The translations under genes were made by a program, and so were the position numbers. Source: Acidimicrobiales bacterium (lineage in GTDB: Bacteria > Actinomycetota > Acidimicrobiia > Acidimicrobiales > UBA8190). Taken from it: a stretch of DNA of 38,998 nucleotides. The notes beneath the pieces are model-generated. The model saw nothing but the letters and a program-made list of their open reading frames with translations. It did no database searches and was not told the origin of the DNA. Where the stretch lies: NCBI GenBank assembly GCA_035531755.1, contig DATKSK010000022.1, positions 1 through 38,998 of the forward strand, in the 5' to 3' direction. This document shows positions 1 through 38,998 of the stretch, in pieces. Position 1 is the stretch's first letter, and every line of letters begins with the position of its first letter.

Positions 1-246
1 AACCGGCGGCGTCGTGACCGGCCACCACTCCCCGCACGCCCACCGCTCCCTGAGAACATGGCCGACATGGGCGAGCGTCTCCCCGACCAGTGGGGAGAAC
101 GCTTCGGGCCCCGGGCGCCTGTGCCCGGCCTGTACCGGTGCGGAGCGTGCACGCATCCGGGCGGAAGCGTCATGGCCATCAACGGGCGCAACGCCGCCGC
201 CGCCGTGGCGCGCGACCTCGAGCTCGCCGACGCCGCCACGCCCTAG
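1..246 (+). CDS. C-terminus of a CrtI/PYROXD2-like FAD-dependent oxidoreductase (partial)
   Basis: Only the last ~80 codons are present; the gene starts outside the window. The tail reads PVPGLYRCGACTHPGG and then INGRNAAAAVARDLE. This is the typical C-terminal FAD-contacting segment of phytoene-desaturase-like and PYROXD2-like flavoproteins, where a CGAxTHPGG block is followed by GRNAA. Such proteins are soluble or membrane-associated FAD oxidoreductases; the substrate cannot be inferred from the tail. Frame 1 is open from base 1, but codons before about position 55 have poor third-position GC there and good third-position GC in frame 2, so a frameshift near 50-57 is possible. Stop TAG is at 244-246 and the 7-bp repeat array follows immediately. 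Confidence 0.6.
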   Translation, partial: NRRRRDRPPLPARPPLPENMADMGERLPDQWGERFGPRAPVPGLYRCGACTHPGGSVMAINGRNAAAAVARDLELADAATP

Positions 247-295
247 CCATTAGCCATTAGCCATTAGCCATTAGCCATTAGCCATTAGCCATTAG
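247..295. repeat. 7-bp tandem repeat, seven copies of CCATTAG
   Basis: Seven perfect head-to-tail copies of CCATTAG begin directly after the TAG stop of the flavoprotein gene; the stop region itself (CCCTAG) resembles a degenerate copy. Because the unit is 7 bp and contains TAG, the array places stop codons in all three plus-strand frames. It is much AT-richer than its surroundings. Confidence 0.95.
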
Positions 296-538
296 TCATA
301 GCGGCACGTAGCCGGCGGCGGGCCGACGGGCCGCCCGCCCCTGTGGTGTCCCGCCGGGTCGCTCCGCATCAGCGCCACGGTGGACGACCCGTCAGACGGC
401 ACCCGTCCGGCGATCGAGGTGCTCGCCCGATACACAACACCGACGCAATAAGCGAAGTCTCATGCCGCGTTCATCGCCCGGTCACCCGTGTCTGCCGATA
501 CTGCCCGGAGCAGTTCAGGACGACGAGGGGGGTATCTC
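247..538. other. Intergenic region upstream of the electron-transfer operon
   Basis: Apart from the 7-bp repeat array (247-295) I see no gene here. The stretch presumably contains the promoter of the long operon that starts at 539, but no convincing -35/-10 pair could be picked out. A GATACT hexamer at 497-502 is the best -10-like element and has no well-spaced partner. Confidence 0.4.
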
Positions 539-1066
539 ATGGCGTCACCGATGCGCTGGCTGGCGGCGATCGCCACGGGCGGGGCCTTGACGGGAGGAGC
601 GGTCGCGCTCACCTACAACCCCGCCGGCGCCGTCGCCGCGGCGACGGCCACGACGGCACCGTCCACGCCGAGCACCAACGCCACGACCAAGCCCGCAAGC
701 GACCTCACGGCGGCCAACGTCAGCGTCCAGCGCCTGCTCGACGAGGCCAACCAGCTCCAGTCCGCCATCGGGGCGGCGCGCGCCACGCTGGCCGACACCT
801 TGCGCGCCACCGGCGCCACCACGACGACCGCGCCGGCGCCGACCGGAGGCGGCACGTCGGCTGCCGAGAGCCAACAACTCGCACTGGAGCAGGCGGCCCT
901 GGCGGCGGAGCGCCAGCAGCTCACGAACCAGGCCCAGCAGCTCGCCGGCCAGGCGCAACAGCTGGCGGCCGAACAGACGCAACTTCAGCAGGAGGCATCG
1001 GCGCTGGCGGCAGCCCAGACGCAGGCCTCGGCGACCACGACGCCACCGGTGAGGAACGATGACTGA
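539..1066 (+). CDS. Exported Gln/Ala-rich coiled-coil protein
   Basis: The product is 175 aa. I chose ATG 539 (MASPMRWL) because GAGGGGGG lies about 7 bp upstream; the frame is open earlier, but that sequence lacks a hydrophobic start. An N-terminal hydrophobic segment (about residues 7-30, ending in an Ala-rich stretch) looks like a signal peptide or anchor. A Thr/Ala/Pro-rich linker follows, then from about residue 105 a Gln/Ala/Leu/Glu-rich helix with repeated QQL and AAE units typical of a coiled coil. No enzymatic motif is visible. It is the first gene of a nine-gene chain and overlaps the next start by 8 bp. It may be a periplasmic spacer or scaffold for the electron-transfer machinery; that role is inferred only from position. 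Confidence 0.75.
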   Translation: MASPMRWLAAIATGGALTGGAVALTYNPAGAVAAATATTAPSTPSTNATTKPASDLTAANVSVQRLLDEANQLQSAIGAARATLADTLRATGATTTTAPAPTGGGTSAAESQQLALEQAALAAERQQLTNQAQQLAGQAQQLAAEQTQLQQEASALAAAQTQASATTTPPVRNDD

Positions 1067-1742
1067 CCACCCGAGCCGACGCCACGGGCACGACGGGCAC
1101 GCCGGGCACGACGGGTACGACGGGCACGACGGGCACGACGACGCCCCGCCTGGTCGGGACGGCGCGGCCGGAGCCGTGGCACCGCTCCCCGACGCCTTGG
1201 TGGACGGCCACGCCCGGCTCGTCGGGGCCCGCTCGGCGGCCCGCAAGGTCCTCGCCCGCGGCCGGGCGCGGCGCCGGATCGTCCCGCCCCTGGTCGTCGG
1301 GTCCGGGGCCCTGCTGGGCAGCAGCGTGATCGGCGTCTGGGTCTTCGGGCAGGCGCCGATCGCAGCGTCAACGGCCACGGTCACCGCCCCGGCTCCGTCG
1401 GTGACCACGGCGTCCGGGCAGGACCAGGCGCAGCTGGGCGCCGACGTCGTCGCCCTCGACCACCTCCGCCAGGTCCTTGCCGCCGACGAGGCGGCCATCG
1501 CCGGGCTGGCGACCTCGACGACGAACACGGCACCGGGTTCCCCCGCCCCGGGGACCGCGGCCGGCGCCCCGGGGCCGGGGCCGGCGGCGGGCGGCCAGGG
1601 CGGCTCCGGGAGCACGGGCGGCGCGTCGATCACGCCGCTGGCGCCGCTGGCGCCCCTGCCGACGCTCCCGACGGTCACGGTGCCCCCCGCGACGGCGCCG
1701 CCCGTCCACACGACGACGGGGGCGACCGTTGTCATCCCTTGA
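1059..1742 (+). CDS. Single-TM protein with His/Asp-rich N-terminus and C-terminal TGAT motif
   Basis: The product is 227 aa. Residues ~8-27 are a GHDGHxG repeat encoded by a 9-bp tandem repeat, rich in potential metal ligands. An Arg-rich stretch (about 65-75) precedes one hydrophobic segment (about 76-98), so the N-terminus should be cytoplasmic. The outside part is low-complexity Ala/Thr/Pro/Gly with one short Leu/Asp/Ala helix. It ends HTTTGATVVIP. HxxTGAT resembles the D-x-x-[ST]-G-A-T site to which ApbE attaches FMN in NqrC, with His replacing Asp; the motif stops four residues before the C-terminus. The next gene is apbE, which overlaps this one. I infer a membrane-tethered flavinylation substrate; no classical FMN-binding domain is present, so the motif could be chance in Thr/Gly-rich sequence. 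Confidence 0.72.
   Translation: MTDHPSRRHGHDGHAGHDGYDGHDGHDDAPPGRDGAAGAVAPLPDALVDGHARLVGARSAARKVLARGRARRRIVPPLVVGSGALLGSSVIGVWVFGQAPIAASTATVTAPAPSVTTASGQDQAQLGADVVALDHLRQVLAADEAAIAGLATSTTNTAPGSPAPGTAAGAPGPGPAAGGQGGSGSTGGASITPLAPLAPLPTLPTVTVPPATAPPVHTTTGATVVIP
1084..1137 (+). repeat. 9-bp in-frame tandem repeat encoding Gly-His-Asp units
   Basis: Six near-perfect copies of ACGGGCACG, with single variants CCGGGCACG and ACGGGTACG, lie in frame in the N-terminal coding region of the single-TM protein. They produce its alternating Gly/His/Asp tract. Confidence 0.9.
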
Positions 1743-2694
1743 CCTGGCCCCGGCGGAGCAGCTGGCGACGACGACGGCCATGGCCACGGAGATCACGGTG
1801 CGAGCCGTCGGCGGTCGCGCACGGGACCGGTCCGGCGCGGTCGACGACGCGCTCGGGGTCTTCGCCGACGTGGAGGCGTCCTGCACGCGGTTCGACCCTG
1901 CGAGCTCGCTCATGGGCGCCAACGCCCGGCCCGACGAGTGGCACCGCGTGGCGCCGCGCTGCTTCGACGCGCTCGGGGAGGCATGGCGCGCCTACCGGAC
2001 GACCGCGGGCCGCTTCGACCCGCGCGTGCTGGCGGACCTGGTGGTGCTCGGCTACGACCGGACGCTGGCCTTCGGCCACGGCGGCGAGGACGTCTCGGCG
2101 GGCACCGACGCCCCCCGGCGCCGGCTGGCCCGTCCGCCGTGGCGGCCGCGGTTCCGGCGGGCCACGAACGAGGTCCATCTCGGCGGCGCCGCGGTCGACC
2201 TGGGCGGCATCGGCAAGGGCCTGGCGATCCGCTGGGCCGGCGACGTCTTGCGAGCCGCCGGCCCCGACTACCTCGTCAATGCCGGCGGCGACTGCTACTG
2301 CGGCGGGCGGGCACCGGACGGCCGGCCGTGGCGTGTCGGCGTGGAGGACCCCGCCGGTGGGACCGAGCCAGTCGTCGTCGTGTCGCTGAGCGACCAGGCG
2401 TCGGCGACGTCGTCGGTCCGGGTCCGCCGGTGGCGGGTCGCAGGTGTGCCCGTGCACCATCTCATCGATCCGCGCAGCGGCCTCCCGGGTGGGGACGGCC
2501 TGGCGGCCGTGACCGTGGTGGCGCCCGACCCTGCGGACGCCGAGGTGTGGAGCAAGGTGCTGTTCCTGGCCGGCCGGTCCGGCGTCGCCACCGAGGCCTC
2601 TCGGCGTTCCCTGGCGGCCTGCTGGGTCACGGTCGACGGCATCGTCGACCTGAGTCCCGCCATGCAGCCGTTCGTGACATGGCGTCGCCCGTGA
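1729..2694 (+). CDS. apbE: FAD:protein FMN transferase (ApbE family)
   Basis: The product is about 321 aa. ApbE uses FAD and Mg2+ to attach FMN covalently to Ser/Thr of extracytosolic flavoproteins. Visible family marks are AMATEITVRAVG at the N-terminus (usual AMGTxxxV), DLGGIGKGLAIRWAGD, then YLVNAGGDCYCGG (usual NxGGD), HHLIDPRSGLP (usual HxIDPxTG) and a following VVAPDPADAEVWSKVLF metal-site segment. The start is uncertain. TTG 1729 overlaps the preceding gene and keeps the full N-terminal block; ATG 1780 would cut just before the conserved TEI. No signal peptide or lipobox is evident, so it probably works on the inner face or is anchored by partners. It sits between its likely substrate gene and the haem membrane protein. 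Confidence 0.92.
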   Translation: MSSLDLAPAEQLATTTAMATEITVRAVGGRARDRSGAVDDALGVFADVEASCTRFDPASSLMGANARPDEWHRVAPRCFDALGEAWRAYRTTAGRFDPRVLADLVVLGYDRTLAFGHGGEDVSAGTDAPRRRLARPPWRPRFRRATNEVHLGGAAVDLGGIGKGLAIRWAGDVLRAAGPDYLVNAGGDCYCGGRAPDGRPWRVGVEDPAGGTEPVVVVSLSDQASATSSVRVRRWRVAGVPVHHLIDPRSGLPGGDGLAAVTVVAPDPADAEVWSKVLFLAGRSGVATEASRRSLAACWVTVDGIVDLSPAMQPFVTWRRP

Positions 2695-3572
2695 AGGGCG
2701 CCGCGCGCCGCGCGGCCCCGGCCCGGGCCGGCGGGGGCGGCGGGGCAGGCGGGGGCGGCGGGGCAGGCGGGGACGGCGGGGCAGCCGTGCCGACACACAC
2801 GTCGCGCCTCGGCGCCTGGAGTGTCACGGGCGTCCTGGCGGTCACCGTCCCCACGGGGTACGTGGTGGCCCGGCTGTCCGTGCCGATCACCCACAACCGG
2901 TACTTCCCGTGGATCGTCGGCAGGACGCTCGGCCTCGCCGCCTACGCCACCCTGGTGGGGTTGGTGGTGCTCGGCACGTGGCTCCGCCACCCGTGGCGCC
3001 ACCGGTGGCCGCTGGTCCACCCCGAAGCCCGCCTGCGCCTGCACGCCACGTTGGGGACCGCCACCTGTGTCCTGGTCGGCGGCCACGTCGTCGCCCTCGG
3101 CGCGGACCGGTACGCGGGCGTCGGCTGGCCGCGCACGCTCGTCCCCGACGCGTCCACCTACCGCCCCGTTGCCGTCACCCTCGGGGTGCTGGCGCTCTAC
3201 TTCCTCGTCGCCGTGACCGCCACGGCCGCGCTGGGCGGACGACTGGTGGGGCGGCACTGGCGCGTCGTGCACCGGTTGGCGACCCCGACCCTGCTGCTCG
3301 TGTGGTTCCACGGCGTCCTGGCGGGTTCCGACACACCGCGGCTGCGCGCCGTGTACGCCGTCTCGGGCGCGCTCGTGGCCTCGCTCCTCCTGTCGCGGGC
3401 GCTGGCGGGGACGTCGCCTGTCGGGGCCCGGACCTCCACCCTCCCGTCACGGGCGGCCGCCATGGGAGGGCGGGAAGGGGGTGGCCGGGCCGCTTCCGGC
3501 ACCGCCCACCCACCACCGGCGGGGGCCTGCGGGGACCTGCGACGGGCGCGCCTTCCGGTGCCGGGCCGATGA
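2679..3572 (+). CDS. Ferric-reductase-like transmembrane haem b protein
   Basis: The product is about 297 aa. A Gly/Ala-rich N-terminal tail (18-bp DNA repeat) is followed by about six hydrophobic helices. Two helices carry paired histidines about one helix length apart, LRLHATLGT...GGHVVAL and HWRVVHRLATPT...WFHGVL, which is the bis-His arrangement of the ferric reductase/NOX/MsrQ-like cytochrome b fold. No FAD/NAD-binding reductase domain is fused, so electrons must come from separate partners, presumably the NuoF-like protein and ferredoxin encoded next. It should carry electrons across the membrane to an extracytosolic acceptor. ATG 2679 overlaps apbE by 16 bp; GTG 2691 with a 4-bp GTGA overlap is an equally possible start. 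The C-terminal ~55 residues are Ser/Gly/Pro-rich and cytoplasmic or disordered. Confidence 0.85.
   Translation: MASPVKGAARRAAPARAGGGGGAGGGGGAGGDGGAAVPTHTSRLGAWSVTGVLAVTVPTGYVVARLSVPITHNRYFPWIVGRTLGLAAYATLVGLVVLGTWLRHPWRHRWPLVHPEARLRLHATLGTATCVLVGGHVVALGADRYAGVGWPRTLVPDASTYRPVAVTLGVLALYFLVAVTATAALGGRLVGRHWRVVHRLATPTLLLVWFHGVLAGSDTPRLRAVYAVSGALVASLLLSRALAGTSPVGARTSTLPSRAAAMGGREGGGRAASGTAHPPPAGACGDLRRARLPVPGR
2730..2783 (+). repeat. 18-bp in-frame tandem repeat, three copies
   Basis: Three copies of an 18-bp G-rich unit (GGCGGGGGCGGCGGGGCA, third copy with one change) encode a Gly/Ala tract just before the first membrane helix of the ferric-reductase-like protein. Confidence 0.9.
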
Positions 3573-4930
3573 CCGCGGTCGGCATCCTCGGGGTGTCCGC
3601 CGCTCCGGACCCGGCGGCGGCCGTCGCCCGGCCCGCCTTCGGGACCCTGGGCGACCCCCAGACGCGCCTGCTGGCGGGGCCCGGTCCCGCTCGGGGGGCC
3701 GAGACCCTGCGCGCCCACCTGGACCGGCTGGGACCGCTCCCCCTGCCTGCGCGCCGCGCCGACCTGCTCGAGCTCGTGCGAGCGAGCAGGCTCGCGGGCC
3801 GCGGCGGTGGGGAATTCCCCGTGGCCCGGAAGCTGGCGGCGGCTGCGGGCGCCGGGGGCGATCCCCTCGTGGTGGTCAACGGCTCCGAGGGCGAGCCGGC
3901 GAGCCGCAAGGACCGGACCCTCCTGGAGCACCGGCCTCACCTCGTGCTCGACGGCGCCGCGCTGGCCGCCCACGCCGTGGGTGCGTCCACGGTCGTCGTC
4001 TACCTCCACGCCTCTCGCCCGACCACGTGGTCGGCGGTGGCCCGGGCGCTCGACGAGCGGCGCGCCGGCCCCGGGGACGGCGCCGTGTCCTTCCACGTGG
4101 CATCGGCACCCGACGCCTATGTGGCCGGCGAGTCGAGCGCCGTGGTCAACGTCCTCGAGGGAGGCGGCCCCCTGCCCCGCCGGCACCCGAACCCCGTGGC
4201 GGTCTGCGGCGTGCACGGTCGGCCGACGGTCGTGAGCAACGCCGAGACCCTCGGCCACCTGGCGCTGCTCGGACGCTTCGGCCCCGGGTGGTTCACGATG
4301 GCGGGCTCGCCCGATGCACCGGGCTCGACGCTGCTCACGCTGGCGGGCGGGGTGCGAGCCCCGGGCCTGGTGGTCGAGGTCCTGGAGCCCGTGCGGCTCG
4401 GCGACGTCCTGCGCGTGCACGGGGGCGTCGACGGCGCGCCGGGCGCCGTGCTGATCGGCGGGTACGGCGGGCGGTGGATCGGGGGGGAGGCGGCCTTCGA
4501 CGCGCCGCTCGACCGCGGCGCATTGCGGCGCGCCGAAGTCGGTCTCGGGTGCGGGATCGTCGCCCCGCTCCCGCCCCGGTCCTGCGGGCTCGCCACGACC
4601 CTGGTGCTGCTCGACTACCTGGCGGGCCAGAGCGCGGGCCAGTGCGGGCCCTGCGTCCTCGGGCTGCCCGCCCTGGCCGACGAGCTGGCGGCCATCGTGG
4701 ACGGTTGCGCCACCAAGGGAGACGTCCGGCGCCTGACTTCGAAGGCACTGGGACTTCGGGGCCGCGGCGACTGTTCGCACCCCGACGGCGCCATCGCCCT
4801 GCTCGAGAGCGCGCTCGACGTCTTCGCCGACGACGCCGCCCGCCACGCGCGGGGTCGGCACTGCGGCGGGAGCCACGACGACGGGTGGTTCCCGGTCGCC
4901 GAGGGCCCGCGACCGGTGGCGCCGTCATGA
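3569..4930 (+). CDS. NuoF-like FMN/iron-sulfur NAD(P)H-oxidising subunit
   Basis: The product is 453 aa, starting at ATG 3569 with a 4-bp ATGA overlap. It has the NuoF/RnfC-type core: GRGGGEFPVARKL (about 78-89), VVNGSEGEPASRKDR (about 102-116) and YVAGESSAVVN, the FMN and NADH site; then an SLBB-like Gly-rich segment, then the iron-sulfur region. Canonical NuoF ligates a 4Fe-4S cluster with CxxCxxC plus a distant Cys. Here the triplet reads SAGQCGPC, so the first Cys is Ala, while the distant Cys (GDCSHPDG, about 402) is kept. Only three ligands of the usual four are therefore visible. The protein probably oxidises NAD(P)H in the cytoplasm and feeds the ferredoxin encoded next and the haem protein before it. 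It is not part of a complex I gene cluster. Confidence 0.85.
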   Translation: MTAVGILGVSAAPDPAAAVARPAFGTLGDPQTRLLAGPGPARGAETLRAHLDRLGPLPLPARRADLLELVRASRLAGRGGGEFPVARKLAAAAGAGGDPLVVVNGSEGEPASRKDRTLLEHRPHLVLDGAALAAHAVGASTVVVYLHASRPTTWSAVARALDERRAGPGDGAVSFHVASAPDAYVAGESSAVVNVLEGGGPLPRRHPNPVAVCGVHGRPTVVSNAETLGHLALLGRFGPGWFTMAGSPDAPGSTLLTLAGGVRAPGLVVEVLEPVRLGDVLRVHGGVDGAPGAVLIGGYGGRWIGGEAAFDAPLDRGALRRAEVGLGCGIVAPLPPRSCGLATTLVLLDYLAGQSAGQCGPCVLGLPALADELAAIVDGCATKGDVRRLTSKALGLRGRGDCSHPDGAIALLESALDVFADDAARHARGRHCGGSHDDGWFPVAEGPRPVAPS

Positions 4931-5253
4931 GCGAGCCGGTGCGCCTGGTGGTGGACGCCGCCCGCTGTGACGGCCACGGCATCTGCGCCCTGCGGTGCCC
5001 GGAGCTCGTCACCCTGGACGAATGGGGGTACGCGGGGGTCGATCCGGGGACCGTCCCCGACGGCCGGGTGCTGCGCCGGGCCCGTCGGGCAGCCGCCGCC
5101 TGCCCCGCACAGGCGTTGTCGTTCGTGGCGGTGCGGCCTGCGCCCGCCGACCTCCGGGTGATCCGCGCCGGTCCCCCGCCGACGGCCGGTGCACCCCGAA
5201 ACGGCCCCGGTGCCGTCGTCAGGGTGCACAATCAGGGTCATGCAGGAGGCTGA
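4927..5253 (+). CDS. Single-cluster ferredoxin (3Fe-4S/4Fe-4S type)
   Basis: The product is 108 aa, with a 4-bp overlap to the NuoF-like gene. CDGHGICALRCPEL near residues 14-26 and AAACPAQAL near 62-70 match the single-cluster ferredoxins that often partner cytochrome P450 and NuoF-like reductases (C-x5-C ... CP). The Cys at about residue 24 could serve as an extra ligand, so cluster type is undecided. The last ~35 residues are a Pro/Gly/Arg-rich extension. Role inferred from context: soluble carrier between the flavin reductase and the membrane haem protein. Confidence 0.88.
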   Translation: MSEPVRLVVDAARCDGHGICALRCPELVTLDEWGYAGVDPGTVPDGRVLRRARRAAAACPAQALSFVAVRPAPADLRVIRAGPPPTAGAPRNGPGAVVRVHNQGHAGG

Positions 5254-5854
5254 CGCCGGGTCGTCACGGGCGGTGCCGGGTCCCCCCGGACCGCGTCGGG
5301 CCGGCGCGGGCCACCACACGTGGGTGCCGTGGACGGTCGTCGTCGCCATCGTCGCCGGCGCCGTGGCGGCCGCCGTCTTCGCCGGACGGCCCACGGCCAC
5401 CGTGGCGCTGCCCCCCGCGGCGAGCATCGCGCCCCGCCCGTTGACGGCCGCCCACGGAGGAGCCGGCGGCGGCGCCCCCGGAGCCGGGACGGTGACGGTC
5501 GTGGCACCCGTCCACCCCGTCGAGGTGTACGACAACACCGGCGTGGGGAGCGGCGCCGGCACCGGAGCCGGCACCACGGCCACCGGGGGTACCTCGGCGC
5601 CGAGCGAGCCGGGTGACGACCCCGCCGAGCCCGGGTCCCCGACGTCCGGGGGCGGCTCCGCGAGCACGGGGACGGTCGGGGCCGGGGGCGGTGCGCCCAC
5701 GCCCGGGGCGACGACGACGACGACCAGCGCCGGCGGCGCGAACGACGGCGCCGGCGACAGCCAGGACGGCCCGGGATCGACGACGACGACCGCCGCGGGC
5801 TCGGGCGGAACCGTCGACCACGCCCGCACCGGCACCACATCGGCGGTCGGATGA
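5240..5854 (+). CDS. Single-TM Gly/Thr-rich protein with C-terminal TGTT motif
   Basis: The product is 204 aa from ATG 5240, which overlaps the ferredoxin end by 14 bp with ATCAGGG just upstream. One hydrophobic helix lies at about residues 30-55, followed by a long low-complexity Gly/Ala/Thr/Pro/Ser region that should be extracytosolic. It ends HARTGTTSAVG. HxxTGTT, with exactly four residues after it, parallels HxxTGAT plus four residues in the other single-TM protein of this operon. No FMN-binding domain, lipobox or catalytic motif is seen. I infer a second membrane-tethered candidate flavinylation substrate or electron-relay linker. The sensor kinase gene starts inside its stop codon (ATGA). 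Confidence 0.7.
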   Translation: MQEADAGSSRAVPGPPGPRRAGAGHHTWVPWTVVVAIVAGAVAAAVFAGRPTATVALPPAASIAPRPLTAAHGGAGGGAPGAGTVTVVAPVHPVEVYDNTGVGSGAGTGAGTTATGGTSAPSEPGDDPAEPGSPTSGGGSASTGTVGAGGGAPTPGATTTTTSAGGANDGAGDSQDGPGSTTTTAAGSGGTVDHARTGTTSAVG

Positions 5855-7494
5855 CGCCCGCGGCCGACGACCCGTCGAGCGGGCGCGGGCGCTCGGACGA
5901 CCACCCGGACGACGACGCCCGTACCGCGCGACACGGCCGGGATCACGCCGGGGCGGTGGCGCAACTGATCGACCCCGTCGTCCTCGACGGCGCTGGCCGG
6001 ACCGCCGCGGGAGCCGGGGAGCCGGCTCGGCCCGTGCCGACCGCCTCCACCGAACGTGGCCCGCGCCGGCGGCGCCGGGGACGGCGGCGGCGAGCCGGGA
6101 CGGCGGCGCGTCTGGCCGGCTTCCATGCCGCCGTCCTCGCCGTCGTCCTCGGTGTCGTGGTCGCCGCGCTCGTCCACCAGTTCTCGCTGAGCTACGAGGC
6201 GCTCGCCGCCAACAGCCTGGTCGACGAGCTGCACGCCTACACGGCCGCGGCGTCGCGCGCCGCGCCGGACGAGAGCCTGGTGGCGGCGTCGGTCGCGTAC
6301 CTGCAGTCGCGCTCGTTGCCTGCCGGGACGGTCCTGGTGCTGGCGTTCCGCGGCTCGCGCGTCCTCGCCACACCGGGCGCCGACGCGTTGCGACGCGACC
6401 CGGCGGCCGCTCGCTGGATCACGACACCGCCGCCGGCCACGGTGGTGGAGACGACCCGGATCGGGGACAAGGACACCGAATTGCTGGTGGCACCCATCCG
6501 CACCGGCAGCCGGACGGTGGGGACGATGCTGGCGGCGACGGACCTGTCGCCCCTGCGGGCCCAGCGCTCGCGCGTCCTCATGCTCTCGCTGGCCGAAGCC
6601 ACGGTGGCGCTGCTCGCCGGCGTCCTGAGCTCGTACCTGCTGCTCCGTCGCCTCCTGCGCACGGTGGGTCGCATCACCACCACCGCCGAGGAGATCGGCC
6701 GCGGTGAGCTCGACCGGCGCCTCGGTGACCAGGGGACCGACGACGAGGTGGGACAGCTCGCCACGACCTTCGACACCATGATCGGGCGCGTCGACGAAGC
6801 CATGACCGCGCAGCGCCGCCTGCTGTCGGACGTGTCGCACCAGTTGCGGACGCCGCTGACGGTGGCGCGCGGCCACCTCGAGGTGCTCCAACGCACCGGC
6901 GGCCTGGCCGACGAGCAGAGTGCCAATGCCACGGTGGCGCTCGTGGTGGACGAGCTCGACCACATGCGCGCCCTCACCGAACGGCTGCTGCTCCTCGGCC
7001 GGGCCATGGAGCCGGACTTCGTCAGCCTCGAGCCCGTCGACGTCCGGGCCTTCGTGGCCGACCTCTATGACGCCGCCCGCGTCCTCGCCCCGAGGCGCTG
7101 GTCGTGCGACGCCGTTCCCGACATCGTCGTGCAGGCCGACTCGGCCAAGCTGCGCGGCGCGCTGCTCAACCTCGTCGACAACGCCGTCAAGGCGACGACC
7201 GCCGACGACGCCATCGCGTTCGTCACGACGCTCGATCCCACGGCGGGGACCGTCTCGTTCGCCGTGGAGGACTCCGGGCCCGGCATCCCACTCGCCGAGC
7301 GCGCCGCCGTGCTCACCCGCTTCGCCCGGCCCGGGGCCAGGGGCGAGGACGGCAGCGGCCTCGGGCTCGCCATCGCCCGGGCGGTCGCCGAGGCGCACGG
7401 CGGTGGCGTCGAGGTCGGCGAGTCGCCCCTGGGCGGCGCCCGGGTGGCCGTCGTGCTCCCGCCCGGGCGCGTCGGGATCGTTCCGGAGGCCTGA
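5851..7494 (+). CDS. Two-component sensor histidine kinase
   Basis: The product is 547 aa. An unusually long Arg/Asp-rich cytoplasmic N-terminus (about 1-85) precedes TM1 (about 88-112), an extracytosolic sensor region of ~130 residues, TM2 (about 243-264), HAMP, the HisKA box DVSHQLRTPLTV with phospho-acceptor His330, and the ATPase boxes LLNLVDNAVKAT, DSGPGIP and GSGLGLAIARAVAEAHGG. It is encoded at the end of the electron-transfer operon with a 4-bp overlap, so it probably senses a redox or envelope signal tied to that system. Its partner is the regulator that follows. Confidence 0.95.
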   Translation: MTPAADDPSSGRGRSDDHPDDDARTARHGRDHAGAVAQLIDPVVLDGAGRTAAGAGEPARPVPTASTERGPRRRRRGRRRRAGTAARLAGFHAAVLAVVLGVVVAALVHQFSLSYEALAANSLVDELHAYTAAASRAAPDESLVAASVAYLQSRSLPAGTVLVLAFRGSRVLATPGADALRRDPAAARWITTPPPATVVETTRIGDKDTELLVAPIRTGSRTVGTMLAATDLSPLRAQRSRVLMLSLAEATVALLAGVLSSYLLLRRLLRTVGRITTTAEEIGRGELDRRLGDQGTDDEVGQLATTFDTMIGRVDEAMTAQRRLLSDVSHQLRTPLTVARGHLEVLQRTGGLADEQSANATVALVVDELDHMRALTERLLLLGRAMEPDFVSLEPVDVRAFVADLYDAARVLAPRRWSCDAVPDIVVQADSAKLRGALLNLVDNAVKATTADDAIAFVTTLDPTAGTVSFAVEDSGPGIPLAERAAVLTRFARPGARGEDGSGLGLAIARAVAEAHGGGVEVGESPLGGARVAVVLPPGRVGIVPEA

Positions 7495-7496
7495 GC

Positions 7497-8174
7497 GTGC
7501 ACGTACTGGTGGTGGAGGACGACGACCGGATCGCGACCTTCCTGGAGAAGGGGCTGCGGGCCGAGGGCTACACGACCACGGTGGCGACGCGCACGGCGGA
7601 CGCCGCCGCGCACATCGAGATGCTCGGATCGCAGATCAGCCTCGTCCTGCTCGACCTGGGGCTGCCGGACGGGTCGGGCGAGGACGTCCTTCGCCGGCTG
7701 CGCCAGCGCGACTCCGCCGTCCCCGTCATCATCCTGACCGCCCGCGCCGAGATCGGCGACAAGGTGCGCGGGTTGGATCTCGGCGCCAACGACTACATCA
7801 CCAAGCCGTTCGCCTTCGAGGAGCTGCTGGCCCGGGTGCGCGCCGCGGTGCGGTCGGCCGAGCAGCCCGCGACATCCGAGCTCGTCGTCGACGACCTGCG
7901 CCTCGACCTGCTGTCCAAGGTGGCGTGGCGGGCGGGCCGGCGCATCGACCTTGCCCCGCGTGAGTGGGCGCTGCTCGAGCTGTTCATGCGCCATCCCACG
8001 CACGTGCTCAGCCGGTCGAGGATCCTGAGCCAGGTCTGGGAGTACAGCTTCGACCCGGGGAGCAACGTGGTCGACGTCTACGTGGGGTACCTGCGGCGCA
8101 AGCTGAACCGCTCGGGCCTGCGCCCCCTCATCCAGACGGTGCGGGGCGCCGGGTACCGGCTCCTGCCGCCGTAG
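7497..8174 (+). CDS. OmpR/PhoB-family response regulator
   Basis: The product is 225 aa, starting at GTG 7497 (VHVLVVEDDDR) with GGAGG at 7485-7489 as ribosome-binding site. The receiver domain has acidic residues 8-9, phospho-acceptor Asp53 (LLDLGLPDG), a Thr in ILTARAE and Lys in YITKPF. The winged-helix domain has the typical LSRSRILSQVWEY, VDVYVGYLRRKL and VRGAGYRL. It is co-transcribed with the kinase just before it and is last in the operon; it likely controls this operon or linked respiratory genes. Confidence 0.96.
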   Translation: MHVLVVEDDDRIATFLEKGLRAEGYTTTVATRTADAAAHIEMLGSQISLVLLDLGLPDGSGEDVLRRLRQRDSAVPVIILTARAEIGDKVRGLDLGANDYITKPFAFEELLARVRAAVRSAEQPATSELVVDDLRLDLLSKVAWRAGRRIDLAPREWALLELFMRHPTHVLSRSRILSQVWEYSFDPGSNVVDVYVGYLRRKLNRSGLRPLIQTVRGAGYRLLPP

Positions 8175-8230
8175 GGCGGCACCGAGGGCACGTGGCACCC
8201 GAGGGCCTGCTCGTCGCGACGGGCCCCTCG

Positions 8231-8236
8231 TATACT
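8231..8236 (+). promoter_or_regulatory. Possible -10 element (TATACT)
   Basis: TATACT is a near-consensus -10 hexamer in the 116-bp gap before the membrane glycosyltransferase start at 8291. No convincing -35 is present at 16-18 bp upstream, so this is a weak promoter call. Confidence 0.25.
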
Positions 8237-8290
8237 TGTCGTACCCCGCGGGCGGACGCGCGCCGGGGGCGACCCGAATGGGGGGCTCCG

Positions 8291-9709
8291 GTGCCGACGC
8301 GACGTCTGCGACCTCGCACGGACCGAACCGAGACCCCCCTCGCCGCCGCCGACCAGCTCTGGCTGTCGCACGCCGCGTCCACGCCCGGAGGTCCTGTCGG
8401 CGCCCGACGGGAGCGACCGGCCCCGGGCGTCGAGCCGCCACGGGGCGCGCTGCGGGTCGGCACCACGATTGCCGTGTACGCCGCCGGGGTGGTCCTGTTC
8501 GTGGGGATCGTGGCGGTGCGCGGCGGGCCCTCCGTCGGCGACGCCTACGGGGTGACCCAGCCGACGTCGGCGATCGCCGACGGCCACTTCGCCACGGCCG
8601 CGCGCCGGTCGGTGCTCCCGCAGCCTCCTGGCTACGCGCTCCTGGCGTCGCCCTTCGTGCTCGCGTTCAGGCCCCTCATCGGCTCCCCGACGTGGTGCGA
8701 CGCCCGGGTGCCACCGGTGACGCGCACACTCCTGCCCTGGTGCGCGCCCGACCAGCTGGCCTCGCACCGCTGGTACCGGTCACAGGCCGTGCTCGGGTTG
8801 CTGGCATGGCTGGCTTTGGCGCTGGGCTGCGTCCGCCTGTTGCGGGCGGCGGGCGTGGGGGGCGGCCGCGTCGGACTGCTCCTGGTGATGGTGCTCGCCG
8901 CCGTCCCCGCGGCCAGTGACGGGATCGTCCAGACCTTCCATCCCCAGGACCTGGTGTGCGTGGGGCTCTCGTGTGCCGGGCTCGCCGAAACCCTGCGGCG
9001 ACGATGGGTGGTGGCGGGCCTCCTGTTCGGCGCGGCGTTCCTGTGCAAGCAATTCGCCCTCCTCCCGCTCATCGCCGTGCTGGCGGCGGCGCCGGGGTGG
9101 CGGGCGCGCGCCCGGGTCCTGGGCCCCGCGCTGGCCGTCGTGGGCTGCGGGATCCTCCCGTTCGCGATCGCGGACCCGGCGGGGACGTGGAACACGCTGA
9201 GCGCCGTGAATGCCGGCGGTGTGGGCACGCTGACGACGGGAACGGTCCTCGGGCTGACATCGCTGCCGGAGTCCACCAAGCTCCTCGTCGCCCGTGACGG
9301 GCCGGTCGCCCTGGCACTGGTGATGGCGACGTGGGCACGGTGGCGAGCGCGCGACCAGCTCCTCGACCCCATCGCGCTGATCGGGCTGTCGGCATCGTGC
9401 CTGGCCGCCCGCCTCGTGGCCGAGGTCTGGTTCGCCAGTTACTACCTCCTGGCGGTGAGTGCCACCCTGGTGCTCCTCGACCTGGCGGCGAGACGGCCAC
9501 CGATCCTGTCGTTCACCTGGATCGCGCTGACGGGGGTGCTGGTGGAGCAGTCCGGCGGCATCCCGACGACGGCGCCGGCCGCGGCCATGGCGTTGGCGGC
9601 GGCTCTCGCCGCCGTGGCCATCGGGCTGCGCGCCGTGCCCGGGCGCCCGACGCCCCCACCGGTGCCGGCTGTGCCGGGGCGCGCCGCGACCGGAACCCCT
9701 CAGCGGTAG
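8291..9709 (+). CDS. Polytopic membrane protein, GT-C/GT87-like glycosyltransferase
   Basis: The product is 472 aa. I chose GTG 8291 because a GGGGGG run lies 5 bp upstream. After a ~55-residue polar N-terminus come roughly ten hydrophobic helices. The first outside loop holds an Asp (PSVGDAYG) and a VLPQPPGYALLASPF segment. Later there are FHPQDL and FLCKQFALLPLIAVL, features common in GT87-type polyprenyl-phosphate-mannose-dependent transferases. Such GT-C enzymes move a sugar from a lipid carrier to cell-envelope glycans or glycolipids on the outer face. Sugar and acceptor are unknown, and an assignment to another GT-C family is possible. The neighbours are other surface genes. Confidence 0.6.
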   Translation: MPTRRLRPRTDRTETPLAAADQLWLSHAASTPGGPVGARRERPAPGVEPPRGALRVGTTIAVYAAGVVLFVGIVAVRGGPSVGDAYGVTQPTSAIADGHFATAARRSVLPQPPGYALLASPFVLAFRPLIGSPTWCDARVPPVTRTLLPWCAPDQLASHRWYRSQAVLGLLAWLALALGCVRLLRAAGVGGGRVGLLLVMVLAAVPAASDGIVQTFHPQDLVCVGLSCAGLAETLRRRWVVAGLLFGAAFLCKQFALLPLIAVLAAAPGWRARARVLGPALAVVGCGILPFAIADPAGTWNTLSAVNAGGVGTLTTGTVLGLTSLPESTKLLVARDGPVALALVMATWARWRARDQLLDPIALIGLSASCLAARLVAEVWFASYYLLAVSATLVLLDLAARRPPILSFTWIALTGVLVEQSGGIPTTAPAAAMALAAALAAVAIGLRAVPGRPTPPPVPAVPGRAATGTPQR

Positions 9710-10827
9710 GCGTACACGTTGCCCGCGGTGTCGGCGGCGAGGCAGAACGTGGACGTCGCGCACGACACCGACGACAGTGCGGCGCCCGCGCCCACCTGAG
9801 CCATCGCCGACCACGTCCGGCCGTCGAACGACACGGCGCGGCCCCCGCTGTCGACGGCGACGCAGAACGTGCTCCCCGCGCACGAGACCCCGGTGAGCAC
9901 GTTGTCGGCCGTGACGGTGCTCGTGCTGGGGTCGACGGTCTGCGGGGCCGACCACGCGGCGCCGTTCCACACCACCACGCTCCCGTCGCTGTCGCCCGCC
10001 ACGCAGAACGCAGGGCTGGGGCACGACACCGACAGGAGCTGCCCGGTCGAGTCGACCGTCCCCTGGCCCGTCCAGGCCGACCCGCTCCACAGCGCGATGC
10101 CGCCCCCGACCGTGGCGGCACAGAAGGCCGGCGTGGCGCACGACACCGCGCTCGGCCCTCCCCCCGTCCCCGCGGCCGTGCTCCACCGAGACCCGTCGTA
10201 GAGGAACGTGGCCCCCAGCGCGTCGATGGCGACGCACGAGTGCGACGTGGCGCACGACAGCGCTTGCACGTGCTGGGCCCCCGGGATGGCGGCGGGCGGG
10301 CCCCACGCCGTCCCGTTCCAGACGTTCACCTGGTTGCCCGTGGGCGCGGCCAAGCAGAAGGACGGGCCGGTGCACGACACCATCACCTTGGCGCCGGTGG
10401 TGGCCCCGGGCGCGAGCGCCTGGCCCGTGGACCACAGGCCGTTGTCGAAGACGTAGGCCGTCCCCAGGTCGTCGAGCGCCACGCAGAAGGCCGCCGTCGG
10501 GCACGACAGCGCGGCCAGGTGCCGGCCGGCGGCCACGACGAACGGTAAGGACCACGGCCCCCGGCCCGGCGCGGGTGAGGCGGTGGAGGAGGTCGTGGTC
10601 GAACCGGGCGGGACCGTCGTCGACTGGCCGGACGCGGTGGGGCCCTCCCCGCAGGCCGCGCCCACCAGGGCGACGACCACCAGGGCGCCGACGACGGACG
10701 CCAGACGGCTCCGGCGACCGGACCGGCGGGCGCGGACAGCCGCATCCGGTCGCGACGCGAAACCCCGGGACGCGGGCGACCCGCCCGTCGCCGCGCCCCC
10801 CGCGTCGCGTCCCACCTCTTCTTTCAT
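9700..10827 (-). CDS. Lipoprotein with seven SC...FC repeats, predicted seven-bladed beta-propeller
   Basis: The product is 375 aa starting at ATG 10827 (MKEEVGRDAG). An Arg-rich n-region and hydrophobic stretch end in LVGAAC, a lipobox, so the protein should be lipid-anchored outside. A Thr/Ser linker is followed by seven repeats of about 40 residues of the form SCxxxxFCxAxDxxGxxxxxxGxxW, for example SVSCPSPAFCVAGDSDG. Each repeat has two cysteines three to four residues apart. The last repeat lacks its W-containing strand, and a matching piece (GPWSLPFVVA) stands before the first repeat, consistent with propeller ring closure. The gene overlaps the glycosyltransferase end by 10 bp tail-to-tail and diverges from the acyltransferase. 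Function is unknown; surface binding is likely. Confidence 0.8.
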   Translation of the reverse strand: MKEEVGRDAGGAATGGSPASRGFASRPDAAVRARRSGRRSRLASVVGALVVVALVGAACGEGPTASGQSTTVPPGSTTTSSTASPAPGRGPWSLPFVVAAGRHLAALSCPTAAFCVALDDLGTAYVFDNGLWSTGQALAPGATTGAKVMVSCTGPSFCLAAPTGNQVNVWNGTAWGPPAAIPGAQHVQALSCATSHSCVAIDALGATFLYDGSRWSTAAGTGGGPSAVSCATPAFCAATVGGGIALWSGSAWTGQGTVDSTGQLLSVSCPSPAFCVAGDSDGSVVVWNGAAWSAPQTVDPSTSTVTADNVLTGVSCAGSTFCVAVDSGGRAVSFDGRTWSAMAQVGAGAALSSVSCATSTFCLAADTAGNVYAYR

Positions 10828-10915
10828 AGCGCGCCGCCGCTGGTTCCGGAGGGCGGCCCGGCACCGGTAGCCTTCCCGGGGGAGACCGGGGCGAGCGCGA
10901 CGGGTTCTGGGGGGT

Positions 10916-12922
10916 ATGGCCGCCAACCGATATTGGCCGTCACTCGACGGTGCGCGGGGGGCGGCGATCGCCGTCGTCGTCGCGTACCACCTGGGATACC
11001 TCGGCGGCGGCTGGGTCGGCGTCGACGTCTTCTTCGTCCTGTCGGGGTTCCTGATCACGAGCCTGCTGCTCGAGGAGCGGGCTCGACACGGCCGCGTGGC
11101 GTTGCGCGCCTTCTGGGCCCGCCGCGCCAAGCGGCTGCTGCCCGCGCTCCTGCTCGTGCTGGCGCTGATCGCCCTCTACGCGTGGGCCGGCGGTGCCTCG
11201 GTGGTCCCCGCCCAGCTGCGCTCGCCCGCGGTGGCGACCATGTTCTATGTCGCCAACTGGCAGCAGATCGCCGCGGGCCACGGGTACTTCAGCCAATTCG
11301 AGCCCACCGGCCCGCTGCGCCACATGTGGTCGTTGGCCATCGAGGAGCAGTACTACCTGGTCTGGCCGCTGCTGTTCGGCGCCCTGACCTGGCTCGGGCG
11401 TCGACGGGGGGTGCGCGCCCTCGCCCTCCCGGTCGCGCTCCTGGCCGCGGGCTCGGCGGTGTGGATGGGCGTCTGCGCCCATGTCCTGGGCGTCGATCGC
11501 GCCTACCTCGGCACCGACACCCGGGCGTGGGAGCTGCTCCTGGGCGCCTTCGGCGCCCTCGCCGTACAGTCGATGGGGCCGATCCGGCACCGACGGGCCT
11601 GGGCCCTGTCCACGGTGACGGCGGCGGGCGCGGTGGTCGTCGGCACGGCGACCGCGGGCGGGCCGCCGTCGTGGATCTGGGACGGCGGCCTCGTCGCCAT
11701 GGCCGTGGGCGTCCTCGTCGTCGTGGTCGGGTCGGTCCGTGACCCCGACGGTCCCGTGGCCCGGTTCCTGGCCGTCGCTCCCCTCCGGTGGCTGGGCCGG
11801 ATCAGCTACTCGCTCTACCTGTGGCATTGGCCCGTGATCGTCCTGATGACGGGCCGGACGACGGGCCTGTCGGGGACGCCGCTGCTCGCCTGCCGCCTCG
11901 CCGCCATGCTCGCCGGGTCCTGGGCCAGCTACGCCCTCGTGGAGATCCCGATGCGCCGGGCGGACTGGACCCTGTGGTGGCGCCGGGCACTGGCGCCCGC
12001 CGCCGTCGTCGGCGTGGTCGGGATCGTCCTCGCCGCCACGGTCCCGCCGGTCGAGGCGTCGACGGGCGCGGTGGCGGCCGCGCCCGCTACCCGGGCGGCG
12101 GGCGACATCACGCCCGTGGCGCTTCCCGCCGGCCGGGTCCCCTCACCGGCGGACCCCCTGCGCGTGTGGATCCTGGGCGACAGCGTGATGGCCGACAGCG
12201 CCCCCGGCCTCACCGCCGCCCTGGAGTCCACCGGGGACGCACGGGTCGTGGCGGACAGCGCCTTCGGCGGGTGGGGGCTCACCACGGACCACCTGTGGCC
12301 CGGCGACGCCGCCCAGATCATCGCCACGTACCACCCCGAGGTGGTCGTCGGGACCTGGTCGTGGGACGTGGTGGCGGCCCAGCAGGACCCGCAGGCCTAC
12401 CTGATCCGGTTGATCCAGGCCCTCGACGCCGTGCTGACACCGGGCAACGGCGTCGACCTGGTCGTGCTCCTGCAGTTCCCCCAGCTCGGGCCCAACCCGT
12501 ACTGGCTGGATCCCGCCACCCAGCACGCGGCGTGGGCCGCACAGAACGCCCGCCAGATCGTGTGGAACACCGTGGCGCGCCAGGCGGTGCGGTTCTTCCC
12601 CGGCCGCGCCCTCTACCTTCCGACCGACCAGCTCTTCGCGCCCGGCGACCGCTACTTCACCTGGAGGCGCACCCCCACCGGGTCGTGGCTGCGTGCCCGC
12701 AAGATCGACGACCTGCACATGTGCCCGTACGGCGCCGCCCAGCTCGGCGGCCTCGTCGTCCACGACCTCACGCCCGTCCTGGGGCTCGCCCCCATGGCGC
12801 CGGGTTGGGAGGCCGGGGCCTGGACCACGTCCGCCAATTACGACGACCCGCCGGGGGCCTGTCCCGACGACCAGCCGCCGCCGGGGTACGCCGGGGTGCC
12901 GGTCCCGGGCCCACCGTCCTGA
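10916..12922 (+). CDS. Acyltransferase-3 family membrane protein with SGNH domain (OafA-like)
   Basis: The product is 668 aa, ATG 10916 after GGGGGG. The N-terminal ~370 residues are the acyltransferase-3 fold: SLDGARG, the YHLGYLGGGWVGVDVFFV block with its catalytic-type His, SGFLITSLLLEE, the Arg-rich RRAKRLLPALLLV, and IEEQYYLVWP. About ten helices follow. The C-terminal half is an extracytosolic SGNH hydrolase-like domain with VWILGDSVMADS (block I, nucleophile Ser) and DDLHMCPYG (Asp/His block V). OafA/YrhL fusions O-acetylate peptidoglycan or surface polysaccharide. The gene is divergent from the propeller lipoprotein with an 88-bp shared upstream gap. Confidence 0.93.
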   Translation: MAANRYWPSLDGARGAAIAVVVAYHLGYLGGGWVGVDVFFVLSGFLITSLLLEERARHGRVALRAFWARRAKRLLPALLLVLALIALYAWAGGASVVPAQLRSPAVATMFYVANWQQIAAGHGYFSQFEPTGPLRHMWSLAIEEQYYLVWPLLFGALTWLGRRRGVRALALPVALLAAGSAVWMGVCAHVLGVDRAYLGTDTRAWELLLGAFGALAVQSMGPIRHRRAWALSTVTAAGAVVVGTATAGGPPSWIWDGGLVAMAVGVLVVVVGSVRDPDGPVARFLAVAPLRWLGRISYSLYLWHWPVIVLMTGRTTGLSGTPLLACRLAAMLAGSWASYALVEIPMRRADWTLWWRRALAPAAVVGVVGIVLAATVPPVEASTGAVAAAPATRAAGDITPVALPAGRVPSPADPLRVWILGDSVMADSAPGLTAALESTGDARVVADSAFGGWGLTTDHLWPGDAAQIIATYHPEVVVGTWSWDVVAAQQDPQAYLIRLIQALDAVLTPGNGVDLVVLLQFPQLGPNPYWLDPATQHAAWAAQNARQIVWNTVARQAVRFFPGRALYLPTDQLFAPGDRYFTWRRTPTGSWLRARKIDDLHMCPYGAAQLGGLVVHDLTPVLGLAPMAPGWEAGAWTTSANYDDPPGACPDDQPPPGYAGVPVPGPPS

Positions 12923-12944
12923 GGTGAGAAGCGCCCGGCCCGTA

Positions 12945-12973
12945 CACGTCGACGCGACCCCGGTCGCGACGTG
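12945..12973. terminator. Hairpin between convergent genes
   Basis: CACGT and CGCGAC pair with GTCGCG and ACGTG around a 4-nt loop, with a 3-nt bulge (CGA) on one side. It lies in the 62-bp gap between the convergent acyltransferase and amidase genes, where a two-way terminator is expected. No U-tract follows. Confidence 0.4.
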
Positions 12974-12984
12974 CGGTGGCGGGA

Positions 12985-14424
12985 TCAGGCGCTGACAGGC
13001 GGCCGGCGACCGACCCACGGCGACGCCGCCTCGAGCTGGGACGCCACCCGCAGGAGCACGTCCTCGCGGCCGTAGGGAGCCACGAGCTGCACCCCGATGG
13101 GCAGGCCCTGCGCATTGTGGTGCAGCGGCAACGAGATCGCCGGCTGGCCCGTCACGTTGAAGGCGGGTGTGAAGGGCACGAGCTCCGCCGCCCGCAACAG
13201 CCCGTGGAGGGGGTTGTCGGCGGGTGAGTCGAACTCCCCGAGCAGGGGCGGGGGCTCGGCGATCGTGGGGGTGAGGAGGAGGTCGAACCCGCCCTCGTAC
13301 CACTGGGCGACGGCGCGCGCCACGGCCTGCAGACGCTGCCGGGCGGCCAGGAAGTCGGGGGCGCCGGCGGCCCGGGCGACCTCGGCGAGCGCCCACGTGA
13401 GCGGTTCGACCTCGTCCTGGCCGATCGGCCGGCCGAGCCGCTCCGACCAGTGGTGGTCGAGGTCGTAGGCCGTGCCCGCCGACCACACGAGCACGAAGTC
13501 CGCCACGAACTCGGGGGCGTCGAGCGCGTCGACGTGCGTGGCCTCGACATCGTGGCCCACCGACGCCAGCAACGTGGCTGCCGCCTCGGTGGCGGCCACG
13601 CAGTCCGGGTGTGTCGCCACGTTCCCGCCGAAGGCGTCCGTCTGCACGCCGATGCGCAGCCGGCCGGGCGCGGCACCGAGCTCCTCGACATAGGGCCGCA
13701 CGGGTGTGGGCGCCGCGTAGGGGTCGCCGGGCGCGGGGCCGGCGACGGCGTCGAGCACGGCGGCGGTGTCGCGCACCGTGCGCGTCACGGCCAGCTCGCA
13801 CACCAGGCCGCCCATGACGTCTCCCCACTCCGGGCCGAGCGACACCCGGCCACGCGACGGCTTCAGGCCCACCAACCCGCATTCACTGGCCGGGATGCGG
13901 ATCGACCCCCCGCCGTCGTTGGCGTGGCCGAGCGGAACCATGCCCGACGCCACCGCCGCCGCCGACCCACCACTGGATCCGCCGGTGGAGCGGTCGGTGT
14001 CCCAGGGATTGCGCGTCGGCCCGTACGCGGCCGGCTCGGTCGTCGGGAGGATGCCGAGCTCGGGGGTGTTCGTCCGGCCGACCACGACGAACCCCGCCGC
14101 CCGGAACCGCCGGGCGAGCTCCTGGTCGTGCCGGGCGACGTAGCCCGCCTCCTTGAGGACGCGCATCCCCTCGTGCATCTGCTCGCCCGCCGTGCAGCAC
14201 AGCAGGTCCTTCAGGACGATCGGCACGCCCCGGAACGGCCCGGCGGGCAGGCTGCCCGCGGCCTCGCGGCGGGCCTCGTCGAAGCGCGGCCGGATGACGG
14301 CGTTGAGCCCGGGATTGAGCTTCCCGATCCGGTCGATGGCGTCGTCGACGAGCTCCGACGGCGATGCGGCACCGGTCCGGACGAGCGCCGCGAGCGCACA
14401 GGCGTCGAGAAAGGGTTCGGCCAT
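12985..14424 (-). CDS. Amidase signature family enzyme
   Basis: The product is 479 aa from ATG 14424 ([11 protein letters not shown]). The Ser-cisSer-Lys triad of amidase-signature hydrolases is visible: [10 protein letters not shown] supplies the Lys (about residue 78), and [16 protein letters not shown] supplies the two serines, followed by [27 protein letters not shown]-terminal blocks such as [17 protein letters not shown] and [13 protein letters not shown] fit the fatty-acid amide hydrolase/6-aminohexanoate-cyclic-dimer hydrolase branch. It lacks the GatB/GatC neighbours expected for a tRNA amidotransferase subunit, so a stand-alone amide hydrolase with unknown substrate is more likely. 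Confidence 0.93.
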
Positions 14425-14486
14425 GGACCAACCGTAGTGGCGACCGCGTCGAACTGCCCGGAGCATCCCGGGACGTAGGGTGGGGC

Positions 14487-15365
14487 GTGCCGCTCGACAC
14501 GCCCCGCACCGACCCCGACGTCATGCCCGCCGCGTTCCTCGGGCACGGGAGCCCCACCAACGCGCTCGAGCGCAACCGGTACACCGACGCCTGGCGGGCA
14601 TTCGGCGCAGCCGTGCCCCGACCGCGCGCCATCCTCGTGGTCTCGGCCCACTGGTACATCAACGCGTCGGCGGTGACGGCCATGGCGAGTCCACGCACCA
14701 TCCACGACTTCTACGGCTTCCCCGACGAGCTCTTCGGCGTCGACTACCCCGCCCCCGGCGATCCCGCGCTGGCGGAACAGGTCTCCGAGCTCGCCCACCC
14801 CCTCTGGGTGGGGCTCGACCACGACAGCTGGGGCATCGACCACGGGGCCTGGTCAGTGCTCGTCCACGCCTTCCCCGATGCCGACGTCCCCGTCGTCCAG
14901 CTCGCCGTCAATGCCGCCCAGCCATTTGCGTACCACGTCGAATTGGGCGCCCGGCTGGCCCCGCTGCGCGACGACGGCGTGCTCGTCATCGCCAGTGGCA
15001 ACGTGGTCCACAACCTCGGGCGCATCGACCCGGCCATGGCCGACGCCGGCACCGACTGGGCGCAACGCTTCGACGAGGACGTCCAGGCACACATGACGTC
15101 GGACCCCGCGGCCGTGGCGGGCATGGCGGAGCACCGGGACTTCCGCCTCGCCGTCCCGACGCCGGACCACTACATCCCCCTGCTGTACCTGGCGGGCCTC
15201 GCCCAGGCGGCCGGTCGAGCCACCGAGGTCCTGGTCGAGGGCTATACCTACGGCTCGCTGTCGATGACGGCGTACTCGCTCGACCTGCGCGGCCCCGTCG
15301 GCCACCCCGAGGCACCCGGGGCGCCCCCCTCGCCGGGGGTGCCACCCGACTCGACGAACCTGTGA
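14487..15365 (+). CDS. ygiD: LigB-family extradiol dioxygenase, 4,5-DOPA dioxygenase type
   Basis: The product is about 292 aa from GTG 14487; ATG 14523 is an alternative start directly at the conserved block. The YgiD-type pattern is clear: [16 protein letters not shown] with metal-ligand His20, VVSAHWY with His55, [34 protein letters not shown] and [11 protein letters not shown] (further ligand or catalytic His), and a C-terminal SMTAYSLDL. YgiD-like proteins are metal-dependent class III ring-cleaving dioxygenases acting on DOPA and related catechols in vitro; their cellular role is poorly known. It is divergent from the amidase and followed 68 bp later by a transporter gene. Confidence 0.92.
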
Positions 15366-15433
15366 CCGCCGGCCCACACCTCCGGCGCCGGCGCCCGGTC
15401 TCCTGACGCCGGGTGTCGCCCGCATCAGGCGCG

Positions 15434-16642
15434 ATGCATGGAGATCCGGGCTGTGGTCGTGCCAGGCTGGCGGGCATCGTGTCGGGCCCGCCCAGCAAAC
15501 GCGCCCAGCTCATGGGGACGGGCCCCGCCGGGTGGGCACTGGGCGTGGTCGGCGTTGTCGGGGCCGCCCTCGCCGCCGGCCTCGACGGCACCGGCGCCCG
15601 TGCCGCCGCCGCGCAGGACTGGCCTCCCTTCGTCCTGGTCGCCGGCTTGCTCCTGGTCGGCCTCGTCGCCGACGACGACGGGCTGTTCGAAGTCGCCGGG
15701 CGCACGCTCGCCCGCGCTTCGGCCAACGGGGTCGTCCTGTTCGCCGGCGCCACGGTGCTGGTGGCCCTGGTGACGAGCATCCTCAACCTCGACACGTCGG
15801 TGGCGTTCCTGACGCCGGTGCTCGTGCACGCGGCGCGCAGCCGCGACGAGGGCGAGCGACCGCTGCTCTACGGGTGCCTCCTGCTGTCCAACGCGGCGTC
15901 GCTGCTCCTGCCCGGGTCGAACCTGACCAACCTCATCGTGCTCGGGCATCTTCATCTGTCGGGGGGCGGCTTCCTCCGCCGCGCCGCGCCCGCGTGGGTG
16001 GCCTCCGTCGTCGTCACCGCCCTCGTCGTCGGCGTGGCCGAGCACCGCTCGTTGCGGGCGAGGGCCCGGCCCGTGGCGGAGCGGGGGGCCGTTCCGATCG
16101 GTGCCGGCATCGTGGCCGTGGTGGCGGTCACCGTACTCGTGCTCGTGCTCGGCTCCCCCGCCCCGGCGGTCGCCGGGGTCGGGGTGGCCGCCGTCGCCGT
16201 GCGGATGGCCGCCGGTCGCCAACGTCCCGCCCGCGTCCTCGGCGTCCTCGGGGTCCCGATCCTCGCCGGGCTGTTCGGTGTGGCGGTGGCGCTCGGGACA
16301 CTGGGGCGGGCGTGGTCGGGCCCCACCGTCCTGCTGGCCCATCTGGACGCGTGGGGGACCGCCGCCGTCGCCGCCGTCGCGAGCGTCCTGGTCAACAACC
16401 TCCCGGCGGCGTCCCTGCTGGCGGCGCGGGTGCCGCACCGCCCCCTGGCGCTCCTGGTCGGCCTGGACATCGGGCCCAACCTGTTCGTCACGGGATCGCT
16501 GTCCTGGATCCTGTGGAGGCGGGCCGCCGAAGCTGCCGGCGCCCGGCCGTCCATCGCCAGGGCGAGCCTCCTCGGCCTGGTGTCGGTGCCGCTCGCCATG
16601 GCCGCCGCCATCGGCGCTCTCGCCCTCACCGGTTCCCGGTGA
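15434..16642 (+). CDS. ArsB/NhaD-type (ion transporter superfamily) membrane protein
   Basis: The product is about 402 aa with ten to eleven hydrophobic helices. LLLSNAASLLLPGSNLTNLIV is close to the conserved SNxxSxxLPxSNLTNLL block of ArsB arsenite exporters and related Na+/H+ antiporters. A second half-site, SVLVNNLPAASLLAA, and GPNLFVTGSLSWILW also fit that fold. No arsR or arsenate reductase gene lies nearby, so the substrate (arsenite or another anion) is unproven. The start is uncertain: ATG 15434, GTG 15479 and ATG 15512 are all possible and the last begins just before the first helix. Confidence 0.8.
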   Translation: MHGDPGCGRARLAGIVSGPPSKRAQLMGTGPAGWALGVVGVVGAALAAGLDGTGARAAAAQDWPPFVLVAGLLLVGLVADDDGLFEVAGRTLARASANGVVLFAGATVLVALVTSILNLDTSVAFLTPVLVHAARSRDEGERPLLYGCLLLSNAASLLLPGSNLTNLIVLGHLHLSGGGFLRRAAPAWVASVVVTALVVGVAEHRSLRARARPVAERGAVPIGAGIVAVVAVTVLVLVLGSPAPAVAGVGVAAVAVRMAAGRQRPARVLGVLGVPILAGLFGVAVALGTLGRAWSGPTVLLAHLDAWGTAAVAAVASVLVNNLPAASLLAARVPHRPLALLVGLDIGPNLFVTGSLSWILWRRAAEAAGARPSIARASLLGLVSVPLAMAAAIGALALTGSR

Positions 16643-16648
16643 GCACCG

Positions 16649-16855
16649 GTGGCCCGGGACAACCCGGGCACACCCCCACCCGCCGTGCTCCCCCGGGCCT
16701 GTCCGGGCATCCCGCCCTTCCGGCGGTTGCTCCGGAAGGCCCACGGGCGGCTGTGGATCGCGGGCGACCACACCGAGACGCTGGCGGACTCCGTGGAGAG
16801 CGCCGTGCGCTGCGGGCACCGGTTCGCCAGCACCATCTGGTCGCCGCCGCGCTGA
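16649..16855 (+). pseudogene. C-terminal remnant of an FAD-dependent amine-oxidase/desaturase-like protein
   Basis: This open frame of 68 codons reads LLRKAHGRLWIAGDHT and then DSVESAVRCGHRFAS. That is the closing FAD-binding segment of amine-oxidase and desaturase-like flavoproteins (GRLxxAGDxT ... GAVxSGxRAA). The ~350 residues that should precede it are missing, and the intact transporter gene ends only 6 bp upstream. I read it as the stump of a deleted flavoprotein gene. Whether the short peptide is translated is unknown; GTG 16649 lacks a good ribosome-binding site. Confidence 0.5.
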
Positions 16856-16883
16856 CGGCCGACGTGGCCGCGCTGACGGCGCG

Positions 16884-17843
16884 CTACGACCGGCCCGCGC
16901 TCCACACCCGGCGCAGCCTCGTGACCACGTCGGACAGGGCGGCGATCTGCTCGCGTGCCACCGCCGGCGCCACGCCCGGCATGTGCACCCGGAGGTTGAG
17001 CGCGTCGGCGCCGGCCCGCACGGCCACCGCAGCCAGCTCGTCGGCCACGGCGCCGGCGTCGGTCGACACCACCATCTGCTCCCCCTGCCAGTGCGCCCGG
17101 GCGCCGGGCGCGGCGTAGCTGCGGTAGCGCGCCGCCTGGGCGTCGGACTGGCGGGTCGGTGGAGCGCCCACCCAGGCCCGACGGATGAGGACGCAGGGCA
17201 TCGCCCCGCCGGCCTCGCGGTACTCGTCGACCAGGTGGCGGCACCGCTCGGGTGTCGACAGCGAGTCCGACAGCAGGCCGACGCCCAGGCGGGCCGCACG
17301 CCGCGCCGCGGCGGGGCTCATGGCCGCGCTCACCACGGGCACGGGGTGGCGCCGGCAGCGGGCGATGGCAGGGTCGGAGGCGAGGAGGCCGGGATCGGTC
17401 CCGCCGAGCATCCCGGCCACGGCGGCCAGGCCGTCGGCGAAGCGTTCGGCCGCGTCCTGCACGGACATCCCCATGATCTCGAAGTCGCTCGCGAGCGACC
17501 CGGCCGCCACCCCGAGACCCACGCGGCCGGGATACGCCGCCGCCAACCACGCCGTCTCCTCGGCCACCAGGGAGGCGGGGCGCAACGGCAGCAGCAGGGG
17601 GCACGGTGCCGCCCATCCCCGCGGCATGGACTCGAGCAGCCAGCCGGCGGCCTGCAGCGGGTTCGGCATGTACCCCGCGAAGCCGCCGTGGTGCTCGCTC
17701 GTCATGACCCCGTCGAAGCCGGCGACGGCGGCCGACGAGCCCTGGGCGCGCAGCTCCTGCACGACGGCGGCGGCCGGCAACTCGTCGTGCGGGTACAGGC
17801 GCAGCGAGATCGATCCCGGCGAGAAGGGGGCGACGGGGTCCAT
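16884..17843 (-). CDS. LLM-class (luciferase-like) flavin/F420 oxidoreductase
   Basis: The product is 319 aa from ATG 17843. SISLRLYPHDELP leads into GFDGVMTSEHHGGF, then a GRVGLGVAAGSLASDFEIMGM block and AARLGVGLLSDSLSTPE. This is the TIM-barrel bacterial-luciferase-like pattern; in actinobacteria such proteins often use F420 or FMN. It is the last gene of a minus-strand operon (cupin, SDR-like, SDR, this gene) with a 12-bp gap to the SDR. The substrate is unknown; the set looks like a small-molecule oxidation or reduction pathway. Confidence 0.88.
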   Translation of the reverse strand: MDPVAPFSPGSISLRLYPHDELPAAAVVQELRAQGSSAAVAGFDGVMTSEHHGGFAGYMPNPLQAAGWLLESMPRGWAAPCPLLLPLRPASLVAEETAWLAAAYPGRVGLGVAAGSLASDFEIMGMSVQDAAERFADGLAAVAGMLGGTDPGLLASDPAIARCRRHPVPVVSAAMSPAAARRAARLGVGLLSDSLSTPERCRHLVDEYREAGGAMPCVLIRRAWVGAPPTRQSDAQAARYRSYAAPGARAHWQGEQMVVSTDAGAVADELAAVAVRAGADALNLRVHMPGVAPAVAREQIAALSDVVTRLRRVWSAGRS

Positions 17844-17855
17844 CGCCGGATCCTG

Positions 17856-18620
17856 TCACAGCGCCGTGAAGCGGCCTCCGTCCACGACGATGGTCTGCCC
17901 GGTCACATAGGTCGCCCCGTCGCTCAGCAGGAACACCACGGCGGGGGCCACGTCGGTGGTCGGATCGCCGATCCGGCCCATGGGGACGAGCAGTCGCAGG
18001 CGCTCCTCGAGTTCGGGATTCTCCCGGAAGGCGTTGTCGAGCGCCGGCGTGCGGGCCAAGGGCGACACGCACACGACGCCCACGCCCATCGGGCCCCACT
18101 CGACCGCCAGGCTCCTCGCCAGCCCCCGGACCGCACCCTTCACCGCCGCGTAGGCGGGAAGCGACGCACTTCCCTCCATCGCCGCCGGTGAGGTCATGAG
18201 CACCAGCCGGCCCCCGTGGCGCGCCAGGTGCGGCAGGGCAGCGCGTGCGCAGTGGAAGGCGCCGCGCAACGACACCGCCACGTGGTCGTCCCACGCGGCC
18301 TCCGACAGGTCGTCGATGGCGACGACCTCGCTGGAACGCCGGCTCGTGGCGTTGTGGACCACGCCGTCGAGGCGGCCGAAACGCGTCGCGGCCGCGGCGA
18401 CGGCCTCCTCCACCTGGGCGGCGTCGGCGACGTCGGTGCGGACGGACAGGGCCCGCCCCCCGGTCGCGGTGATGTGCGCGGCCGTTGCCGACGCGTTGTC
18501 CCCGGGGGCCGCCACCACGACCGCCGCGCCCGCGGCGGCGCACGCCACGCACACGGCCTCCCCGATCCCCGCGCCTCCCCCGGTGACGAGGACGACCTTC
18601 CCCTCGAGCGCGGTGCTCAC
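17856..18620 (-). CDS. Short-chain dehydrogenase/reductase (intact catalytic tetrad)
   Basis: The product is 254 aa starting at GTG 18620. The Rossmann motif TGGGAGIG (13-20), an Asp at the end of the third strand region (RTDVAD) and the full catalytic tetrad Asn90, Ser144, Tyr157 and Lys161 (YAAVK) are visible. The C-terminal GQTIVVDGG is the usual classical-SDR ending. It should be an active NAD(P)-dependent oxidoreductase. Its immediate upstream partner (18659-19357) is an SDR lacking every tetrad residue, so the two may form a heteromer. The gap between the two genes is filled by a 14-bp tandem repeat. Confidence 0.94.
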   Translation of the reverse strand: MSTALEGKVVLVTGGGAGIGEAVCVACAAAGAAVVVAAPGDNASATAAHITATGGRALSVRTDVADAAQVEEAVAAAATRFGRLDGVVHNATSRRSSEVVAIDDLSEAAWDDHVAVSLRGAFHCARAALPHLARHGGRLVLMTSPAAMEGSASLPAYAAVKGAVRGLARSLAVEWGPMGVGVVCVSPLARTPALDNAFRENPELEERLRLLVPMGRIGDPTTDVAPAVVFLLSDGATYVTGQTIVVDGGRFTAL

Positions 18621-18667
18621 GGTGCGGTGCTCACGGTGCGGTGCTCACGGTGCCGTGCTCACGGTGC
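18612..18667. repeat. 14-bp tandem repeat, four copies, at an SDR gene junction
   Basis: Three perfect copies of GGTGCTCACGGTGC and a fourth with one change span the start codon of the intact SDR, the whole intergenic gap and the stop codon of the SDR-like gene. The repeat unit includes the complement of the GTG start and of a TGA stop, so copy number directly changes spacing between the two genes. Confidence 0.95.
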
Positions 18668-19357
18668 CATCCACACGCCGCCGTCCACCGGCACGGTCAT
18701 CCCCGTGACCGAGCGCCACTCCGGGCACAGCAGCGAGCCGACCACACGGGCCACGTCGCCGCCCATGTCCGGCGACGGCAGTGCCGGCGCCGGCAACCCG
18801 GGGCGGTCCAACCCGCCGCCACCTGACGGCGAGCCCGCCCCGCCCACGAGCAGGGCGCCGGGAACGGCGACGCAATTGACGGTGACCCCGTGGCGCCCCC
18901 AGGACCGGGCGGCAGCCTTGGCCAGGGCACGCTGCCCTTCGGCGACAGCGCTCCACGGGACCAGCCCGGCCGCGCCGGTCAGCGACAGCGTGGGCGTGAT
19001 CAGCACGACGCTGCCGCCGCGCCGACGCAGGTGCCGGTGCACGCCCTGGAAGCACGCCAGGGTGCGGCGAAGCGGACGCTCGACCTGCGCGTCCCACGAC
19101 GCGGGGTCGAGGTCGACCAGGGCCCGGGGTGACGGCGGCTCGGCCCCCACCGAGCAGAGCACGACACCGTCGACGGCGCCCATGCGCCGTTCGGCGCCCC
19201 CGAGCGCGTCCTCGACGGCACCGGCCGACCACAGCGCGTCCACGCCCAACCCGGCCACCGAGGCGCCGAGACGCTCCAGCCCCCGCACCAGCTCCCCGCC
19301 GGCGGGCGTCTCCCCGCCGAGCACGACCACGGCGGCCCCGCCGAGGGGGACGCTCAC
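18659..19357 (-). CDS. SDR-family pseudoenzyme (all catalytic residues lost)
   Basis: The product is 232 aa from GTG 19357. Overall layout follows a classical SDR, ending VTGMTVPVDGGVWMAP, but the glycine motif is degenerate (LGGETPAGG). Aligned by eye to the neighbouring SDR, the tetrad is gone: Asn becomes Cys68, Ser becomes Pro122, Tyr becomes Trp135 and Lys becomes Ala139. The frame is intact with good codon bias, so it is kept as a protein rather than decayed. Known precedent: BbsC of anaerobic toluene degradation is an inactive SDR subunit that assembles with active BbsD. I infer a structural or regulatory subunit for the SDR encoded 38 bp downstream. Confidence 0.82.
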   Translation of the reverse strand: MSVPLGGAAVVVLGGETPAGGELVRGLERLGASVAGLGVDALWSAGAVEDALGGAERRMGAVDGVVLCSVGAEPPSPRALVDLDPASWDAQVERPLRRTLACFQGVHRHLRRRGGSVVLITPTLSLTGAAGLVPWSAVAEGQRALAKAAARSWGRHGVTVNCVAVPGALLVGGAGSPSGGGGLDRPGLPAPALPSPDMGGDVARVVGSLLCPEWRSVTGMTVPVDGGVWMAP

Positions 19358-19387
19358 CGGCCGGGGCCCGTCACGCCCACCGCGTCG

Positions 19388-19906
19388 TCACGCGTCGGGC
19401 TCACCGTCGACGATCCACCGCGACCGGAGGTCCTCGAGCCACGCCGGGAGCTCGATCTCCGGATCGGGCAGGGCCGTCGCCCCCCGGCTGACGAGGGCTC
19501 GGGCGAACGCGTCGGGGTCGTCCCCCCACGAGCGGGGGTCGCCCATCATCACCTCGAGGAGCAGGGTGCCACGCTCCCCTGCCACGAACGGGCCGAAGGC
19601 GGCCCCGAGCGGTAGCTCGATGTGCGTCCCGGTCGGGCAGTGCCGCTCGCCACACCACATGTCGCCGTCGAGGACGAACAGCACGTGCGGGCTGTTGTGC
19701 CCGTGACGCCGCACCACGACGCCCGGGTCCCATCGGGCGTACAGGGACAGGTACTGCGGGTCGGGTGAGAACGCCAACCACTTCTCCCACACCGACGACA
19801 CCGAACCGTCGGCGTTGCGCACCGCCTTCACCTGCTGCCAGGTCACGTCCGTGTCCGCGACGTGGCGGAAGACCGGCTCGCGTCCGGGCACCTTCACTCG
19901 CCTCAC
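19388..19906 (-). CDS. Cupin-domain protein
   Basis: The product is 172 aa, starting at GTG 19906. The central cupin barrel is marked by VVVRRHGHNSPHVLFVLDGD (HxH with a third ligand candidate), GERHCPTGTHIELP and a second strand block GTLLLEVMMGDPRSW. Metal-binding His residues are in the right places for an acidic/chlorogenate-type small cupin, but the reaction cannot be named. It is the first gene of the minus-strand operon that continues into the SDR pair and LLM oxidoreductase (30-bp gap), so it may act on the same small molecule. Confidence 0.85.
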   Translation of the reverse strand: MRRVKVPGREPVFRHVADTDVTWQQVKAVRNADGSVSSVWEKWLAFSPDPQYLSLYARWDPGVVVRRHGHNSPHVLFVLDGDMWCGERHCPTGTHIELPLGAAFGPFVAGERGTLLLEVMMGDPRSWGDDPDAFARALVSRGATALPDPEIELPAWLEDLRSRWIVDGEPDA

Positions 19907-20248
19907 CCCCCATGTCGGTCCGGCCCTGCGGGGCGCGGCGCGCTCCGTTCTCTATCACCTCGCGGGCAATCCCCAGGTTTTCCCGCTTGTGTTCCCCAGG
20001 GCCCCGGGGCGAAGGTGGGGGGCGGTGGGGCATCTCGCCCGGTCTCCGCGGCGAGTGCGTCCGAGCACCCCACCGGCGGGGCTGGGCATGGGGAACCGGA
20101 GGCGGGGGTGTGCGTGGCGGGCGCTGCCCGACATCGGCTTCGTCCCACCGCGGTCACCTCGTCCCGGCCCGACGGGCTGCCGCACCGTGCGACCTCCGGC
20201 CCCCCCGAGGTCGATCACGGGCGGCGCCCCGTGCCCGTCCCTGCGACC
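19907..20248. other. Divergent intergenic region between cupin and VOC genes
   Basis: This ~340-bp stretch separates the leftward cupin/SDR/LLM operon from the rightward VOC gene. A relatively AT-rich patch at about 19950-19995 is where a promoter for the leftward operon is most likely, but no clean -35/-10 pair or operator palindrome was found. No gene is visible. Confidence 0.4.
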
Positions 20249-20620
20249 GTGATCGACCACCTGTCGATCCAGTGCGCCGACGTGGCGGCGAGCTCGGCGT
20301 TCTACGACGCCGTCCTGGCGACGATCGGCGGTGGCCGCGTCATGGAACTCGGGACGGTGATCGGGTACGGCACTGCGGGCCACCCCTCGTTCTGGGTGGG
20401 CCCCCTGGCGGGCGGGGGCGCCAACCGCGAGGCGCACATCGCCTTCTCCGCACCGGACCGGACGGCGGTGCGGGCGTTCTTCGACGCCGCCGTGGCCACG
20501 GGCGCGGCCGTGCTCCACGAGCCACGCCTGTGGCCCGAGTACCACGCCGCCTACTACGGGGCCTTCGTCCGCGACCCCGACGGCAACAACGTCGAGGCGG
20601 TCTGCCACCTGCCCGCGTAG
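20249..20620 (+). CDS. VOC (glyoxalase/bleomycin-resistance-like) family protein
   Basis: The product is about 123 aa. GTG 20249 gives VIDHLSIQCADVAASSAFYD, the standard start of this single-module family; GTG 20231 would add six residues. Other marks are GHPSFWVGPL, EAHIAFSAPDRTAVRAFFDAA and the closing RDPDGNNVEAVCH with its metal-ligand Glu. VOC proteins are metal-dependent small-molecule enzymes or binding proteins. Nothing nearby fixes the substrate. Confidence 0.9.
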   Translation: MIDHLSIQCADVAASSAFYDAVLATIGGGRVMELGTVIGYGTAGHPSFWVGPLAGGGANREAHIAFSAPDRTAVRAFFDAAVATGAAVLHEPRLWPEYHAAYYGAFVRDPDGNNVEAVCHLPA

Positions 20621-20666
20621 CCGCCGGCGGGCCCCACCGGTGGTCCCAGCCGGTACCGTGTGAGCC

Positions 20667-23600
20667 GTGCCACCGTGCCCACGCTGCGACGCGGCCAACC
20701 CGGACGGGTACCGGTTCTGCGGGCAGTGCGGCGCCGCACTGGCCCTGGCCGAGTGCCCGTCGTGCGGGACGCCGACCGCCGCGGGCCAGCAATTCTGCGG
20801 GCAGTGCGGCACGGGGCTCGACGGCCGGGCGGCACGGTCGGACCCCCCCGCGGTCGAGGAGCGCAAGCTCGCCACGGTGCTGTTCGCCGACGTGGTCGGG
20901 TTCACGTCGCTGGCGGAGCGCACCGACCCCGAGGTCGTGGCCCGGATCGTCGACGTCGCCTTCCGCGAGCTCGGCGAGGTCGTCGCGGAGCACGGCGGCA
21001 CCGTCGACAAGTACATGGGCGACTCCGTCATGGCGGTGTTCGGCGTCCCCGTCGCCCACGACGACGACGCCGAGCGCGCCGTGGCCGCCGCCCTGGCGAT
21101 GCGGCACGTCGGCGGGGACCTCGTCTTCTCCATCGGCGTGAACTCGGGCGAGGTCATGGCGACGGCGGTGGGAGGCGGCGAGGGGATCACGGTGATCGGC
21201 GACACGGTCAACGTGGCGGCGCGCCTCGAGAAGGCGGCCGGCCCCGGCGAGGTGCTGTGCGGGCACCTGACCGCCGAACTGACCCGGGGCCGCGTGGCGT
21301 TGCGGGCGCGCCAGCCGGTGCTGCTCAAGGGAAAGCGCGAGCCGGTCGAGGTGTGGGAGGCGGTGGCCCTGCGCGGCGACGACGTCGAACCCGACACCGC
21401 CGCGCCGCTGCTCGTCGGCCGGGACGACGAGCTCGCCTTCCTCGAGGCACAGTGGCGCCGGGTGTGCCGCGACCGCCAGGCCCACGTGGTGCTGGTGTGC
21501 GGCGACGCGGGCTCGGGAAAGTCGCGGCTCGTCAGCGAGCTCGCCCGCGTGGCCGAGCGCGACGGCACCGTCGTGCGCTCCACCTACCCTGCCTACGGAG
21601 CCCTGGGCGGGGCCAGGGTGGCGGCGGACGTCATCCGGCAGCTCGGGCCGGTCGACGACCCCGAGGTGAACGCGCGGGTGCGGTCGATCGCCGGCGATCT
21701 CGACGCGTCACTGCAGTCGATCGACCCGGCCGGGATGCAGCAGGAGCAGCTGTGGGCGTTCGGCCGCCTGCTGCACGAGAAGGGCGCGCGCCGCCCCGTG
21801 GTGATCATGATCGACGACATGCACCGCAGCGGCGACCGGACGCTCGAGGTGCTCGGCGAGCTGATCGGCCGCCTGGGCGACGTGCCGCTGCTCACGGTGC
21901 TCACCGGGCGCACGGAACCGGGCGAATGGCTCACGCGCTTCCCGGCGGCCACGACGGTCCGGCTCGGTCCCCTCGGCCGCGTCGACGCCTCGGCGCTCGC
22001 CGCCGGGTTCGTGTGCGACAAGCCGCTCGCCTCCGAGGCCGCGGACTTCCTCGTGGACCGCGCCGGCGGCAACCCCCTCTACCTGCGTGAGCTGGTGGCC
22101 ATGGCCCGCGCCCAGGGACTGCTCGTCGACGACGGCCACCAGTACCGACTCACCGCCTACGGTGCCATCCCCGCCACGCTGCAGGCGTTGCTGGCGGCTC
22201 GCCTCGACTCCCTGGAGCCCGCCCAGAAGCTGGCCCTCCAGCACGCGGCGGTCCTGGGAGAGGCCACGCTCGAGCAGATCGCCGGGCTGGGCACGCCCGA
22301 CGCGCCCGGCGCGCTACGGGCACTGGTCGAGGGCGGGCTCCTGCGCCACGGGCCCGACGGCCGCTACGACGCCGCCGACCCCCTCCTGCGCGAGGTGGCC
22401 TACGAGACCCTGCCGCGCAACATGCGCGGCGACCTCCACCGCCGCGCCGCGGCCATGGCGGAGGGCCCCGAGGAGCGGGCCCGCCATCTCGACCGCGCCG
22501 CGCGCTACCTGGCCGACGACGAGGCCGTGGTGGCCGAGGCCACTGAGGCGCTGGCCGACGCCGGGCGGGCCTTCCTGCGACAGTCGCGCCACGTCGACGC
22601 CGTCCGTCTGTTCGAGCGGGCGGTCGCCCTGGGCTGCCGGCGACCGTCGGTCCTCCTGGACCTGGCGAAGGTACAGGCGCTGTGCGGAAAGCAGGAGGAC
22701 GCCTTCGAGACCCTCGCCATGGTGGACGACGACCCCGACGACCCGACCATCGGCATCGAGCGGGACCACACCGCCGCCAACACCAAGATCTTCACCGACC
22801 CCGGATGGGCGCTCCCCCAGCTCGAGGCGGTCACCGAGCGCTGGCGGGCGCTGGGGGTCGCCGACAAGGAGGCGTGGGGGCACGCCAACACGGGGGTGGC
22901 CCTCTTCTACCTGGGCAGGATGGAGGAAGCCGGCCGGGAGCTCGAGCTCGCCCTGGCGCTCTTCGAGCGCATCGGGGACCGGGTCGGCGGCGTGGCGGCC
23001 TCGTCGTTCATGTGCCTGGCCAAGCCGACGGACCGCCGGGTGCCGGCGTGGCTCGCCGACGCGCTCGAGTTCGCCGACGCCGCCGGCGACCGCTCCCGGC
23101 AGATCACGACCCTGATGACGTTGACGTGGCACCACTTCATCCGGTCCTTGTGGGGTGGCGCCGAGGACACGGCGCAGACCGAGGGCTTCGCCCGGCGCCT
23201 GGCCGCCCTGGGCGAGGAGATCGGCGCGGGGGACATGGCGGTGCACGGGCTGAGCCTGCTCGCCATCACGGCCCGCTTCGGCGGGCGCTTCGACGAGGCC
23301 GCCGCCCACGTCGACGCCCTGCAGCGGCTCGGTGGCATCGTCGACGCCGCCAACCCGTGGCTGGGTTGGGCGGCGAGCTTCGTGCTGGCCCTCGGCGGCG
23401 GCGCCACCGGTGCCGCCCCGCCGCACCCGCCGGATGCCTCGCTCGACCCCGTGGTCGCCATGTCGGAACTGGTCATCGAGGCGGAGCTGACGGTGGCCGG
23501 CCGCATCGACGAGGCGCTGGCGCGCGCCGAGGCGACCGAGAGCCTCGAGATGGGCCCCATCGGCGAGCTGGCGGGGCTCCTCAACGGCCTCGCCCTCGTC

Positions 23601-23879
23601 CTGGCGGGGCGGGCGACCGAGGCGCGACCGTGCGTCGAGCTGGCCGCCGACGCTGCCCGCGCCCTCGGCGCGGGTCCCACCGCGGCCGCCGCCGCCGCGC
23701 TGCTGGCCGAGATCACGGGAGACGTCGGCGTTTTGCCGCGTGCGCCGGCGTCGGCGGGCAGCGTCAGCGACGCCGTGGTCCTCCGCGCCCACGCCGTCCT
23801 GGGCGACGCCGACGCCGCCCGTGCGTTGCGCCGAGCGGCCCAGGACCTGGCCGTGCCCGGGCTGCTGCTCGGTCTCTGA
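20667..23879 (+). CDS. Zinc-ribbon / class III adenylate cyclase / AAA ATPase / TPR signalling protein
   Basis: The product is 1070 aa, GTG 20667. Two zinc ribbons open it (Cys 4, 7, 18, 21 and 30, 33, 44, 47). The class III cyclase domain follows (about 66-215): FADVVGFT with metal Asp75, DKYMGDSVMAVFG with Lys115 and metal Asp119, and IGDTVNVAARLE with Asp179, Asn182 and Arg186. The Lys/Asp pair and Asn/Arg pair fit an active adenylate cyclase. Next is a STAND/AAA-type ATPase with Walker A GDAGSGKSR (about 279-287) and Walker B VVIMIDDMH, then about 500 residues of Ala/Leu-rich helical repeats resembling TPRs. No C-terminal LuxR helix-turn-helix is seen. It probably makes cAMP in response to a bound ligand or partner. 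Confidence 0.93.
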   Translation: MPPCPRCDAANPDGYRFCGQCGAALALAECPSCGTPTAAGQQFCGQCGTGLDGRAARSDPPAVEERKLATVLFADVVGFTSLAERTDPEVVARIVDVAFRELGEVVAEHGGTVDKYMGDSVMAVFGVPVAHDDDAERAVAAALAMRHVGGDLVFSIGVNSGEVMATAVGGGEGITVIGDTVNVAARLEKAAGPGEVLCGHLTAELTRGRVALRARQPVLLKGKREPVEVWEAVALRGDDVEPDTAAPLLVGRDDELAFLEAQWRRVCRDRQAHVVLVCGDAGSGKSRLVSELARVAERDGTVVRSTYPAYGALGGARVAADVIRQLGPVDDPEVNARVRSIAGDLDASLQSIDPAGMQQEQLWAFGRLLHEKGARRPVVIMIDDMHRSGDRTLEVLGELIGRLGDVPLLTVLTGRTEPGEWLTRFPAATTVRLGPLGRVDASALAAGFVCDKPLASEAADFLVDRAGGNPLYLRELVAMARAQGLLVDDGHQYRLTAYGAIPATLQALLAARLDSLEPAQKLALQHAAVLGEATLEQIAGLGTPDAPGALRALVEGGLLRHGPDGRYDAADPLLREVAYETLPRNMRGDLHRRAAAMAEGPEERARHLDRAARYLADDEAVVAEATEALADAGRAFLRQSRHVDAVRLFERAVALGCRRPSVLLDLAKVQALCGKQEDAFETLAMVDDDPDDPTIGIERDHTAANTKIFTDPGWALPQLEAVTERWRALGVADKEAWGHANTGVALFYLGRMEEAGRELELALALFERIGDRVGGVAASSFMCLAKPTDRRVPAWLADALEFADAAGDRSRQITTLMTLTWHHFIRSLWGGAEDTAQTEGFARRLAALGEEIGAGDMAVHGLSLLAITARFGGRFDEAAAHVDALQRLGGIVDAANPWLGWAASFVLALGGGATGAAPPHPPDASLDPVVAMSELVIEAELTVAGRIDEALARAEATESLEMGPIGELAGLLNGLALVLAGRATEARPCVELAADAARALGAGPTAAAAAALLAEITGDVGVLPRAPASAGSVSDAVVLRAHAVLGDADAARALRRAAQDLAVPGLLLGL

Positions 23880-23880
23880 C

Positions 23881-23920
23881 CGGGTCTCCCAGGCGGACGC
23901 CGGGTCTCTCAGGCGGACGC
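23881..23920. repeat. 20-bp direct duplication at the 3' end of two convergent genes
   Basis: Two adjacent 20-bp copies (19 of 20 identical) follow the cyclase stop codon; the second forms the last codons and stop of the convergent zinc-ribbon gene. Confidence 0.9.
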
Positions 23921-24124
23921 CTCGTGGCGAAGGAACACCTCGAAGTCGCTGTGACGGATGGGGAACGAGCCCCCGCAATGGGGGCACCGGACGTAGACGT
24001 GCTGGTCCGTCACCTCGATCTGCCCACGTTCGAGCTGGATGGTCCGCCAGCAGAGCCTGCACGCCGGCGACAGCGACGGTGCAGGTGCTCTGGATCTCCG
24101 TTCCCGTAGGCCGGCGTTCGTCAT
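23909..24124 (-). CDS. Small zinc-ribbon protein
   Basis: The product is 71 aa. ATG 24124 (MTNAGLRERRS) is preferred because AGGGGGC lies just upstream on this strand; the frame is open further back with other Met codons up to 24226. CRLCW and, about 25 residues later, RCPHCGGSF form a CxxC...CxxC zinc knuckle, followed by a short acidic/His segment (PIRHSDFEVFLRHEA). No known family is recognised with confidence. It is convergent with the cyclase gene, and its last codons lie in a duplicated 20-bp segment. Confidence 0.65.
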   Translation of the reverse strand: MTNAGLRERRSRAPAPSLSPACRLCWRTIQLERGQIEVTDQHVYVRCPHCGGSFPIRHSDFEVFLRHEASA

Positions 24125-24353
24125 GAGGCCCCCTCGCCCAGCCGTGCCGTTCGACACATCTGTTCCCATGATGCCCCCCATCAAGCCACGGAGCAACAGG
24201 TCGTGCGCGCGTGCCGTGGCATTCACGGTCCCCAGACCCAGCTCGACGAGGTCAGGACCCCGAAATTCATCAATTTTTGCCGCGTTGGGCGCTCACGTAC
24301 TCGCCGGACGTGGTCGGGTCCTGGGCGCATCGGGAAATGCCGCCCGCTGCCGC

Positions 24354-26219
24354 TCAGGTGCCCGGGTCGACCTCAACAGTTCCGGTCTCGACCTGGTCAC
24401 GCCGGCCCCGGCTCCGCTGACGGTTCCTCGCGGCCTGGTCGAGGATCACCTTCCGGAGCCGCACCGCGCTGGGGGTGACCTCGACGCACTCGTCGTCACG
24501 GATGAACTCCAGGGCCTGTTCCAATGACAACTGGAGGTGGGGGGTCAGGCGCTCGAGCTCCTCGGCGGTGGAGGACCGGACGTTGGTGAGCTTCTTCTCG
24601 CGTGTGGGGTTGACGTCCATTTCGTCGCTCCGGGAGTTCTCCCCCACGATCATCCCCTCGTAGACGGCGGTGCCCGGTGCCACGAGCAGCGTCCCGCGCT
24701 GTTCGAGCGCCATGAGCGCGTAGGTGGTGGTGGCGCCCCGGCGATCGGCCACCATCGACCCGTTGCGTCGCACCCGCAGGTCCCCGTGCCACGGCTCCCA
24801 CCCGTCGAACACGTGGTGCAGGATGCCCGTGCCGCGGGTGTCGATGACGAACTCGGTGCGGAAGCCGACCAGGCCCCGGGCCGGGATCTTGTAGTCCATG
24901 CGCACCCACCCGGTCCCGTGGTTGACCATCTCCTCGAGGCGGCCGAACCGCAGCGCCAACAGCTGTGTCACCACGCCCAGGTAGTCGCTCGGAACGTCGA
25001 CGGCCAGGCGCTCCATGGGCTCGTGGAGCTTGCCGTCGATCATGCGCGTCACCACCTGCGGCTTGCCCACGGTGAGCTCGAACCCCTCGCGCCGCATCGT
25101 CTCGACCAGGACGGCGAGCTGGAGCTCGCCGCGCCCCTGCACCTCCCAGGCGTCGGGCCGGGAGGTCGGCAGCACGCGCAGCGACACGTTGCCCACCAGC
25201 TCGGCGTCGAGTCGGCCTTTCAGGAGCCGCGCCGTCAGCTTGGTGCCGTCGGTCCCCGAAAGCGGCGAGGTGTTGATGCCGATGGTCATGGCCAGACTGG
25301 GCTCGTCGACGAGGATCGCCGGCATCGGCCGAGGGTCGTCGGGGTCGGCGAGCGTCTCGCCGATGGTCACCTCGTCGAATCCCGCGACGGCCACGATCTC
25401 GCCGGGGCCCGCCTCTTCGACCTCGACGCGGTTGAGCGCCTTGGTGCCGAAGAGCTCCGCCACCTTCCCCCGGTGCACCGACCCGTCGAGCCGGCACCAC
25501 GCCACGGTGTCCCCGCGCCGAAGCGTGCCGTTGTGCACCCGGCAGATGGCCAGGCGACCCAGGTACGGCGAGGCGCCGAGATTCGTGACGAGCGCTTGCA
25601 TCGGGTGCCCGGGCTCGTAGGTGGGTGGCGGCACGCTGTCGACGATGGCCTCGAACAACGGGACCAGGTCGGGCCCGATGTCGTCGGGCTTGGTGCCGAC
25701 ACGGCCGGCCCGGGCGTTGGCGTACAGCACGGGGAAGCCGATCTGGTCCTCGTCGGCGTCGAGGTCGAGGAACAGCTCCTCGACCTCGTTGACGACCTCG
25801 GCCACGCGGGCGTCGGCGCGGTCGACCTTGTTGACGACCACCACCACCGGCAGCTTGGCCTCGAGCGCCTTGCGCAGGACGAAGCGCGTCTGAGGCAGCG
25901 GACCCTCCGACGCGTCGACGAGCAGGAGCACACCGTCCACCATGGCCAGGGCCCGCTCCACTTCGCCCCCGAAGTCGGCGTGCCCGGGGGTGTCGACGAT
26001 GGTGATCGTGATCCCCCGGTAGGGAATGGTGATGTGCTTGGCGAGGATCGTGATGCCCTTCTCGCGCTCGAGGTCACCCGAGTCGAGGACCCGGTCCGTG
26101 AGCTCCTCGTTGGCGCGGAACGCTCCGGTCTGACGGAGCATGGCGTCGACCAACGTCGTCTTGCCGTGGTCGACGTGGGCCACGATGGCCACGTTGCGCA
26201 GATCGTCGCGTACGGACAT
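24354..26219 (-). CDS. typA: Ribosome-associated GTPase TypA/BipA
   Basis: The product is 621 aa from ATG 26219, near the usual length for TypA/BipA. G-domain motifs are clear: G1 [13 protein letters not shown]3 [17 protein letters not shown]4 [10 protein letters not shown]. Further blocks typical of TypA include [41 protein letters not shown]-like order, [18 protein letters not shown] and [19 protein letters not shown]. TypA binds 70S ribosomes and helps ribosome assembly and stress adaptation. A candidate TATAAT -10 lies about 160 bp upstream on this strand. Confidence 0.98.
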
Positions 26220-26706
26220 GAGTCGACCTGGCCCTCGTCAGGCCGCGCCGGCGGCGACGAGCACGCCGGGCGACGCCGATTCAATGGCCACGTGTTGCTC
26301 TCCGAGCGCTCTGGTGGTGCGTGTCCGGTGGGACCCGATGCTCCGCACAGACTTCGCATTGGGAGACAACCTGACCCAAATTATACATGGCGATCGAAGA
26401 TTCCCGGATCACGGGCGGCGCCATCGCAGGCTCCTCCCCGGTGGCCGCGCCGCCGGGCGGCCCCGGCCCTGGGTGCGCGGGACCGGGGTGGGGGCCCCGA
26501 ACGGCTCTGCGGTGGCCCGGGGGCCCGACCACCGGGGACGTCGGCGGCACCGAGGGCGGGGCGGGCGCCGGGCCTCTCCCCGGTGCGGATCGGCTACGCT
26601 GGCACTCGATTGGGTTTGCATATCGCGCCGACCCTGATCCTCGGTCTCAGACCTCGGCGTCTCGGACTCCTGTCCCCCGTGCGCGAGCGCTCCAGGAGTG
26701 AACGAC
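26220..26706. other. Divergent intergenic region between typA and the S18 gene
   Basis: About 490 bp without a convincing gene. It contains an AT-rich island (about 26376-26390) that can be read as promoter elements on both strands, and near the right end an AGGAG ribosome-binding site (26694-26698) for the S18 gene. Apparent open frames here have poor codon bias. Confidence 0.5.
26359..26387 (+). promoter_or_regulatory. Candidate promoter, TTGGGA-N17-TATACA, overlapping an opposite TATAAT
   Basis: On the plus strand TTGGGA (26359-26364) and TATACA (26382-26387) are 17 bp apart, pointing to the S18 gene. On the minus strand the same island reads TATAAT (26380-26385), a perfect -10 pointing to typA, though its -35 is poor. 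The two -10 elements share four bases. Confidence 0.45.
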
Positions 26707-27183
26707 ATGCCCTCTTCACGCAAGCAGCGGTCCCGGCCCCGACCGACCGACAGCAAGGCGCGGGTCCGGCGTGGCCGGCCCAAGGTGTGCCTCCTGTGCA
26801 AGGACCGGGTCACGCACGTCGACTACAAGGACACGAACCTCCTGCGCCGGTTCATGAGCGAGCGCGGCAAGATCAAGTCGCGCAGCAGCACGGGCACCTG
26901 CGCGCAGCACCAGGCCGCCGTGGCCCTCGCCATCAAGAACGCCCGCGAGATGGCGCTGCTCCCGTACGTGGTGCGCACGCTGGCCGGCGACAAGGGTGGG
27001 CGCGGGCGCAGAGGCGGCCCTCCGGGCCGCGGCGGGCCCCGCCCGTCGGAGTCGCCCCCCGGCCGGGCCGCCCCGGCCACCGGCGGCGAAGCCCCGGCCG
27101 CGCCGGCACCGGAGACCGCCGCGGCCGGCGATGCCGGCGCCGTGACGCCGGAGCTGGTCCTCGACGCCGGGTCAGGGGCCTGA
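26707..27183 (+). CDS. rpsR: 30S ribosomal protein S18 with long C-terminal extension
   Basis: The product is 158 aa, ATG 26707 with AGGAG 8 bp upstream. Residues ~26-92 are bS18: [51 protein letters not shown]. It keeps four metal-type ligands (Cys28, Cys31, Cys65, His68), so it is the zinc-containing form. After residue ~95 comes an unusual ~60-residue Gly/Pro/Ala/Arg tail; bacterial S18 is normally 75-90 aa. The usual rpsF-ssb-rplI neighbours are absent, so it may be a second S18 copy or a relocated single copy. Confidence 0.94.
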
Positions 27184-27187
27184 CGCC

Positions 27188-27460
27188 GTGGGAGCGCAGC
27201 GCAGCAGCGCCTCCAAGCGCCAGCGGGACATCGACAAGCGCTCGCGCGCGGCCGAGAAGCGTGACCGCCGGCAGCGCCGCAGCGCGCTCGGGGAAGACGA
27301 GGCGTCGCCGGACGGTGACGCCGCCGTGATGGACGCCGGCGACAGCAGCGCGATCCTCCAACAGGTCGAGCAGCTGCACCGCGACTTCGAGGCGCACGTC
27401 ATCGACTTCGAGACCTACGAGACCCGCAAGGCGGAGCTCCTCAGCCGCATTCAGGTCTGA
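27188..27460 (+). CDS. Small basic protein with SHOCT-like C-terminus
   Basis: The product is 90 aa from GTG 27188, only 4 bp after the S18 stop, so probably co-translated. The first ~45 residues are strongly basic (RQRDIDKRSRAAEKRDRRQR). The last ~35, QLHRDFEAHVIDFETYETRK followed by AELLSRI, resemble a short SHOCT-type helical hairpin (length-of-helix ... xxFExxKxxLL). The basic N-terminus suggests nucleic-acid or ribosome contact, which is inference from context. The function is unknown. Confidence 0.65.
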   Translation: MGAQRSSASKRQRDIDKRSRAAEKRDRRQRRSALGEDEASPDGDAAVMDAGDSSAILQQVEQLHRDFEAHVIDFETYETRKAELLSRIQV

Positions 27461-27463
27461 CCC

Positions 27464-27523
27464 GCGCCACCCCGGTCGGGCCACGGCCCGAGCCGGCGCC
27501 TCCGGGCCCGAGGCGGGTGGCGC
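27464..27523. terminator. Three-way-junction hairpin between convergent genes
   Basis: Outer arms GCGCCACCC (27464-27472) and GGGTGGCGC (27515-27523) pair perfectly. Inside lie two further hairpins, TCGGGC/GCCCGA with a 4-nt loop and GCCTC/GAGGC around CGGGCCC. It fills the gap between the convergent small basic protein gene and the nickel transporter gene, so it probably ends transcription both ways. Confidence 0.5.
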
Positions 27524-27529
27524 CGCTCG

Positions 27530-28654
27530 TCACTCGACCGCCATCCGGGCCTGGCGCGCCTCCTGCGCGGCGGCGTCCCACTTGGCCTCGATCCGCCCGA
27601 ACCGCCAGATGAAGAGCGCGACAGCCCACGTCACCACGAACACGCCGACGATCACGAACCCGGCGGAGTTGATGTTGAAGCGCTGGAAGAAGCCCCAGAA
27701 CGACCCGCCCAGCTTCGCCTCCTGCCCGATGAGGCTGAGCAGCTCGACGGTCCCGACGAAGAACGCCACGAACACCGACAGGCCCGTGATGGTGAGGTTG
27801 TAATAGACCTTGCGGACCGGCTTGGCGAACGCCCAGTCGTAGGCGAAGTTCATGAAGCAGCCGTCGATGGTGTCGAAGAGGCTCATGCCCGCCGCGAAGA
27901 GGACCGGCATCGAGAGGATGGCGTAGAAGGGAAGTCCTCCGACGACGGCCGACCCCGCCAGGACCAGCAGGGCGACCTCGGTGGCCGTGTCGAAGCCCAG
28001 CCCGAAGAGCACGCCGACGGGGTAGATCTTCCACGGGGTGTCGATCCTGCGGGCGAGCGGCCCGAAGAACCGGTTCATGAGCCCGCGGCTGTTGAGCTGC
28101 CGCTCGAGCTCCTCGTCGTCGTACATCCCGCGCCGCATCTCGCGGAACACCTTCACGATCGAGACCAGGATGACGACGTTGAGGGCCGCGATGAGGTACA
28201 GGAACGCCCCCGAGACCGACGTCCCGATGACGGTGGTGGTCCGGTGCAGCGACGAATCGCCTCTGCTCACGGCGGAGTCGAGGGACCGGATTCCGAAATT
28301 GAGGAGCACGCTCAGGAAGAACACGACGCTGGAGTGGCCCAGCGAGAAGAAGAACCCGACGCTGAGCGGCCGTTTCCCGTCGCCCACGAGCTTACGTGTC
28401 GTGTTGTCGATGGCGGCGATGTGGTCGGCGTCGAAGGCGTGGCGCATCCCGAGGGTGTAGGCCAGGATGCCGGTCCCCACGCCGAAGACCTCGGTCTTGC
28501 TGATGCGGTAGTGATGCCCGAGCGCCAGCGCCACCATGCCCCATCCGAGGACGTGCAGGCCCACCACCGTGAACGACATGCCGCCGACACGCGCCCATTC
28601 GCCGGGCGTGAGGCCGTCTCGGATCCTTGTGAACCTGGCCCGGGGGTTGGCCAT
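27530..28654 (-). CDS. NiCoT-family nickel/cobalt transporter
   Basis: The product is 374 aa from ATG 28654, preceded by AGGAGGG. The family signatures are present: RHAFDADHIAAIDN (metal-recognition helix), FSLGHSSVVF, LGFDTATEVALLVLAG and FAAGMSLFDTIDG, with about eight helices. NiCoT permeases (HoxN, NixA, NhlF) import Ni2+ or Co2+ with high affinity; selectivity cannot be read here. The gene diverges from a Fur-family regulator, and a perfect 15-bp palindrome overlaps its -35 element, which strongly suggests metal-dependent repression. A Ni enzyme or cobalamin demand elsewhere in the genome is implied. Confidence 0.96.
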   Translation of the reverse strand: MANPRARFTRIRDGLTPGEWARVGGMSFTVVGLHVLGWGMVALALGHHYRISKTEVFGVGTGILAYTLGMRHAFDADHIAAIDNTTRKLVGDGKRPLSVGFFFSLGHSSVVFFLSVLLNFGIRSLDSAVSRGDSSLHRTTTVIGTSVSGAFLYLIAALNVVILVSIVKVFREMRRGMYDDEELERQLNSRGLMNRFFGPLARRIDTPWKIYPVGVLFGLGFDTATEVALLVLAGSAVVGGLPFYAILSMPVLFAAGMSLFDTIDGCFMNFAYDWAFAKPVRKVYYNLTITGLSVFVAFFVGTVELLSLIGQEAKLGGSFWGFFQRFNINSAGFVIVGVFVVTWAVALFIWRFGRIEAKWDAAAQEARQARMAVE

Positions 28655-28695
28655 GGCGGTTCCGCCCTCCTCGTGACCGGCGTTTCTCTCCCGAT

Positions 28696-28724
28696 ACCCT
28701 AGGAACTATGCGACCAGGTCGCAA
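28696..28724 (-). promoter_or_regulatory. Promoter of the nickel/cobalt transporter
   Basis: On the minus strand TTGCGA (28719-28724) and TAGGGT (28696-28701) are separated by 17 bp. The -35 and spacer are covered by the palindrome at 28709-28723, so a bound repressor would block polymerase. Confidence 0.5.
28709..28723. promoter_or_regulatory. Perfect palindrome TGCGACC-A-GGTCGCA, candidate metalloregulator operator
   Basis: Two 7-bp arms with a 1-bp centre lie in the 112-bp gap between the divergent nickel transporter and Fur-family genes. A second, shorter dyad (TTGT-N5-ACAA, 28732-28744) lies on the regulator side. The position over the -35 of the transporter promoter is what an autoregulating repressor operator would show. 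Confidence 0.5.
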
Positions 28725-28731
28725 CAGGGTC

Positions 28732-28760
28732 TTGTTGGCGACAATGCCCGACCGTACAAT
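28732..28760 (+). promoter_or_regulatory. Promoter of the Fur-family gene, probably leaderless
   Basis: TTGTTG (28732-28737) and TACAAT (28755-28760) are 17 bp apart. The -10 ends 6 bp before the GTG start at 28767, so transcription should begin at or next to the start codon, giving a leaderless mRNA. No ribosome-binding site is present. The TTGT-N5-ACAA dyad covers the -35. Confidence 0.5.
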
Positions 28761-28766
28761 GCGGGT

Positions 28767-29225
28767 GTGACCAGGACTTCTGGGCGAGCGTCGGCGGCCG
28801 CCGCGGCCTGCGACCCGGTGGACGCCGTGCTGGCGCTGGTCCGGGAGCACGGCGGACGGGTCACCGCCACCCGGCGGCTCCTGCTGCGGGCGCTGTTCGA
28901 CGCCACGGGGCACCGCACCGCCGAGGAGCTGGCCGACGAGGTGCAGGCCCTCGCCCCCGACGTCCACATCTCGACGATCTACCGGAACCTCGACGAACTC
29001 GAGCGGCTGGGCGTCGTGGTGCACGCCCACCTCGGCCACGGGCCCGCCACGTACCATCTGGCGACCGGCGCCCACGGCCATTTCGTGTGCGAGCAGTGCG
29101 GCGCCATGGTGGAGGCTCCCGACGAGGTGTTCCAGAGCCTGTCCCGGGCGGCGAGGACACGCTTCGGCTTCGACATCAACCCGCATCACTTCGCCGTGCT
29201 CGGGCGGTGCCGGGGTTGTCGGTAG
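28767..29225 (+). CDS. Fur-family metalloregulator, probably nickel-responsive (Nur-like)
   Basis: The product is 152 aa. The winged-helix DNA-binding half is seen in VTATRRLLLRALFDATGHRTAEEL and HISTIYRNLDELERLGVV. The dimerisation/metal half has HLATGAHGHFVCEQCG (His and CxxC) and HHFAVLGRCRGC (second CxxC), so it keeps a structural Zn site. Family members include Fur, Zur, Mur and Nur. The divergent NiCoT transporter makes Nur the best guess; Zur is the main alternative. It likely represses both its own gene and the transporter. The leaderless GTG start is supported by promoter spacing. Confidence 0.9.
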   Translation: MTRTSGRASAAAAACDPVDAVLALVREHGGRVTATRRLLLRALFDATGHRTAEELADEVQALAPDVHISTIYRNLDELERLGVVVHAHLGHGPATYHLATGAHGHFVCEQCGAMVEAPDEVFQSLSRAARTRFGFDINPHHFAVLGRCRGCR

Positions 29226-29487
29226 CCCGGGCGGCCGACCGGAGGGCGCCGGCGCCGGGACCCGGACCGGATGGCGCCACGTGATGGCGCAGGACACCGG
29301 AGGCGGCGGGGTGGGCGCGCCTTGCCCGGTGGCGCGCGCCGTGTCGCGGCGGCGGGCCGGCGTCCTCGGCCCGCAGGCCGGCGCCGTGGACGCCGACAGC
29401 ACGATGTGGGCGTTCTCCGAGGCTCACCCGCTGCCGTGAGCCCCGGGGCCGGTGGCGGCCCCGGACCACGCCCGCCGGGCGGTCGCC

Positions 29488-30495
29488 TCAGGCCGAGCTC
29501 GGGACGCGCGGGCTTCGACCGCCGGCGTCGACGAGGTCCACGATGCCGAAGCGGGCGAGCGCCACGACCTCGTCGGCCGGTGCCGTGGTCGACGCGCCGG
29601 CCCGGCGGGCCGCCGACGACCCCACCGACGCGTCGCGCAGGTGGGTCAGCAGGGCGAGCTGCGACGCCGAGACGAAGACGACGGGGCTGTCCCACATCTT
29701 CACCGCGGGCCGATCGACACCGTCGCGCCCGAGCAGCGTGCCGATCCATTCGACCTGGCGCGAGAGGACCGGTGCCACCCCGGCCGGCAGGCCCGCGATC
29801 GGAAGTGCCAGCAGCTCGTCGGTGGCCCGCCGGCGGGCCGCGGTCGAAGGGTCCTCGCCGAGGGGGTCGCTGTTGAAGTCGTTGCACTTCAGGTAGAGGT
29901 TCACCGTGTTGGCGGAGTTGCGCCGCAGGTGCCACACCGACGAACCGGGAAAGAGCACGACGTCGCCCGGCCGATCGTGGATCTCGACCGCCGGCGAACC
30001 CCGCAGGACCACCTCCGGCAACTCGTCGGGCGCGAGGCTCTCCCGGAAATCCGCCGTCAGGAACGGGTTCGGGTCACGGTGGACCGTGGGGTACAGGACC
30101 AGATACGAGCCCTCGGGAACGTCGATCGACACGCCGACCGACACCTGCGAGGCGAGCCGGTCCTTGTGGGCCACCGGCGCCGGGTCGGCGTCGGGTTCGT
30201 AGCGCTTCAGGTGTCGCTCCGCCAGCGTGAAGCGCTCCGGATCGAGCCCGCACATGCCTGTGGTCAGGGCCCGGAGGTCGGCTACCAGGTCGACGTCGAC
30301 CGGCGGCTCGTACAGGTGCTGGTTCTTGGCGCCCCGTATCCCGGTCCCGTGGAGGGCCGCCTCGGCCTCGTGCCGGGCGCTGTAGGCCCGGAGGTGGTCG
30401 AGGAATTCCGGGGTGACGCCGTCGCGCACGTGCACCCACCCCTGGGCCTGGTAGGTGGCACTGAGCTCACCCGGGTCGAAACAGAAGGTCTTCAC
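29488..30495 (-). CDS. 2-oxoglutarate/Fe(II)-dependent dioxygenase (phytanoyl-CoA-hydroxylase-like)
   Basis: The product is 335 aa from GTG 30495. A double-stranded beta-helix oxygenase is indicated by VAHKDRLASQ (His110-x-Asp112), PGDVVLFPGSSVWHLRRN (distal iron ligand His189 with nearby Arg) and the following NTVNLYLKCNDFNSD. The N-terminal YQAQGWVHVRDGVTPEFLDH is the usual phytanoyl-CoA dioxygenase-like opening. Such enzymes hydroxylate or otherwise oxidise small molecules. The last ~90 residues are a separate Ala/Arg-rich helical region, MWDSPVVFVSASQLALLTHL onward, that could be a small added domain. No pathway partner lies beside it. Confidence 0.82.
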   Translation of the reverse strand: MKTFCFDPGELSATYQAQGWVHVRDGVTPEFLDHLRAYSARHEAEAALHGTGIRGAKNQHLYEPPVDVDLVADLRALTTGMCGLDPERFTLAERHLKRYEPDADPAPVAHKDRLASQVSVGVSIDVPEGSYLVLYPTVHRDPNPFLTADFRESLAPDELPEVVLRGSPAVEIHDRPGDVVLFPGSSVWHLRRNSANTVNLYLKCNDFNSDPLGEDPSTAARRRATDELLALPIAGLPAGVAPVLSRQVEWIGTLLGRDGVDRPAVKMWDSPVVFVSASQLALLTHLRDASVGSSAARRAGASTTAPADEVVALARFGIVDLVDAGGRSPRVPSSA

Positions 30496-30574
30496 CGATT
30501 CTCCCTGCCGTCGAGACGAACGGCCACACCGGTGGCGGCCGTTCCTGGTGTGGTCAAGATCCCCTGGGGTCGCA

Positions 30575-31369
30575 TCAGGCGGCGACGTGCCGATCCGGCC
30601 CCCGCCCGCGTCCGGGCGCCGGGCCCGTGGCCGCGCCCGCCGAGCACCCTATGTCGGCGGCGCCCGGGCCGACGTCGCGCCACCCCCGCTGCCGGGCGGT
30701 GCCACGGCGGGCGATCCCCGAGGCCCACAGCCGGGACGGGGCGGCGCCACTGCACGCCCGCGCCCCGCCACTCCACGCCCGCGCCCCGTCGCTCGGCACG
30801 GGCCCGGTCAGCAAGGCCAGGCGGTGGAGCAGCAGCCAGCCCACGACGGCGATGAGGTGCGGGGCCTCGCTCAAGACCGGCGTCCGCCCCGACGCCGTCT
30901 CGACGACAGCGGTGGCCAGCAGCAGGGCCGCCGCCGTTCCGACGATGGCCCTCATGCCCCGGGTGCGGTCCGGGTGCCAGGCGGCGAGCAGGAAGCCCGC
31001 GGCCAGGGCCAGGTCGAAGGCCCCGACGTCCCGAGCGGCGTCGTGGCCCCCGAAGATCCACGCGGGCGCGACGATCGCCACCTGGACGGCTGCCAGCGAC
31101 AGGAGGCCGGCCCGCGTGAGCAGGACGGACCGCCGGCGCCGCCCGTGGCCGGCGTCGAGCCTCGCCGCGCCGAGCAGGCTCTCGCTCGGTCGCCACATGG
31201 GCTCCGCCGCTCGCAGCCGCACCATCCGCGTGTGCGCATGGGCCGCCTCACGCCACGACCGGCAGGCGGGACATCGGTCCACGTGGCCATCGACGTCCAC
31301 GGGATCGATCGGGGACGGCTCCCCGTCCAGGTGCGCGGAGATCGCCTCACGCATGTCGTCGCAGTTCAC
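30575..31369 (-). CDS. Membrane anti-sigma factor with zinc-finger (zf-HC2) domain
   Basis: The product is 264 aa. I chose GTG 31369 because it begins with VNCDDMREAISAHLDGE, the usual start of ZAS anti-sigma factors; ATG 31354 would remove the Cys3. The His29-x3-Cys33-x2-Cys36 motif (GHVDRCPACRSW) is intact. About four hydrophobic helices follow (AFDLALAAGFLLAAW among them), then a Gly/Arg/Ala-rich tail. It should hold the divergently encoded ECF sigma factor inactive at the membrane. The long tail after the helices has low complexity and may be partly disordered. Confidence 0.85.
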   Translation of the reverse strand: MNCDDMREAISAHLDGEPSPIDPVDVDGHVDRCPACRSWREAAHAHTRMVRLRAAEPMWRPSESLLGAARLDAGHGRRRRSVLLTRAGLLSLAAVQVAIVAPAWIFGGHDAARDVGAFDLALAAGFLLAAWHPDRTRGMRAIVGTAAALLLATAVVETASGRTPVLSEAPHLIAVVGWLLLHRLALLTGPVPSDGARAWSGGARACSGAAPSRLWASGIARRGTARQRGWRDVGPGAADIGCSAGAATGPAPGRGRGPDRHVAA

Positions 31370-31491
31370 GAAGATGTAGTCGGAAGACGGGCGCGTCTGG
31401 TTCCCGGGCGCGCCGGAATTCCTTCCGCCGGACCCGCACAACGGTCGCGACGGCCCCGGGACAACGATTCGCGCAGGGCTACCATGACGCC

Positions 31492-32049
31492 ATGGACCTC
31501 CCCGGCCACCCGAACCACCTCGACCGTCTGGCCGAGCGCGCCCGCCTCGGTGACCAGGCGGCGTGGGAGGCGTTCATCGTGGCGTCCTACGACGCCGTCC
31601 GGCGGATGTGCGCGGCGATGGTCGACCGCCAGTCGGCCGAGGACCTCGCCCAGGAGACCTTCACCCGGTCGGTGCGCGCCTTGGCGCGCTTTCGGGGTGA
31701 GTGCTCAGCCCGCGCGTGGATCCTGTCGATCGCCTACCGGGTGTGCGCCGACGAGCTGCGATACCTGACGCGGCGACGGGAGCACCAGGACGACGGGGGC
31801 CGGCACCGGGATCGGGAGGACCGGCGTGTCCCCGACGTCGCCGAGCAGGTCGCCGTGGACGACCTCCTCGCCCGGCTCGAGCCCCACCGGCGGGCCGCCT
31901 TCGTCCTCACCCAGATCCTGGGGATGCCCTACGATGCCGCCGCGGTCGTGTGCCAATGCCCCCCCGGGACGATCAGGTCGCGCGTGGCGCGGGCGCGCGA
32001 CGACCTCGTCGCCATGACGTCGGTGCAGGACGTCGGCCGGCGAGCCTGA
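31492..32049 (+). CDS. ECF-family RNA polymerase sigma factor
   Basis: The product is 185 aa from ATG 31492. Region 2 is visible as DAVRRMCAAMVDRQSAEDLAQETF and GECSARAWILSIAYRVCADELR; region 4 as LARLEPHRRAAFVLTQILGM, then PPGTIRSRVARARDDL. It is divergent from the membrane anti-sigma gene and upstream of a response regulator, kinase and GerMN lipoprotein set. The order resembles the Streptomyces sigE-cse cell-envelope stress locus. The stop codon lies inside a 19-bp tandem repeat. Confidence 0.95.
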   Translation: MDLPGHPNHLDRLAERARLGDQAAWEAFIVASYDAVRRMCAAMVDRQSAEDLAQETFTRSVRALARFRGECSARAWILSIAYRVCADELRYLTRRREHQDDGGRHRDREDRRVPDVAEQVAVDDLLARLEPHRRAAFVLTQILGMPYDAAAVVCQCPPGTIRSRVARARDDLVAMTSVQDVGRRA

Positions 32050-32078
32050 CGTCGGCCGGCGAGCCTGACGTCGGCCGG
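32029..32078. repeat. 19-bp tandem repeat (2.6 copies) across the sigma-factor stop codon
   Basis: Two complete copies of a 19-bp unit (GACGTCGGCCGGCGAGCCT) and 12 bp of a third run from the last codons of the sigma gene through its TGA into the gap. Confidence 0.93.
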
Positions 32079-32281
32079 ACCGCACCTCCCGCGGCCGCAC
32101 GCCTCGCTCCCCACCCGTTCCCAGGTATCTCCCAGGGAGCCGGGCGCGACGGGGTCTGTGACCCGTGAGGCGTGCGCCCGCGACGCGCGGCGCGAACCGG
32201 CGGGCGTTACCCTGGGTCCTGGCACCGCCGTCGATCGAAGGGGCGCGCCGGGCCATAGGGGGAACGAAGGGGCGGCGCGGC

Positions 32282-32962
32282 ATGAGCGCGCGGATATTGC
32301 TGATCGAGGACGACGAGAGCATCCGCACGGCTCTCTCGATGTTTCTGGAGCAGGAAGGGTACACCGTCGCCGACTCGGGCAGCGGGGAGGAGGGCCTGGT
32401 GGCGTTCGACCACCGCCCCGCCGACATCGTCCTCGTCGACATCATGCTGCCCGGACTCGACGGCCTCGAGGTGACCCGGGCGCTGCGCCGCACCAGTGAC
32501 GTCCCCATCGTCATGGTGACGGCGCGCTCGGACACCCACGACGTCGTGGCCGGCCTCGAAGCGGGCGCTGACGACTACGTGCCGAAGCCCGTCGTGGCCA
32601 AGGAGCTGGCGGCCCGCATCCGGGCGCTCCTGCGGCGCTCCATGAGCGGCCCCCCCCACAAGGCCGTCATCCGTGTCGGTGACCTCGAGATCCACCGTCA
32701 GGCGCGCACCGTCCGGCGCGGGGACGAGGAGCTGCGGCTCACGCGAACCGAATTCCGCCTGTTGTGCGCCCTGGCGGAGAACCCCGGTTGGGTGCTCAGC
32801 CGAACGCAGCTCCTCGAGCGCGTCTGGGACTACGACTTCTTCGGTGACATCCGGCTCGTCGACGTCCACGTACGCCGCCTCCGGGCGAAGATCGAGGACG
32901 ACCCCTCCGCTCCACGGAGAGTGGTGACGGTGCGGGGGCTCGGCTACAAGCTCCAGCCGTGA
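32282..32962 (+). CDS. OmpR-family response regulator (CseB/MtrA-like)
   Basis: The product is 226 aa from ATG 32282, with GAAGGGG upstream. The receiver has acidic residues in LLIEDDESIRTAL, phospho-acceptor Asp53 (VLVDIMLPGLDG), MVTARSD and DDYVPKP. The DNA-binding wing has LTRTEFRLLCALAENPGWVL, SRTQLLERVWDYDFFGD, VDVHVRRLRAKIE and VRGLGYKL. The kinase gene starts within its stop codon (GTGA), so they are translationally coupled. Confidence 0.96.
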   Translation: MSARILLIEDDESIRTALSMFLEQEGYTVADSGSGEEGLVAFDHRPADIVLVDIMLPGLDGLEVTRALRRTSDVPIVMVTARSDTHDVVAGLEAGADDYVPKPVVAKELAARIRALLRRSMSGPPHKAVIRVGDLEIHRQARTVRRGDEELRLTRTEFRLLCALAENPGWVLSRTQLLERVWDYDFFGDIRLVDVHVRRLRAKIEDDPSAPRRVVTVRGLGYKLQP

Positions 32963-34362
32963 GGCGGGCTCCCCGGCGGGGGGCGCCCGACGAGCGGTCG
33001 CACCGGTTGGGCCTGCGGGCCCGGGCCACGCTCGCCTTCGGGACCGGCGCCGCCCTCGTGTCGATGACCCTGGCGGTCGTCACCTATGCCGTCGCCCACC
33101 ACTACCTGCTGTCCCGGCGCCAGACGGGGAGCATCACCCAGGCCTTCGTGAGCGCAGGGTTCGTCCAGCAGGAGCTGCGGTCCCCCCTCGCCGACGTCCC
33201 CGGCGTGCTGTCGTCGTTGGTGACACCGCAGGGGACCCGATCACTGCTGTACCGCGGCGGGCGCTGGTACTCGCCCTCGGTCACCCTCGGGTGGGGGTCC
33301 CTACCGGCATCGCTCACGGGCCCGGTGCGCGCCGGGAGCCCCGCCGAGCAGCGTGTGGTCGTCGACGGCACGCCCGCCATCGCCGTGGGCGTGCCGTTGC
33401 CCGCCATCGGCGCCGACTTCTACCAGATCCGGACCATGGCGGAGCTGCAGAACACGCTCGACACCCTGGGCACGGTGCTCCTGGGGACCGCGCTGGCCAC
33501 GACGGCCGCCGGTTGTCTGATCGGCCTGTGGGCCGGCCGCCGCCTCATGCGCCCGCTCACGGGTGTCGCCGCCGTGGCCACGGCCATCGCCGGCGGCGCG
33601 CTGGACCGCAGGCTGCCCGTGGACGGGGACCCGGACCTGGGATCGCTGGCGACGACGTTCAACACCATGGTCGAGAGCCTGGAGAGCCGCATCCAACGCG
33701 ACGCCCGCTTCGCCTCGGACGTGAGCCACGAGCTGCGTTCCCCCCTCACGGCGGTGGGCACCTCCGTCGAGCTCATCGAGATGTTCCGGCCGTCGCTCCC
33801 GGCCGACGGGCAACGGGCGCTCGACGTCCTGGGCCTGGAGGTCCGCCGGTTCTCGACGATGGTGCAGGACCTGCTCGAGATCTCGCGGATGGACGCCGGC
33901 GCGGCGAGCCTCGAGGTCGAGGAGGTGCCGATCGACGAGCTCGTGGCTCGGACCGTGGCGGGACGCGCCGGCGAGGTCGCGGTGCACGTGTCGCCGGCGG
34001 CGGCGGGCACCATCGTGCGCGTGGACAAGCGGAGGCTGCAGCGCGTCCTGGCGAACATCCTCGACAACGCGGATGCGTACGCCGGCGGCGCAGTGCTCGT
34101 GACCGTCGACCGCAACGGGTCTTGCACGACCGTCACCGTCGACGACGACGGTCCGGGCATCCCCCCCGGCGAGGAATCGTACGTGTTCGAGCGTTTCTTC
34201 CGCGGGGCGACGGCGGGCCGGCGGGGGGCGACGAGCGGCACCGGGCTCGGACTGGCACTGGCGACGGAGCACATGCGCGCCCACGGCGGGACCGTCACGG
34301 TCGAGAACCTGCCACAGGGCGGTGCCCGCTTCACCCTCACGCTCCCGGCGACGAGCACGTGA
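32959..34362 (+). CDS. Sensor histidine kinase (CseC/MtrB-like)
   Basis: The product is 467 aa. TM1 lies at about 25-47, an extracytosolic sensor region of ~120 residues follows, TM2 is at about 172-195, then HAMP (RRLMRPLTGVAAVATAIAGG). HisKA reads DVSHELRSPLTAV with His257; the ATPase has LANILDNADAYAGG, DDDGPGIPPGEESYVFERFF and GTGLGLALATEHMRAHGG. It pairs with the regulator just upstream and with the lipoprotein gene that overlaps its stop codon. Confidence 0.96.
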   Translation: MRRAPRRGAPDERSHRLGLRARATLAFGTGAALVSMTLAVVTYAVAHHYLLSRRQTGSITQAFVSAGFVQQELRSPLADVPGVLSSLVTPQGTRSLLYRGGRWYSPSVTLGWGSLPASLTGPVRAGSPAEQRVVVDGTPAIAVGVPLPAIGADFYQIRTMAELQNTLDTLGTVLLGTALATTAAGCLIGLWAGRRLMRPLTGVAAVATAIAGGALDRRLPVDGDPDLGSLATTFNTMVESLESRIQRDARFASDVSHELRSPLTAVGTSVELIEMFRPSLPADGQRALDVLGLEVRRFSTMVQDLLEISRMDAGAASLEVEEVPIDELVARTVAGRAGEVAVHVSPAAAGTIVRVDKRRLQRVLANILDNADAYAGGAVLVTVDRNGSCTTVTVDDDGPGIPPGEESYVFERFFRGATAGRRGATSGTGLGLALATEHMRAHGGTVTVENLPQGGARFTLTLPATST

Positions 34363-34922
34363 GGCGGGTGCTCGTCACCGCCGTGGCGGGGCTCGTGCTG
34401 TGCGGGTGCGCCATCGGGCCCGAGCGCACCGCCCACGTCATCGACCGGTCGAGGATCCCGCACGGGCTGCTCGACCCGTCGCCGACCGCTCCACCGGGCA
34501 CGGCCCCGACCGAGAACGTCACGCTCTACTTCGAGTCGGCACAGGGCCTGGTGGCCGTGGCCCGCGCCGCCCGGCGCCCGGTCACCTTGCGGGCCGTGGT
34601 CAGACTCCTGGCCCGGGGCCCGACGGTGTCCGAGCGGTCGGCGGGCGTCCAGAGCCCGCTGTCCACGGGGCGGCCCATCACCCTGCGGTCGCTCGTGAAC
34701 GACGTCGCCACCGTCGACCTGCCGGCCGACGTGACCGACCTCGGGGGCCAGGACCAGATCGTGGCGGTGGCGCAGCTCGTCTACACCATCACCGCCTACC
34801 CCGGCGTCGACGCCGTCACCGTGTTGGTGAACGGCATCCCCGCGACGGTGCCCACGGCGAACGGCTCGCTGAGCGCCGGACCGCTCCGGCGTGCCGACTA
34901 CGCCGAGCTGGCGCCGCGCTGA
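34359..34922 (+). CDS. GerMN-domain lipoprotein
   Basis: The product is 187 aa from GTG 34359 with a GTGA overlap to the kinase. The signal peptide RRVLVTAVAGLVLCGC ends in a lipobox, so it should be lipid-anchored outside. From about residue 55 it reads NVTLYFESAQGLVAVAR, RAVVRLLARGPT and LVYTITAYPGVDAVTVLVNG, the single GerMN module seen in LpqB- and CseA-type proteins. In mtrAB-lpqB and sigE-cse loci such lipoproteins adjust the kinase signal; I infer the same here. Confidence 0.87.
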   Translation: MRRVLVTAVAGLVLCGCAIGPERTAHVIDRSRIPHGLLDPSPTAPPGTAPTENVTLYFESAQGLVAVARAARRPVTLRAVVRLLARGPTVSERSAGVQSPLSTGRPITLRSLVNDVATVDLPADVTDLGGQDQIVAVAQLVYTITAYPGVDAVTVLVNGIPATVPTANGSLSAGPLRRADYAELAPR

Positions 34923-35232
34923 CGGGCGCGAGGCGGCACCGACCCGGCACCGACCCACGTCGACGTGCCGGCGACCGTGGCCAGGAGGTCGGCGACGAGG
35001 TCGGGACGACTCAGGAACGGGGAGAGCCCCTGGACCACACGACGACCCGGTCGGCGCATCGCGCCAGGATGCGCTGCAACTCCGGGTGGACGATGTCGTC
35101 GAGGGCACACGCTGCGTACGTCGAGCCGGGTTCGCAGCACCGGTTCTGCAGCCATCGGCGGCGATACCCCTCCTCCTGTTCCCCCGGGCGCTCGCAGCGC
35201 GGCCCATGGTCGTGGTCGGCGCCCCGGCGCCG
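34898..35232 (-). pseudogene. Possible frameshifted gene antisense to the glnII upstream region
   Basis: Two minus-strand frames show coding-like codon bias in succession. From about 35232 to 35040 one frame reads HDHGPRCERPGEQEEGYRRR, then RCCEPGSTYAACALDDIVHP and ELQRILARCADRVVV. From about 35045 the bias moves to the next frame, VVQGLSPFLSRPDLVADLLA and TVAGTSTWVGAG, ending at a stop at 34898. Joining them near GTCGTCGTGTGG would give one continuous protein tail. No start codon is visible at the upstream end, where a TAA occurs at about 35235. I do not recognise the family. It may be a decayed gene or one broken by a sequencing error; it overlaps the lipoprotein end. Confidence 0.35.
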
Positions 35233-35258
35233 TTACCGGGCGTTCACAACCCGGCAAC
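35232..35258 (+). promoter_or_regulatory. GlnR-like box upstream of glnII
   Basis: GTTAC-N6-TTCAC-N6-GCAAC: three pentamers at exact 11-bp spacing. GlnR boxes of actinobacteria consist of GTnAC and GAAAC-type half-sites at this spacing; the middle element here is a poor match. It lies about 110 bp before the glutamine synthetase start. Confidence 0.3.
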
Positions 35259-35369
35259 GCGCCTGACACAGAGTGCTGAGAGGGTGGCACGTGCCACCCG
35301 TCCTCGGTCGCCGAGGCGGGGGCCAGCGCGGTGCACGGAGGAAATCGAGAAAGCGGAGGTTCGCGCCCC

Positions 35370-36386
35370 ATGAGCTACCAGGCCGAGTACATCTGGATCG
35401 ACGGGACCCAGCCGTCCCCGCTGCTCCGGAGCAAGACGCGGATCATCCCCGACGGCAAGGAGCCCGGCATCTGGGGTTTCGACGGGTCGAGCACGAACCA
35501 GGCCAGCGGGGACGACTCGGACTGCGTCCTGCAGCCGGTGTTCTCCTGCCCCGACCCGCTGCGTCGCCCCGGCGACCGCCTCGTGATGTGCGAGGTGCTC
35601 CTCACTGACCTTTCGCCCCATCCCACGAACACCCGGGCCGCCTGCGCGGCGGCAGCCGAGCGCTACGCCGACCAGGAGCCCTGGTTCGGCATCGAGCAGG
35701 AGTACACCTTCGTGCAGGCGGGGCACCCCCTCGGCTGGCCGGAGAAGGGCTATCCCGCCCCGCAGGGCCCCTACTACTGCGGGGTGGGCGGCGACAAGAT
35801 GCCCGGCCGCGAGATCGTCGAGCGCCACACCGTCGCCTGCATCGACGCCGGCCTCGCCATCGAGGGCACCAACGCCGAGGTGATGATGGGCCAGTGGGAG
35901 TTCCAGATCGGGGTCCTGGCGCCGCCGCTCATCGGCGACCAGCTGTGGGTGGCGCGCTGGCTGCTGTTCCGGGTGGCCGAGGACTTCGGCGTCTTCGCCA
36001 CGTTGGAGCCCAAGCCCGTGCTCGGCGACTGGAACGGCGCGGGCGCGCACACGAACTTCTCGACCAAGGCGATGCGCGAGGAAAGCGGCTGGGACGCCAT
36101 CATCGCCGGCTGTGAAGCGCTCGGGAAGAACGTCGACGAACACGTCCAGAACTACGGCGTCGGGATCGCCGATCGCCTCACGGGGGCCCACGAGACCGCC
36201 CACTGGTCGGAGTTCAGCTACGGGACCTCGGACCGGGGAGCCTCGATCCGGATCCCGTGGGCCGTCGCCAAGGACAAGAGGGGATGGCTCGAGGACCGGC
36301 GGCCCAATGCCAACATGGACCCCTACGTCGTGAGCCGGCTCATGGTGACGACGGTCTGCGGGAACGGCGCCGCCGACATGGACTAG
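35370..36386 (+). CDS. glnII: Glutamine synthetase, eukaryotic-type (GSII)
   Basis: The product is 338 aa from ATG 35370 with GCGGAGGT upstream; an in-frame GTG at 35331 is less likely. It makes glutamine from glutamate, ammonia and ATP. MSYQAEYIWIDGTQPSPLLR and WGFDGSSTNQASGDDSDCVL are the GSII N-terminus. EQEYTF, NGAGAHTNFSTKAM and the RGASIRIP block are the metal/ATP/glutamate site. Its length and lack of an adenylylation-type C-terminus separate it from GSI. GSII is typical of actinobacteria and some rhizobia, usually as a second synthetase used under nitrogen limitation, consistent with the GlnR-like box upstream. Confidence 0.98.
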   Translation: MSYQAEYIWIDGTQPSPLLRSKTRIIPDGKEPGIWGFDGSSTNQASGDDSDCVLQPVFSCPDPLRRPGDRLVMCEVLLTDLSPHPTNTRAACAAAAERYADQEPWFGIEQEYTFVQAGHPLGWPEKGYPAPQGPYYCGVGGDKMPGREIVERHTVACIDAGLAIEGTNAEVMMGQWEFQIGVLAPPLIGDQLWVARWLLFRVAEDFGVFATLEPKPVLGDWNGAGAHTNFSTKAMREESGWDAIIAGCEALGKNVDEHVQNYGVGIADRLTGAHETAHWSEFSYGTSDRGASIRIPWAVAKDKRGWLEDRRPNANMDPYVVSRLMVTTVCGNGAADMD

Positions 36387-36924
36387 ACGTCACACCCCCG
36401 ACCCCCGCCGCTCACCCTCCATCCGTACGCTGGGAACCGCGGCGGCGATCTCACGAAGGGCGACACGTGATGGGGCGCGCCAAGGCCCGCTTCGGCGGCG
36501 GGCCGGCCGCTCGAGGCCATACGGTGGGCCGGCGTGGTGCCGGGCGACGTGAACAGTCCCAACAGGTAGGGAGAGATTTCTGCTCCTGGTCTCCACCTGC
36601 CTCGGCGAGGCGAAGGAGTCGACACCTCAGGGCCCCCTCGGGTGTCGGCTCCTTCGCCGCGTTCGCCGGCCCGGGAAGAACCGACGAGCCGGACCTGGAC
36701 CGCGCGACCAGGCCCGACATCGCCCGAGCCGAGCCGGCGACTACGGTCCCGACGAGTGGGGTGTTCCCGTGGCGACCACAGCGGAACGGAGCGGCGCGAC
36801 CGTGGCGCCGACGGGCGACGGGCAGCGAGCCAGCGCTGAGCGAGCGGTGCGAACCTACGCCGGCCCGGGCTTTAGAGGCGATCGACCCTGTCCCTGCCCC
36901 GGGACACGGTGACACGGTCAGGGT
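36387..36924. other. Non-coding region between glnII and the ABC exporter
   Basis: About 540 bp with no convincing gene. The central part (36563-36658) holds two consecutive inverted repeats described separately. The last 60 bp contain an 8-bp direct repeat (GACACGGT, 36903-36918) just before the ABC start codon. Confidence 0.5.
36563..36658 (+). other. Structured RNA candidate: two hairpins, the second with an 18-bp stem
   Basis: The first element pairs CAGGT..GGAGA-like bases (36563-36574) with TCTCCACCTG (36590-36599). The second is a continuous 18-bp stem, 36609-36626 against 36641-36658, with one G-U pair and a 14-nt C-rich loop. It is far stronger than needed by chance. No U-tract follows. 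Options are a glnII terminator, a leader/attenuator of the ABC exporter, or a small RNA. I did not recognise a known riboswitch class. Confidence 0.6.
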
Positions 36925-37920
36925 ATGGGGAAAGCTGCTCGCGCGGCCACAGGCCCGGGCATGAGCATCGTGCCGGATCCGATCCTGGACACCGGCGGGG
37001 CGGCGCCCGCCCTGCGCTTCGGCGACGTCGTGCGCCGCTACGGCCGGCACGTCGCCCTCGACCATCTGGACCTGCAAGTGGCCCGGGGGGAGACGGTGGC
37101 CCTGCTCGGGCCGAACGGCGCCGGGAAGTCCACCACGATCTCCCTCCTCCTCGGTCTCCTGCGACCGCACGGGGGTTGCGTGGAGGTGCTGGGGACGAGC
37201 CCCCGCCAGGCGGTGGCGGACGGCCGGGTGGGCGCCATGCTGCAGACGGGCTCGGGGAGCGGCCTGCCGCCCGGCGTCAGGGTGTCGGGTGTCCTGGAGC
37301 TCGTCCGCCGGCTCTACCGCCGCCCCGCTCCGTTGGAGGTCACCGTGGAGCGGGCCGGGATCGCCACACTCATGCGCCGGCCGACGAACCGGCTGTCGGG
37401 CGGAGAGGCCCAGCGCGTCCGGTTCGCCGTAGCCATCGCCGGGGATCCCGAGCTCGTGTTCCTGGACGAGCCGACGGCCGCCATGGACGTGGAGAGCCGG
37501 CGCTCGTTCTGGGCCATGATGCGCCAGTTCGGCGAGGAGGGCCGCACCATCGTCTTCGCCACCCACCACCTGCAGGAAGCGGACCAGATCGCCGACCGGG
37601 TGATCGTGATCAACCGCGGGACGGTCGTGGCGAACGGCCCCGGGGCGACGCTCAAGGCCGCGGTGGCCAGCCGGCAGGTGCGCTTCGTGACCGCGCACCC
37701 CGACGAGCGGATGCTCGACCAACTGGCAGGCGTGACCGATGTCGTCGTCCGGGGCACCGGCGTGACGCTCATCTCGCTCGACGCCGACGCCACCGTGACC
37801 GCCCTCGTGCACTCGGGGCTCGAGTTCTGCGACCTCGAGGTGACGGGGGCGGGCCTCGAGGAGGCGTTCGTGGCGCTCACCGAGTGCGCGCTCGCCCCCG
37901 GCCAGGAGCGCGCCACGTGA
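36925..37920 (+). CDS. ABC transporter ATP-binding protein (ABC-2 exporter, DrrA-like)
   Basis: The product is 331 aa from ATG 36925; ATG 36961 (MSIVPDP) is a plausible alternative. It has Walker A GPNGAGKST (62-70), signature RLSGGEAQRVRF, Walker B LVFLDEPTAAMD and the H-loop FATHHLQEAD. A C-terminal ~90-residue domain follows, as in DrrA/NatA/CcmA-type ATPases. Such ATPases drive ABC-2 permeases exporting drugs, lipids or polysaccharides. It overlaps the permease gene by 4 bp. Confidence 0.94.
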   Translation: MGKAARAATGPGMSIVPDPILDTGGAAPALRFGDVVRRYGRHVALDHLDLQVARGETVALLGPNGAGKSTTISLLLGLLRPHGGCVEVLGTSPRQAVADGRVGAMLQTGSGSGLPPGVRVSGVLELVRRLYRRPAPLEVTVERAGIATLMRRPTNRLSGGEAQRVRFAVAIAGDPELVFLDEPTAAMDVESRRSFWAMMRQFGEEGRTIVFATHHLQEADQIADRVIVINRGTVVANGPGATLKAAVASRQVRFVTAHPDERMLDQLAGVTDVVVRGTGVTLISLDADATVTALVHSGLEFCDLEVTGAGLEEAFVALTECALAPGQERAT

Positions 37921-38669
37921 GCGGACTGCTGGCGTTCGGGCGGTTCGAGGTCGCCCGGCTGCTGCGCAGCTGGAAGTTCCTGGCCATCACGGTCGGCTTC
38001 CCGGTGTTGTTCTACATCCTGTTCCTCCACGACCGCAGCCCGGGGACGGTCGTCGACGGCCAGGTGACCTGGCGCGTCTATCTCATGGTGTCGATGTGCT
38101 CGTTCGGCGCCCTCGTCGCCGCCCTCAACGCCGGCGGCAGCCGGCTGTCGACGGAGCGGGCCTCGGGTTGGGCGCGGCAGCTGCGGGTCACCCCGATCCC
38201 GGCGTGGTCGTACGTGACCACGAAGGTGGCGGCCACCACGCTGGTGGTGCTCCCGGTCCTCGTCCTGGTCGAGCTGGTGGGCATGGCGTTCGGCGGTGTC
38301 CACCTCGGCGTCGGCACCTGGATCGAGCTCACGGCGCTCTTGTGGGTGGCGGCGATCCCCTTCTCGATCCTTGGAGTCTTCGTCGGGTTCATGGTGAACG
38401 CCGAGACCGCCTATCCGGTGGTGACGGCGCTCATGTTCGTGCTCGGCTACTTCGGGGGACTGTTCAACCCTGTGGGCCACATGTCCGCCCCGCTGCAGAC
38501 AGCGGCCCGGGCCCTCCCGAGCTTCCACCAGGCGTCACTCGGCCTGGCCCTGGTGGACGGGCACGGTTTCGGTGTCCAGGATGCAGTCGTGCTGGTGTCC
38601 TACACCGCCGCGCTCGCCCTCGCCGTCCTGTGGAAGCACAGGGTCGAGGAGTCGCGGGGCCTCGCTTAG
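37917..38669 (+). CDS. ABC-2 type permease
   Basis: The product is 250 aa from GTG 37917. Six hydrophobic helices fit the ABC-2 fold: FLAITVGFPVLFYILFL, VYLMVSMCSFGALVAALNAG, then LPVLVLVELVGMAFGG and others. The cytoplasmic segment STERASGWARQLRVTPIP after helix 2 is typical of this family (E-xGxxxxLrxTPl), as in NatB and DrrB. Together with the preceding ATPase it forms a two-gene exporter of unknown cargo. Its last 4 bp overlap the end of the convergent repeat-protein gene. Confidence 0.93.
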   Translation: MSGLLAFGRFEVARLLRSWKFLAITVGFPVLFYILFLHDRSPGTVVDGQVTWRVYLMVSMCSFGALVAALNAGGSRLSTERASGWARQLRVTPIPAWSYVTTKVAATTLVVLPVLVLVELVGMAFGGVHLGVGTWIELTALLWVAAIPFSILGVFVGFMVNAETAYPVVTALMFVLGYFGGLFNPVGHMSAPLQTAARALPSFHQASLGLALVDGHGFGVQDAVVLVSYTAALALAVLWKHRVEESRGLA

Positions 38670-38998
38670 CGGACCAGCCGCCCCGCGGTGGCGTGGCCGC
38701 CCGCCTTCGATGACGTCGTTCCGGGCACTGAGGTCGTGGACGTTGTGGACCCCATGCCGTTCCCCGGGTTCGCCATCGGCGCGCCGGTCTGACCAGGCTT
38801 CTTCCCGTTCCCGCTCCCGTTCGCGTTCGCGTTGCCGTTGCCGTTCGCGTTGCCGTTCGCGTTGCCGTTCGCGTTGCCGTTGCCGTTCGCGTTGCCGTTC
38901 GCGTTGCCGTTCGCGTTGCCGTTCGCGTTGCCGTTCGCGTTGCCGTTCGCGTTGCCGTTCGCGTTGCCGTTCGCGTTGCCGTTCGCGTTGCCGTTCGC
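38666..38998 (-). CDS. C-terminal end of an Asn-Gly-Asn-Ala repeat protein (partial)
   Basis: An open frame runs on the minus strand from the window edge to a TAA at 38666-38668; its start lies beyond the window. The visible 110 residues begin with ~60 residues made only of Asn-Ala and Asn-Gly dipeptides, mostly alternating as NGNA, then NGSGNGKKPGQTGAPMANPG, a Ser/Thr-rich stretch and GGHATAGRLVR. Codon usage is regular (AAC, GGC, GCG). No fold or family is recognised. The composition suggests an exported, unstructured, very hydrophilic tail. The frame lacks a start codon in the window, so standard gene finders would probably miss it. Confidence 0.6.
   Translation of the reverse strand, partial: ANGNANGNANGNANGNANGNANGNANGNANGNANGNANGNGNANGNANGNANGNGNANANGSGNGKKPGQTGAPMANPGNGMGSTTSTTSVPGTTSSKAGGHATAGRLVR
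38819..38998 (-). repeat. Hexamer/12-bp tandem repeat coding for (Asn-Gly-Asn-Ala)n
   Basis: Thirty consecutive hexamers, each GTTCGC or GTTGCC on the plus strand, fill 180 bp to the window end, mostly alternating as a 12-bp unit. All changes keep the minus-strand frame. The array continues past the window. Confidence 0.97.

Follow-up and report, generated by a model that had tools for sequence, protein, structure and literature searches.

The window, the whole stretch of 38,998 nucleotides of an Acidimicrobiales bacterium that was analysed, carries near its beginning a run of forward-strand genes around apbE (Table 1). The apbE start lies 38 bp past the stop codon of the gene for a small membrane protein, here protein A. 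The order tag protein, ApbE, cytochrome, NuoF and ferredoxin is maintained among related clusters, and in some loci without NuoF, ferredoxin or the kinase, the tag, ApbE and the cytochrome persist. The genome (3.28 Mb) has three apbE loci. A PF04205 profile search of this genome found a single FMN_bind protein, on contig C68 and beside another apbE; an FMN-binding-domain gene is thus absent from the window cluster. Just 5' of the cluster, the heptamer TAGCCAT occurs in eight tandem copies (244-299).

Table 1. Genes and sequence features of the cluster, in window coordinates.
Feature	Position	Strand	Basis or remark
S1, small TM/coiled-coil protein	539..1066	+	orthologue comparison
Protein A, proposed terminally flavinylated tether	1059..1742	+	227 aa
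C-terminal tag HTTTGAT of protein A	1707..1727	+	Thr223, predicted FMN acceptor; then VVIP at 1728-1739
ApbE (FAD:protein FMN transferase family)	1780..2694	+	Pfam profile, alignment
Ferric-reductase/NOX/STEAP-like membrane cytochrome, two b hemes predicted	2691..3572	+	four invariant His, predicted fold
NuoF-like NADH dehydrogenase subunit	3569..4930	+	Complex1_51K and NADH_4Fe-4S
Single-cluster 4Fe-4S ferredoxin	4927..5253	+	Fer4_15
Protein B, single-TM protein	5240..5854 (ATG 5240)	+	204 aa
HARTGTT at the C-terminus of protein B, probably coincidental	5819..5839	+	not found in orthologues
Sensor histidine kinase	5851..7494	+	HAMP, HisKA, HATPase
Response regulator	7491..8174	+	

The initial annotation had proposed that proteins A and B share a terminal flavinylation tag with His in place of Asp. 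Its description of the two tails is exact in coordinates, letters and four-residue spacing: protein A ends in HTTTGAT (residues 217-223), VVIP and a stop, and protein B in HARTGTT (residues 194-200), SAVG and a stop. It described both proteins as membrane-anchored and of low complexity; each has one strong hydrophobic stretch and a tail rich in Thr, Gly, Ala and Pro. The count of such C-termini that it had called for was made with a genome-wide DNA pattern (H..TG[AT]T, four codons, then TRR), which returned exactly two matches in the 3.28 Mb, the ends of A and B; the reversed control pattern returned none.

Protein A consists of a basic N-terminus, one TM helix, a low-complexity linker and the C-terminal tag. 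Its structure model contains helices only (the TM helix and a predicted coiled coil at about residues 121-154), with a low-confidence tail and no FMN_bind fold. A profile search gave no FMN_bind match in protein A or its 31 relatives, and neither Pfam nor NCBIfam has a model for the family. ApbE takes FMN from FAD and attaches it to the final Ser/Thr of D-x-x-[ST]-G-A-[ST]; the seven-residue motif is sufficient for the enzyme and works best at a terminus, and replacing its Asp by Ala is reported to have had a minor effect in one enzyme (PMC12052999). The Ser/Thr acceptor of an [ST]GA[ST]-like motif is present in protein A and kept in its relatives, and the first position is His instead of Asp. 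Near the other end of the protein, 9-bp repeats at 1084-1140 encode a His/Asp/Gly-rich N-terminal segment (HGHDGHAGHDGYDGHDGHDD), seen in none of the orthologues, for which metal binding on the cytosolic side is possible. Twin-arginine export of protein A was considered and dropped, as the RR pair is not retained in orthologues.

An ApbE-alignment scan led to 43 named apbE loci from Actinomycetota, Chloroflexota and others. At 36 of these 43 loci, a single-TM, low-complexity ORF upstream of apbE has [ST]G[AS][ST] among its final 10 residues; 34 of the 36 adjoin apbE directly and two (L103, L104) lie one gene away. The remaining loci comprise two outgroups in which a regular FMN_bind protein fills the same slot (L110, L112), one variant whose upstream protein ends in TVTTRASGA (L078), and four with an upstream ORF that was not assigned or was incomplete. 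Very few others among the 2809 six-frame ORFs of these loci match the tail pattern. The 34/34 tail matches of the shuffle comparison arise by selection, and the fair figure is 36/43. The tail consensus is [H/Q/D/T/V/I]-[AT]-[TW]-[ST]-G-[AS]-[ST], placed 0-5 residues from the C-terminus, with examples from orthologous clusters including HATTGAS followed by GAIP, HVVP, VVVP or GAP, and QATTGAS followed by GVP. In Paractinoplanes durhamensis NBRC 14914 (L086), a relative in culture, QATTGAS is the exact end of the protein. The exchange of His for Asp seen by the initial annotation is real lineage variation: the first position is His in 17 rows, Gln in 7, Thr, Val and Asp in 3 each and Ile in 2 (35 rows, one of them, the match listed for L078, spurious).

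Aligning the orthologues of A, a check that the same annotation had suggested, showed the last 11 residues to be the most conserved part and the linker to vary. In motif-anchored rows, which were picked for having the motif, the columns P(-6), T, G, A and S hold 3.5-3.9 bits each and the linker about 1 bit. The only conserved columns of a 32-protein alignment are M1, a G and four near-invariant P/T/A/S positions, all but M1 in the tail. Searching 248 genomes of the order for H-[AT]-x-T-G-A-x plus four residues gave 30 matches, mostly in random reading frames; all four matches of the form H[AT]TTGA[ST] fall in apbE clusters of the same kind, the fourth putatively (G119:C74, with tail and position as in L083). 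The tail of A is more than chance, being conserved at the same site in dozens of relatives. At a few loci, the upstream single-TM protein ends with two Cys in place of the Ser tag: ACGSKPC in L152 (453-1478), ACQTSKC in L156 (800-1453), CGPSSC in L184 (608-1813) and CYSTPSGNVRCY in L190 (1471-1806), each followed by the stop. Such proteins may represent a thiol-based version of this tether.

We then consider the enzyme. The window ApbE scores 155 bits against PF02424, matches ApbEs in the PDB and keeps the GGD, HH(L/I)xDP and TS motifs (HHLIDP in the window type), with TSS where the canonical form is TSG. By alignment, the catalytic-triad Asp, Asp285 in V. cholerae ApbE (PMC12052999), is Glu255 here. 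More specifically, window positions 2542-2556 (E255 to K259) encode Glu for the triad/metal Asp and Lys for the usual Thr of AD..[SA]T. This pair of replacements is common to the ApbEs linked to TTGAS tails, and the triad Asp is replaced in every ApbE examined of this first tag type, which suggests, at the level of sequence, an altered metal site. The ApbE ORFs of tagged clusters begin at the catalytic core and have no signal peptide, so the tag is either modified before export or meets an ApbE that has left the cytosol in some other way. The FMN_bind-linked ApbE of the window genome has no signal peptide either, and this topology question is therefore general in that genome.

A trend between ApbE active site and partner type was first noticed in the alignment and then tested on newly fetched loci, using a Pfam profile survey of apbE in 79 genomes of the order. 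FMN_bind-linked ApbEs read TSG...AD..(A/S)T, those beside TTGAS tails TSS...AEVWSK, and those beside VVSGGT tails [TS]SS...AN.AST. The triad Asp is present in 13/13 FMN_bind-linked ApbEs and replaced by Glu or Asn in 44/51 others (Fisher p 6e-9, although the loci are related by descent and p-values overstate their independence). Single-TM ORFs lie directly upstream of apbE at 44 non-FMN_bind loci, and 29 of these ORFs have a tag-like end ([ST]G[AGS][ST] close to the C-terminus, or [GA]S no more than two residues from it), compared with 6.0 expected from shuffled tails and with 53 of 653 control ORFs. Ser is the very last residue in 21 of the 44, the G/A-Ser tags before non-FMN_bind ApbEs include SGGS, TGAS and RGS, and a cytochrome is also present in 25/29 tagged loci. 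The tag patterns were fixed after the first 29 survey loci had been seen; at the later-fetched loci (L177-L214), 11/19 upstream single-TM proteins match, against about 8% of control ORFs.

The second tag type belongs to paralogous NuoF-type clusters with the same arrangement, including one on contig C30 of the window genome, whose small TM protein ends in VVSGG[TS] or nearly so (0-8 aa from the end). A third NuoF/ferredoxin/cytochrome cluster of this genome (C7; L040, oriented 5581-5931) encodes a small protein ending in VVASGGTGW. As no apbE adjoins it, this protein may depend on the ApbE of another cluster.

The cytochrome relatives share four His that are invariant in all 29 aligned sequences (H95, H109, H171 and H184, numbered on the aligned window segment). 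PF01794 is matched by two of these 29, and the window protein itself has no direct Pfam match. Foldseek returned the membrane domains of SpNOX, STEAP1 and NOX5 as best matches to the model, with high probability and weak E-values (0.03-0.2). Together, the invariant His and the predicted fold point to a ferric-reductase/NOX/STEAP-like cytochrome, and a path for electrons from NADH to the outside through NuoF, ferredoxin and this protein is plausible.

Tail conservation, gene linkage, the lack of an FMN_bind domain and an ApbE active site that co-varies with partner type are observed. Flavinylation, topology, the order and direction of electron flow and the acceptor are what we infer in the following scheme. 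Protein A would be anchored by its single TM helix with the N-terminus in the cytosol, and the coiled coil and Pro/Ala/Thr-rich linker would bear the seven-residue tag outside. The neighbouring ApbE would move FMN from FAD onto Thr223, the final Thr/Ser of the tag. Electrons would then pass from NADH to the NuoF-like FMN/FeS protein, to the ferredoxin, to the four-His cytochrome, to the tethered flavin and finally to an extracytosolic acceptor, possibly Fe(III), quinone-like compounds or O2. Carried covalently on a long flexible arm, one flavin could reach both the outer heme of the cytochrome and a farther acceptor. We give this reading as a whole, in which protein A is a domain-free ApbE substrate bearing a tethered flavin fed from NADH, a probability of roughly 0.86. 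Several points count against it. With Glu at the position of the triad Asp and Lys for the canonical Thr, the ApbE may differ in activity or in its use of metal. The tag is predicted to lie outside, yet the ApbE ORFs lack signal peptides. Several loci have other upstream ends (two Cys in L152, L156 and L184), and related genomes have FMN_bind proteins elsewhere too.

The proposal of a shared tag stands for A, whose tail is conserved beside apbE, and fails on present comparisons for B. As a second tagged protein, B was rejected: its orthologues from about ten loci have unrelated C-termini, none with a HARTGTT-type tail, and what they conserve is [ST]TVVxPxxxVxVxD instead of the C-terminus. Since the orthologues end in unrelated ways, HARTGTT is probably a coincidence. 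Shuffling yields a loose [ST]G[AST][ST] within the final 15 residues of B in 15% of cases. In relatives, the protein that truly carries a second tag is S1, encoded upstream of A: S1 orthologues carry HA[TS]TGAS near the C-terminus followed by a D/G-rich tail, and S1-type proteins show [HQ]xx-TGAS with such a tail in eleven loci. There, a second tethered flavin would sit on S1. The S1 of the window has no tag and ends in ATTTPPVRNDD, which leaves a possible though unlikely alternative for B, compatible with the scheme for A, that HARTGTT is a genuine tag gained in the window lineage in place of the one that most S1 orthologues have. Its spacing is exactly that of A, only two such C-termini occur in the genome, and the exact H..TG[AT]T at this position has a shuffle frequency of 1e-4, a form selected after the fact; against it, the motif reads TGTT instead of TGA[ST], the tail is rich in Thr and Gly, and no B orthologue examined has it, the compared relatives all lying outside the genus of the window. 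In the S1 position of L074, a very long ORF (3641-6274, 877 aa as called) ends in HAITGASGGG and a glycine-rich tail, which may reflect a wrongly called start or a protein fusion.

For protein A, other readings of the conserved tail were weighed. Short terminal motifs often act as docking signals, and both cytochrome and ApbE are linked to the tail, which could then be a docking peptide for either of them or for the histidine kinase instead of the place where a flavin is attached. We regard this as improbable: the kept residues match the established ApbE motif, [ST]-G-[AS]-[ST] with a hydroxyl residue last, outgroups have FMN_bind in the same slot, and tag, ApbE and cytochrome stay where NuoF, ferredoxin or kinase is lost. 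The replaced triad/metal Asp of the first tag type, together with Lys for Thr, would fit an ApbE homologue that is no flavin transferase (an FAD hydrolase, for example, or an inactive protein), leaving the tail another role. This is slightly less probable again, since the rest of the active site is intact and one would not expect a dead enzyme to retain an adjoining substrate-like tail across many families. That the likeness is an accident of the Thr/Gly/Ala-rich composition of the tail of A is hardly credible: the motif appears in about 1.4% of proteins when tails are shuffled, and the conservation of the tail in dozens of proteins with unrelated linkers, with the survey counts, refutes it.

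A terminally tagged protein A modified by ApbE thus remains our preferred reading, and it may extend well beyond this locus. We lean towards the view that domain-free membrane tethers with flavin at or near the C-terminal residue (TGAS, SGGS, SGGT and RGS ends), modified by divergent Glu/Asn ApbEs without signal peptides and paired with NOX/STEAP-like cytochromes, form a large undescribed class that outnumbers FMN_bind-linked ApbEs in the sampled order. The initial annotation had missed the S1 tag of relatives, the Glu for the triad Asp and how common terminal tags are beside apbE in the order. If such flavinylation is confirmed, covalent flavin in nature needs no folded domain, a tag on a flexible tether being sufficient; many ApbEs without an FMN_bind neighbour could acquire a substrate, and the Glu/Asn ApbEs would offer naturally occurring variants on which to probe the catalytic triad and metal site. 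Published surveys of flavinylation selected for FMN_bind/ApbE genes that have a signal peptide (PMC8238504) or for named Pfam domains (PMC11334425), and a class of the A type would therefore escape them. No disordered or tethered ApbE substrate was found in the open-access literature searched, and the widespread tether arrangement appears to be undescribed.

Compared with known systems, protein A resembles the FMN_bind substrates (NqrC, RnfG, PplA; PF04205) in its apbE neighbour, its [ST]GA[ST] acceptor motif and its predicted place as a membrane-anchored extracytosolic electron carrier, and FMN_bind proteins occupy the same slot upstream of apbE in L110/L112. It differs in having no folded FMN_bind domain, in carrying the motif at the very end of a low-complexity tether with His/Gln for Asp, and in its partner ApbE, which has Glu/Asn for the triad Asp. 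The cluster as a whole is close to the NuoF-like subset of the MsrQ-like flavinylation systems (Meheust 2021, PMC8238504), which combine apbE, a ferric-reductase-like cytochrome and a NuoF-like NADH subunit in Actinobacteria; the defining cytochrome beside apbE is found in the window. Those systems usually have an FMN-binding-domain gene and came to light via genes with predicted signal peptides, whereas the window cluster has neither. Like A, the FMN_red substrates (Huang 2024, PMC10979944/PMC11334425) are apbE-linked and bear the motif on an unstructured C-terminal extension, but they are mainly from Firmicutes and have beside the tail a folded flavin-binding domain that A does not. As summarised in PMC12052999, the engineered Flavin-tag (Tong 2021) is likewise a domain-free seven-residue motif at a terminus; relative to that summary, protein A would be its natural match, membrane-tethered, set in an electron-transfer cluster and with His for Asp, and would point to a mobile flavin shuttle spanning the cell wall.
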